From: Neckera pumila
Taxonomy: Eukaryota; Streptophyta; Bryopsida; Hypnales; Neckeraceae
Direction: 5' to 3'
Assembly (NCBI GenBank): GCA_963969595.1
Contig: OZ018409.1
Location: 44,839,282 to 44,903,281, forward strand
DNA: 64,000 bases
Position numbers and translations under genes: made by a program. Positions 1 to 64,000 of this stretch are shown one piece after another. The notes beneath the pieces were generated by a model, which made no database searches, was not told where the DNA came from, and was given only the letters and a program-made list of their open reading frames with translations. How positions within the stretch are numbered: position 1 is the first letter of the stretch; each line of letters begins with the position of its first letter.

Positions 1-250
1 CTTCACTTCACTTCACTAAGATCGACAAATGCCTGTGCGATCGCTACTCGGGATCACTTCAAAAATAATGAGTGAGACCTGGTTGGCGGAGGAAGATATG
101 GGACAGCACGTTGGGTGAGGTTGCGCTGGAAATTAACGAAACCCTAAGAAAGCGTGAGGGCGAGGACGACGAAGACGAAGACGAAGGAGAACGGCTTTGG
201 GCACATTAGGGATTAGGGGTTTTCAAATTTTAGGGTGACGTAGAGTGTCG
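1..250 (-). promoter_or_regulatory. Possible leader/promoter of a gene leaving the window leftwards
   Basis: This stretch is GC-richer than the intergenic DNA to its right. Read on the minus strand it has a CTTCGT-type pyrimidine-rich run (about 163-187) and an AGGGTTTCG telo-box-like motif (about 136-144), both common in plant 5' leaders. No coding exon can be assigned. A short plus-strand reading from 68 to 118 is too small to count. The gene, if there is one, lies outside the window. Confidence 0.25.
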
Positions 251-744
251 TGTCAACCACGTCACAATCTTGAAGGGGGTTTAGGATTGTGTCACCTATC
301 TACAGCTGTCCAAGATTTCAGAACTGAAATCTAGGATATCTGTAGGTAGGTGATGTTATTAGAGCCAGTTGCCATTAGGGGTAGTCACAGCTTGTTTGGC
401 AGCATCGTGCAGAATGAAGATTGAGATTTGAGGAGGAAAAGTAGGAGCCAACGGGGAGCCAACTTGGGTGAACAAGCTATGACCACCCTCAAATGGTCGA
501 CCGTTGAGAATGGGTAACGGAGATGGACGGAGGTGCATGGAGGTCAATCCTACGTCGCCACAACTTCAATCTCCATTGTTCACCGCTTGCACACTCCCAA
601 CCTTCACCTCCAAAGGTGGATGTTGAGGGTGAACAAGCTATTGTTTTTTCTTTCTACCTCTCATTGGACATATTGCCCCTTCTAGGCTTTAGAAGTCTAA
701 TAGGGTAATGGCAACAAGTTCTTAAAAGAGAATGTCTCTTTTAG
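251..744. other. Intergenic, nothing recognised
   Basis: No gene, RNA or transposon end was recognised. The phrase GGGTGAACAAGCTAT occurs near 465-480 and again near 628-642, so part of the stretch may be a decayed local duplication. Confidence 0.4.
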
Positions 745-1510
745 GTGCACATACCTTACGCAACTTGAGAAAGAATTGGAATGAAATGTGATGTGATCGA
801 TCAATTGGCCGTACGTCTCAACGTGTCCCTCAAAGTGTCATTAAACCGTCCCCATATTTAACCACTATTACTTGCTTGCTGATTTTTCTACACAAAATAG
901 TGTAATTAGATTGCCCTACACATCTCCTGACAGTCCACACTACAGAAATATTCATTTCTTTTGTACAATGATGCATTCAACTCAAAGCCATGTGTATGAC
1001 ATAGATTTGTGCACCAGTTCAAGACTTGGTTCAGAGAGTGGCATGCACCTCTATAGGGAACAAGCATTGATCCATGAAGTAATTTATCTCAAGCAAGGCA
1101 AGGCAACATCATTGACAAGACAACCTAATTTCACTATTTTGTATAACTTTCTATTCTAAATCCATTTATACAACGATTTAAGAGGCCAAGGGAACTTCCA
1201 CTTTTAAATTTCATAGAAATTACATGTCATATCCAAAAATTCTAATTTTATTTTTACTTGCTAATAGTACAAAAATATTATTTCTAAAGAAATGAACCTC
1301 CAATTCTGCTAAAATTTACTTTAGTCAAGACCACTAAGGTGGAAACGTCCTTGCTTCACCTTAGTGGCCTCGACTACAATAACATTTCATTCATGTATAC
1401 TCGATGTTGGTATGATGTCCTGCAACTATCGACAGGTGGAAAAACTTCTGCTGTAAGCTGGGCACTCCCTGATTAATTAAGACTATTTCGTAATTAGAAA
1501 AGTAATGATT
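745..1510. repeat. Decayed copy of the Em gene's upstream region
   Basis: Positions about 760-830 (CAACTTGAGAAAGAATTGG, then ATGTGATCGATCA) match the region just upstream of the Em start at about 3186-3262. Positions about 1376-1500 (ATTTCATTCAT, GTGGAAAA, TACAAGCTGGG-like, TTTCGTAATTAGA) match 3316-3445 in the same order. No Em exon is found here, so only upstream DNA was duplicated or has survived. The AT-rich segment about 1205-1320 is also found at about 22672-22800. Confidence 0.6.
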
Positions 1511-2343
1511 CACTGATATATTCTGAAAACAATATTACCAGTGCAAATTCGTTGTTTTCTATGGAGATAGGAAGGTGCTTTACAACTTTTTGCTTTTGAT
1601 TAGTTCAACATTTTAATGTTAAATTCATTCACATGTAACAGACTACAAGAAAAGAACAGTTTTCTTACGTTTTCTAGCAGCGATTTGTAACATGAAAAAG
1701 CAACGCTTGATGTATAGTGTACATGTATCCGCAATATGCACTGTCAACAATGGACACAACTTGAGAATTTTTTCAGACTATCGCAGCTACAATAGGTCCA
1801 ATCATTTTACTCCGTGTACGAAGGGTAATTTGCACTGGTGCACATTCAAAAGAAAACTTACTGAACGTACTTTAATATTCAGTGCAATTTCCCCAAACTT
1901 GCATATCAAGGATGTCAAAAATTGATAAAACTGAATAGCTTTTACATTATCCAAAACGGACAGGCTCGCATACAAATCGAGCCGAAAGCTACAACAGTTT
2001 CCAACTTTGAGCAGATAATTATCATAAATGTTTCAAAGAACGCCAATTGATGATTCCACGTACTACAATGTACGACGTTGGCAAATCTAACAGCATAACA
2101 TGTCGCACAGAACTTTTACAACAAGGAAAATATACTGTATATATACTCAGTTGTACATAAAACCAAAGAGGCGCAAACAAAGGTCTCACATACGTACTAC
2201 GTGCATATCAAACGCACTGTCCACTGCAAAACACGATCGATGTCAACATTTACATCTCCAACTGGAGAAAACATCTTGCATCCTGCCCTATGCAAATATG
2301 TACTAACAAATTAAAGTGTATCACAGTTGGATGCAAGTTCTAT
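1511..2343. other. Intergenic; includes the 3' flank of the Em gene
   Basis: This is AT-rich DNA with no gene recognised. The part nearest 2343 must contain the Em 3' UTR, because that gene is on the minus strand and its stop codon is at 2346-2344. Confidence 0.4.
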
Positions 2344-3100
2344 TTAAGTAGTGAACTTCGATTCGTCGATCGGATGACCAGCAGCTTCCGCAGCCTCACC
2401 ACCAGACATGTCATTGGTAGCAGAGCCACCCTTCTTGCCCATCTCCGAGTAGCCCTCGGTCCCCAGCTGCTCAGCACGAGTCTGACCGCCCTTGCTCCGC
2501 CCTGCAATAATAGCACATGCATCAATCGTACTTCACAGTGAGACTTCTTCAATGTCCATTACTATGCACACACAATGGCACGAAACTAACTTCGTAACTG
2601 TCACAATCGACACTTTTGCAAGGCAGGGAAGAGATCCAGACAGACAGCCACAGAAATCCAAAAAAATTGTTAGCAGTACGTATCGATTACTTTCACACAT
2701 GCAGTGGCAACCTCGTAGAACTGACACTGAGATCGAATACCGAGTGCATTCTCAAATTCCACTCCATGGAATCGGTGACAGAACAGAAGCTGCGATTGGA
2801 GGAAAAGATATCACACAGGGCTGAGAAAAACGTACCATGATTGGACAAGCTCATCTAGCTTTAGACCATCTAGATCGGACCCACATTCTCATTCCAATTC
2901 TCACAACCACATCCTAATAAGAATGACGATAATTGCTTCAAGAAACACAAGGGATTTTGACTTTGAAGGACTGCACGGTAATTCAGTAACATACCCTCAG
3001 CCAGATGCTGCTGCGCTTCCACGCTCAAGCCGCCCGTTCCTCCAGGCACCACAGTCTCGCCTGCTGCAGCCCGAGCGTCCAAGTCCTTCTTTCCAGACAT
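2344..3100 (-). CDS. Em-type (group 1) LEA protein, two exons
   Basis: Group 1 late-embryogenesis-abundant (Em, LEA_5) protein: a small, very hydrophilic, disordered protein that protects cells during desiccation in seeds or spores. Exon 1 is 3100-2995 and exon 2 is 2501-2344, giving 87 residues. The intron (2994-2502) begins GTATGT and ends GCAG, and the split Gly36 codon is restored. The protein starts [16 protein letters not shown], continues [16 protein letters not shown], and carries one copy of the family's 20-residue motif at about 40-61 ([20 protein letters not shown]). It ends DESKFTT. Length and motif order are normal for single-motif Em proteins. The start is the ATG that opens MSGKK; an upstream in-frame ATG is not family-like. 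Em genes are usually under ABA and seed-type control, and RY-like CATGCA motifs lie upstream. It looks intact. Confidence 0.95.
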
Positions 3101-3600
3101 GGTGATGGAATGTAAGCTTAGTGACGGTAGAACACTAGAAAGCAAGCTATGCTTCCGTCAACAACGAAGAAATAAGCGTGACATGCAACTTGTTGAAATG
3201 TTGGAATGGAATGTGAATTGTGATCGATCAGCTAGCTGCCTCGCTCGATCTTTATAGTTGGTGGGTGCCGTGCTTGAATTGATACTTAGTCGCCTTCAGT
3301 TGACGATCGACATTAGTATTTCATTCATCCATACTAGGCATTGAAGCATACTTTACCGGCAGGCCAGCACCGGCCATCTCCACAGTGGAAAAGCTTCGGC
3401 TACAAGCTGGGTACTGCCGTTTCGTAATTAGACAACTGGTTTAGTCCGGCTCTTCCCACTTGTCATGCACGAGGAACCGCACGTTTGGGCCGAACGGGTT
3501 TCGTAATTGCGCCGCATTCTGATTTTGAAGTGCATGTTAATGTTTGGTTGCTTTGGCCATGTGAAAGCCATTTGTCGGGCTGCATTGCTCGGATGGTCGA
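3101..3600 (-). promoter_or_regulatory. Em promoter and 5' leader
   Basis: On the minus strand a CTATAAAG box lies at about 3251-3258, which implies transcription starts near 3220-3230 and a leader of about 120 nt. CATGCA (RY-type core, recognised by B3 factors of the ABI3/FUS3 group) occurs at about 3182 and 3464. A CACGT core is present near 3478. The motifs are seen directly; the regulation is inferred from how Em genes usually behave. Confidence 0.5.
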
Positions 3601-3637
3601 CACACTTGGCAGCTAGGAGACGGTAATTTGGAGCGTA

Positions 3638-4559
3638 TTAACCCCTAAAGTCCCAAGGCCACTTTTGTGTCAAAAACCACTCAAAACTGTCATTTTGGCT
3701 GCGTTCACTCAAGAACACAAAAAAACATTTTTTTTTAAATCTAATCATAGGATCTTGTACTTCACTTGTCAAAGATCATGTGGTAAAAATTTCATGAAGT
3801 TTGACCGTATAGATTGGAAGATATTAGCATTCAAAGTTGAAAAAGAAAGTTTTTTTGAACACGGACCTGCAATTTTAGATGCCTTTGACCGCCATTTGTG
3901 AAATTTTTTGCTACAAACTTTGAATTTAGAATTTTTTATGTTGAAGATGTAAGTTGAAAGTCTACAAAAAAAATTTCAAAAAAAAATACTTGATTTTCAT
4001 TCTTTAAAAAATTATAGTAGAAGTAGGTCCAAGATTGAAAAAAAAACTAAATTGTTAATAGCTCTTAGATGGGATTGAAATACAATAATCCCAATGGTGA
4101 GATTGTTTTAGCAAGCAAATACAACATTATTAAAACAAAATTGTAAGAAATTGTGAAAATTGCATTAAAAAATGAATCCTACAAGTTATTTTTTCAAAAA
4201 GATGCTTAGATTGCCCAAAAAACAAGATTGTCCATAACTTGCTCATTATTAGTCCAAATAAAATGAATCAAAGCTTCACATGTAGACAAAAATATGTAGT
4301 TTCAAAGAAAAAAAATTAAAATTTATTTTGACTTTTTGCAAAAAAAATTGTGCTACCCGCCAAATTCAGTTTGAGGCTTTTTGTGGTATAACTTTTGCTA
4401 CCGGGCACCAATTGAAATGAAAATTATATTTCCACAAAGCTAATCAATTTTTCTATCTTATGGAAAAGTTTTTAAAAGTTTCACTAAAAATTGAGCCTGT
4501 AGGTACGTGCCCGAAATTTGATTTGTCCCCCGAGGGGACACTGGGACTTTAGGGGTTAA
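3638..4559. mobile_element. TTAA-flanked piggyBac-like element, family A (copy A1)
   Basis: The element 3642-4555 (914 bp) lies between two TTAA copies. Its ends are inverted: CCCCTAAAGTCCCA on the left and TGGGACTTTAGGGG on the right. It has no transposase ORF and so is non-autonomous. Just inside the right end is a 15-bp hairpin GTCCCCCGAGGGGAC (4525-4539), shared with copies A3 and A4. TTAA target duplication plus CCC-type ends are the diagnostic features of the piggyBac superfamily. Confidence 0.8.
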
Positions 4560-4575
4560 ATAATTTCAGGAGAGT

Positions 4576-4828
4576 AAGATTATGGACCAGGGAGAACTGA
4601 CCCCTGTATTGTCCAAGTTTTATCCTTGCAAAAGACACTGAAATTCTTTATTTGCCACATTTGATCAAAATTTGCAATTTCTGAATTCATATTTGCAATC
4701 AGAGGCCCCAAATTAGTTAAGAGATGTGAAGAAATACAAAATTTAAGCGGCACAAAATAGGGGGCAGTTTTTACATTTACCCTTTGATAGGGCAATAGAG
4801 GGGTCAATCCTCCCCTGGCAAGATTATG
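4576..4828. mobile_element. Mutator-like MITE with a perfect 9-bp target duplication
   Basis: The element 4585-4819 (235 bp) is flanked by identical 9-bp repeats AAGATTATG (4576-4584 and 4820-4828). Its ends are inverted: GACCAGGGAGAACTGACCCC versus GGGGTCAATCCTCCCCTGG. A 9-bp duplication points to a MULE. A second copy is at 36180-36416, and a diverged piece lies near 16320-16500. Confidence 0.8.
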
Positions 4829-6666
4829 CAACTGGAGTACAGTACAGTGCCTTACCAAAAGTTTTTGTACTCTCTTTTTCTTTTCATACAAACACCTCCA
4901 TTTTCCAATGTTATTTTTCACAATTTTGATGCAATTCTTATATGATTGCATTCCTGTGTAGTTGCAATCATGCATACCAAATTTCAATTTAAAACAAGCA
5001 AAAATCCATTATTGGTGAATTTTTTCATTTCATTTTCATGGTTTTACAAGATAGTTTATTTGAAAACATTGAAATGAATTTTTTAAATTTGATTGCGGAT
5101 ACATGTAAGGAACATTTATACACACATCTTCCCAACCTTCAGCAAGCATCCTCTAAAATGTTCCACAATTCTTTCTAGGAAGAATTCAATGTAAGGTGTC
5201 ATATGACCAAACTTTGTGAAATAGATATCTTTATATTTTTGCTAGTTTTTGCTATTTCACCCTCACACTATAACTAATTTTGTACATTTGAACATGATGG
5301 TACAATTACCTTGCCAAATTCTACTTACAATAAAAAAAATAATCTATTTTCCCAAATTAGGACTTTGCCACCCCAACATTGAAATCTCTATAGAGAACTG
5401 TGAAACTTTTTGGAGATGCTTGTTGAAGGAAACATGTGAGTATGGATGTTCATTATCATTTTTTTTAATAAATGATCACGTAAAATCATAAAAATAAAAT
5501 AAAAAAACTCACCAGAAAATGGAGTTTTGCTTTTTTGCAGTTGAAATTTGGCATACAAGATCGATACTATAGAGGAATGCAGTGATGCAAGAATTACATC
5601 AAAATTTTAGAAAATTCCATTTGAAAATAGAAGTGTTTGTATAGAAAACAACTATTTCTTGGCGTAGCAAGATTTCCATCATCACATGCTTCATATGTAA
5701 CTCCCATGACGTAGATACATGGCTCCATGTACTACTTAAATGCAATCAACAACTTATTCATGCACTCAAAACTAGAAGACATAACAAAGCAGTATGGGAA
5801 CTGAGAAAGCTAATATTATCCATCGAAAAAACTAGAAACTACATTCTCATGAATGCAGGAACATTCAACAACAACCCACAAGAAAATATAGTCCCTATGG
5901 CTTCTACCTTGCTCTTGCATAAGACAAAGATGTCACTGCAACGCTAGATTTAAACCGGATATCCTCTGTGTTAATGGATTCTCCTATCACAACAACCCAC
6001 CAACTAACCCACACAATAATCTCACAATACAATTCATCAAATTCACATACTCTAATGATAGATTCTCACAAATAACAATGACTAATAAAATTTAAAAATA
6101 CCAACCACTGATAAATAGTGTCATTGCCCAAAGATGGAAAGTAGACCCACTAATTATAATTACAGCAGGAGCTAGAGGTACAATACATGCCCCATCAATG
6201 AAACTCCTTAAAACCAAACTCAAATTATCCGAAACCGCTTTGAAACACACTTTTAAAGCAATCAATATCATTGACATACAATATGCTGGTTCAATCATAT
6301 TATATAAAAGAAAAAATAGAAAACAACCAACCACTTCCAAGAGAATAAAGAATATATAAAACACAACAACAACCACCTTAATCTTCTATCTGGTTTGCCC
6401 AACAACCTTAATCTTGGTTATTTTTTTTTGGTTAGTGATACTAGTGTCTATTCTCGAAAAGGGAGAGTAATTTTGCATCAATGGCCTTTGATCCAATGAA
6501 CATTGGCTCATTGTCATTACAAACAGACACTTTATACATGCGAGCCTTCTTTGAAGACTAGAGTTTCTATCTATCTATAGGAACAAAAAGGCAATTTTAG
6601 AACTTTTGGTAAGGCATTGTACAATACGTTTCAATAGAAGCCATTGATTGAAAATGAAAATTAAGG
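4829..6666. other. AT-rich intergenic, nothing recognised
   Basis: No gene or clear repeat end was found. Short readings on both strands lack any family resemblance. Confidence 0.4.
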
Positions 6667-6667
6667 T

Positions 6668-6955
6668 AGTCATTAGAAGAGATTTGAGGCCTCCAAGAGC
6701 CCACGAGTTATCCTGCGTTCCCGCAGCATTCCCAAGCTGTGGAATGCAGGAAAGCTGTTGCGCTGATGTGGTCGAGAGAGTGCCACATCATTTTTGAAAA
6801 AAAAAAAAAGAATGCCTAAAATGATATTTAGAACATATATATATTTTTTTTTTTTTTTATAAAATTCCGACAGCCCATACCAGCTGTTTTTAGATTTGGC
6901 CAGATTAGGGAACGGGCCTGAAATGGCCCTCCAATGCCCTCCAATCTCTTCTAAT
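6668..6955. mobile_element. MITE of the ATTAGA...TCTAAT family
   Basis: The ends are inverted, ATTAGAAGAGATTTGAGG and CAATCTCTTCTAAT. Inside are TTCCCGCAG and a gcgctgatgtgg block shared with the copy at 33429-33697. No target duplication could be recognised, so the superfamily is open. Confidence 0.55.
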
Positions 6956-7105
6956 GCTCCTCCAAAAGGGACCATTTAAGTACTAATTGCCTTTTGAGGG
7001 ATTCTAAACGCCTTGAGATAATTTTTAGTAAATTTTTATAGAAAGAAAAATAGAATTAGCATTTAACCCATAGTATTTTATGATTGCAAAAAATATATCT
7101 AGGGA

Positions 7106-7372
7106 TGCATTAGAAAAAAAAGCAGCCCTCCGGAGGGCTATTCCAGATTGACATGGCCAAGCTATTTCAAGCTTGCCCTGCAATCTTGAAATGGTTGCTT
7201 GTGAGCAGTCACCATAGCTGACTGCTCGCCGAAACAGTCCACTTTCGTACTTTTTTGAATTTATTGAATTGTTTTTTGTTTGTTTTTTCTTTTTTTTTTC
7301 TTTTTAAAAAAAATTTATTTGCAATTCGCAATTCACAATTTCAGGATCCCCCGGAGGACTCATCTCTTCTCT
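7106..7372. mobile_element. MITE of the ATTAGA...TCTAAT family, second subtype
   Basis: It starts ATTAGAAAAAAAAGCAGCCC and ends TCTTCTCTAAT. The interior block CCAGATTGACATGGCCAA and the CTGACTGCTCGCCGA block are shared with the copy at 13698-14033. Confidence 0.55.
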
Positions 7373-7385
7373 AATGACTAATGAC

Positions 7386-8400
7386 TACTCGCAGTCATAC
7401 TATTGGAGGCCAACACCTTGGGAAAAAAACATGACTACAAAATATGACTGCTAGTCGTTTTTTGGCCTTATACTTCACAGGCGTATACTATATGCCTACT
7501 GGGAATACCAAAGTATTTTATAGGGAACAACAGGGAACATGTTTGGACAACAGAGAATGCCAAGTTATATTTGCCAGTCATACTTTTGCTCCAGTCATAT
7601 TTTGCAATCATATATCTATAGTAGTGACATTTTTTTTCTTTTGAGCAACCTAAGGGAAATTTGGGTGGGTAATCATATTTTTGCAATCATATTTTACAGT
7701 CATTTCTCCATGGTAGTGACATTTTTTTTTATTTTGAAGCAATTAAAGGGAAACTTGGGCAGGCATCATATTTTTGCCTTAATCATATTTGCAGTCATAT
7801 TTTGTAGTTACATTTTTTTGGTAGTAAATTTTTTTCTTTTTGTGCAGTCCAAGGAAAAGGTAGGCAACCTAAAGTGGCCCTCTTGTATTCTTTCAAGTAT
7901 GAGTGTGACTTTAATTCATGGATTGCCTATCAAAAAAAAATATGTTTTATTGTATGATGTGTCCATTATAGAATTGGCGTCTAATAATTTGGGGCACTGG
8001 CACATGCTTATATTTTAATTAATTAATTAAGAAAATTTAGGCAACCTGAGGAAATTTTGGGTGGGAAACATATTTGAAGAGTGCCAGTCATATTTTTGCC
8101 TTAGTCATACTTTGCAGTCATATTCTTTTGTCAGTCATCTACTATAGTCACATTTTTTTGGTTGTCATTTTTTTTTTCTTTTTGAGTAGCCCTAGGAATT
8201 ATAGGTGACCAATCTAAAATGCACCTCTTGTATTTTGGCCATAGGAGTCATTCCTTTCGGTGTAAGTGTGACTTTCATGTCTATTAAACAAACATTATTT
8301 TTTTTGTATATTGTGTCTGTTATAAAACTAGCGTCAAATAATTTGCAAAGACACATGTTTCTATTTTTATTAATATATTTAAAATTTTCATAGGACTTAG
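7386..8400. repeat. AGTCAT-motif repeat array with a ~340-bp duplication
   Basis: AGTCATATTTT and close variants recur about every 20-60 bp, together with GTAGTGACATTTTTTT and GCAACCTAAGGGAAATTTGGG blocks. The segment about 7690-8035 is repeated as about 8040-8400 (CCTCTTGTATT, AGTGTGACTTT, GTCNAATAATTTG in the same order). This resembles the subterminal repeats of CACTA-type elements, but no ends were identified. Open readings over this region are by-products of the repeat. Confidence 0.6.
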
Positions 8401-10123
8401 AAGGAAAGTAGAGAAGAATAAAGCAATTAACAGCAAGAGATAATTTTAATTTTTTTGTAGGATTTAGGGAGAAACTAGAGAAAAATTAAAGCCTATGAAC
8501 AAATTGCAATACCAAGACAAGACCAAGCCTAAAAACCCAAGTTGGAAACCGGGCTTGCCTTAACCCATTACTGGAACTTGCCATGAGGCTGATTGATTTT
8601 GATGGATGATACAAAGTGAAAGCCAATTAGATTGATTGATACAAAGTGAAATCTAATGCTCTTAAACTAGTGATGTAGATTGAAGGTTGTGGAGTTTAGA
8701 AAAACACTTGAAGCTTGAAAAAACTCTAATCTAAGGAGGAGAACAAGGAGTGAGAAAAATCCACATCCAGGTGGCCATGGAGCAAGAGTAAGTGAGGAGT
8801 GCGATTTGTACTTAGATTCAAAGAGTTTGAAGTAGAAGTACAAGTTCCAAGTTGCCATTTGAAGCTCTGGGCATAGTTAAAAGACTAATTTGATCCCTTG
8901 TAGAGGTTTGACTATATATTATTCAAAAAAAATTGTTGATTATAACACGCATAGTTGACCAAATGGAAGTATATACTTAGTTAGCACTTATGAAGCTTAT
9001 GTCATTACAATTGTTTGATTCCTAGAATAATTAGAAACTAATTAGTAGACGTTATAGAAGTCAAAGATTGCAATACTAAAATATCCCAAAAAAAAGAGGA
9101 AAAAGAGAAAAAAATATAGAAAATAATTTTAAGAAAGTCAAGAGGGGGAAGTAGAAAGAAATAGAAGAATAAGATCATACATAGAATTTATACAACTTGT
9201 TGTAAAAGTTGTCATTTAAATTGTCTATACAAAGACACCAAAAACGCAACAAAAATGGATCAATGCAAAGCCTCGAGATACAATTATAATTTCAATATAA
9301 GTGTTGGAGAATGGGATGTGGTGGAAACAAATTCCAAGGCATGTCCTTAAATTTGACACTTTGTTATTTCTCTTCTCATAGAAACCATAGTTACGTTAGA
9401 AATTAAAGGTTACACTTCTAAAAATTTACTAAAATCCAACTTTGAATTCAAGATCACTTAGATAATTCTTTCTAGAGGTTTTCAATAACATATCACAATT
9501 TTAAAAATAGGTAAAAATCAAGGAAGATAGAACACAATGAAATTTGGTAGTCAAAAGTGTTAGTTTTGGATGATAAATAAAAAATTCATCCAATTCAAAC
9601 TAGATAGGAACTTTAAAAATTTAGGTGACATTTAGAATCTACTCTTGAAAGGAAAAAATGTTTTAGACTTATAGGCTGCTCCTCGGGTTTGTGTCTGCTT
9701 GTGAGGCAAGACCAAAAGAAACTGTGGATAAATTCTTGAAGGATGAATTAGAGATAAAACTTCATCCATCTATAATTTTTGCTTAAAATATCCCATTTCT
9801 CAACTTGGATTTGGAAATCTAGAGTTTGGGCCTAGATTGGCTACAACCATCCAAAACAACTCCAAACCTCTATTTTTACAATTTGTATAACTTTTAGTTA
9901 AGATGTGAACCACTTGTACTTTATTGTTAGAAAATACTTGTTTATTGCTTAGAAAGGCAATTGAACAATCCTTAAATATCCAACTTAGAATTTGAAGCTC
10001 AACAACAAAGAAAATTGTTGTACATGCTTTATCTCAAGGATGAAGATAAAGTGCTCGCATATGTTATGTATTGAAGTTTGTTTCTTTTAAAAAAGGTTCT
10101 TAGCAATGTCATACAAGCCACAT
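8401..10123. other. AT-rich intergenic, nothing recognised
   Basis: No gene or repeat end was supported on either strand. Confidence 0.4.
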
Positions 10124-11016
10124 TTAACCCCTAGAGGCCCAAGGCATTTTTTGGCTCTAAAACCACTGAAAACTGCCATTTCTGTTGCGATCACTCAAGA
10201 AACCAAAAAATAATTTTTTTTAGAATCTAACCACTGGGTCTTATACTTCACTTGTCTTAGATCATGTGGTAAAGAATTCATGAAGTTTGACCATACAGAT
10301 TAGAAGATATTAGCATTTGAAGTTGGAAAAAGAAGTTTTTTTGAACTGTAGCTTGCAATTTTAGATGACTTTGACGGACATTTGTAGATTTTTTGGCACT
10401 ACACACCATTTGGTTAAAAAGTTTTATGTTGAACATTTAAGTTGAGAGTCGAGGAATTTTTTTTCAAAATGTCAAAACTTGATTTTCACATATAAAAAAA
10501 TTGTTAAGTAGAAGTAGGTCCAAAATTGAATGAAATACTAAATCATTAATAGCTCTCAGGTGGAATTAAAACACCATAATCCCAATCATGGGATTTTTCT
10601 TGCAAACAAACTTAACCTTTAAAAAAAAAAAAAAAATTTAAATTTGATCAAAAATGAATTCTATAAGTTGTTTTTTAAAAAGATGCTTAGATTGTATATA
10701 ACTTTTTCATTTTGAGTCCAAATAGAATGAACTAAAGCTTCAAATGTAGACAAAAACATGATCTAGAGAAGAAAAAATTAAAAAAACAACTTTTTTATCA
10801 GTTTCTTTTTTTTGCCCGGTGAGTTGTTTTATTGCCTTTGGGTGGCATAATGTTTGCTCCCGGGCACCAATTGAAAAAAAATTATATTCTTAGAAAGATA
10901 ATGTGATTCTCTATCTTCAAAAAAAATTCAAAAAATTAGGCCAAAATTTCAGGTCACACGAGCCTGCCCAAAATTCCAAATGTCACCCAAAGGGCCTTTG
11001 GGCCTTTAGGGGTTAA
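10124..11016. mobile_element. TTAA-flanked element, family A (copy A2)
   Basis: The element 10128-11012 (885 bp) lies between TTAA copies. Its ends are CCCCTAGAGGCCCAAGG and CTTTGGGCCTTTAGGGG. The interior is alignable by eye with A1 (CTTATACTTCACTTGTCTTAGATC, read in pieces, and CACCAATTGAAA). It is non-coding. Confidence 0.78.
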
Positions 11017-11934
11017 AGAGTCTCTATAGGTTCTACAAAAGTTACAGAATTATTCATATGAAGATTGAGGCTGACCATGGGCACGTGCACACTTGTATTG
11101 CAATTAAAAAAATGGTTGTTTGGATGTTCTTACAAGGTTATAGACTATAAAAGCATAATCCCTTTTTTGCTTCAAAGATGCTTTCAAATAGTGCCTCTAT
11201 CAAATACTTTTGCTCCTGCACACTTTGTGCACGGAGGTAGATGCTTTAACAGATGCATGGCATCTATTTACATTTTTTTTGCCATAACTATAGGTGCTTA
11301 AGGCCTTGTAGCTTTCCTTCATAAATTTTGTGGAGTTCTACTCTCGGGTACACAATTCTCATAGTCTCAAATTATATGGCCTTGATTATAATCACTTATA
11401 ATGCATTTTCGTCCAATCTCAAGGCATTTAATTTGTTTTTAATCTAAAAAAATTCTTGTAGCCTTTTCAAAAAGAAATCCAAAAATGTAATTATACACAT
11501 GAAATGAATGTTTTCTGAGGACAATAATAGCATTATAAACCAAATTATATGAATTATTTCAATACACGTACTATGGGATAAGATATCCAACTTTTAGGCT
11601 TTTAGTAAAAAAATAATTTTAATTGGAGGGAATTTCTTTTGTGGAGTTTTAAAAACTATGTTTAAGTGTTCCAGTTCTTTATATATATTGTAATTTTTTG
11701 TAACATGTATGTAACCCAACATTTCCTATATTTAATTTTTTTTAATTTGGTCTTCACCTTATTGTTAGGTCTTTTTAATTTGATATAGTTTCTACAAAAG
11801 TCGTCCTCTAAGCCGTTTTAATACCAATGACCCATGTGTCTGATACATGAGTTGCATACCCGGGATTTTAGTATCAGTATATGTATTCACTTTGGATCAA
11901 ATTTGGTTGTTAAAAAAGCTTAGTTGCTTAGTAT
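11017..11934. other. AT-rich intergenic, nothing recognised
   Basis: No supported feature was found. A 78-residue reading at 11065-11301 has no family resemblance. Confidence 0.4.
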
Positions 11935-12060
11935 AGTCATATTTGGTCAGTCTCATGACTAGAATGAATCATGTGCATGACTAGGACAAGTTATATGACT
12001 AGAGCAAGTCATGTACATGACTAGGGCAAGTTATATGACTAGGGTTTTAAAACCTAGCCA
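11935..12060. repeat. Tandem ATGACTAG repeats
   Basis: About four units of roughly 26-30 bp with the core CATGACTAG...CAAGT occur between 11950 and 12045. The ATGACT core recurs at 13010-13600 and in the 7.4-8.4 kb array. Confidence 0.65.
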
Positions 12061-12065
12061 CCGTT

Positions 12066-12610
12066 TTTGTGAAGGCACTTCCTCAAAGTGCAATATTTGG
12101 GTATTTTAGTCTTTTCTTCTTTATTTCTTGTTGCCTCTTCATTTTTGTTTCTTGTTGCCTTTTAGCTCTTGTTTTTTTATTGCCTCTTATTTCTTGTTTC
12201 TTGTTAATACCTTTTAGATCTTTCTTCTTGTTGCTTCTTAGTTCTTGCTCCTTGCTTTTAATTTTCTCTTGTTGCCTCTTAGTTCTTGTTCTTTGCTTTT
12301 AGTTTCCTCTTGTTACCTCTTAGTTCTTAGTTTTTATTTCCTGTTTTCTCTTGTTGCTTTTTTAGTTCTTGTTTCTAATCTCTTGTTGTTGCATCTTAAT
12401 TTATGCTTCTTATTGCTTCTAGTTGCATCTTAGTTCTTGCTTTTTCTTCTTATTTGTTGCATTTTCTTGCATCTTAACTTGTGTTTCTTGTTGCTTCTTG
12501 TTGCATCTTAGTTCTTGCTTCTTTTTGCTTTTTGTTGTATCTTGTTGCATCTTACCTCTTGCTTGTTGTTACCTCTAAGTATTTGCTACCTTTTGCTTCT
12601 TGTTCCCACC
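12066..12610. repeat. Pyrimidine-rich minisatellite (TTGTTGCCTCTTAGTTCTTG type)
   Basis: Imperfect units of about 20-25 bp built from CTTGTTGCCTCTTAGTTCTT are repeated more than 15 times. The Leu/Ser/Cys-rich open readings here are products of the repeat and are not genes. Confidence 0.8.
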
Positions 12611-13009
12611 ATTACCATTGTTATTCTTTCTTCTTCTTTATTTGTAATTTCTAAGGATATAGTGGTTATGATTTTTTCTTATCTTAAACTTATGTTGCCT
12701 TAAATCTTTGAAGGTTGAGCTGTATTTCTCATTTCATTGAAAAATAACCTCCTTGATTGTATGTGTAGGTACCAAGCTAGAATGAAGTTATTGGAGGCTA
12801 CTTACAACACCAAAGGGGCAATATCTTCACATTTTTATAGAGAATATAGGTCATATAATTGTGTGGGAATATACATTTAGAGAGTGTCATTGTGATATTT
12901 CTTGTATTAGTGACTAATAAATGTGATTGAGAAGAGTCGCACTCTTTCTTGCATTTTCTATCTCTAATATGACTGTCTCTTATGCATTTCAAAAATCATA
13001 TGTAGTCAT
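12611..13009. other. Intergenic, nothing recognised
   Basis: No feature was supported. Confidence 0.4.
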
Positions 13010-13600
13010 TTTTGATTGGATGGAGTCTTTTATTTAATTGCTATTAAACCATATTGATGCATGACTGCAAATGCGTCATATTAATTTAGAATGTTTGGAA
13101 ATGTGACTGTAGTTTATGATGGAAACTAGCATAAGTCTTAGTTACCTCAATTACAAATCATGCATACAAATCTAAAAAATGTGACTCTCGCTTATCCATA
13201 ATATCACTTGCTTCAATTACATTTTATAAAATATCTTGGTGAATATATGATTTGTTGTAGTCACATAATGCATTAATGCTCATAGTCATGCCAAAAATGT
13301 GACTTTAATGCTCAATACTTTTAATGCCATTAATGCTCAATACTTTTAAAAACATGACTACGTTCAATCATAAAATTATTAATAAGATTCTATATAAACT
13401 ACCACATCATCCAAAAACATGACTCATAGGAGTCATATTTCAGATCAATAAAAAAATATGACTCACTACGGTCATATTCCACGTCATTCAAAAATATAAC
13501 TCATGAGAGTCAATTTTTAAAAGAACATATGATTCACAAGAGTCATATTCTACATCAGCAGATAATATGACTCACTAGGGTCATATTTACACAAAATAGT
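13010..13600. repeat. ATGACT-palindrome repeats
   Basis: From 13418 to 13585 about five units of 35-60 bp each carry an imperfect palindrome of the type ATGACTCACTAGGGTCAT. Looser ATGACT and AGTCAT motifs extend back to about 13010. With the cluster at 11935-12060 they could be the two subterminal regions of one 1.7 kb DNA transposon, but ends and target duplication were not found. Confidence 0.55.
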
Positions 13601-13697
13601 GAAGTTATGTTGCCCTTCACTAATTTCTTGACATTCTACAGTATATAATTACGTAGCGTTACTATAGAAGGATGCACTAATGCAAGAACCATATGTC

Positions 13698-14033
13698 ATT
13701 AGAGAAAAAAGCAACCCTCTAGAGGGCCACTCCAGATTGACATGGCCAAACTATTTCAAGTTTGGCCTGTCAATCTTGAAATGGCTCTTGTTGAGTAGTC
13801 AGCTTGTCTGACTGCTCGCCGACATAGTCAGCTTTCGTATTTTTTTTCAATTTTTTTTCAATTTTTCAATTAATTTTTTATTTGCAAAATCAACTTCTTG
13901 TGCCACTATCACTGCATAATTTGTTGCACGGAAATAGGGGAAAAAAGAAATTTTTAGCCCTGTTAAATCAAATTTCAGGGTCCTTTGGAGGGCTGTGGAG
14001 CAGCCCTCCGGAGGTCTGAAATTTTCTCTAATG
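13698..14033. mobile_element. MITE of the ATTAGA...TCTAAT family, second subtype
   Basis: It starts ATTAGAGAAAAAAGCAACCC and ends AATTTTCTCTAAT. CAACCCTCTAGAGGGC and GCAGCCCTCCGGAGG lie just inside the two ends. The interior matches the copy at 7106-7372. Confidence 0.6.
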
Positions 14034-14286
14034 GTTGCATGGATTGGTGCTCTAGTTCTTAGCCCGGGTTAGAGAGTTGCACTTGTTTCCATGCAAACAA
14101 GCAATGAATCATGAATTAACTTTAATGGATAAAACAACCTAAAAGTTATTCCATGATATTTAGTTTTTTTGCAAGGCCGGGCAGTTTGGGCAGATCTGAA
14201 AAATTCACTTTTTTAAGAAATACAAATTTAAAATTGGCTCTCTAGATTTATATATACGTGAAAAGGTTTGAATCATTCCATTTTGA

Positions 14287-17030
14287 TTGACCCCTAAAGT
14301 CCTAAGGCCATTTTCTGGCCAAAAACCACTGAAAACTGCCATTTCTGCTGCGTTCACCCAAAACCCTAGAAAAAACATTTTTTTCAAAAATGTAACTGTA
14401 AGATGTTATACTTAACTTGACTTAAATCATGTGGTAAAAATTTCATCAAGTTTGACCGTATGATTGGGAGAAAAGTGCATTCAAAGTTTGAGCAAACGTT
14501 TTATTGTGTGCTGCCCTGAAATTTCAGATGACTTTGACCGCCATTTGTTGAAATTTTTTGCACTAAAGACTTTGAACTTAAAAATCTGCCATACTGAAGA
14601 TCATGTTAGGAACATGTCCACCAATTTTCAAAAGATTTGGAGACTTACAACACTTCCAAAAAAATCTTGCAATGCAACTATGTTCTGAAAAATGACAATA
14701 CAATACTTTTTTTTGCAATGAGATTTTGTAGCCCATTCTTTCAAATCTGAAAAATCCCAATGGTAGATAGAATGATGCAGTTAATGTTCACAAGATCCTC
14801 AAAAAAAAATTTGAAAAAAAAACTTTACCTCCATTCTATGCAATTTCAAAGACCTATGGTATGAACAAAAAGGAAAATGCCATTGGGCAACTACCAAAAA
14901 TGGGTCCATGATGTTCCCTGTAAAATCTAGCATGTTCTTCACTGTGTTCCCCATTGCGTTCCCAACATTGGAAACGCAGGAGCTCACCACCTTCGGAGAA
15001 GGTCCTTCATCTACTTCAATCAATTGCCTTCTTTGTAGTTTCTCAATAAATGTCACCATACCATGCATGTGGACTTAGAGACCACATAGGAGTCACTGGG
15101 AGCATGAGGTATACTCTTTGGATGGGTAGAGAGTAGTGCTTGCTCAAAAAGCTTGCAAAAAAATTCTTGAAACTCTAGAGTGATGGCATATCTCCTACAA
15201 GTAAAACAAAAAATGTTAGGAGGCCATAAATAATAACATTGGAGCATTCTAAAATATTTAAAACTCTTTTGAAAATTAGTAGTTATTGCCAAAAAAACAT
15301 CCTAGAATCATTGTAAATTTATAATAACAATCATTTTTGTTTTTCATTTCATTTGAATTGTAAGTAGCCTTCACTGCAACATTTGCTTGTGAATGAAAAA
15401 TGGCCAAACACCAGCATTGTAAAAAATGAATGTGTAACTGACACTTACTTGTTCAACATCTTTTCAACAAAGATTGTTATGGTATTTTTGGAAGCATCTT
15501 TTTTTGACAACACATGAACTTATTGCCACAAGTAGGGCAATATGTTTTAGGTCTTGTCAATGGCAGTGAGCCATCATTGCAAACTATGCAAGGATTTCAG
15601 TCTTGGAAATGTAGACCTCAAAGAACCAAGAAATTCTTGAGGTCTTGGATCATATGTAAAAAAATCTTGTTGCCAAGTACAATCCTAATATATATATTTG
15701 ATGCTATTGACATCCCCGTCATTGCCATCATCACCCTCTTATTCGTCCTCACTATAATCGAGCTCAGGATATTCAGTGTCAAGTTTGCTCCCACTGTCCT
15801 TTGCAATTTCAAAATCCCATGTATCAAACCACATCCATAAGGCCCCCCTCAACTGGGTCCTCTTATCCCCCAATATGCTGCATTTTATTTCCTTTGAATT
15901 TCATACCAAAAATGTTCCCAAGTAATGGCTTATGCAAAGGACCATTGCTTGGTTATACAATGTTATGTTCCCACAATAGAAAACAAGAACTATGCTAGGG
16001 TAAATAACCTAGAACAAAAACAAATATGGAAATCAAAATAGAATAAGTATTGGACAAGAACAGAAATAAGGGAAAAGGGAATGAAGTTGTGAATGGAAAA
16101 GAGTGATGAACGAAAAATGATTGTAGACATTCAACAAAAATTGATCATGGACTTTGAACAAAAAATTTAGAGAAGAAGAAAGGATAAAATGTGCTAGCAA
16201 AGAAACAAGAAAAAGGAAGAAGGACCAAAAACGAAAAAAGGAAGAAAAATTGTGCAATACTTGATCAATAGTAAGAATGGACACGATTTTTTGACCCCCT
16301 CACTTGTCTCTCCAAAGTCATTCTAGGGGTGTATGTAAAGAAAATGTAAACCCTACTTTATGCTAGAAGAATTTATCTTGTATGTGCCTCTGATTCAATT
16401 TGGGACCATTGATTGCAAATATGAACTCAAAATTTGCAAATTTTATCATGTGTGGCAAATAAAAAATTTCAGCGTTTTTCCTCGGGAATGAGCAAGGGTT
16501 TTGTTCATGAGGGCGGGCAAAAAAGGATAATACAAGGCAAACACAGAGGAATAGGAAAAAACAAAAACGAAAAAACGAAAAAAACCCGGAGAGGGGCCAA
16601 GCAAACTCACCTGCTTGCTGCCTGGTGCCTCCTCTCCTGTTGGGTGCGAAGCTGGTTGGGGATGCATTGACTGCTGCTCCCAAGCTGGGGACGCGCTCCC
16701 CAGAAGTTCCCCTCTCCCTCCAAGTTCCCCTCCCCTCCAAAGACACCTGCTGCCCTTTCCAAATCGGGTCGCTCATTTAGAGACTGACCCCTTCCAAAGT
16801 CAAAAGAAATTTGCCTAACCAGCCTGCCCCTTGAGTTTGGTTTGGGCGAAAAAACCCCATAACTTTTTCATTTGGCATCAGATTGGAATAAAAATTATGT
16901 ATCCACAAACCTCTCGGAAAACTACACGCCCTCAAAAAGTTTCAGAAAATCACAATATAATTTTAACCCGTAGGTACCTACCCGAACTTCAAATTGTCCC
17001 CCAAGGGGACAATGGGACTTTAGGGGTTAA
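14287..17030. mobile_element. Long family A element (A3, 2.7 kb) with transposase relics
   Basis: The ends are CCCCTAAAGTCCTAAGGCCA (14291) and TGGGACTTTAGGGG (ending 17026), flanked by TTGA and TTAA. The outer ~400 bp on the left and ~250 bp on the right match the 0.9 kb copies, including the right-end hairpin (16996-17010). The middle is unique to this copy and holds the minus-strand transposase relic listed separately, plus a diverged piece of the MULE MITE around 16320-16500. This is the best candidate here for a relative of the autonomous element. Confidence 0.7.
15484..15960 (-). pseudogene. Broken piggyBac-like transposase fragment
   Basis: On the minus strand two pieces can be read, in different frames and with stops. 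The upstream piece (about 15900-15600) includes GALWMWFDTWDFEIAKDSGS, an acidic run with DYSEDE, and YDPRPQEFLGS. The downstream piece (15595-15484) reads PCIVCND...LTR...YCPTCGNKFMCC. The spacing C-x2-C-x12-C-x2-C with TR before the second pair, then more Cys, matches the C-terminal zinc ribbon known from piggyBac/PGBD transposases. The DDE catalytic core is not recognisable, so the copy is internally deleted and dead. The family assignment rests on the ribbon pattern plus the TTAA-flanked ends; it has not been tested by alignment. Confidence 0.5.
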
Positions 17031-17662
17031 TGAGATGAAAGTTATGAGGAGTTTTGGTTGAGTGTAGTTTGCGGGTAGTTGTTAAATTCCTACTCTAAAA
17101 TAAACTTTGAAGTCCTTTATTTAACTCAACTTTCAATATTTAAAAATAAATAAAATTTTTGTTGTAGATTGCTTAGTACAACATTACAACCATTGGAATT
17201 GGCATATTTCAATTCTATTACTAAATTTCTAACAATTTAGTATTTTGGATACTTCTCTACTTTTTTCTACTTACTACGTAGTACTTTTTCCCTATATGTT
17301 GTACAATTCCAAATGATCTGAAAATTTTCAAGCATGTAGCCAACTTGCCTTGAGAGATGAATCCAAAGACGCACAACCAGTTTGGACCCTTTTCATACAA
17401 ATGTGACCTTATGAAGTGCAACTGCCCAATTTTTTGCAAGGCCAAAAAAAGGATTTTTATTACTTCAAATGCTAATATCTTGCAATCTACATGGTGAAAA
17501 ATTCTGAAATTTCTTTCACATCTTTTCAAACTAGTGTACTACAGGATCATACAGTTATATGTGTCTAAAAATCCTTTTTTTCAAAAATTTGGCACTTGTA
17601 CAAGAAATGGCAGTTTTGGAGCACTTTTGGTGAAAACATTGTCACAACTCTTTAGGGATTAA

Positions 17663-19580
17663 GGCAACCTAATATTACTATTTTGTTTAGAAGTTGTTGG
17701 GCTTATTGAAATAAGTGGATTCATATGGTATGTGGCTTGGTCAGTTTGTTACTATCAGTGTTGCCAAAATATTATATGTGTCAAAAAAAATGATTAACCC
17801 TTTAATGACTAATAATCCTCTTTTACGCATTCTCGGTTATATCTTTTTACCAATAGGTTTAAGTGACTCCAAGAAAGGCAAATATTGTTTTGCTTCACAG
17901 TTCAGTGAAACAATTGTTTCCGCTAGAACTTTTGAAGGTAGAATCTAATAAACTTAAATTTTTTTATTGGAGACAAAGAACTTGATTGTAATCATATCCC
18001 TTTTTATTTAGAAATAAGAATCAATTTACATTTTAAAATCAATTTTATTAATTTGTCATACTTTGGAGTTTAGGAATTTTTAGTAATTGAGAGTTTTCAA
18101 ACTAATTAATAATCTGGCGTTGAAATTTTTGTAGTCTATTCCCACAATAGGGAGACATGTGCCTACCAAGGGCTATCTAAATATATTATTTTATGACTTC
18201 CAAGTTCGTTCAATAAGGCTCCCTTGCGCGCTCTTTTGAAAATTAAAGATGGTTTCAACTTCATTTTTTGGTAAAATCCTATTACCATTAAATCTTCAAA
18301 AGTCTCCAATTTTTTTTTTTGTTCATAATTTTTTATTTATTATAAATTTATACCTTGCTTTATATATTTTCTATATCAAACTATCTCTTTTTCACATGAT
18401 AATCTTTTAGTACTTGCAAGTAGTCCATAATACTTGCAAAGTTGCAATGATATTTTTAGCAGTCAATTTTTTGAATCAACGGCTAAGATTGTTTTGCTAC
18501 AAAATACTCTTAGCAATCAGCATAGGAACATAAAGTTTGCGCAAAATACTACAAATTAAACACAATCAGTCATTCTTGCAAGTATCCATTTATGATGATG
18601 AACAAAAGTTTTCTTTAATTCCTAGTGGACATTGAAAGTTTGAAAGGCAATTTGAAATTCAAACCTCAATTTTTACAAAGTTCTTGTTTTTAAATGTTCT
18701 AAAGTTATACTAAAACAATATAGCTCCAATAGTCTAACCTTTATTTTTATTTTTATTTTTTCAAAAATTAAAAATTGCAGTTTTTGTGGCACTTTGCATC
18801 TAGCATCTTGAAAACTTAAAATACACCACTTTTGACCTTTTCAATAGTCAAATTTCTTTTGTTGGAGCTCATAGAGTACGTCAATTACACTACTAGGGCT
18901 TTGGTGTTCTTTGTGCTACTAGTGACACTGACACCCAACTAGAGGTTTCAAGGTCCCAATTTTAGGACCCCATTCTCAATAAAAACATTAGATTTCTAAT
19001 AGAAGTTAAATTTGATTTTCATTGATACGCTTCGGTTGTAATTTTTTTTGAAATATTGACCAATAATTAGGAAAATAAAAAATAAAAAATAGGACATCAA
19101 TCTTTTAATTTAATTTAAAAATGATTCAATTAAAAAATATACAATATATTATTCTACATTATGACATGTACATATGGGGAAATTTTTGGATTTTTTGAGC
19201 ATGTACTTCATTTGATATGAATAATTTTATTTTTATTTAGAAATTTAATATTAATTTCAAATCCAAGACTTTTGCAAAAAAAAATATGAAAATTTTTCAA
19301 CTATTACCTTAAGATGTGTAAGCACATCTCTGAAAAATAAATCCAAAAAATCACATTCACGTAAAGATCATTCAACTGAGCTCAAGATCATTCTCGCACT
19401 ATCCGGGACTAGTACAATTTTTTTTGTTACAAAAATGAGGGTTTGTTTTTGTTACAAAATGAGGATTGTGCGTAGTTAGCTAGAAATCTTAGACCTCAAG
19501 CTAGGTGGAGGATTCTAACATCGATAATATTAAATCCGAAGCCTTCATGATCTCTGAGAACTTATGGTTGGACTTCATTA
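17663..19580. other. AT-rich intergenic, nothing recognised
   Basis: No gene or clear repeat end was found on either strand. Confidence 0.4.
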
Positions 19581-19868
19581 TAAGGTAACTACACCTAAAA
19601 TCGCATAGTCCTTAAAAGTGCACAACGGATATTCTTGCCTAAAATGTACTCCCACTATTCATATGACTCTATGATCGCTTTTAGGTGCACCTATTTTTAG
19701 CACTTTGAAAATTTGTAGTTTATTCACATGGTGTCCAAAAAATGCTTTCTAAGAGAATCTAGAATCTTGTTTTTGACTACCAATGGGACCCCACAATTTA
19801 TTTTTCAATATAATAGTGAAAACCATGCTGAATTACTTAATTGTGCGATTTAAGGTGCAGTTACCTTA
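19581..19868. mobile_element. MITE-like repeat J, copy 1
   Basis: The ends are inverted, GGTAACTACACCTAAAATCG and CGATTTAAGGTGCAGTTACC. An inverted second copy lies at about 21697-21990 (shared AGAGAATCTAGAATC, AAACTACAAATTTT and TGATCGCTTTTAG, read in opposite directions). The target duplication is not clear. Confidence 0.6.
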
Positions 19869-20015
19869 TTGTTAGCAAGTGGTGTAAATCTGACTTGGCT
19901 AAACCAGCTCATGATCTCTTCGCAATAAACAAAGTTTTGTTGAATTTTTTGTTTACTAAATACTATTAATCCAAACGTACAGTACTAGCTATATATGTGG
20001 TATCTTTGGCAAACA

Positions 20016-20823
20016 GCAGAGCTGAGAGCACCCCCACTCCAACTCAACAAGTGGCTCAAACTAGGCAAATGGCCGTGCCCAGCCATAATGAGTGTCCCAC
20101 GGCACGCACGGCAAGGGCCCAAAAATGGCCGGGCACGGCCAAATTTGGAGAGCACCCAACCAAATGAAGAGTCTTGCTTGCGGCTCGGTATGAGTTATTT
20201 TATCTTTATTTCCAAGTTTCGAGAGATCTTTTCATTTATTCCTCAAGTTTCGAGAGACCTTTTCATTTATGAATGTCTTTCCCCGAGTAGGCATTCATGA
20301 GGTAGCACTTGGGGGCCGTGTAAACCTAGTTTCCCGTGTTCGTAACCCGTGTTGCCGTGGGGCACATGGGCCGGGCTTGGTCAAATGACACTCTAAGTGC
20401 TCCTTGGCCAAATTCCCTAAGCAAAATCGAAACTATAGGGAGCACTTAGAGTGTCATTTGACCAAGCCCGGCCCATGTGCCCCACGGCAACACGGGTTAC
20501 GAACACGGGAAACTAGGTTTACACGGCCCCCAAGTGCTACCTCATGAATGCCTACTCGGGGAAAGACATTCATTAATGAAAAGGTCTCTCGAAACTTGAG
20601 GAATAAATGAAAAGATCTCTCGAAACTTGGAAATAAAGATAAAATAACTCATACCGAGCCGCAAGCAAGACTCTTCATTTGGTTGGGTGCTCTTCAAATT
20701 TGGCCGTGCCCGGCCATTTTTTGGCCCTTGCCGTGCGTGCCATGGGGCACTCATAATGGCTGGGCACGGCCATTTACCTAGTTTGAGCCACTTGTTGAGT
20801 TGGAGTGGGGATGCTCTTAGTCT
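20016..20823. mobile_element. Fold-back element, ~380-bp inverted arms
   Basis: The left arm (about 20022-20403) and right arm (20439-20820) are near-perfect inverted copies around a 35-bp spacer. The outer ends read CTGAGAGCACCCCCACTCC and, on the other strand, CTAAGAGCATCCCCACTCC. The arms are much more GC-rich than the surroundings. The two similar ~100-residue readings on opposite strands come from the palindrome. No clean target duplication was found. It ends against the Em pseudogene. Confidence 0.8.
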
Positions 20824-20938
20824 GCACTCCTTCACACTTGTTGGTCATATTCATTACTTTCACACATGCAATTGCAACCTTGAGTAACTTGGAGACACAC
20901 TACAGAAGTCAGACCATTGTCTAAAGATTATTTGCAAT

Positions 20939-21194
20939 TACTATCTCTATCCCACTAAAAAGCTCTTTATTTTATCTCATATTTTTCTTATACTAATTTC
21001 ATTGACCATGTTGTAAAATGTATAATTCAAAATGGTCTAAATTTTATATCACCACAATTCATGAAGAACATTGTATTTGTTTAATGCAACCAAAATAAAA
21101 ATTGAACCGCCAAGCAAGCTTCCAATATGCGTACTCAAAACTACTAAAAGAAAACATGAGGTAAAATCAAGAGCTTTTTAGTGGGACAGAAGTA
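20939..21194. mobile_element. Stowaway-like (Tc1/mariner) MITE
   Basis: The element 20941-21192 (252 bp) is flanked by TA on both sides. Its inverted ends share CCCACTAAAAAGCTCTT. This agrees with the plant Stowaway pattern of TA target and TCCCAC-type termini. It interrupts the intron of the Em pseudogene. Confidence 0.75.
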
Positions 21195-21426
21195 ATATTA
21201 AACAAACACGATTGATACTGCTCAGATCGAATGCAGAGAACATTCTCAATTTCCATTCCTTGGTTTCGATTAGAGAACAGTAGCTTTGATTGGATATTAC
21301 AAAAAATTGAGAAAAATGTACCATGATCAACAAGCTCTTAATTCGAGCATCTCATCCCCACATTCTCATTCCAATTAAATCTCACAACCGCATCATAAAA
21401 TGACGACATTGCATCACAAAACACAA

Positions 21427-21528
21427 AATACTTTTTTTTTTTTTTTTTTTTAACAAATGGGTAGAACCCGCTGCATTAAAAAAAACCACAATACAAAACA
21501 GCCAAGCCATGAGGCTGGACAATGAAGT
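21427..21528 (-). mobile_element. Poly(A)-tailed LINE/SINE 3' fragment
   Basis: About 100 bp absent from the intact Em intron is present here. It starts with a run of about 20 T, so its poly(A) tail is on the minus strand. Beside it lies GGGTTCTACCCATTTGTT (minus strand), a sequence typical of plant LINE 3' ends. Confidence 0.55.
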
Positions 21529-21696
21529 ACTTTGGTTTTGAAGGACTGCAGCATGATGATTAAATGAATGCAGAAATGCATACCTTCAGCAAGGTGCTGC
21601 TGCGCTTCCACGCTCTCGCCACCCATTGCTCTAAACAAGCTCTGCTTCTGTCAATAAAGAAATAAACATCCAATAAGGTAGGCTGCCCATATTGAT

Positions 21697-21990
21697 ACTA
21701 AAGTAAGTATACCTAAAATCACACAGTTCAGCAATTCAACCTGGTTTCCACTATTGTATTGAATTTTTTTGATTCGGGTCGTGTTGGTAGTCAAAACGGG
21801 ATTCTAGATTCTCTTAGAATGCAGTTTTTTTGGACACTGTGTGAATAAACTACAAATTTTCAAAATGCTAAAAATAGGTGTATCTAAAAGCGATCATAGA
21901 GTCTTATGAATAGTGGAAGTACATTTTAGGCAAGAATATGTAGAGTGCGATTTTAGGAAGCGTGCAATTTAAGGTGTAGTTACCGCTTAT
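21697..21990. mobile_element. MITE-like repeat J, copy 2 (inverted)
   Basis: This is the inverted counterpart of 19581-19868, ending GGTGTAGTTACC. The two copies bracket the fold-back element and the Em pseudogene. Confidence 0.55.
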
Positions 21991-22600
21991 AGAAATGAAA
22001 ACACTGTCCAAAGATGAACTGGTTTCAATTTGGGATTATTGTTTGGCTGTTTGCAAAGTTTTATGAGTGGTTAGGGGCTGAGTTTGATTTGGAAGTAGAC
22101 AAAATTTTACTCTAAATAATGTGGAGTTATGAGTGGTGGGGCACTTTGTGCCATCCATGACACTTACATGCACCATGTTGTTCAAGTTTAAGATTTGCAT
22201 GCCTTCATTTTTAAACTCCATTTGCACCATACAAGTGATGTGCAATTTTTTGACATTTAATGTTAGTAACTATGGACTTGAATAGCACCCTATTGATGCG
22301 CATGTGTGAGCTTTAGAAAATTACATCTAGCTCAATTTTAGTTTAAAAATTACAAATCGAATTGTGATGGATGTAACTCCTTCTCTTCTTTTCCAAAATA
22401 TTTGTTAGAAAATGCTTTGACCCATATAAGGTAGAAAGACCCATTAGCGCACCTATTCCCATTTCTTTACCCTAGATTGTCCCAAATTTGTCCCTAACTT
22501 TCCATTAATGTGTCCTTCATGTGTCCTTGAAATGCTTAATTTTAGTTCGCCAATGCATTTGAAGCACACATGTCTAACTCTCATTTGCTTACTGTATAGA
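21991..22600. other. Intergenic, nothing recognised
   Basis: No feature was supported. Confidence 0.4.
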
Positions 22601-22639
22601 TTTTTGCACATTTTAGTTTTGGGTCCACCTATGTGACAG

Positions 22640-22990
22640 TCTCAGTTGTCTAGGAAGCCGCCACTTTGAAAAATCATAGAAATTACATATTACAACCAAA
22701 AAATCTTTTTTTTTAAATTCATGATTTTCACTTGTCAATACTACAAAAATATTAATTTTTGGAAAAGGTGCCCCCAACTATGCTGAATTCCTTATTTTGA
22801 CGGTTTTGGGTGACTCCACCATAGAAGAGATCCTAAACCAGTATGCTCTTAAATGGGTGGTTTTTGCACCTTAACTTAGTATCATAATCAACTTGAGAAA
22901 GAATTGGACTGAAATGTGATGTGATTGATTAGCTAGCTGTCTCAATCATTACAATTTTTTTTTGCTTTCACAATCTTTATAACTTATTAC
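22640..22990. repeat. Third copy of Em-upstream-like DNA
   Basis: Positions about 22885-22960 (CAACTTGAGAAAGAATTGGA, ATGTGATGTGATTGATTAGC) match about 763-830 and, more loosely, 3186-3240. Positions 22672-22800 (ATAGAAATTACAT, CTACAAAAATATTA) match 1205-1320. The two blocks are in the opposite relative order from the first copy. Confidence 0.55.
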
Positions 22991-24222
22991 TATCACAGTC
23001 TTGTAGGGGGCAAGGAGAGAAGGCTTTGCATTGACAAATGCTATGAGCAAGCAAGGAAATTTGAGTAGAATCTTATTTGAAGTGCAAATGACAAGTACTA
23101 TAAGGTTACAGATTTATGAAGTTGAGTTGTTTGGTAGCTCTAAACTGTAGGGGTGGAGGTTCTGCATTGATAAAAGCTACCTTGAAATTAAAAGTTTCTT
23201 CGTTTACTTGAAAAATGAACCAAAGCTATGGTCACAAAGTTTCTTGTAGTGTAGCTCCTTGATTTCAACTTTTCAACCAAACTCTTCATTTATGCACTCT
23301 TCATTTATGCATCATAGCATTATTCAAAAGTGGACTTGAATCCAACTTTTTTACGTTGTGAGAAACACTATCTAATTATAACAAGATTGTGAAATTTATT
23401 TACAACATGTAAACTAAATTTGACAAATTTGAATTCATATTTGCACTCAAAGACACCATATTACCTTAAGATGTTTGACCACCAACAAGACAAGGGGGAA
23501 GATTTGAACATTTCTCCAATACGATGTACAATTTGAAAATTGAAAAATGTGAATCAAATTGGATTAGATAGTACATGTCTTTTATTTGTTTTTCAAGAAG
23601 TTTCAGTAACTCCAAATGTTTCAATTTAAACAGTCCAAATTTCTCCCCCTTAACTTAACCCTATAAGGACAAAGAAGCCCATATTTGCCCTCATGTTTTT
23701 AGCAATTTTTAGTTAAAACACACATGCCCATGTTCGTATGTAATTAAAAATAATCAATAAACACATGATTCCATCTACGGTAAAAATTGTGTGTATTGTG
23801 AGTCAGTGAGATACTACCTAGTTATAAAATTCACATTGCAAAGTAGATGCCCCGATTTTGAGAGTTACAGCAATGGAGGAATATTTTTGGCTCCAACAAA
23901 TGATACCAAGATCATTGAAACTGCTGATTTGGAAAAGAGCAGTACAGTACCGCATTCCCCAATATCAGACATAGAGAACATGTCTCCATTTTATATCAGC
24001 TTCAATTTTCAATTAAATTAAACAGGAATTCTATCATCACCTCACACCAAATTGGATAACTTGACACATACCACACCAGACACCAAATCCTTTTGAAGAC
24101 TAATTCAATACGATTGGAACGAAACCGAAATCTTGCTAAACCCTAAACCTAGTTCCCAAGTCTTCAAAAGCTGTCGCTATAAATGAATAGCACCATTCGA
24201 TTTTTAATACAAGGAGCGAGTG
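22991..24222. other. Intergenic; right part is the 3' flank of the LysM-M23 gene
   Basis: No gene was recognised. The minus-strand LysM-M23 gene ends at 24223, so its 3' UTR lies just below that position. Confidence 0.4.
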
Positions 24223-27200
24223 TCACAAATGGATCCATTTCAAAGGGTCGAGTGCTTCTCCATTCTTGCGAACTGCACATCCAAAGAATTCAACACAGAA
24301 AACTGAACTTAATATCGTTCGTTGATTCTATTTACAAACAGGAACTCACAGAAGTTGAGTATTCATTGGAAGTTGGAAGTTGTAGTAAGCAGCAATTGAG
24401 GTGAACTACCCAACGATTTCAAATAGCCTCAAAAGTAACAGCATCAAAATTGCACACCTTCAAAATGCAGATGTGGGCCTGTCGCGCGTCCAGTTGCACC
24501 AACAGCTGCCACTTGCTGCCCTTTTACCACTTGCTGTAGGCAACACAAGCACACACCAAGAAGTCAATACCAGTGGCAACAGGAAATACAAATAGCATCA
24601 GATAGCCCCCAGAATATGGTAGGAACCCATTCCAGGGGCTTCCAGTCATTTTTTTTGTGTGGTTTGGATTATTAAAATGGAGTCTCTTTTGATGAATCTT
24701 ATCCTTGTTTTGGGAGCACTCGAATGCATTGATGTATGGATTATTTTGACACCATATGAAAGTTTTATGAACCGTTGAAGTTTGAAGTAGTAGTGTACCA
24801 ATCACTAGTAGTGTACAAATTTAGACTACCCTTAAACTGAGTATTGCAACTACAGTGTATCTCACGGATGCAACTTTAACTGGAATAGAACCTAGAAGTA
24901 TCTCATTTCTTACGAGTCACGTGTACGCATGACACTTGCATTGTAAAGGGGGGACTTCTCAACCCACCCAAATGCAATTCAACCTCACATGAAAGCTGCA
25001 GAATAAGCAAGAATTGATGGCTTAAATTCAAAGTCACTAGGTCTACCAAGAATGAATAGCACAGCAATGTCCATACCTGCCCCACCCGGGAATGAATAGC
25101 ACAGCAATGTCCATATCTTGTTACGAATCCCCCTTCATGCTGGATAGTCACCAAATATCCATAACTGAAAAGGCACCAGGGATGTCAGTTCAGAAGGGAT
25201 TGCAAAGATCAGGAATTACTGTAACTATGGAGAACACAGTTGTAGAACTTCAACCATATCTTTCAGGAGCTTGCCTGTGCTTGAACCAGAAGCAAAGCTA
25301 ACTTCACAACATCAATATGCCATCCGTTCCTCAAAATCTGGACTACATGTAAGATCCACAATAACTAAAACAGAAAGAATGACAATCTGACATGCATCAG
25401 GATGTCAATCAATAGTAACTGAGAAGCATGATAATTAGAATGATATCTCACCCGCCACTCCACCCAGCAAATGTTACCGTGCCTCTGTCAGCTGCCAAGA
25501 TTGGAGTTCCAGGATCCGCCGCTACATCAACGCCCTTAAAGAGGTACCCAAAAATCTAACCCTCAGTCTAGGTATAGTTCCAGTTTGAGCTGACATGGTG
25601 CATTAAGTTTCTCAAAGCACAAGAGAATTCACCAATATATTAAACGAGAGAGGAATGCCCCAAAACCGCATATCGTAGTGATACTGATCGTAGATTACAG
25701 TCCTCACAACCCTTGTCAGTACATAGAGAGAACTTTTGTGAGATGCTGAACTGTGCAATAAATAAAGAGCATTACTTACGTATGCAATTGGATTCCCAGG
25801 ATACAATTACCATTCTAATCCTGATACTCATAACATAAGGACCAATACTCCTCGATATTGAATACATAGCTAAAAATCTAAGAAGCACAAATCGTTTGAT
25901 CGACTTACCTCGTGAAAAGCACCCCAACGCCAGCCATAAGTACTGCTCACAAATCTGCATTCATTACCAACTTCAGTTCTTATAAACTTTTCTTGACGAC
26001 CGACAATATGCGACATCTCAGCACCGACATTCAGAAGCAATGAGAACAAGCCAGGTAAGACATCAAGATTCCTGACTCACATAACGTGCAGAGCTCAGTT
26101 ATATCATCGATAATCAAACGATTACTTCAAGGAAAAATTGAGCATATAAAATGTACGTAGTCATACCCCTCTGTGACAGGCGAACTGAACCGCATCCACT
26201 TATCTTGCACAAGCTGAAATCCCTTCCGTTTTCTTTTCCACCGCCCTGGTGCATTGATGTTCCAGGATCACAGGCAGGATTGTGAGGTCGATACACGCAA
26301 CCAGAGAAGGTAATGAATAGATGAACACATACGTAAGAATCATACAAACTAACACCCTATTTTTAGCTCTCCAACCCTTCAATAACACAGATCAAGATAA
26401 CATTCCTGAAACATTGAACAGAGTGGCTCCAGATCCTCATATAGTTCGCATGTCAAAGCTAATACGACTACAAAGGAGTGAGGTCTCAAAATGGATACTT
26501 AAGCCAAGTTGACATTAAACAGGTAAAACACCTTCAAGTTTTAAATTTCCAGATGTGAGTTGATGCTTGAGAGTCTGCTCTGGACCTCCAACTCCCAGCC
26601 CATATTGCAAACCAGAACGTTGTCTTGAAAAGAGCAGCCGGCCGGTGCGGCGTCGACCTGATCGAATCTCTGGAAGTTCCCTGGATGATAAGCCTGGAAC
26701 AAACAAAAATAATACTTCCTTTGTGCTCTCAGAGTCGACTTGCATAGATTACACTTGTTGAAAAAAATCTAGCAGTTGTAACCAAACAAGTACCTTCGGA
26801 CACAGCGAGAACGTCGCCCTCAAAAATATTCTTGTTCCGCAAGTTGTTCATCCTCTGCAATTCCTCTGAGCTAAGGCTGTACAGAAAATTGCCCAAGAAA
26901 AAGGTCAAGAACGCATTTAAAACACCACTTGCTAAAAGTTGAGTTCCAAAACTACCCATACATGTTATCACCAAATACTTGATATTACAAGGTTTACATC
27001 CAGCCAAACAATAAGAAGTAAAGATCTGCTCCTCACCCATGTTCAGAGGCAATATCGATCAAGGTATCTCCGTATTGAACGCGTACAGTTTCCAGACGGG
27101 GAATTGGATGGACCCTCTGAGACTTCTGAGGCCGAGGGCATGCACTCATCACAGGTTTGACAGACTTGAGAGGTTGCAAAGAATTTCCGGAATCACAGTC

Positions 27201-28441
27201 AATTAAAGTCTTCCGTTCTTGCAGAGTCGCCTTTCGACCAAGCACCGCGAGCTCTGCACTACGCCGATCTATCTTCAAAACACTGAGAAAGATCCCAACG
27301 ATTCATCAGATAAATACTAAGATCCCTTAATACCATGTTCCGTAACTTTCAAATCTGTAATCAACGACAAGTGAAAGTGGCTGACGAGAGTTTAATATTC
27401 CTAGAACTGATTACGAAAGATTGTACACGGAAGCAAGTGGACCCTGTTCCACGGTTCGATTAAGCCAAGAAAGAAAGGCACAAATAGAAAAAGCTGCCAC
27501 CAGTGTAAAAAAGAATTCCAGACACTCATCCCAAAATTCAGTTTGAAAAAAGGAACTGATCTATGAATGAACACATCTGAGAGATGTCTAACAAACCTGC
27601 CAGAGTAGATGACATCATCTTTCAAGTTGTTAAGTTTCTTCAACGCATTTACTGTTGTCCCATACTTCTCTGCTAGCCATGCAAGCGACTCTCCGTCGCC
27701 CACTCTGTGCTCCCGGTTATTATTACACAAGACTTGTCCTAAAAGGACAAGAGTTTTACTAAGACTCATAATCTCAGGCCTCAGCAAAAATGATCTTAAA
27801 GTATTTCTTGTTGAGAGCTCCCTGTGCACAGAGCTTGCTTTTACTCTTGAAACAGTCGTCCGACTAGTTGAAGGGGAGGTATAGCGGCTGCTATCGCGAG
27901 GTATCGATATCCGACTGCCCACCCGTAGACTATCAGGGTTCCTCAGACTAGGATTTGCACTCAAAAGAGTCCTGTCACACAAGGCACGCGTGTAGATTCT
28001 CAAGTTTAAGAACTGAAAACTCAAAAGTTCAAATAGCTCGGACATAATGCTCGAGATCAGCTCTCTTCTCGCAAGTCCACCTGAATCAAAAATAATCTAC
28101 AACTCTATAGCCACGCTCTAGTCAATCCAAGTAGTAGATGACTTCAAAAAACGTCTAGACCACAGGATGTAAACCTAACGGTTGTTAAATTTTCAGTTTT
28201 GTGTAAACTGAAGAGGACAAGAGCCGGATAAAGAACCAGTGGTATGTAATCGCACAATCAATGGTGTTCTGCTTTACCGAGTGCTTAAAAGACAACAAAT
28301 AGAAAACAAATGCAAGAAGCCAAGCAAGGGTGCACCGATTTACCTTAAGTCAACATTATGACGTCGTCCGATATCATAAAGCCAATCGCCTCGTTGCACT
28401 ATATGCTCGGTACATGATCCAACGGCAGTAGCGGAACTCAT
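24223..28441 (-). CDS. LysM-M23 (LytM-type) peptidoglycan endopeptidase, 11 exons
   Basis: Predicted zinc peptidase that cuts peptide cross-links of peptidoglycan, anchored by LysM sugar-binding domains. Exons: 28441-28344, 27971-27597, 27282-27037, 26876-26794, 26693-26532, 26245-26167, 25954-25909, 25534-25452, 25164-25077, 24533-24458, 24272-24223. All introns are GT-AG; the sum is 1386 nt, 461 residues, with every phase consistent. LysM1 is about 13-57 (HIVQRGDWLYDIG), LysM2 121-162 (HRVGDGESLAWLA), LysM3 224-265 (VRVQYGDTLIDIA). A basic linker follows. The M23 domain starts near 345 with SSTYGWRWG. Zinc ligands H362, D366 (FHEGVD) and H443 (HLHFE), plus catalytic H410 and H441, are all present. 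The end VRKNGEALDPLKWIHL is typical of M23. The start used is the first in-frame ATG; a targeting exon upstream is likely. The architecture is known from bacteria and cyanobacteria; a plastid peptidoglycan role is inferred. Confidence 0.9.
25051..25122 (-). repeat. Direct repeat spanning an exon end and its splice donor
   Basis: A 26-bp sequence starting TATGGACATTGCTG occurs at the end of the ninth LysM-M23 exon (about 25122-25097) and again immediately after the donor (about 25076-25051), 46 bp apart. The donor GTATGG is the beginning of the second copy, so a small tandem duplication has built or rebuilt the splice site. Confidence 0.75.
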
Positions 28442-29950
28442 AGCTGTCGAACTCAAAATATCAAAGTTTTCGCTTAACCGGCTCCTCGTCCCAATTGTGG
28501 GCCTGGACACCACGAAGATCCATGACTATGCAATCCTACTGCTGTCTGCAATTGCTTTCTGGGAAGGTTACAACACGTAGGAAAACTAAATGGATGCAGG
28601 AGTAGACTACAAGAGGATACACGAAGGATGAGTACTGAATAGACTACAATGACCTTGCGCTTGGTGGTGAACAAGGAAATTGACCACAGGCTCTCCATTA
28701 ACCCTTACATTTTCTTCAGTTTCTTACAAATTATGTGCTATTGAAGTGACAGTTGCCCAATACTCATGATAAGCAATAGATGTCGGGGTTTCAAAACAAT
28801 GTAGTTCTGTTGGATTCTGCACTAGTGTCCGAGCTTAACATGCTTTGTGAGAAATTCACGGTGTGGTCACGCATACCTGATCGTTTTCAACTCCAGCGAG
28901 CTTGGGAGACAGCCACTTGAACATCATCCTCTCGCATACACTCCCGAGATAGCTCTTCGTCTGTTATCTCAAGCTTCCCTGTTTGCACATCTGACCTCAC
29001 TCTTCTCTCTACAACAACCATAAGTATTAGTAACCGCAAATTCAAAATGAAGAGACGGAAAATCATACACAGGTTATTCTCCAGGATCAGTTAGCATATC
29101 AGTCCCGAAGACTCGACTGCCTGCCCACACGACACATCTCCTCGCCGAGGATATATACACGAAGACCTAATGCTTCTCCCTTCGAGGGCAGGACAACCCC
29201 TGCACAAAAGAGTTCTTCAAACGAGCATTCGCCCCGACATTGCACTGTTGTACTTTGCTTCTGACCCGAAAAGAGTCAGAGAATCAATACAGAAAATCTT
29301 TAAAGATCGTGACAAAACTCAATCCTAACGAGACATGAATCGACTTGCCCCCCGTTTCAGCGACTTTGAATCTAGGCACATTCACATGCTAATGCTACAA
29401 GAAGTTTCAAAGCTACAATATCTCACCACACTTGCAGCCCACACTACACTCAGGAGTCGCAAAAAGAGTAAATACAGGTGGAATACAAGGCACCCCTCCC
29501 AATGCAAGAACAACGCAAAAACCGTCAAGAGACCACACTCCTCCCTATTCGTTCCACAAATCGCACCACGAATCCAAAATTAAATCTACAGTCTCCAAGA
29601 ATAAGCAATAAAAGCCACAAACGAGAAGAAACTGAGCTGACCAAAGCAATGCACGACGGATTGGCCCCAAATTGTAGCTCCAGAGCGCTCAAGGCAGCAC
29701 CATTTTGGGCAATCAAAAGCTTAAACGACGCCCACGTGAAAAACTCGCATTCACAACGAGACTGACGCGGCGAGTACGTTACGAAGCAGGGGTGCAGTGC
29801 AATGCTGGTGGCAGAGAGATGGCAACGAAGCTCATCTCTCCGACGACTAGGCAACGACGCTCCTGGCTCGGCTGTCCATCTCCGAAATTAGGGTTTCAAT
29901 TCAAACGCTCCGTTCAAAACGCTTCCCGTAAACACCGAGGTTTTAGGGTG
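28442..29950 (-). promoter_or_regulatory. Unresolved 5' region of the LysM-M23 gene
   Basis: This is GC-richer than intergenic DNA. On the minus strand, 28698-28474 is an open reading starting MESLWSISLFTTKRK, rich in Ser/Leu/Lys and poor in acidic residues, like an organelle-targeting peptide. It is one frame off the LysM reading and would need an intron. Another exon-like piece at about 29005-28895 reads GKLEITDEELSRECMRED between an AG acceptor and a GTATGC donor, but has a stop before the donor. A telo-box (AAACCCTAATTT, minus strand, about 29888-29900) marks the likely promoter/leader end. Confidence 0.4.
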
Positions 29951-30945
29951 TTCATTTGGATGTCTACCTTTGCCATTTTGGGGGTACCGTGGCGTTCACA
30001 ACAAGTTTGATGACAAGGTGGAGTGTAAATTGGGGGGAATTAAGGGCTTTAAGGTGGCTGACCCATTTCCTACCACCCCTAATTTCCAACCTATAAACTA
30101 CTCCCTTTGCGACCATAGACTGTTTAGTTGAGGCGCACTTCAAAGAGTAGTTGTGGAGCATTATGATTTGCTAAGAGGCTCTCAATATTGCAACCAATGT
30201 GTGGTTAGAAATAGAAAGGTCTATATCACCATTATAAGTTGAAGAAAATCTTTTATTTAAAAGTTCATAGTAATTACAATTTCTGTAATAAAATTTTGGA
30301 AAAATATGCAATCCTTCTAAACCATGTTTCTGTACACGAAAAAATAATTCCGCACTCAAAAACCTGCTCTCCAAATATGCGCAATTGCTTAAGTGGTTAG
30401 AAATGGGTTAATTGCCTTACTCCTAAATTTTTATTACACCATAAGTTTTTTGAAATTGTGTACACTTTTTGGCAATGTTCACATACCTCTTTATCTAAAT
30501 AACATCAAATTAGTCATAAAGAAAAGATATCTCTTAAAGATTCAAGAATTGCTTTCGATGAATAGAAACATATTAAGATGAAACAACCTGAAGCACTTTG
30601 TTGATTGTTTGAATCAATTATAGATGTCATAGTGCTTAGCAGGGCTTTTTTTTTCATTTTTTGAGAAGTGCCATAGTGGCGATATAAAATTTTGTAGTGG
30701 TGCTTCAAATTTCAACATTCATCCATATCAGATAGAAAATATACATATCACATGTCTATAATTGGTTTTCATCTACAATCTAGCGATTTCATCCAATTAC
30801 TTTTTTTACTTTGAGTTTTTTTTGGCGAATTCATCCAAACTTTTTGTCATTTTTTGTACCATTTTTTAGCCAGACTATTTTTTCTAGTGCAATCTGGCAC
30901 CAGAAAGCCAACAAAAAAAAGCCCTGGTGCTTAGGGTTTAATCCT
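29951..30945. other. Intergenic, nothing recognised
   Basis: No feature was supported beyond a return to AT-rich composition. Confidence 0.4.
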
Positions 30946-31870
30946 TTAACCCCTAAAGTTTCTTGACTATATTTTCAACAAAAAGTTTCAAAACTGCCAT
31001 TTCTAATACAAATACCAAATTTTAGGAAAAAAATAAATTGAACACATGTAATCACAGGATCTTGTAGCACGCTAGTTTGAAAAGATGTGGAAAAAATTTC
31101 AGAAATTTCCACCGTGTAAATTGCAAGATAATAGCGTTTGAATTGGCAAAAATCCTTTTTTTGGCCTTGTGAAAAAATAGGAAAGCTGCACCTAACAAAG
31201 TCACATTTGTATGAAAAAATGTCCAAAATGGTGGTGCTTCTTTGAAGTCATTTTTCAAGGCAAGTTGGCTACATGCTTGAAAAATTTCAGGTCATTTAGA
31301 ATTGCACAATGTATATGGAAAAAATAGTAAGTAGAAAGAAGTAGAGAATGATTCAAAATACTAAATTGTTGAGAATTTATTTATAGAATTGAAAAATGCC
31401 AATCCCAATGGTTGTAATGTTGTAATGAACAATTGAACCCTATGGTTTTATTTTTTTCAAAATACATTAAAGATTGAGGACTTCAAAGTTTATTTTAGAA
31501 TAGAAAATTTATAACTGCCCAAAAACTAAAACTACTCATAACTTTCATCTCATTAATAAAAATGGAATGATTCAAAGTTCTCTACCTATACATAAATCTA
31601 AAAGACCAATTTCAATTTTTTACTTTTGAATTTTTTTTATTTTTTCTGATATGCTCGGGCTACCCAAGTTGAGAATCAAACTACATATCAAGCAATAATC
31701 TTTTAATCAAGAAATCAAAAGTTATGAAAATTGTTGGGCCTTGAAGTAATTCTTTGTCCCCATGTTGTGTGAAAATTTCAAATTAAAAAAATTAAAAAAA
31801 ATCCATTTGTGGTGAGCTGTCCAAAATCGCTATGTCGCCAAAAAATGCAACTTGGTTCCTTAGGGGTTAA
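30946..31870. mobile_element. TTAA-flanked element, family B (copy B1)
   Basis: The element 30950-31866 (917 bp) lies between TTAA copies. It begins CCCCTAAAGTTTCTTGACTA and ends GGTTCCTTAGGGG. Its family-specific interior includes CAAAACTGCCATTTCTA, GGCTACATGCTTGAAAA and CCCAATGGTTGTAATG. It is non-coding. Confidence 0.8.
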
Positions 31871-33428
31871 TACTTGAATGTTTTTTTAAATAAATAGAAT
31901 GCTTTTATTTATACTGTTGTATATATATATATATTATTTATTTTCAGTCATCAAATTGGTCATCAAATTGATCATCAAATAAGGTTATTATTTAAAGGCT
32001 CAAACATTACTTTGAATGAAAACTTATTTGAATAAAACATCTTGTCGACATGCTTTATTTATCATCCAATATATGGACTTCAAAGTATTAAAGGTTAATG
32101 TTTAAAGCATGGACAAATATTTATATACTATTGTATATGATATTTTTAATTTTTTTGAAGTTAGCATTAAAATGAAAGATGTTTAACATGAACTTTAGAA
32201 TTCATTTCTTTCATCTATTTTCAAAAATATTGGTAGCTTTTTGTTAGATTAGATTGGGAAGGATTTCTCTTCAATGGTTTATTAAAAATACAATTCATAT
32301 TATATATTTTACACTTAAATTTTGACCATAATTTTCTAAATTTATAAATTTGTCCAAAAGATCTAATATGAACATTGAATTTTTCTATTATTTACATTCA
32401 TATTATTAAAATTTTATATATGTAATGGAATTTTTAACAAGGAAAACAATTAGACCTTTGATTGGTTTTTATTTTTCTTCATAAAATATTGTAGAGGTTT
32501 TTAAACAACCATTAGCATTTTATGATGGAAATAATTTCCTTGTACATTTAACAATACCGTATCCATCACTAATTTCTTAGAAGCTTCTAATTAGATGAAT
32601 ATTAATTTTGAAGAGGACAAATGCTATATATATGTATCATTGGGCATTAAGGAATTAAGAAGAGTTGAAAATATAACCCTCATAAGGTCCAGCATTCCTT
32701 TGTTGAGTACATTCACACCAAGAGGATAGAGTATTAAACTGAAAAGGTCACAATTTGAAATTCAATGTAAGTACTTGCATCAAGAGACAAATTTTCATTT
32801 AATTCTATACAACGCATATAAGGGGCAAGTGGATTTTATTTTAAAGCTAGAATAAGACACATATTATTTCAAGGGTTAAAATCTTCAAAATACTTAGATG
32901 GTAGATGGTATTGGTTGTCAAATCTTCAAAATAATCAAATAATCAAATAATCAAACAATCAAATGACAAAAAAGGGAGAAAAAAGGTAAAGTATTTTAAT
33001 CTCTCTATTTCATCCTTTGAAGCTCACATTTTTCCCCGTTGTTGTGCAAAATTTTCTATTATGAGAACAATATTTATTCTCATATGATTAATTAATATTC
33101 TAAAATTTCTTTAACTACTAAAGGACTAAGGAGACCACTTTGGGAGAATTGTGTTCTTTTTATGAATAAAAAAAACTCTATTGGCTCTATATTTTGGAAT
33201 TATTTTTGACTTGTAATTTTAGGTTAATTCCTAATCATATAATCTTTGTAAGAAGCATTATTTCAAGTCATTCTAATAAATATTACAAAGTTCTAATGAC
33301 CTTTTTGATTTCTATGCAAAATCAAAGCAACTAAAATCATACTTTAAAAGATATCAAAAACTTTGCTTGATACTATAGATCATTGACAACTATATAATTA
33401 CACAATTAGATTGAAACCATTAGATGAG
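31871..33428. other. Very AT-rich intergenic, nothing recognised
   Basis: It contains short TCAAAT(A/C)A runs near 31950-31990 and 32920-32965. No gene was found. Confidence 0.4.
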
Positions 33429-33697
33429 ATTCGGGGGTCTTGGAGGGCCGTTTTAGGCTCGTTCTCCGATTTGACCAGATTCAGTGAACGCCGGTACGGG
33501 CGTGTCAGAATTTTTTTTTTCAAAAAATAAATAAAAATTTATCAAAATATCATTTTAAGCAAAAAAAATTCAAAAAATGATGTGGCAGTGGCCGTGCCAC
33601 GTCAGCCAGCTGCTGCAGCTGCGTTCCCGCAGTCTGGGAACGCAATAGAATGCTAGGGAATTTGAGGCCCTCCAAGATCCCCAAGTCTCATCTAATG
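33429..33697. mobile_element. MITE of the ATTAGA...TCTAAT family
   Basis: The ends are inverted: ATTAGATGAGATTCGGGGG, and on the right CCCCAAGTCTCATCTAAT. GGAGGGCC lies inside each end. A GC-rich centre contains GTTCCCGCAG, shared with 6668-6955. The flanks GATTGAAAC and GATTCAATT may be a decayed 9-bp target duplication. Confidence 0.65.
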
Positions 33698-35089
33698 ATT
33701 CAATTTCAACTAATGAAATTAAAGTTAAGAAAAATAATTTTGTAGACAATGAAGGTATGAAGTTGTTTTTTGAATTATTTTTTGAACTTCCAAACAAAAA
33801 TTTAAATACAAGATATGTACTGTTTTCTAGAACATTTTCATTAAGACACTGATCTTGCAAAAAATATTATGCATAAAACAGGCATGTTGTGCATTTGAGT
33901 ATATAGGATAATTCAAAGAAAGTTATATACTTCATATCTTCAAAATTATCAATTGAAGGATTATAATTAGGAATCATTCTTTAAAATTGTTTGATACACA
34001 TAAACATCTTAATATAGTTGCCATTAGTAGATTTATATTCCAATGAAAATCCATTTCATTTATATTGCATGTAAAAGGCCTATCATGTAATACCATCTCC
34101 ATTCTAACATCTAGTATTATAATGCCACTACCATGTCAAAAATTCATAATATAAAACCATCTAAATAATCAGTCTTACAATGAATTCAAAACTTTATGAT
34201 ACATTGTTGAAAAAGAAGAATGGCTTAAGGTTTGAAATTATAGATCACTTAAATCAATCCAAAAACAATGAAAGGTCTATGGTGTACCAAATCCTCTATA
34301 ATAAAGACGGCATGGATTGAAGGTGTCATACATATTTCTAATCCCTTAGTTACAACAAATAGGAGATAGAGTGCGAGGGCCAAACATATGCCTAGTCTTA
34401 TATAGTAAATATGATGGAGTGAAGGAGATGGACAATATTCAATTTCTAAATACATTTTGTATTAAATTTAGCGTGCAAATTAGTCTATGACTTTATTATA
34501 AAACTTTATAAGCCACTCAATATTATTAATAGGAGCAAGAAGCCCAATTTTTTATACATGTAGGGAAGTAGGAGGTATAACAATCAGTATACGATATATA
34601 ACGGCCTAATTATGAAAATGAACTTTCCAACTACATGTTGAATTTAAAACTTTAATTTAACTTCCCACCTTTTCTTTTCATTAAATATATTTTGAAGGAA
34701 ATGGTTTCACTATAAGTAAACAAGGTTTGATATTTTGTAACAACAAAATCATTCCTTTTGACTTGTCGAAATAAAGCTCTTATGCCATAATTTTGCTTGC
34801 TTAAAAAAATCAAGACCTCCACTATCATTTCGTCACAAACGTATAGGACTTAAATGGTAAAAAATAGCTCCCGAGATACGTTTTCAAATGGACAAGAATG
34901 CGTGTTCTTTCTACCTCCAAGTCTTTCAAACCAAAAATATAAAACATGCAAAAAATAACTATTCCATAACAAAAAGTTTAGGATTTAAAAAAAAAAATAG
35001 AGTTAGATTTTTTTGTAATTTTCACATTTTTGAATTAACGTGCTGCCATAAGCTTTGGTGGATGATTCATTGATGGATGGACTGTTTCA
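33698..35089. other. AT-rich intergenic, nothing recognised
   Basis: No supported feature was found. Confidence 0.4.
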
Positions 35090-35650
35090 TTCTTAAAATG
35101 TATACTAGTGAGTTCATATTGTTTGGAGATAAATATCTCAGATAGTAAATTTGTATAGTGGAGTTAGACCTCAACTTGCTCATGACAAGGATTAGTAAAC
35201 AAAATAATGCATTAGAGTTAGACAACTCCTAAACGCCCAAAAGTGAATATTTATAGATGGTATATTTGTGCACTAGTCAAAGCACTAAACTCAGTCAATT
35301 CCCAAGTGCATTAGAATGTGCATAGGAGTTAGACAACTCCAATTGGATGATCCAGACTTAGTGAAGATATAAACTCTTATATAGCAAAGTATGACTAAGA
35401 CTTTTACTTTAGCAGATGGTTCACAAATAGAAACAAAAAAATAGAAAAGAAGTCTTAGTTTGTTATTCTATAAATTGATAGTCTTCTATTATTGATAATC
35501 TTTTATTATATAAGACAAAGGTTGAGGTGAGGAAAAATCATTTGAGATGTATGTCTCTTTAGATCAAAAAGTTCAAGCTTTGTATGAAAATCTTGTTTTG
35601 TTAATCTATTTTGCATTCTTATGTGAAATCAACTGTAGTTTGAGGTTTAA
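35090..35650. repeat. Repeat K, possible solo LTR (copy 1)
   Basis: It matches, in inverted orientation, the sequence at about 56500-56740 and 57690-57900. Features are repeated GAGTT(A/G)GACAACTCC-type palindromes in one half and a TATATAAGACAAAGG promoter-like block in the other, as in LTR U3 and R regions. LTR boundaries and target duplication were not established. Confidence 0.4.
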
Positions 35651-35863
35651 TTAGTAGATACGAGTTGTGGAAGGCTTGTAACACCAACATTTCAAAGGTA
35701 TAAAGATACTAACAAAACTTTCCAAAACTTATTCCACAATTAGCTCCATTTTTATTAAATCTGACTTTCCTAGACTCTATTGTTTAAAGAGTAAAGAACC
35801 TTGAACTGGACTTTGCAGGGCGGAAAAACTACTTCATTGGAATTTTGCTTGTACCATATAACC

Positions 35864-36223
35864 ATGGCCACACCACCAAGCTTTGTTGATGTTAACAGCG
35901 AGGACATGAATGCCTCTCTTTGGGGAGAGCTGCAAAATTTCATTGACCTCTCCATGATCTATGCCAAGCTCCCCTTAGCGCCGTTCTTTCGCCTGCGCCA
36001 AGTCTGTAAGGAGTGGAATTGCCTGGCTTCCAATCGCCTGTTTCTAAAACAAAAGTTCAAACACTACAGTATAGAAGCCCTGTTTTTTATGATATTAGCT
36101 GAAAACATCAAAATCTGGTCAAAGAACAGGACGAAGTTGGAGAAGCTTCAACCATGGAGAAGCTTCGGGCTGATCAAATGGCCAGGGAGGACCGACCCCT
36201 CTATTGCCCCATCAGAAGGGTAA
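35864..36223 (+). pseudogene. F-box protein N-terminus, cut short by a MITE
   Basis: An ATG in good context (accATGGcc, 35864) opens 119 residues. Residues about 18-63 form a plant F-box: LWGELQNFIDLSMIYAKLPL, then FFRLRQVCKEWNCL and NRLFLKQ. F-box proteins bind SKP1 in SCF ubiquitin ligases and normally continue for 300-400 residues with kelch or other repeats. Here the reading enters the Mutator-like MITE at 36180, and its last 14 codons and stop are MITE sequence. No C-terminal domain was recognised beyond the MITE. It is probably a pseudogene; a short F-box-only protein remains possible. Confidence 0.7.
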
Positions 36224-36425
36224 ATGTAAAAACTGCCCCCTATTTTGTGTCGCTCAAATTTTGTATTTCTTCACATCCCTTAACTAATCCGGGGCCTCTG
36301 ATTGCAAATATGAGTTCAGAAATTGCAAATTTCATCAAATGTGGCATATAAAGAAATTTCAGTGTTTTCTGCAAGGGTAAAACTTGGGGCAATAGAGGGG
36401 TCAATCTCCCCTGGCCTGATCGAAT
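36171..36425. mobile_element. Mutator-like MITE, second copy, inside the F-box gene
   Basis: The element 36180-36416 (237 bp) is flanked by TGATCAAAT and TGATCGAAT, a 9-bp target duplication with one mismatch. Its inverted ends are CCAGGGAGGACCGACCCC and GGGGTCAATCTCCCCTGG. It belongs to the same family as 4585-4819. Confidence 0.8.
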
Positions 36426-37656
36426 TCAGTTCATAAGTTGGAAGGAAGTGAAGTGCTGCAATTACGGAGTATTATGTAACTAATTAATTACAGAGATCTA
36501 AAAAGCAGTGGACCCATAGGGAAAGCAGGTCTTCACTGACTATATTTGAGTTCCACGTAATTTCAACTTCGAATGTAATTTACATTTGGATAAGTTAATT
36601 TTGTGATTCCATTGAAAAATTTAGCTTAGATACCGAACTTCACTAAATATTAAATTTTCTTTGGCCCATTCTAATTTTTTAGCATTGGACACTACATACA
36701 TATTAGCATTTTTTTATTCAAGATCATACCACCTTGTAATTAGATTATGCTATAATTAGGACTCATGAGCCTTTAAAGGACAAATGGATGATCGTGGAAA
36801 TCATCCCTTTGAATCCCGTATCATTGGCTTAGAAAACTATAAAATTACAAAAAAACACAAAGCGGAAATATTGTAGAAGAACTTCCCTTTTCATAACAAA
36901 ATTCCAAGGACGAATAGTTGTACTAATTTCCTACTAAAAGGTTTCTCTTTCATCCATCGGATACGAAATGTCCTTATCCATGTTGAAGGCTCAACTTCTA
37001 TGTGTACAACTGGAAGTATCAATAGAAGTATTTATTCACTTTGATGGCTTGTAAAATCACTTAATTCAAGTAAAGTAATCTATTTCTTTAGAATCATGGT
37101 TTTCTCAATTATGTATAAACATTTCACATAGCATATATTGAATAAAGCACTTGTACATCACGAATGAATTTTAAATTACTAATTATCTTGATGGCATTGT
37201 GAATGGTGTGTCATTCATTTGAAGTTCCTCACTCTTTCATTTACATGTCAAAACCTCGAAAACCTAAGCTTCGACTTCTTTGCACAAAACCTAAGCTTCG
37301 ACTTCTTTGCATTCGACTTCGTTGCACAAACTCTTAAATCAAACTGAAAAATTCATTTGTAATCCTGGATTTCTGGTGCTACAAGTGTACCTCCCGGCCC
37401 GCATTGATTTCATGGATGAAGTCCATAATTGCATGAACTTGATATTTTCCTGCACGAAAAAGTTAAAAAACACACTTTCTTCTATTATATAAGGTGAAAT
37501 AGCCATTGAATTTTCAAAGAAAAAAACTTGATAATTTCTTGAATATACATGAGTATGCTACAAATTTGTGAAGTTTAGATATATGATGTACCCCAAAATG
37601 ATTTTCACATTCACATACTTAAACTACACATTTTGGACTTCCTATATCTATATATT
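36426..37656. other. Intergenic with a family G element and a small tandem duplication
   Basis: Positions about 36773-36993 (GAGCCTTTAAAGGACAAATG ... GTCCTTATCCATG) are related to the family G elements at 48552-48780 and 49042-49269. At 37256-37312 a 29-bp unit containing CCTAAGCTTCGACTTCTTTG is tandemly duplicated. Nothing else was recognised. Confidence 0.5.
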
Positions 37657-38575
37657 TTAATCCCTAAAGTCCTAAGGCATTTTTCTGTCAAAAACAACTC
37701 AAAATTGCTAATTCTATTGCGTTCATCTAAGAAAAGAGAATTTTTTTTTTGAATCTAACCGTAGGATCTTGTATTTAACTTGTCTTAGATCATGTGGTAA
37801 AAGTTTCATAAAATTTGACCATACAGATTAAAAGATATTAGCATTCAAAGTTGGAAAAATTTGATTTTTTGAACACTGACTTGCAATTTCAGATGGCTTC
37901 GACCGCCATTTGTAAAAAAAACTTGCACTACAGACTTTGAATTTAATTTTTTTTATGTTGAATAATTGAGTTGAGAATCTAGAAAAATAAACTCCAAAAA
38001 ATACACTTGATTTTCATTCTTTAAAAAATTGTTAAGTAGAAATAGGTCCAAGATTGAAAGAAAAACTAAATTGTCAATATCTCTAAGATGCGATTAAAAC
38101 TCTATAATCCCAATAGTAAGGTTGTTTAAGTAAGCAAATTTAGCCTTGTCAAAAAAAATTTGTGAAAAATTGTGAAAATTGCATTCAGAAATGAATCCTA
38201 CAAATTATTTTTTCAAGAAGATGCTTTAATTGCCCGAAAAATAAGATTGTCCATAACTTTTGCATAACAAATCCAAATGGAATGAATCAAAGCTTCCCAT
38301 ATAGATAAAAATACAAATGAAAAAATAATTTTTAAAATTAAAAAAAAAAATTTGTGTGAGAAGATTTCTGCCCGCCGCACCAAAAAAAAGGACCTTTTGT
38401 GCCATAACCTTTGCTCCCTAGCACCGATTGAAATAAAAATTATGTTCCCATAAAGCTAATGTGCTTTTCTATCTTCACAAAAAGTTTTAGAAAATAATGA
38501 TGAATATTGAAGCCGTAGTAGCCTGCCCAAAATCCATTTTGTCCCCCGAGGGGACAATGGGACTTTAGGGGTTAA
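37657..38575. mobile_element. TTAA-flanked element, family A (copy A4)
   Basis: The element 37661-38571 (911 bp) lies between TTAA copies. It begins TCCCTAAAGTCCTAAGG, ends ATGGGACTTTAGGGG, and carries the right-end hairpin GTCCCCCGAGGGGAC at 38541-38555. It is colinear with A1. Confidence 0.82.
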
Positions 38576-39699
38576 CCCTTAAACGTCTTGATCCATTGTT
38601 AAATGGTCAAACTTCCTCTCTGAGCTAAATTTAGCATTTTAGATTGTGTTTAAATAAAAATCTTATCTTTTCATCACTTGACATTCTAAATTATTTATCC
38701 TTGTGAGAAAGTTCAATTTGTTTTGTAAAAAATTGTAATTGTTATCATTTTTGTTGCAAAATTTGACCATAAACAAGAAAAAATAGCAAAAACAATTTAA
38801 ATGATTTGAAATTTTTTCAAGAGTTACAAATAGCAGTAGAAACTAGTGCAAAAAAATTTCAATTGGTTATTTTATTTTTTACACCCAAAACAACCACAAC
38901 AAAGACCTTGAAGTAAAATTCAACTATTGAACCAAATTTTTTGTTTTCCTTAATAGATGAGTAAAATTTTGATAATTTTTTCTAGTAGAAAAATTAATTT
39001 TCTATTTATGTTGTTTCTTTCAATAATTTTGATGGAAAAATCAAATTATAGTGACTTTTTAAAGCTAAAGATGGAAATCAAATTATATAAAACATAATAT
39101 ATATTAGAATAATTTGAATTTTAACCATAAATTGAAGGATGGAATGAGAAACATAATTCTATAATTTAAATATAAAGTAATAATTTTTTAAAGAAATTAT
39201 TAATGAAAAACATACTATATTGAGTTATTTGAATTCTAACATATGGAGCTTTGAATTGCAATAATTCTTTCAATTTTTGACATTTTTCAAAATTTTGAAA
39301 TGGAGTGGAAACAAAACTTGTCAAGTTCCATTTTCTTAGTTTAAATCAAATTCCAAAAATAGTTATTTTGAAAGTTATAATCGAGGTTGACCAAGGCGCA
39401 TCCACTTTTGGGATGCGTGGACCTTTAAGGGTTATAGATCAATTAGGGTATAATGCTGGAAATGGGTGCCTCTCTCTTAGTATAAATTGACTTTGTAGCA
39501 CATTTAGTAGTATCTTTTGCAACTTGAAATAAGGGCATTGTCATTGTGTGGCGGTCAAATCCCCATTGGAAATAACACTTGGAAGGCACTTCCTGTAGCC
39601 CAAGCACTCTAGATCCCCAAGTCCCCAGCATGGGCCAACCAAAGTGCTCCGCCCCATCCTTAAACTTTAGACTCTCCATTATGGCTGCTATATTTTCTA
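38576..39699. other. AT-rich intergenic, nothing recognised
   Basis: No feature was supported. The short readings near 39305-39679 have no family resemblance. Confidence 0.4.
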
Positions 39700-40631
39700 T
39701 TAACTTCTAAAGTTCCATAACTATGTTTTCACCAAAAATGCTCAAAAACTGTCATTTTTAGTACAAGTATCCAATTTTTGAAAAAAACTTTTTTTTACAC
39801 ATGTAACCGTAGGATCTTGTAGTATGGTGACTTGAGAACATATGGTAAAAATTTTAGGAATTTCCGCCACGTGGATTGCAAGATATATGCATTCAGATTC
39901 ACTAAAACCGTTTTTTTGGCCCTACGAAAAACAGGGCAGCAGCACTTCACAAGCTCACTTTTCAATGAAAAAATGTCCAAAATGATGGTGCTCCTTTGGA
40001 TTCTTTTTCCTAGACAAGTTGGCTACATGCTTGAAAATTTTCACTTCGTTTGGAATTGTACAATATACAAAAAAAAAATAATAAGTAGATAGTAGTAGAG
40101 AATGATTCAAAATACAAAATTGTCAAGAATTTAATTATGGAATTGAAAAATCCTAATCCCAATGGTTGCAATGTTGTAATAAATAATCTACATCCTAGGA
40201 CTTTATTTTTTTCAAAAAATATTGAAAATTGAGTAAGATAAAGGACTTCAAAGTTTATTTTAGAGTAGAAAATCCATAACTGCCCGCAAACTTAAAATCT
40301 TCATAACTTTTGACTCATTAATCAAAATGGGATGATTAAAAGCTTTTTACCTATACACAACTCTAAAAAACCAATTTCAAATTATTTTTCTTCGAAAAAA
40401 GTGATTTTTTTTATCTGCCCGGACTACCTAGTTACGAAAAAAAGTAATAGATTAGGTCATAACTTTTGACTCGTATTTCCAAATGTCATGAAACTTGGTG
40501 CATATGAAAGATATTCCTCGCCCCCACCCTCTATTAAAATTTCAGCCAGAAATATGGAAATTTCTAGTCGTACTTACCTACCCAAAAATTCTATACAGCC
40601 AAAAAACGCATGTTGGTCCTTTAGGGGTTAA
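39700..40631. mobile_element. TTAA-flanked element, family B (copy B2)
   Basis: The element 39704-40627 (924 bp) lies between TTAA copies. It begins CTTCTAAAGTTCCATAACTA and ends TTGGTCCTTTAGGGG. It has the same interior as B1 (GGCTACATGCTTGAAAA, ATCCCAATGGTTGCAATG). Confidence 0.8.
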
Positions 40632-40820
40632 AAAGATCAAATTCCAATTGTTTGCTATTACTACGAGCTTCAATAGTTCATTTGACAAGCTCTAAAGTCT
40701 GAGGACAGTGAAGCTAGGACACAAAAATCTTTAAACAACAATCAACTCCGGGCCCTATTAAAAAGTTCACCATCCATGCAAAGCCGAGGAAAAAAGAAGA
40801 AAACTTAGCACATCTGGTAC

Positions 40821-40966
40821 TTAGGGCCTCTTCACACTATGGCCGTTCAAGTCGAGAGTCCGTCAGTTTCCACCCATCATACTGCAGTGTCCGTCGGTTC
40901 CACCAATTATATTACAGAGTCCCACGGCCTCTCGACTTGGACAGCCATAGTGTGAAGAGGCCCTTA
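40821..40966. mobile_element. PIF/Harbinger (Tourist-like) MITE
   Basis: The element 40824-40963 (140 bp) has inverted ends GGGCCTCTTCACACTATGG and CCATAGTGTGAAGAGGCCC. Both flanks are TTA, the usual PIF/Harbinger target duplication. It lies about 1.6 kb upstream of the glucanase start codon. Confidence 0.85.
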
Positions 40967-41054
40967 AGTAATTGCACCTACTGTCAAAGTAAGGGTTGTT
41001 TTGGCTCCTAAACCCGGATGGTGGACCGACCCGAGGTGACGATGCACCGAATTC

Positions 41055-42442
41055 TGACCGTAAACCCTAAACCCTAAAAACCCCTAATTTTTTTTTTTAT
41101 ACTTAAGAAATTTAAAATTGAAAAAATAATCCACGCAAACAAAACTCACTGTTTGCTGCGTCGCCAGTTCGTCTCTCTCTCTCTCTCTCTCTGAACGTTC
41201 CTCCAAACAAAACTTTCTCCTCGCAGGACATCGTCCCTCCGGAAAGACCGGCACTCCAAAGGTCCATGTCCGTTGCAAAGCTCACGCGGAGCCAGCTTTC
41301 CTTGCGCAGGGAACACTTATAATAAGAAGTCTTATTACTCCTTACCGACCTCACTTGGCCGTTGGGGTGGCCACTATGCACATGGCTGCTGCTGCACCTT
41401 CAAACGCCACTTCTCAAGCTCGCTCGCTCATCACACAACTGTCATCAGGCTCTTGCTAACGGTACCCCGGAACTTAATCCAGCCATCACAGTCTAACCTG
41501 CCTAACTCCATTTCACGCCATTGTTGCAACAAACAGCACCTTGCTGCATTGGCTCTGAGAGAGATTGGAAGGTGATTGCTAGTTTCACGGGAACGAGCTA
41601 GCCAAGCACGTACTTCACATTGTCGCTGGACAATGAAGGATCGGCATTGGGAGCTTTGTGAGTGGACGTGAGATCGAGGATTGCCAGAGGTTTGGGGTGC
41701 CAGGGTACTGTGCTTGTGGGTGTGTTTGGATTGTGAGCGTATTCGATCGTCACTCTTGTTTTGGGTGGTCGTATTGGTGTGCTGGCTTTGGGTATTTGAG
41801 TGTGGGTGATTGCCTCACGGGGATGAGCAGAGCAGAGCAGAGCAGAGCACTCATTGCATGTAGCCGCCTCTAGCTGCTTTTCGCTGTTGATGAATTGAAG
41901 TCAGAATCAGCTTTTGCAGATAGTACGTACGTACGACGGGAGTTTTGAGCGTTGACGTGAGCTGATTGCGGTTTTGGGTGCCAGAGGATTGCAACTTGCA
42001 TTGCATTGTGTTTTGCCTTGATTGAGCGCAATCGTACGTCGTCCCTGTTTCGGTGCTCGCATTAGAATGGTAACTGTTGGTTTCGTGCATTTGTGAGTGA
42101 GGGTGATTGCTTCACGGCTAGTACGTACGGAACTCTCATTGCGTTTGTAGATATCGGGTTATTGCCAGGTTCGATTACAGTGTGTTCATCCAGACTGAGC
42201 GCAATCGTCACTCGGAATAGAGTGTTGACTAGTCTTACAGAGTTGAAGGAGGCGGACATCGTCTCTTTGCTTCCGTTGGGGGTTAATTGCAGGTTTCGAG
42301 GATGAGAGTTTGAAACTCATTTGCGTTGTGGCTGCTAGATGCTGTGTAAACTTAGCTAGCCGGGGCTTTTCTCCAGGAGTGCAGCGGTGGTCGGCTTCTC
42401 TTGGACAGAAAATTTGCTGCTTCCGTTTGTTTTCTCAGTACA
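41055..42442 (+). promoter_or_regulatory. Promoter and long leader of the glucanase gene
   Basis: A GC-richer block runs up to the start codon. It has a double telo-box (AAACCCTAAACCCTAAAAA, about 41062-41080), a TC microsatellite (41172-41192) of the kind found near plant transcription starts, and a GAGCA x5 run (about 41825-41849). GGGTGATTGC(C/T)TCACGG occurs at 41804-41820 and 42101-42117. No coding exon was recognised, so it is treated as promoter plus 5' UTR. Confidence 0.5.
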
Positions 42443-44899
42443 ATGCCGTGGGCACGGTGCGCTAGCGTGAACCTCCACCACCTCGTTGTCGCAGTCGTGC
42501 TCTGCCTGCTCTCCTCCCCAGTCGCAGGTCAGTCTCTTCACACTCTTCCCTTTCCCTACCCCCCTCCGTCATTGCAATTGCGCCAATTTGACATGCTCTG
42601 TGGCAATGGCAATGGCAATGGCAGAGGCCCATTCGATCGGCGCCGTGTACGGGAGAAACGGAGATAACATCCCGAGCGCCACCGACGCCGCGGCGCTCAT
42701 GCAAGCGAACTCCATCATGCGCGTGCGCATCTACGACCACGACAAGGACGTTCTGCAAGCGTTCGCCAGCACGCAAGTACGCGTGATCATCGCCGTCACG
42801 AACGACGAAATCTCCGATCTCGCCTCCGGAACGTCTTCCTCAGATTCTTGGGTGAAGTCCAACATCAGCCCTTACATCACCACCACGAACATCAACGCCA
42901 TCGCCGTCGGTAATGAGGTGCTCATCACAGACGCTACTCTAGCGCCTCACTTAGTCCCCGCCATGCAAAACCTCCAAACCTCACTTGCATCCCAAGGCTA
43001 CAACTCAGTGAAAGTCTCGGCGCCTCACGGACTCGGCATCCTGCAGCTTTCGTACCCGCCTTCCGCCGGCGCCTTCTTCGACAGCTTGCAAGGAGTAATA
43101 CAACCCTTGATTGAGTTTCTCGATTCTACGGGCTCCTTCTTCATGCTCAACGTGTACCCTTACTATCTTTACCTCAACGGCGCGGATAGCATTTCTTTGG
43201 ACTATGCGCTTTTCAACACAGACTCTCCAGTGGTGGACTCCACGACGGGGTTACAATACTTGAGCTTGTACGACGCGCAAGTCGACGCGCTCGTGTCTGC
43301 AATGGCCAAGCTGAACTACAGCAATGTTGGTATTGTTGTTACAGAGACCGGGTGGCCGTCCGAAGGCGACTCGGTTAGTGAGCCTGCTGCGAATTACCAG
43401 AACGCCAGGACTTACAATCAGCATCTGGTGCAGAGGACGATGAACAACTCAGGAACGCCGTTGCGACCAAAAGCAGACATCCCCGCGTACATCGTCTCGC
43501 TCTATGATGAAGATCTGCGGTCGTCGCCGCCTGTTTCGAATCGCCATTGGGGGTTATTTTATGGCAATGGGAGCAGCAAGTATGACTTCGAGTATCTGAC
43601 GGGTGCCACTACTAGTGGTGGTGGTGGTGGCGGTGGCGGGGGTGGTGGCGGGGGTGAACCAGGAAGTCCGCCATCGCCTGGTACACCACCAGCTCCAAGC
43701 GGCGTGAATACTTGGTGCGTTGCGAAGCCTGGGGCTGACAACAGCAGCTTGCAACAGGTGCGTGGACATGCTTTAACCCTAATTCCTGCGCTTGTTGCAG
43801 CTTTCTGCGATCTCTACAAGAAAAGGAATACCTGCAATGACTCTCGAACGGTAATTTGCAGTTTTCCTTGAATGGGCTTCTAACACTCAAGGTCCATGTT
43901 TTTGCACTGTTTTTTCGACACGTTGGAATCGGTTTTGCACTCCGCACTTTTGCATTGGTTTTCGAACGTTGCTTCAACGATCTTGTAGCGTTTCTTCTCC
44001 TATTTCAGGATTCCATCATTTTGTTCTCATTGCGAACGACTTGTAAGACTGTCACGAGAACTATTGTAAATGTAAATGTCGGAATCGGTTTCTTTTGCTG
44101 CGTTTTTTGCAGTTCCGTGTGCTGTTGGGGGAACTGATGAATTCGGGTTTGGGGATTGGGAATTAGGGTATAGATTGGGCGTGTGGAGCAGGGAAGGCGA
44201 TGTGCAATCCGATTCAGCCCGGAGGCGGTTGCTACCTTCCCAACACGCTGGTTTCGCATGCATCCTACGCCTTCAATATTCACTACCATTTCTTCCAAAC
44301 CGACCAAAGGTCTTGTATCTTCGGTGGCGATTCCGAGCTCACTACTGTCGATCCTAGTGAGTGCCTGCAGCCAAAACCCTAAACCTTGGGGGGTCTTTGA
44401 TGCTTTGCTGCAGACCGATACATGGGGATTCATTGGACATGCGCTACATGTATTCCTCATGCCACAGCTTCTTATGTGCAATGTCTGATTTAACAAAGTA
44501 AGTAGTTGGTATCTCTACCTGTAGTTATGTTATTGCAGTTGGCTTACTTCGGAATGAGATCCTAACTCTGGCCTTCTTGTAAATTTTATGTAGGTTACGG
44601 ATCATGCATTTACGTAGCAAGGTACTTTGAAGTTTTGAACCTTTCTCTCATGTGTGAAACTACAGCTGATCATTCCTTCCACGCTGATGAAAAACAACGA
44701 ATAAAACCAAAATTTCATGTTGTGCGAATTGAGTTTACGGAAAGAGTGCCAACCTAATATCTACCCCTCTGTTTCCATGTTTTGTGTTGGTGGTTGCAGC
44801 TCGGCCACAGGAAGGATGGACGCGGTGTCATCATGGACAAGCTTCCTGGTATTCTTTCTTGCGACTGCATTTTTGCTGTACCCTGCGGCGACAATCTGA
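42443..44899 (+). CDS. GPI-anchored glucan endo-1,3-beta-glucosidase (GH17 + X8), five exons
   Basis: Hydrolyses beta-1,3-glucan (callose) at the outer face of the plasma membrane or at plasmodesmata. Exons: 42443-42527, 42625-43757, 44167-44356, 44594-44621, 44800-44899; GT-AG introns, phases consistent, 511 residues. Residues 1-28 are a signal peptide (LVVAVVLCLLSSPVA). GH17 spans about 30-355, from SIGAVYGRNGDN; the proton donor is E126 (AVGNEVL) and the nucleophile E269 (VTETGWPSEGD). A run of 13 Gly (360-372) and a Pro-rich stretch make a linker. The X8/CBM43 module starts at W392 (TWCVAKPGA), continues WACGAGKAMCNPIQPGGGC across exon 3, and ends YGSCIYVA. The C-terminus is hydrophobic (FLVFFLATAFLLY), a GPI signal. 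Start: the ATG that begins the signal peptide. All catalytic residues are present, so it looks functional. Confidence 0.95.
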
Positions 44900-45400
44900 A
44901 GGCGAATCTTTTGAGGTTGGTTATCTTATCGAGCCATTTCATACGAAGTCAAGTCTCTTTGATGCCAATGCAGAGTACGTCCTTCGCCTTCTCCGAACCA
45001 CGGATTGAAAAGGGTTGAGCTTGGAGGCAGGGTCTTGTTTATTTATTTACAATAGAGTAGTTCCATGGCATCAACCCCCAGTTGCAGTCGTGGTATTTGA
45101 ACTCACACTTTAGATATACAACGAATTCATCAGTGTCTCCTTCAAATTGGGAAGCTGAGAATCATGACTGAGGAGCTGGTTGCCAGTCAAGTTTTTGATC
45201 GAGTGAGGGGTAGAGTAATCTGTTATCCTGGGATGTTATGAAAGTACGAGATCAGTAAAGCATATGCAATTTTTGTTTAGTCTTTTGCCTCATGAGAGTG
45301 GGATAGAGACTATCCTTTGTGTCATGCTTCTAGTCCAGATAAATACTAAGTCATTGTATATTTGATGTACACAATAAAGGCTGGAATACACAACCTCTCA
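44900..45400 (+). other. Glucanase 3' UTR
   Basis: An AATAAA signal lies at 45373-45378, about 475 bp after the stop codon, followed by a T-rich stretch (45400-45410). No other feature is seen. Confidence 0.45.
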
Positions 45401-46095
45401 TTGTTTTAACTCTTGAGCGCCCAGTGCGTGTTTACTAAAATCCAGACTCATTCCAATCGCTCTATCACCTAACAAGAGATCCACATAAACTAACCGTACC
45501 GATTGGTAATGGAGACAAGCTTGGAGCTCAAGGGAAAGGGGCACATCCTTTGACTGTACCGTTGAAAGGAAATCTTCAAATTTTGAGAGACAAGATCTCG
45601 TCATTGGGGAATGGGGGGCACAGTTGCACAGGGGTTAGTAGTTGATGCTTAGGGGTAGTATACATAGTGCATCAATTCAACTTCTTCGTGACACATCAAC
45701 TAAACAATGAATAATGTAATCAACATAGCCATTAAATATGTATGCCAAGCAAAAAGCCCATACATTGCAACTTTAATTCCAATGATGACCTTAGATTAGG
45801 TTCAATTTATGCATCAACTTAGGTTCATGTGTTTATTTTTTTGAACAATCATGGGGGTACTTTAAAGGTGAAGTTTAAGAAATTTGTTGGTTTTGTCTCT
45901 AGGACAAAGACTACTAATCCATCAATTCCTTGATTTCAGAAAGGAGTCATTCTTGCAATGAAACATCTTTTGGTCATTTGATAGAGTTTAACTTATGCAT
46001 GTCTAATAATCTTGGCAATGTTTAGTTCTATATGCATAATATAGTTTGAAATTGTTTTGGCATTCACTCTCCACATTTGTTTATGATCTAATTAT
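45401..46095. other. Intergenic, nothing recognised
   Basis: A 68-residue minus-strand reading (45604-45398) has no firm family match. Otherwise the stretch is empty. Confidence 0.4.
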
Positions 46096-46641
46096 TCAAC
46101 CCTAAAGTTGCTGCCATGTCGAAGTCACGATTGTTCCTATGAGTATAGTCAAAAATTGCCATTCTTTAGATCAATTAATGTAAAAGAAATCAGAATAAAA
46201 GATATAAAAAATTCAAACATACAAATTTGTATTAGACTACTATAATAGAAAGATCATAACATTTGAACTTAAGATTTTCTTTTTTTTTCCAAGCCTTGTT
46301 CCAGAAGTCAATAGACTTTAATTCTCCTAGAATGGGATTTTGCACTATATGCGGTTATTTTTTTTACATTTGCATACAATATCATCATAGTTACGTACTT
46401 GCCAAATTTTAAAACTAGGGAAGGAGTTTTGCACATGCTGCATAATCTATTCAAAAAGCTCAAGACAAAATAACTTTTGATTTGGGCACCTGATTTTCAA
46501 TATTTTTAAAATTCTGCAAAGAAGGTAGATGTCCATATAATATAGCAAAATTTCAAAATCATTCATTGAAAATTGACTATATAGTAACCTACGTAAATTT
46601 TCAATTGTCTACACAGTGGACAATTGTCCTTTAGGAGTTAA
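46096..46641. mobile_element. Internally deleted family B element (B6)
   Basis: It begins CCCTAAAGTTG next to TCAA (decayed TTAA) and ends ACAATTGTCCTTTAGGAG next to TTAA at 46638-46641. It is about 538 bp instead of about 920, so it is internally deleted. Confidence 0.55.
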
Positions 46642-46785
46642 TGATAAAGCTAAAACCAGAACTTTCAATTCCAATAAATGTTCAGTGCAACTCAAAAAAC
46701 TCAAAAATCTTGCACAAAGCTGCAATTTTACAGATGGAGTGATGTATATTTAAAACCTTTAATTCATTCTAATTTGATTAACTTC

Positions 46786-47090
46786 ATAACCCCTAAAGTC
46801 CCAAGTGCATCTTTGAAGACAATTGAAGGTTTGATTTGTTTCTTATAATTTCAATTTTTGGCATGACTTTTTGATTTTTTTAAAATAGGAAAACAAAATA
46901 GCTTTTGGAAGATATACCTTTTACTTAACTCAATGTCTAGGAGTGAAATTTATGCCAAATGAAATTCAAAATATTCAATTTCTAGCAGCAAAAAAACTTC
47001 ACAAAAATTTGAAATAATTTTTTTTAATTTATTTCCAACAAATTATATTTTTATCTGTATAAAATGGCAGAATTGGTATGAGGCTTTCTC
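46786..47090. mobile_element. Family A end fragment (A5)
   Basis: CCCCTAAAGTCCCAAGTGC lies next to ATAA (decayed TTAA), followed by interior sequence resembling family A. The opposite end was not found. Confidence 0.4.
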
Positions 47091-47543
47091 TCCGTAATGG
47101 AAAAAAGCCCCCCCCAACTAGAGTTGGTCAATGGAGAGTGTATAGGATTCTAATGGCTTTTTTAATTGAAATACTCCAATTTGGCCCCCCAAAGCCTTAA
47201 ACCACTAAGGCAGCACGCCCAAATTTCCCCCAAAACACCTTCTAACATCCTTCCATCTCCTATTCAAGCATTCAAATAGATCAAGGCTATTTTCTAGACC
47301 AAACTCTAATTCAAATATGCATTTAGGGACCCAAAATGGCCTAAATTAGACCCTACCAAACAAATATAGTATACCTCATGCATTCATATCAAACGCCCAC
47401 TTCAACTATGTATGTTAAAATACCACTAAAATTTGCAATTAAAACCTCAAAATGGATTAATTTGTACCCCTTACCAATATTTTCAGCACCCTTTAATCAC
47501 ACAAAACACCTAAATTCAAATATGCATTGGTCCAAAATTTGCC
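47091..47543. other. Intergenic, nothing recognised
   Basis: No feature was supported. Confidence 0.4.
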
Positions 47544-48473
47544 TTAACCCCTAAAGGACCAACATGCATTTTTTGGCCATATAGAAATTTTGGGCAGGTA
47601 CGTGTGACTAGAGATATCCATATTTGAGGCTGAAATTTTAATAGAAGGTGGGGGCGAGGAATATCTTCATGTGTACCAAGTTTCATGACATTTTGAAATA
47701 CGAGTCAAAACTTGTGACCTAATATGTTACTTTTTTTTTGTAACTGGGCAGTTTGGGCAGATAAAAAAAAATCATTTTTTCCGGAATTTTTTTTTGAAAT
47801 TGGTTCTCTACATTTATATATACTTAAAAAGCTTTGAGTCATTCCATTTCAATCAATGAGTCAAAAGTTATGAGGGTTTTTGATTTGCGGGCAGTTATGG
47901 ATTGTCTACTCTAAAAAAAACTTTAAAGTCGTTTATTTAACTCAATTTTCAATATTTTTGGAAAAAAATAAATCCTAGGATGTAAATTGATTATTACAAC
48001 ATTACAACCGTTGGGATTGGCTTTTTTAAATTCCATGATTAAATTTTTAACAATTTAGTATTTTGAGTCATTTTCTACTTCTTTCTACTTACTATTTTTT
48101 TCCTATATGTTGTACAATTCCAAATGATGTGAAATTTTTTGTGCATATAGACAACTTGTTCAGGAAACTGAATTCAAAGAAGCACCACCTTTATCGGCAT
48201 TTTTTCATTGAAAAGTGAGCTTGCAAAGTGCAGCTGCCCGTTTTTTCGCAGGATTGAAAAAATGGTTTTCAAGACTTTGAATGCTTATATCTTATGATCC
48301 ACACGGTGGAATTTTCTGAAATTTTTACCACATGTTTTCAAAATATCATACTACAAGATCCTACGATTACATGTGTCAAAATTTGTTTTTTCCAAAAATT
48401 TGGTAGTTGTATTAGAAATGGCAGTTTTGGAGCGTTTTTGGTGATTACATAGTCATGAAACTTTAGGGGTTAA
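47544..48473. mobile_element. TTAA-flanked element, family B (copy B3, reversed)
   Basis: The element 47548-48469 (922 bp) lies between TTAA copies. It begins CCCCTAAAGGACCAACATGC and ends CATGAAACTTTAGGGG. By eye it is almost identical to B4 (56760-57682) from end to end. Confidence 0.85.
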
Positions 48474-48551
48474 CTTTTCTTAAATCTATAAATTCATTTA
48501 CAAGTCTTCACCCATTTTCTTCAACCCTTTCATTTGGCCAACCACCTCAAT

Positions 48552-48780
48552 CCTTTAACGTTGGGCTAATGATTGTAGAAATCATCCCTTTTTGTGGTGT
48601 TTGACATTATCTACTTTAAAGAAAATTCTAAAGTACTCATGTGAGGTCAAACTATTGTGTAAGATCTTCCTTTTTTGTACAAAATTCTAAGGATGAACAA
48701 TTGCAACCACTCTTGTCCTACATAGAAAGATTCTTTGTCATTCATTGGCCAAAAAATGGCCGCAGTGTTGTCTAAGGTTT
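48552..48780. mobile_element. Family G small element (copy G3)
   Basis: It starts near TCCTTTAACGTTGGGC and ends near GTCTAAGGTTTAA. The interior (GAAATCATCCCTTT, CTAAGGATGAACAA) is shared with the copies near 36773 and 49046. The ends are decayed. Confidence 0.45.
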
Positions 48781-49041
48781 AACCCTTGATTTTGTGACAT
48801 GCAACCCATTCACCATCGCCATTCTCAGTCCATTTACACATTCAACTTAAACTTCTTACTCCATGCACTCTTTCTAGAATCCTAAATTTCTACATGGAAT
48901 TCTAAAGTGTATTTTTGAGAGGATTTTTGGCTGTAGCGCTTCCGCACCGTGCCAATCCCTCCAAAAATCACATCATACTTTTTCTCCTCACCAAAAAAAT
49001 TCCATGCATGTAACAAAAGCGTAGGGTAATTACCATTACAT
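48781..49041. other. Intergenic, nothing recognised
   Basis: No feature was supported. Confidence 0.4.
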
Positions 49042-49269
49042 TTAATCCTTAACGTTGACACGGACGTTTGGTGTCTGGTGGATGATAGGAAATTCTTCTA
49101 GTAGGACAAAAATTCAACTATTCATCCTCAAAATTTTGTTGTGAAAAGAGGAGGTCTTCTACAGTAGTTTGACTTCCAATGAGTGCTTTTGCAATTTTTT
49201 AAGCCAATGATTCACATGGTAATGAAAAGTGATGATTTTCAGAGTCACCATTCATCCTTTAAGGGTTAA
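49042..49269. mobile_element. TTAA-flanked small element, family G (copy G1)
   Basis: The element 49046-49265 (220 bp) lies between TTAA copies. It begins TCCTTAACGTTGACACGG and ends TTCATCCTTTAAGGG. It is inverted relative to the copy near 36773. Confidence 0.6.
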
Positions 49270-49454
49270 ATTTTGGCATGGCAATAAAAATAGGATACAG
49301 TAAAAAAACAAAATAAAACTCGTAGCTAGAGATTCTTGTCAGCTCTCGTAGCTCTTCCTTGCCCTCTTGTCATTAGAAAATATTTCAACCCTCCAGAAGG
49401 CCGCGAGTTATACACCTACCCAGTGCAATTTTGGAAAAAAATCAAAATCAAAAC

Positions 49455-49579
<125 letters not shown>

Positions 49580-50104
49580 ATAAAAAAATTGGCTGTGGAC
49601 GTTGCACTAGTAGTGCCATGTCAAATTTTTATTTTTTTAATACTTTTTTAATATTTTAAGTTTTTTTTCTAGAAAAAGTATTTTTTATTCATTCTAAAAT
49701 TGCACCAAAGGAGTCCTGTAAATCAATTCCTTAAAGTCCGTTCCCACCTGGCCTTACGGGAGCATTAAATCAGCTGGAAATTGTAGAGTGTGTCCACCAA
49801 AGTGCTCAGATATCTACCGAACCTACATGGCAACTGTGGTAACATCGAGTTGAGAGGGCTCTTACGACCATTTATGACTTTTTGTATCATTGGCCCACCA
49901 CTGCAACAATAGTCCATAATATAGAACTTTGAAATCTTCTGATAATGAAGATTCCAGCTGCTGACGGCCGTTCTTATCAACATGCCTGGTCTACAGCCCA
50001 TTACATAAGAACAATGGCTACCCAAGGCTAAAATTAGCAATATCCATCTAGGAAAAATCAAAAGTATTGATATTTTTTGGCAATCACTTTATACAATTGG
50101 TTCA
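49580..50104. other. Intergenic, nothing recognised
   Basis: No feature was supported. Confidence 0.4.
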
Positions 50105-50176
50105 CACTCACACCAATGGTGACTTACAATTCTATACCACTTTCCATAGATTTGTAAGTCACCAATGGTGTGAGTG
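50105..50176. repeat. Perfect 24-bp inverted repeat (hairpin)
   Basis: The arms 50105-50128 and 50153-50176 are exact reverse complements (core ACACCAATGGTGACTT) around a 24-bp spacer. The length suits a MITE core or a small foldback transcript; nothing distinguishes them here. Confidence 0.7.
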
Positions 50177-50905
50177 GGAGTGTCTAGGCAATCTCTTTAT
50201 ACAAGTGGGGTGATGGGAAGTAGAACTATCCATGTGGGATGTGTAAACTAGGATTAGGAGATGCTCATACCTAGTTAAGTAAAACGAAGGAATTGTGTTA
50301 AATGTAGAACTTCAGACCTCATGTAGGCATAGTAGAATAACTTTTTTCAAAAGACTTTTAACTAAAAAAAATTGGTAAATCAAGCTAAATTTCATTTCCA
50401 AAAATCCGTTTGAGATTTTGAGCCTCCAATCAAAAGTTAGGGCCAAAATGCAAAGAGGGATTGGGAAGAACATTTTCTTAAACTTTGTGCAACAAGGAGT
50501 GCAATTCAATTCATTATTTCATCCACAAAGTACACTTATTTGGAATCCTTAATTTTAGGAAGAGGAGACTTATCACCAAGGTACTTTCTCAAAAATGATC
50601 TAATTTATGAACCAATAGATACATTCTTCATTTCTACAGTGATGAAGGAAGTCATCCATTGGTCACTTTTGAATTTTCTAGTATTTCAGAATTAACGCAA
50701 ATTGTGATTTGCAATAAGATTTTTATTTATTTATTTTGTATATTAGATGGAAGTGATGAGAAGAGGATTCTATTAGAAAAGGAGAGTACAAAGAAGACTA
50801 AGGCAAGAGTATTTTATAGTTTTAACCTACGAGCAAAGGGAGGGACCAAAAGTGTAAATTACAATACTCGGAAGGCAAATCCAACATTCTTTGCTAAATA
50901 ATTAT

Positions 50906-52068
50906 TTAACCCTATAGGACCCTTTGTCTCCTTGGGAGATAAATGGAGTTTGGTTTGGGTTATATGATCTCAATTTTTAATTGTGTTTATTGAAATAGAA
51001 AAATACATTAGCTTCAGGTAGACATATTTTTACTGTACATCTTCAAAATCAATATGTACCTAAGTATATAGAAGAAACAAATTTATAACCTCTATCAAAA
51101 AAAGCTTTGATCCATCATGACTTTTGCATACAATATTCAAATGTTGCATTTTTTGATGTGTTGGAAGCTCCTTTCACTTGCCAAGAAGAAATTATGAAAA
51201 CTTGACTTGTCTAATAATAATAGTAACTAGGCAAAGTAGCAAGAATTGGTGGTTTGGCAGGTACCTACTTTAATCATTTAAATGCTTGATGTACCAAATT
51301 CTCTTGTTGACAAATCTATGAAGTTAAATAAAACCTAACTAAGTTACTATTTTTAGTAGATTTTATTTTTAAATGTTTTTTGGAAGTCTAATCTTAGCAC
51401 CAAAAATCTAATTATGAAAATGAATGACTGTGAATTTTCTATTGAAGATTTTTTGCAAGGCTGTCCATTGCAAATCTTGATTTTCTATTATTGAGGGCTC
51501 TCAATTACACTAGATCTTAAAAGAAAAAATCACATGAAAAATTCATTTAAAAAAATAAAAAAATAGAATTTGAGAAGATATAAATTGATTGGGGTTATGC
51601 ATGTTCTGCCCTTTAATCCTCATATTTTTTTGATGGCCAATTTTTTAGATTTGACATATGAAAAGAGGATGGAAAGACTTCAAATTGATTTCATAGTTTT
51701 AACTCCCTCATAATCAAACATTATAATCTTTCAATTTATAACACTACAAAAAAACAAGTATATAAATGACTTGTCCTCAATAATTGTAACACAACAAGGA
51801 TTGCAAAATGATTGTTTTGCAGTCATTGTGGACAACAAATGACTACTACAGTCATTGTAAACAAGTCATTTGTACCTTGTTTCTTGGTAGTGTAAATAAT
51901 ATTGTTAAACTTTTCTTTTCCTATTTGATACTTAACATATTTGGTTTGAATTTGTATGGTTAAAATTCATTAAAAATTTGATAAAACTCATCAAAATGTT
52001 GGCTTTTAGTTCAATTTAGGACAAGTTTCAAGAAGCTCAAAAAAGGCCTTGGGGCATTTAGGGGTTAA
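50906..52068. mobile_element. TTAA-flanked element, family E (copy E1)
   Basis: The element 50910-52064 lies between TTAA copies, with ends CCCTATAGGACCC and GGGGCATTTAGGGG. Interior blocks (GAAGTTAAATAAAACCTAAC, TCTATTGAAGATTTT-like) match E2 at 59197-59828. It is longer partly because it carries a CACTA-type MITE. Confidence 0.65.
51739..51895. mobile_element. CACTA-type MITE
   Basis: The element 51742-51892 (151 bp) starts CACTACAAAAAAACAAG and ends CTTGTTTCTTGGTAGTG. It is flanked on both sides by TAA, the 3-bp duplication expected for CACTA elements. It is nested in family E copy E1. It contains AAATGACT/AGTCATT motifs like the arrays at 7.4-8.4 and 12-13.6 kb. Confidence 0.8.
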
Positions 52069-52290
52069 TATGCAATGAAACTTGAGGAGTTTGTCTCAAT
52101 CCCTCTCTGAATTTTGTCCCAAACTTTTGATTGGAGGCTTGGAATCTCAAACGGATTTTTGAAGATGAAAGTTAGTTTGATTTACCAACTTTTCTTAGTT
52201 TTGAAAAAAGTTATTCTAGTATGCCTACATGAGGTTTGAAATCCTACATTGCACACAATTCCTGCGTTTTGACAATGAGTGGTGAAGCTC

Positions 52291-52739
52291 TCATCTTCTA
52301 ATTGTCCCATACTGTGCACTACTATATTGGTTCACCCTTCAGATAATTGAAAATATAAAAACTATGAATGAGTTTTTAAGTTCAAAAGTGTTAGTACATT
52401 AGATTAAACTATAACCATTAGTAAAAGGCTTTTAGTACATAGGAAGAGAAACTAGATCAAAATTGCAACCCTAAAATATATAAAAGATAAAAGATACAAA
52501 AAGGAATCCAAAACAATGGTGAGAAGTTGAAAATGGATCTAAACATAAATAGAAAACCAATAAAAAAGAAGAAATATGGAAAAGCACAAAAGAAGTGATC
52601 AAACTTAAAATTACTATGAGAACACTAACATAGTAGTAGAAACTCTAATTTAGGCAATAAGAGTGATTTAATGGAATTTCAGTAAATTAGTGTAGATGAA
52701 AGTGATTAGGAGTGTTAGTTAGTTAGTTAGTTGGGGTAT
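52291..52739. other. AT-rich intergenic, nothing recognised
   Basis: No feature was supported. Confidence 0.4.
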
Positions 52740-53340
52740 TAGTCAAATTAGGGTTTGGTGCTCACTCTCTCTCTCTTGTTTGTTTTGGGGGAGAATGTGT
52801 GAAGAGGTGAAAAGTGGACAATACATAGGAGAACAATGATTGCAAGGAGGTAGGTTAGGATGATAGTCAATTTGTCGAGTAGGTTTTCACCTTGTGGGGT
52901 AGAAAGTGGGTGAAAAGTGAGGATTGTGGAGGTCAGATGCAAAAAGTGTTGGGAAAGAAAGTCCGTTGCCCTTGCAAGTGGAAGCAGCAACTTTGGCGAG
53001 CTATCGCAAGAGCATGGAGTAGCGGATGGAGCTGAAAATTGGTGGAATGGTGCGTCTTCAAGCTAGCTTTCCAATAAGACTCAACTCGACCGATTTGGAG
53101 CACAGATGAGGCAGTGGTGGTCGATTTTGTGGCGGAAGGCCTACTGCCGCAGGAATTTCGAAGCTGCAACTTGACGGACGATTGCAGAAGTGTGGCCAAG
53201 TGGAATGAGCTGAATTTTTGGCGCAAGGAAGGTGGAGAAGTCAGCTTTCCAACAAGATAAGGCTCGCTCAATTTGGAGTCAGGATGAAGACAGGGCGGAC
53301 AGATTAGTAGGAAGAGGTTGGCTGCCCTATCGGCTGTGAG
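52740..53340. repeat. Diverged duplicated segment, possibly LTR-derived
   Basis: Two units of about 110 bp resemble each other: about 53028-53110 (GAGCTGAAAATTGGTGGAA, GCTTTCCAATAAGACTC, GATTTGGAGCACAGATGA) and about 53208-53288 (GAGCTGAATTTTTGGCG, GCTTTCCAACAAGAT, ATTTGGAGTCAGGATGA). This wording is common in plant LTR retrotransposon LTRs. LTR ends and polyprotein were not found. Confidence 0.4.
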
Positions 53341-54327
53341 TTGTATGTGTTTACTATGGTTCTTGTGGTCCCAAATGAATAAAAATGTAATGATAATTAC
53401 AATTCAGATTGGGTCTTGCATGTTTGGAGTACATTTCTCATGGGCTTGTATGATTTGGATGTTTAAAAAGAATGCGTCATTAGTGAATTCTACTTGTTAG
53501 GGTCTTTAGGGCACATGTGGAAGCATTGCCCAAAGGGAGTCTAGATTAGGCACTTGGTGTGAGTGAATTATGCTGTGATTAGTTTTTAGGGTGCAATTTA
53601 GTTCACTTAGGGCCTAAATTAGGCAATTTTAAGGTGATTTTGACCTAGGAAGTTTATTTGTCCTTTCAAAACATGTATGAAGATGAATTGGGAATGTTGA
53701 GGCACATAATTGGATGATTTTGAGGTGCTGCCGTTTTTTCACTTAGGCTTGATTTATCAAAAATTCACTAAAGAAAAAATTTGGGAAATCCATTGCTTAG
53801 AGGCATGTAGATTAGAGTCCATACACTCCTTTTCGGCCAAGTTTGTGGATGGGTTTTACCTCATGGTGAAATTCACTCACACATACCCTTTGAAGATCCA
53901 TGATGGACAATGAATTTCAATATAAGAACAATCTCTCTACTCATTGTTTAGAGAGCACACATGTGTTGGCATTGAATTGTAGTGAATCCTTTTCCAATAT
54001 TTGGATTTTCTTTACAATTCCTTATCCTTGGATTTGGAAAGGTCATTTGTTAATTTTCAAAATCTTTTAAAGTTTGGAATTTTGATTATTTTTGGCCATC
54101 GGATCAAAATCGGTAATTGGACTAATTTGCGGGGTACATCAGGTCCCTCAACTGCTGAACAAATTACCAATTATGTGGGAACTGCAGCTCACTAAGAAAC
54201 AATCACTACAATTCCAAACCTGAAGTGCTGCAAAAAAAATTTTCCTTTTAATGCTGAAGTTTTATCTTTTAGCACGTAAACCACTCTTGGTTCCCGTCCC
54301 GTTCAATTGGCGGGAAGCTTTTGTGCT
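53341..54327. other. Intergenic, nothing recognised
   Basis: No feature was supported. Confidence 0.4.
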
Positions 54328-54371
54328 GTAATCCCTGATTACACGGGCAAAACCGTGTAATCGGGGATTAC
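54328..54371. repeat. 19-bp inverted repeat hairpin
   Basis: The arms GTAATCCCTGATTACACGG (54328-54346) and CCGTGTAATCGGGGATTAC (54353-54371) pair with one G-T mismatch around a 6-nt loop. It lies in a locally GC-rich patch and may be an end or core of a decayed MITE. Confidence 0.65.
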
Positions 54372-55097
54372 GGATTTTTCATCCGGCTCATTGTTTCATC
54401 GTTTCATCCAATTTTATCTCCTCTTTCAGTCGTGATTTACGTTGGGCAATACCCTTATCTTTAGGCATTGCGCCAAATAATTTGCCCTCCTTGTCGAGCT
54501 CTGCCCTCCTCGTCGGCCGATTATTTGGAGCAATGCCCTCCTCTGCGGGCATTGCCCTATACATAATGTTTGCAAATACCAGGTGGGAATGGACCTTTAG
54601 CAGCCTCTGGAGGGCTGAAAAATTTCCTAACGGCCCACTTCAGCTTGTGCTGCTTTGTTACTCCTGCTTCATTAATTCGTTGCTTCTGCACAAAACTTGA
54701 GGAGGTTCTATTTGTTCATTTATTTTTGCATTTACATCTGTTCTAGATTACACATTTTTAATTTAGCTAACCTTCAAAAGAAACTTTAAAACAAAAGCAA
54801 TATAAAGATGAATGACAAAGTAAAAGCAAAAGGAAAGAAAATTACTTTAATTGAAATTGAAGTAGGCTTGATTGTGAACTACCCCTCAATAAAACAAACA
54901 AATTACTTTTACTTTTGTCTAAACTTTTACATTAATAAACATTACTTCTGAAAAACAAAGTAAAAGTTGTTTTTGAAATACATATAAATTGCTATTTCAT
55001 TTAGATTTCTTTCACTCACTCAATTCACTTCATTTCTCAAAATTTTCTAAGTTAACTGTCAACTTTCAATTTAAACAATATCTCTCATATTTGAATA
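54372..55097. other. Intergenic, upstream of the SUMO-like gene
   Basis: AT-rich leader-like DNA leads into the ATG at 55098. No core promoter motif could be fixed with confidence. Confidence 0.35.
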
Positions 55098-55547
55098 ATG
55101 GCAAATCAACAAGATAATAGAATTGTGCTCTTACCTGTGGACATTACCGTTACTTTAAACAAATCTATCAATCAAGATGCTTCATTTCAAAACCAATTTG
55201 AAGATCCTCCATTTCAATGTCAAAGTCTTGATCCAAGCTTTATACATATCATAGTCCAAAATCAGCAAGGAAGACAAATGACTTTCAAGATCAAAACTGA
55301 TAAACCTTTGGGCAAATTAATGCATATGTATTGCTCGTTAAATTCTTTGGATCCACAAAAAGCTAGATTCTCTTTCATTGGCACAAATCTTGAAGAAGAA
55401 AAATCCGCAAATGATTTTCAAATGCAGGATGGTAACCAAATTGATGTTGTTCTTCCGCAACTAGAGGCTTCATCTTTGAGAAGAAAAATCCGCAAATCTT
55501 CAAGAAGAAAAATTTGCAAAGCTTCAAGAAGAAAAATAAGCAAATGA
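55098..55547 (+). CDS. SUMO-like (ubiquitin-fold) protein with altered C-terminus
   Basis: 149 residues. About 48-122 fit the SUMO beta-grasp fold: FIHIIVQNQQGRQMTFKIK, then LGKLMHMYC, RFSFIGTNLEEEKSANDFQM and QDGNQIDVVL, with the spacing of SUMO (LMNAYC, F.F.G, EMEDGD.ID). SUMO proteins are attached to lysines of targets through a C-terminal Gly-Gly. Here no GG follows; the protein ends in a basic tail of three RRKI repeats (about 129-148). A partial internal duplication explains this: the DNA coding for the fold's last strand recurs after the stop (55548-55610) and leads to another possible end, DFHIPS, at about 55663. It may be a SUMO-derived non-conjugating protein or a decaying copy. Confidence 0.6.
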   Translation: MANQQDNRIVLLPVDITVTLNKSINQDASFQNQFEDPPFQCQSLDPSFIHIIVQNQQGRQMTFKIKTDKPLGKLMHMYCSLNSLDPQKARFSFIGTNLEEEKSANDFQMQDGNQIDVVLPQLEASSLRRKIRKSSRRKICKASRRKISK

Positions 55548-55665
55548 TTTTGAAATGCATGATGGAGATCAAATTGATTTTGTTCTTCTTCAACTAGAGG
55601 CTTCGTCTTCTCAAAGTATTAGCAATATACAAAGAACTCCTATAGACTTTCATATCCCAAGCTGA
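55548..55665 (+). pseudogene. Duplicated 3' end of the SUMO-like gene, out of frame
   Basis: From about 55542 the sequence reads NDFEMHDGDQIDFVLLQLEA and ends DFHIPS with a stop near 55665. It closely repeats residues 103-126 of the preceding coding region but in another frame. It is probably the original end, displaced by the duplication of AAGAAGAAAAAT-containing units. Confidence 0.6.
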
Positions 55666-55671
55666 AAAAGT

Positions 55672-56440
55672 TTAATCCCTAGAGTTCCAAATGGCCAGTC
55701 GGAAGATACTTGAAGGTTTAAGGAGGTTCCTATCCTCTTGATTTTTTGCACATGTGATTTATTTTAACTTGAAAAAAACTAGAAAACTAGATTAGCTTTC
55801 TAGGAATATTATATTTGTTCAATTGGTGCCCAAGCACAATAGTTATGCCATCCAAACAAAAATTATTCAAGAAAAAGCATTAAGAAAAAACTTGAAATAA
55901 TAATTTTAAATTTTTATTTCTTATAGGTTATATTTTTGTCTACATAGAAAGATTTGATTCATCCCATTTAAATTGGGGGTGTGAAAGTTATAGAGAATTT
56001 TTTTTGTGGGCAACCATTATTGCTTATTCCTATTAAGAAAGTATATTAAAATTTTATTAAATTCAATGCTCATAGTTTTCTAAAAGTAAAATTTCACAGG
56101 GTTTGATTGTTCATTAGAGAAATCTTACCATTAGAAATATTGTTTTTTAAATCCATCTTAAAATACTAGTGTTTAGTTTCCCCTTCAATTTGATTCCTAC
56201 ACCTACTAAACAATTTTTTGAAAAATTAAAATGAAGTTAAAAAAAATTCCAAATTCTTAACTCAATTCATGAACATTAAAAAAATTAATACTAATTTTGT
56301 GGTGCAAGGATTTGAAGTTAAGTGGATTCAAAGTCTTAAAATTTGTTTTAATTTGGTGGAAAAAAAACTTCTTTTTTCACTTTAAATGCTAATTTATGTC
56401 TTGCAATCTATATATTTAATTTTTGGGACCTTCCACAATC
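55672..56440. mobile_element. Family A element, reversed, right end missing (A6)
   Basis: TTAA (55672-55675) is followed by TCCCTAGAGTTCCAAATGG and family A interior in the reverse direction (CAATTGGTGCCC, GCCATCCAAACAAAA, AAAGATTTGATTCATCCCAT). The far end is lost. Confidence 0.5.
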
Positions 56441-56479
56441 TATAACTTTAAATAATTATGAAAACAAAATAAAGACACA

Positions 56480-57910
56480 AGTATACTTATTAGCAAAAAT
56501 GTTTCACAAGAACTCAAACCACCATAGAGAGAGATCATCTCTAAAAGAGAGCCTCTTTATCTCCAAGCTCCAGCTTATATATCAAATAAAGACTAATAGT
56601 CTTTTTAATAGACTAGGTCTTCTTTTCTATCTCAAGCTTTCTATCCTTGGTTCTATTTTGAACCATCTACTAAAGTAATAGTCTTAATCATACTTTGAAA
56701 TATTCTAAGTATCCATTTCTATATCATTGAATCTTAATCTTCTACTTGAACTTGTTTAACCCCTAAAGGACCAACATGCGTTTTTTGGTTGTATAGAAAT
56801 TTTGGGCAGGTACGTGTGACTAGAGATATCCATATTTGAGGCTGAAATTTTAATAGAAGGTGGGGGCGAGGAATATCTTCATGTGTACCAAGTTTCATGA
56901 CATTTTGAAATACGAGTCAAAACTTGTGACCTAATATGTTACTTTTTTTCGTAACTGGGCAGTTTGGGCAGATTAGAAAAAATCATTTTTTCCGGAATTT
57001 TTTTTTTGAAATTGGTTCTCTACATTTATATATACTCAAAAAGCTTTGAGTCATTCCATTTCACTCAATGAGTCAAAAGTTATGAGGGTTTTTGGTTTGC
57101 GGGCAGTTATGGATTGTCTACTCTAAAAAAAACTTTAAAGTCGTTTATTTAACTCAATTTTCAATATTTTTGGAAAAAAATAAATCCTAGGATGTAAATT
57201 GATTATTACAACATTACAACCGTTGGGATTGGTATTTTTAAATTCCATGATTAAATTTTTAACAATTTAGTATTTTGAATCATTTTCTACTTCTTTCTAC
57301 TTACTATTTTTTTCCTGTATGTTGTACAATTCGAAATGATGTGAAATTTTTCAAGCATATAGAAAACTTGTTTAGGAAACTGAATTCAAAGAAGCACCAC
57401 CTTTTTTGGCATTTTTTCATTGAAAAGTGAGCTTGCAAAGTGCAGCTGCCCGTTTTTTCGCAGGATTGAAAAAATGGTTTTCAAGACTTTGAATGCTTAT
57501 ATCTTATGATCCACACGGTGGAATTTTCTGAAATTTTTACCACATGTTTTCAAAATATCATACTACAAGATCCTACGATTACATGTGTCAAAAATTGTTT
57601 TTTTGCAAAAATTTGGTAGTTGTATTAGAAATGGCAATTTTGGAGCGTTTTTGGTGATTACATAGTCATGAAACTTTAGGGGTTAACTCCAAATTCTAGT
57701 TCACTTGTCATCCAAGTGGAGTTGTCTAACTCCACTTTACAAATCAGTTATTTAGAGATGTTAATCCAATGCACTTACAATCATCCAACTAGAACTGCCC
57801 AACTCCAGTGCATAAATCCATCATTGGGAGATATCTATCTCCAATCAATTTTTACTTATCCACTAATTCACATTATATCATGAATTAGTTATCCATCAAT
57901 GATGTATCTT
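56480..57910. repeat. Repeat K, copy 2, split by B4
   Basis: Positions 56500-56755 and 57687-57905 are inverted relatives of 35090-35650 (GAACCATCTACTAAAGTAA, TCTTAATCATACTTTG; GGAGTTGTCTAACTCC). The family B element at 56760-57682 separates the two halves. Confidence 0.5.
56756..57686. mobile_element. TTAA-flanked element, family B (copy B4, reversed)
   Basis: The element 56760-57682 (923 bp) lies between TTAA copies. It begins CCCCTAAAGGACCAACATGC and ends CATGAAACTTTAGGGG. It differs from B3 only at scattered single bases and in homopolymer lengths. Confidence 0.85.
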
Positions 57911-59192
57911 CTACACATTTGTACACTAGTCTAGTGCAAGATCTATATGCAAAAAAAATGTTACAAAGTTTTCCTTTTTATACTAAAAAATTGCAATTTT
58001 AAAAAGGAATGAAAAAATGGGCTTGAGACCTTGGTGATATTTATTTGGTCTCAAGAGCAGATCAAAGCAAAGATGAAATGAATTATATAAATATTGTCTA
58101 ACGAGTAGGAATCAATAGAAGAATTGGAAGGCAATTGTGATATTAAAATTGTATATAACTAAAAATTAAATCATTCAAAGATTTTGGACATTTGTATTAA
58201 ATATTTCAAAACATTATCATCATATTTTTTGCATTGATTCACTTATATTTGCATTCAAAATTTATGAAGTCATATGTAGACTTCTTTAACTCATGTTTAA
58301 TTCAATGAACTAAACTCGTAGAATTTTTGAAAGGTAAAATTATTCATTATTTAACCTTTCATATTTGATAAGGTTTGAATGTTAAAACAATCTAATGGAA
58401 TTAAACAATTTGCAATATTATTGACTTAATATGAAGTGCATTATAAGATTAATATGATCATAACAAAGTTCCAAATGCAATGATTGGTCTAGGCTTTGTA
58501 ATTTCAAAAAATATTTCAAAATAAAAATCAAACAACTTTCATACCATATTGTATCCTTGATAATACCATATTGTATCCTTGATAATACTATACCTTGTAT
58601 TATCAAGGATACAATATAAACTAGTAAAATCTTTCATACAAAAATTTAAACCCATAGAATTCCTTACATCCCTCATGTGTTTTTGATAACACATTGAGAA
58701 TCATTTTTCTACTAGAAGATGAAACCAATTAGCACACAATAATTAGCTTACATGATAATTAGTAAAAGTTTGTAAAATTCTCCATCTAAAATTGTATGAA
58801 CTACTTGGAACTAAAATTTGACCTTGAAAGCAATCAATATCAAAAACTACTTGGCTTATTTTAGGTGGAAGTTTAGCAAGGTAAAAAAAATTGTTGTCAC
58901 CATTTGTAATATTCAAGATTTTTTAAATCAATTTTAACATTTATTTTAGTTGGAATCAAACATGAAAATAATCATCGGGAGAAAATGAAAAAAATGCTTT
59001 GTGTTGTCCATAAACAAAGCTTGATTCAAGAGCTCATATGCATAGGACTTGAACTATGCGTGTTTGAGTTTCCAAATATATCCCTAGAAGGAAAGAAATT
59101 TTGTGTGTACCACCATTATTAGGTGATGGCGCCTTGGAATAGTTGCAAAGATATTAAGCCATATGTGCAATCACAATTGATATTAATAGGTA
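57911..59192. other. AT-rich intergenic with a small hairpin
   Basis: At about 58546-58615 a 22-bp unit (TATTGTATCCTTGATAATAC) occurs twice in tandem, followed by its reverse complement GTATTATCAAGGATACAATA. Nothing else was recognised. Confidence 0.5.
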
Positions 59193-59832
59193 TTAACTCC
59201 TAAATGCCCGAGGCATCAAATTTTGGTGCCGACAATATTTTGAAGTTAAATGAAACCTAACCAAATTGCAATTTTTAGTAGTTCATATTTTTATAAAATT
59301 CTTTTTGAAGTCTAATTTTAGCATCAAAAATCCAATTTTGAAAATGACTAATTACAATTTTTCTATTCAAAATTTTGTGCAAGAGTACCCATTGCAATCT
59401 TGACTTTCTATAGTGTTATGGGCTCTTGAAATTGAGCCTCAAATACATAGATCTTGGAGGAATAATCACATTAGAAATTCATTTTAAAACATTGTAGAGT
59501 AGATTTTGAGAAGCCATAAATTGATTGGCGTTATGCAAGTTAGGCCCTTTAACCTCAAATTATTTTGGTGACCAATTTTTAGATGTGACCAAAAAGAGAA
59601 TTGAAATTTTTTTAAAGTTTTAACACCCTCATGATCAAATATCATAATCTTTTGATTCACAAGTATTATTGTCATGTTTTCCTTTTCCTATGTGGTCTCT
59701 AGTATGTCTAGTTTGAATTTGTACGGTTACAATTCAAAGAAATTGGCACGACTTATCAAAATGCTTGCTTTTTGATCAAATTAGAGCAAATTTTCAGAGG
59801 CTCAAAACAAGCCTTGGGCATTTAGGGGTTAA
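59193..59832. mobile_element. TTAA-flanked element, family E (copy E2)
   Basis: The element 59197-59828 (632 bp) lies between TTAA copies. It begins CTCCTAAATGCCCGAGGC and ends GCCTTGGGCATTTAGGGG, a good inverted pair. Confidence 0.75.
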
Positions 59833-60079
59833 GTATAGCATAGTTACTATTGATTATTCATAGATCTTATTGGCAAGTGAGAGGAGATTTCAATGCACTT
59901 CAGTTTGCATTATTTGAACATTGTTTGAAGAAGATGTGAATTTTCACTATTCAAAGAAGGTTTGTCCTAGAGGATTATGATTTGTGTACCACAAGATAAT
60001 ATTCAAGTATTGGATCTAGGCCTAATCTTGTTTTGAAACCATTAGATATATAGTATTGGATAAAAGTTTAGATCTTGGC

Positions 60080-60582
60080 TTAACCCCTTAAAGACCATGA
60101 GTGCAGATTTTGAACAATGAATGAACAAAAACACATCCCAAATTCACCAAAATGCATTTTTTCATCCACCAATTTTTTTTAAAGATTCTTGTGTTAATTC
60201 TTTTACATTTGTACCATATAGATTATGAAGATTTTGTGTTGCAAATATTCTATAATTCAAAGGATATTGGTAGGTCTAGCCTCAAAAAGTAACCTTTTCA
60301 GTTCAAAATATGACACTTCAAATAAGACTTGAATAAAAAAGCAATATAAAAATCTTCAAAAATCATTAGTGGATTTTAGAAGGAATTTCCAATTGGCTTC
60401 TAATTTTATTGAAAAACATTATTTTTTGTATTTTTTGATTTCATGGTATGGATGTGATCTATAAATCATATTTTATAAATATTATTTGAGAGTCACCATT
60501 AAAATATTATTGTAAATTACATTTTATAATAGATCTTTATAATTTTAATAATTTGGAGGCCCCCCTGGTTCTTTAGGAGTAA
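60080..60582. mobile_element. TTAA-flanked element, family F
   Basis: The element 60084-60578 (495 bp) begins CCCCTTAAAGACCATGAG after TTAA and ends CTGGTTCTTTAGGA before GTAA (decayed TTAA). Only one copy is in the window. Confidence 0.5.
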
Positions 60583-60811
60583 AGCTTGCTTTATAGTATA
60601 GTTAAGAAGTACATTAGTCAAGAATTGTAGGGATATAGAGCAATATGATTGGAGAAAATTTGTTCTTGGTTTACACTATAGCCAAGTCTTGTTTGGTGCA
60701 AAACTTCAAGCATGAATGAAAAAATGACATGGTTGCCTACGTGATAGCACTTTTTTTAAGGAGTGTTCTCTGGAGATCAAGAAACTTGGCCTCATGAGAA
60801 TTCCAACTTCA

Positions 60812-62146
60812 TTAACCCCTAAAGGTCAGAGACTATGTTTTCACCAAAACTGCTCCAAAACTGCCATTTCAAGTACCAAATTTTAGAAAAAAACATTTTG
60901 GACAAATGTAACCATAAGATCTTGTAGTACACTAGTTTTAGAAGTTGTGGAAAAAATTCATAAATTTCCATGGTTTGGATTGCAAGATAATAGCATTTAA
61001 GCTCACAAAAATCCTTTTTTTGTCCCTACAAAAATCCGGGCAGCTGCACTTCACAAGGTCACATTTGTGTGAATTTTTTTCCAAAATGGTGGTTACTCTT
61101 TGGATTTATTCTTCAAAACAAGTTGGCTACATGCTTGAAAAACTTCAAATCATTCGGAATTGCACAACATATAGGAAACATATAGTAAATAAAAAGAAGT
61201 AGAGAATGATTTAAAATACAAAATTGTTAAGAATTTAGATATGGAATTGAAACATGCTGATTCCAATGGTTATAATGTTGTAATTAATAACCTATACCTA
61301 TTGTTTTTATTTATTTTCAAAAATATTGAAAATTGAGTTAAATAAAGGACTTCAAAGTTTATTTTAGAGTAGAGATTCCATAACTACCCTCAAACCAAGA
61401 ATCCTCACAACTTTCTTCTCATTAATCAAAATGGAATGACTCAAAGCTTTCTGCGTGTATATAAATCTAAAGAACCAATTTCAAATTTTTATTTTTTAGA
61501 AAAGTGATTTTTAAAGAGTTTTTTTGAGCTGCCTAGGCTGCCCTCCAAACCAATGAAAATTACATATCAGGCATTAATAACTTCTTAACCCTTTAAGGAC
61601 CGTCACTGGTTTTGGGGGTGGGCAATGCGTTTTGTGGTTGAAGCAAAAAACAATGTCTATCAAATATTTGATTGTATTGATGGATGCAAGATGAATGGTT
61701 TACTATGGCAGTGAATTTTGTGGCAAAAAATGACGTAATCTGCTTTATTATGATGCATCTCTGTTTTCAAATGTTATATTCTAGCTAGAAAACCATCACT
61801 AATTTCAACCTTGAGCCCACATAGGGGCTCAGATTGGCCCGATTTTTGTTCCTATGGATGGAGTTAGAAATTCCGTACATCCTTCTCCTTTGGCTCGTCT
61901 CTCAATTCACAACTAATCTGAGGTTATAAATGAAAATGTCGCAATTTTGACCCAAAACTGGTCAACCGATCCTTAAAGGGTTAACCATGTAGTCAAAAGC
62001 TATGAAAATTGTTGGGCCTTAAAGATACTCCTCAGGCACATCATGTACAAAAATTTCCAAGAAAAAAAATAAAAACTTTGTTCATAGTGAGCTGCCAAAA
62101 ATTGCTATGTTGTCAAAAAAATGATTTTTGGTCCTTTAGGGATTAA
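60812..62146. mobile_element. Family B element (B5) carrying a nested family C element
   Basis: The element 60816-62142 lies between TTAA copies. It begins CCCCTAAAGGTCAGAGAC and ends TTGGTCCTTTAGGGA. It is 1327 bp; removing the nested element plus one TTAA leaves 930 bp, the usual family B length. Confidence 0.8.
61584..61984. mobile_element. TTAA-flanked element, family C, nested in B5
   Basis: The element 61588-61980 (393 bp) lies between TTAA copies. Its inverted ends are CCCTTTAAGGACCG and CGATCCTTAAAGGG, with an ACTGGTTTTGGG/CCCAAAACTGGT pair just inside. It is inserted at a TTAA of the host B element. Confidence 0.82.
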
Positions 62147-62267
62147 AAAAAACATTTTTCCTATGACAAATTTGAGCACTATCTTTGATTGTGGAGGGTT
62201 GATGTATGCAATTCCTTGCCCATTGTGTAGTCACTGCTCATCTTCTCATACCACATAAGAAATTCAA

Positions 62268-62805
62268 CCCCTAAGCGCCTCATGGGACCAAATGTGTCCT
62301 CACATAGTCTAGAAGTCCAACTCAAATTGTTGTAATTTTTGCATGTAAATGTCCAAATTCAACAAAACTTGTTGTTGCAAAGTCCAATATTGCTTTTTCT
62401 TTTATAGAAGTTAATGGATTTTTTCTTTAATTATTAAAGAAGCAAGTATTTGCATAAAAGAAGCTTGATGGTTAAATCCTATTTGAAGCTTGAACATGAT
62501 TTTTGTAGCCATTGTGTACAATTAAATATATGAAATTTCATCAAATTTAGTGTATGCATTGCTTTCAAATCTTAAAAATTCAAAATATTCAACATTTTAC
62601 TATTATTGCATGCACTTTCAATGAATGAATGATTCTAGCCACTAAACATGTGTGTTCAAGATGATTTCATCCCAAATGCTAGGCAAAATTTTATTTTATT
62701 TCAGGAGATATTAACGAGAAAATCTTTTCATAAATCATGATGTCCAAATTGTGCATAAGACATTCACCTCATTTTTAGCAAAGAACTTGAACACTTGAAG
62801 GTTAA
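62268..62805. mobile_element. Possible further TTAA element, decayed
   Basis: CAACCCCTAAGCGCCTCATGG at 62268 looks like a family left end. A TTAA after ACTTGAAGG (62802-62805) could be the right end. The terminal match is weak. Confidence 0.25.
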
Positions 62806-63746
62806 ATGTAGCAATATCCTTCATTACTAAAATTCATAGAGCACAATGCATTACAAAAAATTTCAGGCTACGGGAGAGCTGCTAGGATGTATAAAAATGT
62901 GCATTAAGAGGAAATCAACCAAAAAAGCCATCAGGGAATCTATAATGTGAGCAGTCAATTGGTGTGTCCCGTCGGATTTCCGATTAAAAAATGTTTTTTT
63001 TAAATATTGAAAAAATATATATTTTTAATTAAAAAATTAAAAAAATTAAAAAATTCATTGTATGTGCACATTTGCAAGAACCATAATAGCCCTTCTTTAG
63101 GGCCCATAGTTTCTACAATGTCACAAAACACTTGATTTCCATTGTGCTTACCCTCTAAAAAAATGAAAGAGCAAAATAAAAAAAAATCCTTAGTATTCCT
63201 TCTGTTTTTGGAAAAGACTCGTTTTTTCTTTGTAAAATCATAAAAAAAATTCCAGAAACAAAGATTAGTAAAACTAATAAGCCTATTACTAGCTTGATTT
63301 GCAATTTGAATATTTTGGAGCCAACTCCAAGAGGGGCACATATTTTCAGAGGTGGGCACTTGTTTCACAAATCAAACCCAAATGGAATAATAATCTTTTG
63401 ATTATAATTGTAATTTATGTGAATCTCTGAAATGGTTGCCCTAGAATTACAAAATCACACAGAGTATAGAACCATGAACATCCCATAACCGTCTTCCTAT
63501 ATATTTAATTTCATGACATCTATGCACTCACCAATAAAGGATTGACATGTTATTCCTTGTTGGCAATAATGCACTGATTTTGTCAAAAACATGTACAAAT
63601 TTCAAGGTTGGGCAGTGAATGGAATTGGGACCAAAAGTAGGATGACGACATTGGGTAGTGAATGGAACTGGGCTGGTCTACTCTAAGATGGGCACCTCCA
63701 AATGTGCCATTGACCTTAAACCGCCATGTACACTCTGTGCACATCT
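62806..63746. other. AT-rich intergenic, nothing recognised
   Basis: A 122-residue minus-strand reading (63368-63000) has a Phe/Lys-rich composition and no family match. Confidence 0.4.
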
Positions 63747-64000
63747 TTAACCCCTAAAAGACCGGCATGCATTTTTTGGTTATATAGAAATTTTAGGTAG
63801 GTACGTCTAACTAGAGATTTCCATCTTTTAGGTTGAAACTTTAACAGAAGGTGGGCAAAAGGAACATCTTTCATATGCACTAAATTTCATGACATTTGGA
63901 TATGTGAGTCAAAAGTTATGGCCTAGTATGTTACTTTTTTTCGTAACTAGGCAGTCCGGGCAGATAAAAAAAAGTCATTTTTTTCAAAAACACTAATTTG
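63747..64000. mobile_element. Family B element (B8, reversed), cut by the window end
   Basis: TTAA (63747-63750) is followed by CCCCTAAAAGACCGGCATGC and the family B interior seen in B3/B4 (GTAGGTACGT, AACAGAAGGTGGG, GTAACTAGGCAGTC). The other end is outside the window. Confidence 0.75.

What the first reader, a model, noticed from the sequence alone, without database searches (positions are those of the whole stretch)
24223..28441. A plant gene for a three-LysM M23 peptidoglycan endopeptidase with an intact active site
Eleven exons join in frame to give LysM x3 plus an M23/LytM domain with H362, D366, H410, H441 and H443. M23 peptidases cut peptidoglycan cross-links and I know of no such enzyme in flowering plants. 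It may remodel the plastid peptidoglycan wall retained in mosses and some other lineages, or act on bacteria. Spliceosomal introns argue against contamination.
Basis: partly seen in the sequence, partly recalled or inferred. Interest (0 to 1): 0.9.

Follow-up and report, generated by a model that had tools for sequence, protein, structure and literature searches.

The report
Moss enzyme that cuts chloroplast wall
This is a moss copy of an already described plant gene, DipM, whose enzyme is thought to cut the leftover bacterial-type wall around the chloroplast so that the chloroplast can divide; it looks real and intact, but the family was reported in another moss in 2014.

Summary
In detail: on the minus strand 11 exons join in frame with GT..AG introns into three LysM domains plus an M23/LytM domain with an intact active site. 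The gene is the orthologue of Physcomitrium patens DipM1/DipM2 (75-78% identity; published primers match). Miyagishima et al. 2014 (PMC4015805) showed that P. patens DipM digests peptidoglycan, coats chloroplasts and is needed for their division. The same genome has matches to class A PBP, MraY and MurJ. Additions: orthologues in gymnosperms, which the 2014 survey did not find in seed plants; a linker motif in 34 of 34 plant/algal DipMs, absent from 86 other proteins and 109 bacterial M23 frames; a second, LysM-less, cyanobacterial-type M23 gene in the same genome. Cyanobacterial origin of DipM's own M23 domain is neither shown nor rejected.

The parts
   Evidence: P. patens DipM1/DipM2 forward primers match at 28927 and 28922 with 3/22 and 2/23 mismatches; similar starts in P0004, P0006, P0007. 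Splice choice inferred
   Evidence: P0001 and P0002; acceptor 28525 inferred
27597..27971 (-). coding exon 3: end of LysM1 and LysM2
27037..27282 (-). coding exon 4: linker and start of LysM3
26794..26876 (-). coding exon 5: end of LysM3
26532..26693 (-). coding exon 6: linker
26629..26664 (-). motif RxGxRRTxRxLF (here RSGRRRTGRLLF) in the linker
   Evidence: coordinates worked out by hand
26167..26245 (-). coding exon 7: linker (RWKRKRKGF...)
25909..25954 (-). coding exon 8: M23 with first zinc ligand H407
25452..25534 (-). coding exon 9: M23 with D411
25077..25164 (-). coding exon 10: M23 with H455
24458..24533 (-). coding exon 11: M23 with H486 and H488
24223..24272 (-). coding exon 12: C-terminus LDPLKWIHL and stop
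   Evidence: DipM1 reverse primer matches at 24223 with 3/22 mismatches

Best explanation
The gene is the moss orthologue of P. patens DipM: a nucleus-encoded protein carried to the chloroplast envelope, where three LysM domains bind the thin peptidoglycan wall and the zinc-dependent M23/LytM domain cuts its peptide bridges, so that the wall can be split after the FtsZ ring forms. Shown here: gene structure, domains, intact residues, orthology, one DipM locus in the genome, and matches to PBP, MraY and MurJ in the same genome. Shown elsewhere for P. patens: peptidoglycan digestion, chloroplast-surface location, division defect of the double mutant. Inferred: that this species' protein behaves alike, the exact bond cut, and its place between the two envelope membranes.
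For: 75-79% identity to Physcomitrium and Ceratodon proteins; primer matches; Pfam LysM x3 and full M23; shared start motif in P. patens, Marchantia and Ginkgo; M23 part of the Ceratodon model nearest in Foldseek to solved M23 peptidases, rank 2 being the LytM domain of Caulobacter DipM; P. patens zymogram, location and knockout; PBP, MraY, MurJ matches in the same genome; listed relatives are mosses, liverworts, lycophytes, charophytes and gymnosperms, with no angiosperm named.
Against: No RNA or protein evidence from this species. I ran no targeting predictor; for P. patens the 2014 paper's prediction found no transit or signal peptide, although the protein was processed, and DipM1-HA covered the whole chloroplast rather than a division ring. 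None of the PBP, MraY and MurJ matches passes its family's cut-off, as expected of exon-by-exon matching but not proof of function; Ddl gave only four weak matches (best E 1.5e-6); MurA-G were not searched, so the full pathway was not shown.
Confidence: 0.88

Rival explanations
1. A secreted or cytosolic defence enzyme that lyses invading bacteria, using LysM to bind their peptidoglycan.
For: LysM and M23 are also parts of bacteriolytic enzymes (lysostaphin among the structural matches); some plant LysM proteins serve immunity (passage of PMC9434261).
Against: P. patens DipM1-HA lies on chloroplasts and its loss gives a division defect; the LysM-M23 relatives were listed in lineages with plastid wall genes and no angiosperm was named.
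Confidence: 0.06
2. A catalytically silent activator of other wall hydrolases, as NlpD/EnvC are for amidases.
For: LytM domains of EnvC are among the close structural matches.
Against: All five zinc and catalytic residues are kept; the P. patens orthologue is active alone in a zymogram.
Confidence: 0.04
3. Bacterial contamination or a dead copy.
For: None found.
Against: Introns in a chromosome-scale contig of 47,456,442 bases, moss relatives as best hits, no frame break in 461 codons.
Confidence: 0.01

Closest known systems
Physcomitrium patens DipM1 and DipM2 (Miyagishima et al. 2014, PMC4015805)
   Same: LysM plus M23/LytM, 75-78% identity, similar start (MVFKW...) and end (LDPLKWVRL), active-site residues kept
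   Different: One DipM locus found in this genome, two genes in P. patens; the P. patens DipM1 record (P0004, recognised by its primer-matching ends) lacks the LysM1 that the window gene keeps
Bacterial DipM (Caulobacter, cyanobacteria)
   Same: LysM repeats plus LytM; Foldseek match to the Caulobacter DipM LytM domain 7qrl, E 2.7e-13, 34% identity; 59 of 59 cyanobacterial genomes searched have a match to the DipM alignment, mostly in its M23 part
   Different: Linker motif RxGxRRTxRxLF absent from 109 bacterial M23 reading frames; M23 trees do not join plants with cyanobacteria, but do not reject it
E. coli NlpD and EnvC
   Same: LytM domain; NlpD has LysM too (PMC4015805 passages)
   Different: NlpD does not hydrolyse peptidoglycan and both act as amidase activators; the moss protein keeps the catalytic residues
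LysM-less cyanobacterial-type plant M23 peptidase (second gene of this genome, L097)
   Same: M23 domain, same genome; relatives in mosses, Selaginella, Cryptomeria and Klebsormidium
   Different: No LysM found by Pfam in its close relatives P0121 and P0124; not hit by the Ceratodon DipM query at E 0.001; 44-50% identity to cyanobacterial proteins

Membership tests
Peptidase family M23 (LytM) | M23 domain over the full profile | tested here: met
   PF01551 E 7.6e-35, positions 2-96 of 96
Peptidase family M23 (LytM) | HxxxD and HxH plus further catalytic His (motif recalled) | tested here: met
   H407, D411, H455, H486, H488 of the 506-residue model
Peptidase family M23 (LytM) | peptidase activity | not testable with these tools
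   assayed only for the P. patens orthologue (PMC4015805 section 5)
DipM of plastid-bearing eukaryotes | LysM repeats before a C-terminal M23 domain | tested here: met
DipM of plastid-bearing eukaryotes | orthology with P. patens DipM1/2 | tested here: met
   streptophyte M23 domains one clade 100/92, window beside P0003
DipM of plastid-bearing eukaryotes | chloroplast envelope location and role in division | not testable with these tools
   known for P. patens
DipM of plastid-bearing eukaryotes | descent from cyanobacterial DipM | tested here: inconclusive
   plants not joined with cyanobacteria in the trees; one clade not rejected, AU p 0.347, 0.224, 0.217
NlpD-type activator | LytM domain without hydrolase residues (recalled) | tested here: not met
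   active site intact

The most novel reading that the evidence does not exclude
Plants that keep a plastid wall run two separate M23 peptidases: DipM, with a lineage-specific basic linker motif and possibly not of cyanobacterial descent, and a second, LysM-less enzyme inherited from the cyanobacterial ancestor. Both persist into gymnosperms and were lost on the way to angiosperms, so that wall cutting, and not only wall making, continued in seed plants.
Probability: 0.4. Interest if true: 0.55.

Novelty: new member of a known kind. Interest (0 to 1): 0.33.

Why it matters
It shows the wall-splitting gene of plastid division in a further moss, here as a single locus, which would make knockout simpler than in Physcomitrium. 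Gymnosperm orthologues extend a family reported absent from seed plants and fit recent evidence for peptidoglycan synthesis in Picea abies (PMC12681378, passages). The second M23 gene is an unexamined candidate for plastid wall turnover.

Tried and rejected
Contamination: rejected (introns, moss relatives). Action on bacteria: no support. Against my exon 1: P0001 and P0002 themselves begin inside exon 2, the acceptor at 28525 has a poor pyrimidine tract, and other joins are open; RNA must decide.

Origin of the M23 domain: not settled. In one search (108 rows, quick) 6 of 7 cyanobacterial loci formed a clade away from plants; (96 rows; 103 rows) plants stood beside an MMETSP transcript, and also beside unnamed environmental rows, with weak deep forks; AU tests did not reject union. 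Rows dropped: odd-numbered Bacillota of the 80 loci were thinned from then on; of 37 loci L098-L134 only 24 gave a domain of the required length (reasons not examined); L102-L105 were then left out. The best named cyanobacterium of the profile search, a Gloeomargaritaceae protein (P0246), grouped with other cyanobacteria, not with plants.

Motif: P0038, environmental and near plants in the trees, has only a loose form (RRTKRHL), and P0036 and P0243, also near plants, lack the strict form; among the 82 proteins first listed one (P0244, LysM part only) has it. Ddl: weak matches only. Structure: the linker with the motif is unordered in the model (pLDDT under 50 at 307-360), so no mechanism for it. 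Literature: M23 with Physcomitri* and peptidoglycan, 0 papers; four of five terms on lytic transglycosylase/VanY and moss chloroplast division, 0 papers; Utsunomiya et al. 2021 on moss peptidoglycan hydrolases is not held and may treat related enzymes.

Full report
What is there. The minus strand of 24223-28927 carries a split gene. Pfam finds three LysM stretches and a full-length M23 domain. A sequence search of solved structures lists 42 distinct sequences, led by M23 peptidases and including Caulobacter DipM.

The 5' end. At 28927 the window reads MMFKWLSPKLAGVENDQ before a donor, like MVFKWPTLR...DQ in P0004, MVWEWLWPN in Marchantia and MGWEWLNFQN in Ginkgo. Joining 28877 to the acceptor at 28525 gives 506 residues. 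One search lists other open joins, and P0001 and P0002 begin inside exon 2, so this model needs RNA.

Who it is. The nearest proteins are mosses: Ceratodon purpureus 79% over 100%, Physcomitrium patens 78% over 93% and 75% over 91%, Sphagnum jensenii 73% over 79%. P0004 has both ends given by the DipM1 primers, so I take it as DipM1, and P0003 as DipM2. The window's genome is held: 339,505,838 bases in 18 contigs, window on C2. The Ceratodon protein finds 9 exon matches, all at this locus, so I found one DipM locus.

What it does. Miyagishima et al. 2014 (PMC4015805; seen here: outline and abstract, most of the Background, sections 5, 8, 12, 17, 21, 26 and search passages) report that recombinant P. 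patens DipM clears peptidoglycan in a zymogram, that DipM1-HA lies over the chloroplast surface, and that the double mutant has fewer, larger chloroplasts while FtsZ rings still form. The window gene keeps the catalytic residues. In the same genome I found several-exon matches to class A PBP (5 of 5 matches at C2:39804485-39809672, best E 6.4e-20), MraY (4 of 6 matches at C3:31110696-31112610, best E 9.8e-20) and MurJ (3 of 4 matches at C1:26181891-26183791, best E 4.5e-35). None passes its family's cut-off for a whole protein. Ddl gave only four weak matches, and MurA-G were not searched. The mechanism, wall splitting in plastid division, therefore rests on orthology.

Distribution. [quoted passage not shown] Here the best 120 hits include Ginkgo (Gb_30821; species read from the prefix, recalled), Cryptomeria japonica and Taxus chinensis, besides liverworts, lycophytes, Chara, Closterium and SM000255 (Spirogloea, recalled). 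No angiosperm is named in the best 120, but many rows have no name; three of these (P0011, P0017, P0018) fell with conifers in the tree. A library search for DipM with gymnosperm, peptidoglycan and plastid found one paper, which has DipM once, in its reference list. In the Picea abies paper DipM occurs 0 times (listing) and M23, LysM and endopeptidase 0 times (passages only). So I found no report of gymnosperm DipM in the papers searched. On walls in angiosperms the papers differ: PMC12681378 states that no bifunctional PBP is known there (passages), PMC10784329 counts PBP-family orthologues in Asparagus and Citrus (passages), and PMC9954125 claims a peptidoglycan layer in angiosperm envelopes (title, abstract start and passages).

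A plant-specific element. Between LysM3 and M23 lies RxGxRRTxRxLF. It is in 34 of 34 plant/algal DipM proteins (P0001-P0033 and P0035), in 0 of the other 86 proteins of that call and in 0 of 109 bacterial reading frames with an M23 hit. In the AlphaFold model of the Ceratodon protein (mean pLDDT 69.6, pTM 0.33, 34 sequences) the LysM and M23 domains are confident and this linker is not. A binding or targeting role is a guess.

Origin. The streptophyte M23 domains form one clade (100/92), with an MMETSP transcript (P0031, organism not shown) as sister (100/88). They do not group with cyanobacterial domains, yet holding them together is not rejected (AU p 0.347 and 0.224; 0.217). With 124 columns this is undecided. 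The 2014 suggestion of cyanobacterial descent rested on BLAST.

A second M23 gene. PF01551 gives four matches in the genome, two at this locus and two at C2:24169849-24170657 (L097). The exons there spell an M23 peptidase; my joined translation is 90% identical to an unnamed transcript-sized protein (P0121), 79% to Ceratodon, 75% to P. patens, 52% to Selaginella, 46% to Cryptomeria, 48% to Klebsormidium nitens and 44-50% to named cyanobacteria. Of the best 120 rows, 17 name a prokaryote and all 17 are cyanobacteria (some genus placements recalled); no angiosperm is named. Pfam finds M23 and no LysM in P0121 and P0124. A search for M23 with Physcomitri* and peptidoglycan found no paper.

Verdict. 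A real, intact-looking new moss member of a known enzyme family with known function. Interest is modest for the gene itself; the gymnosperm orthologues, the linker motif and the second M23 gene are worth following.

Noticed in passing
L097 about 4280-7112 (G000:C2:24164000-24173900): A second M23 peptidase gene without LysM, of cyanobacterial type, with relatives in mosses, Selaginella, Cryptomeria and Klebsormidium.
   Followed up: partly
window 26629-26664 (minus strand): Motif RxGxRRTxRxLF in the linker: 34 of 34 plant/algal DipMs, 0 of 86 other proteins, 0 of 109 bacterial M23 frames.
   Followed up: partly
P0004 (P. patens DipM1 record): Lacks the first LysM that the window gene and P0002 keep; paralogue loss or a gene-model error.
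   Followed up: no
window 25050-25118: A 29-base direct repeat (97%, spacing 40) straddles the donor of coding exon 10, so the intron begins with a copy of exon sequence.
   Followed up: no
window 42471-43868 (+): Long open frame with glycosyl hydrolase family 17 (PF00332, E 1.5e-74), in the most GC-rich 2-kb block of the window.
   Followed up: no
window 55095-55544 (+): SUMO/ubiquitin-like open frame (PF11976, E 1.8e-15) with a repetitive basic tail.
   Followed up: no
window 35795-36220 (+): Weak F-box match, 20.6 bits against a cut-off of 20.5 (PF00646).
   Followed up: no
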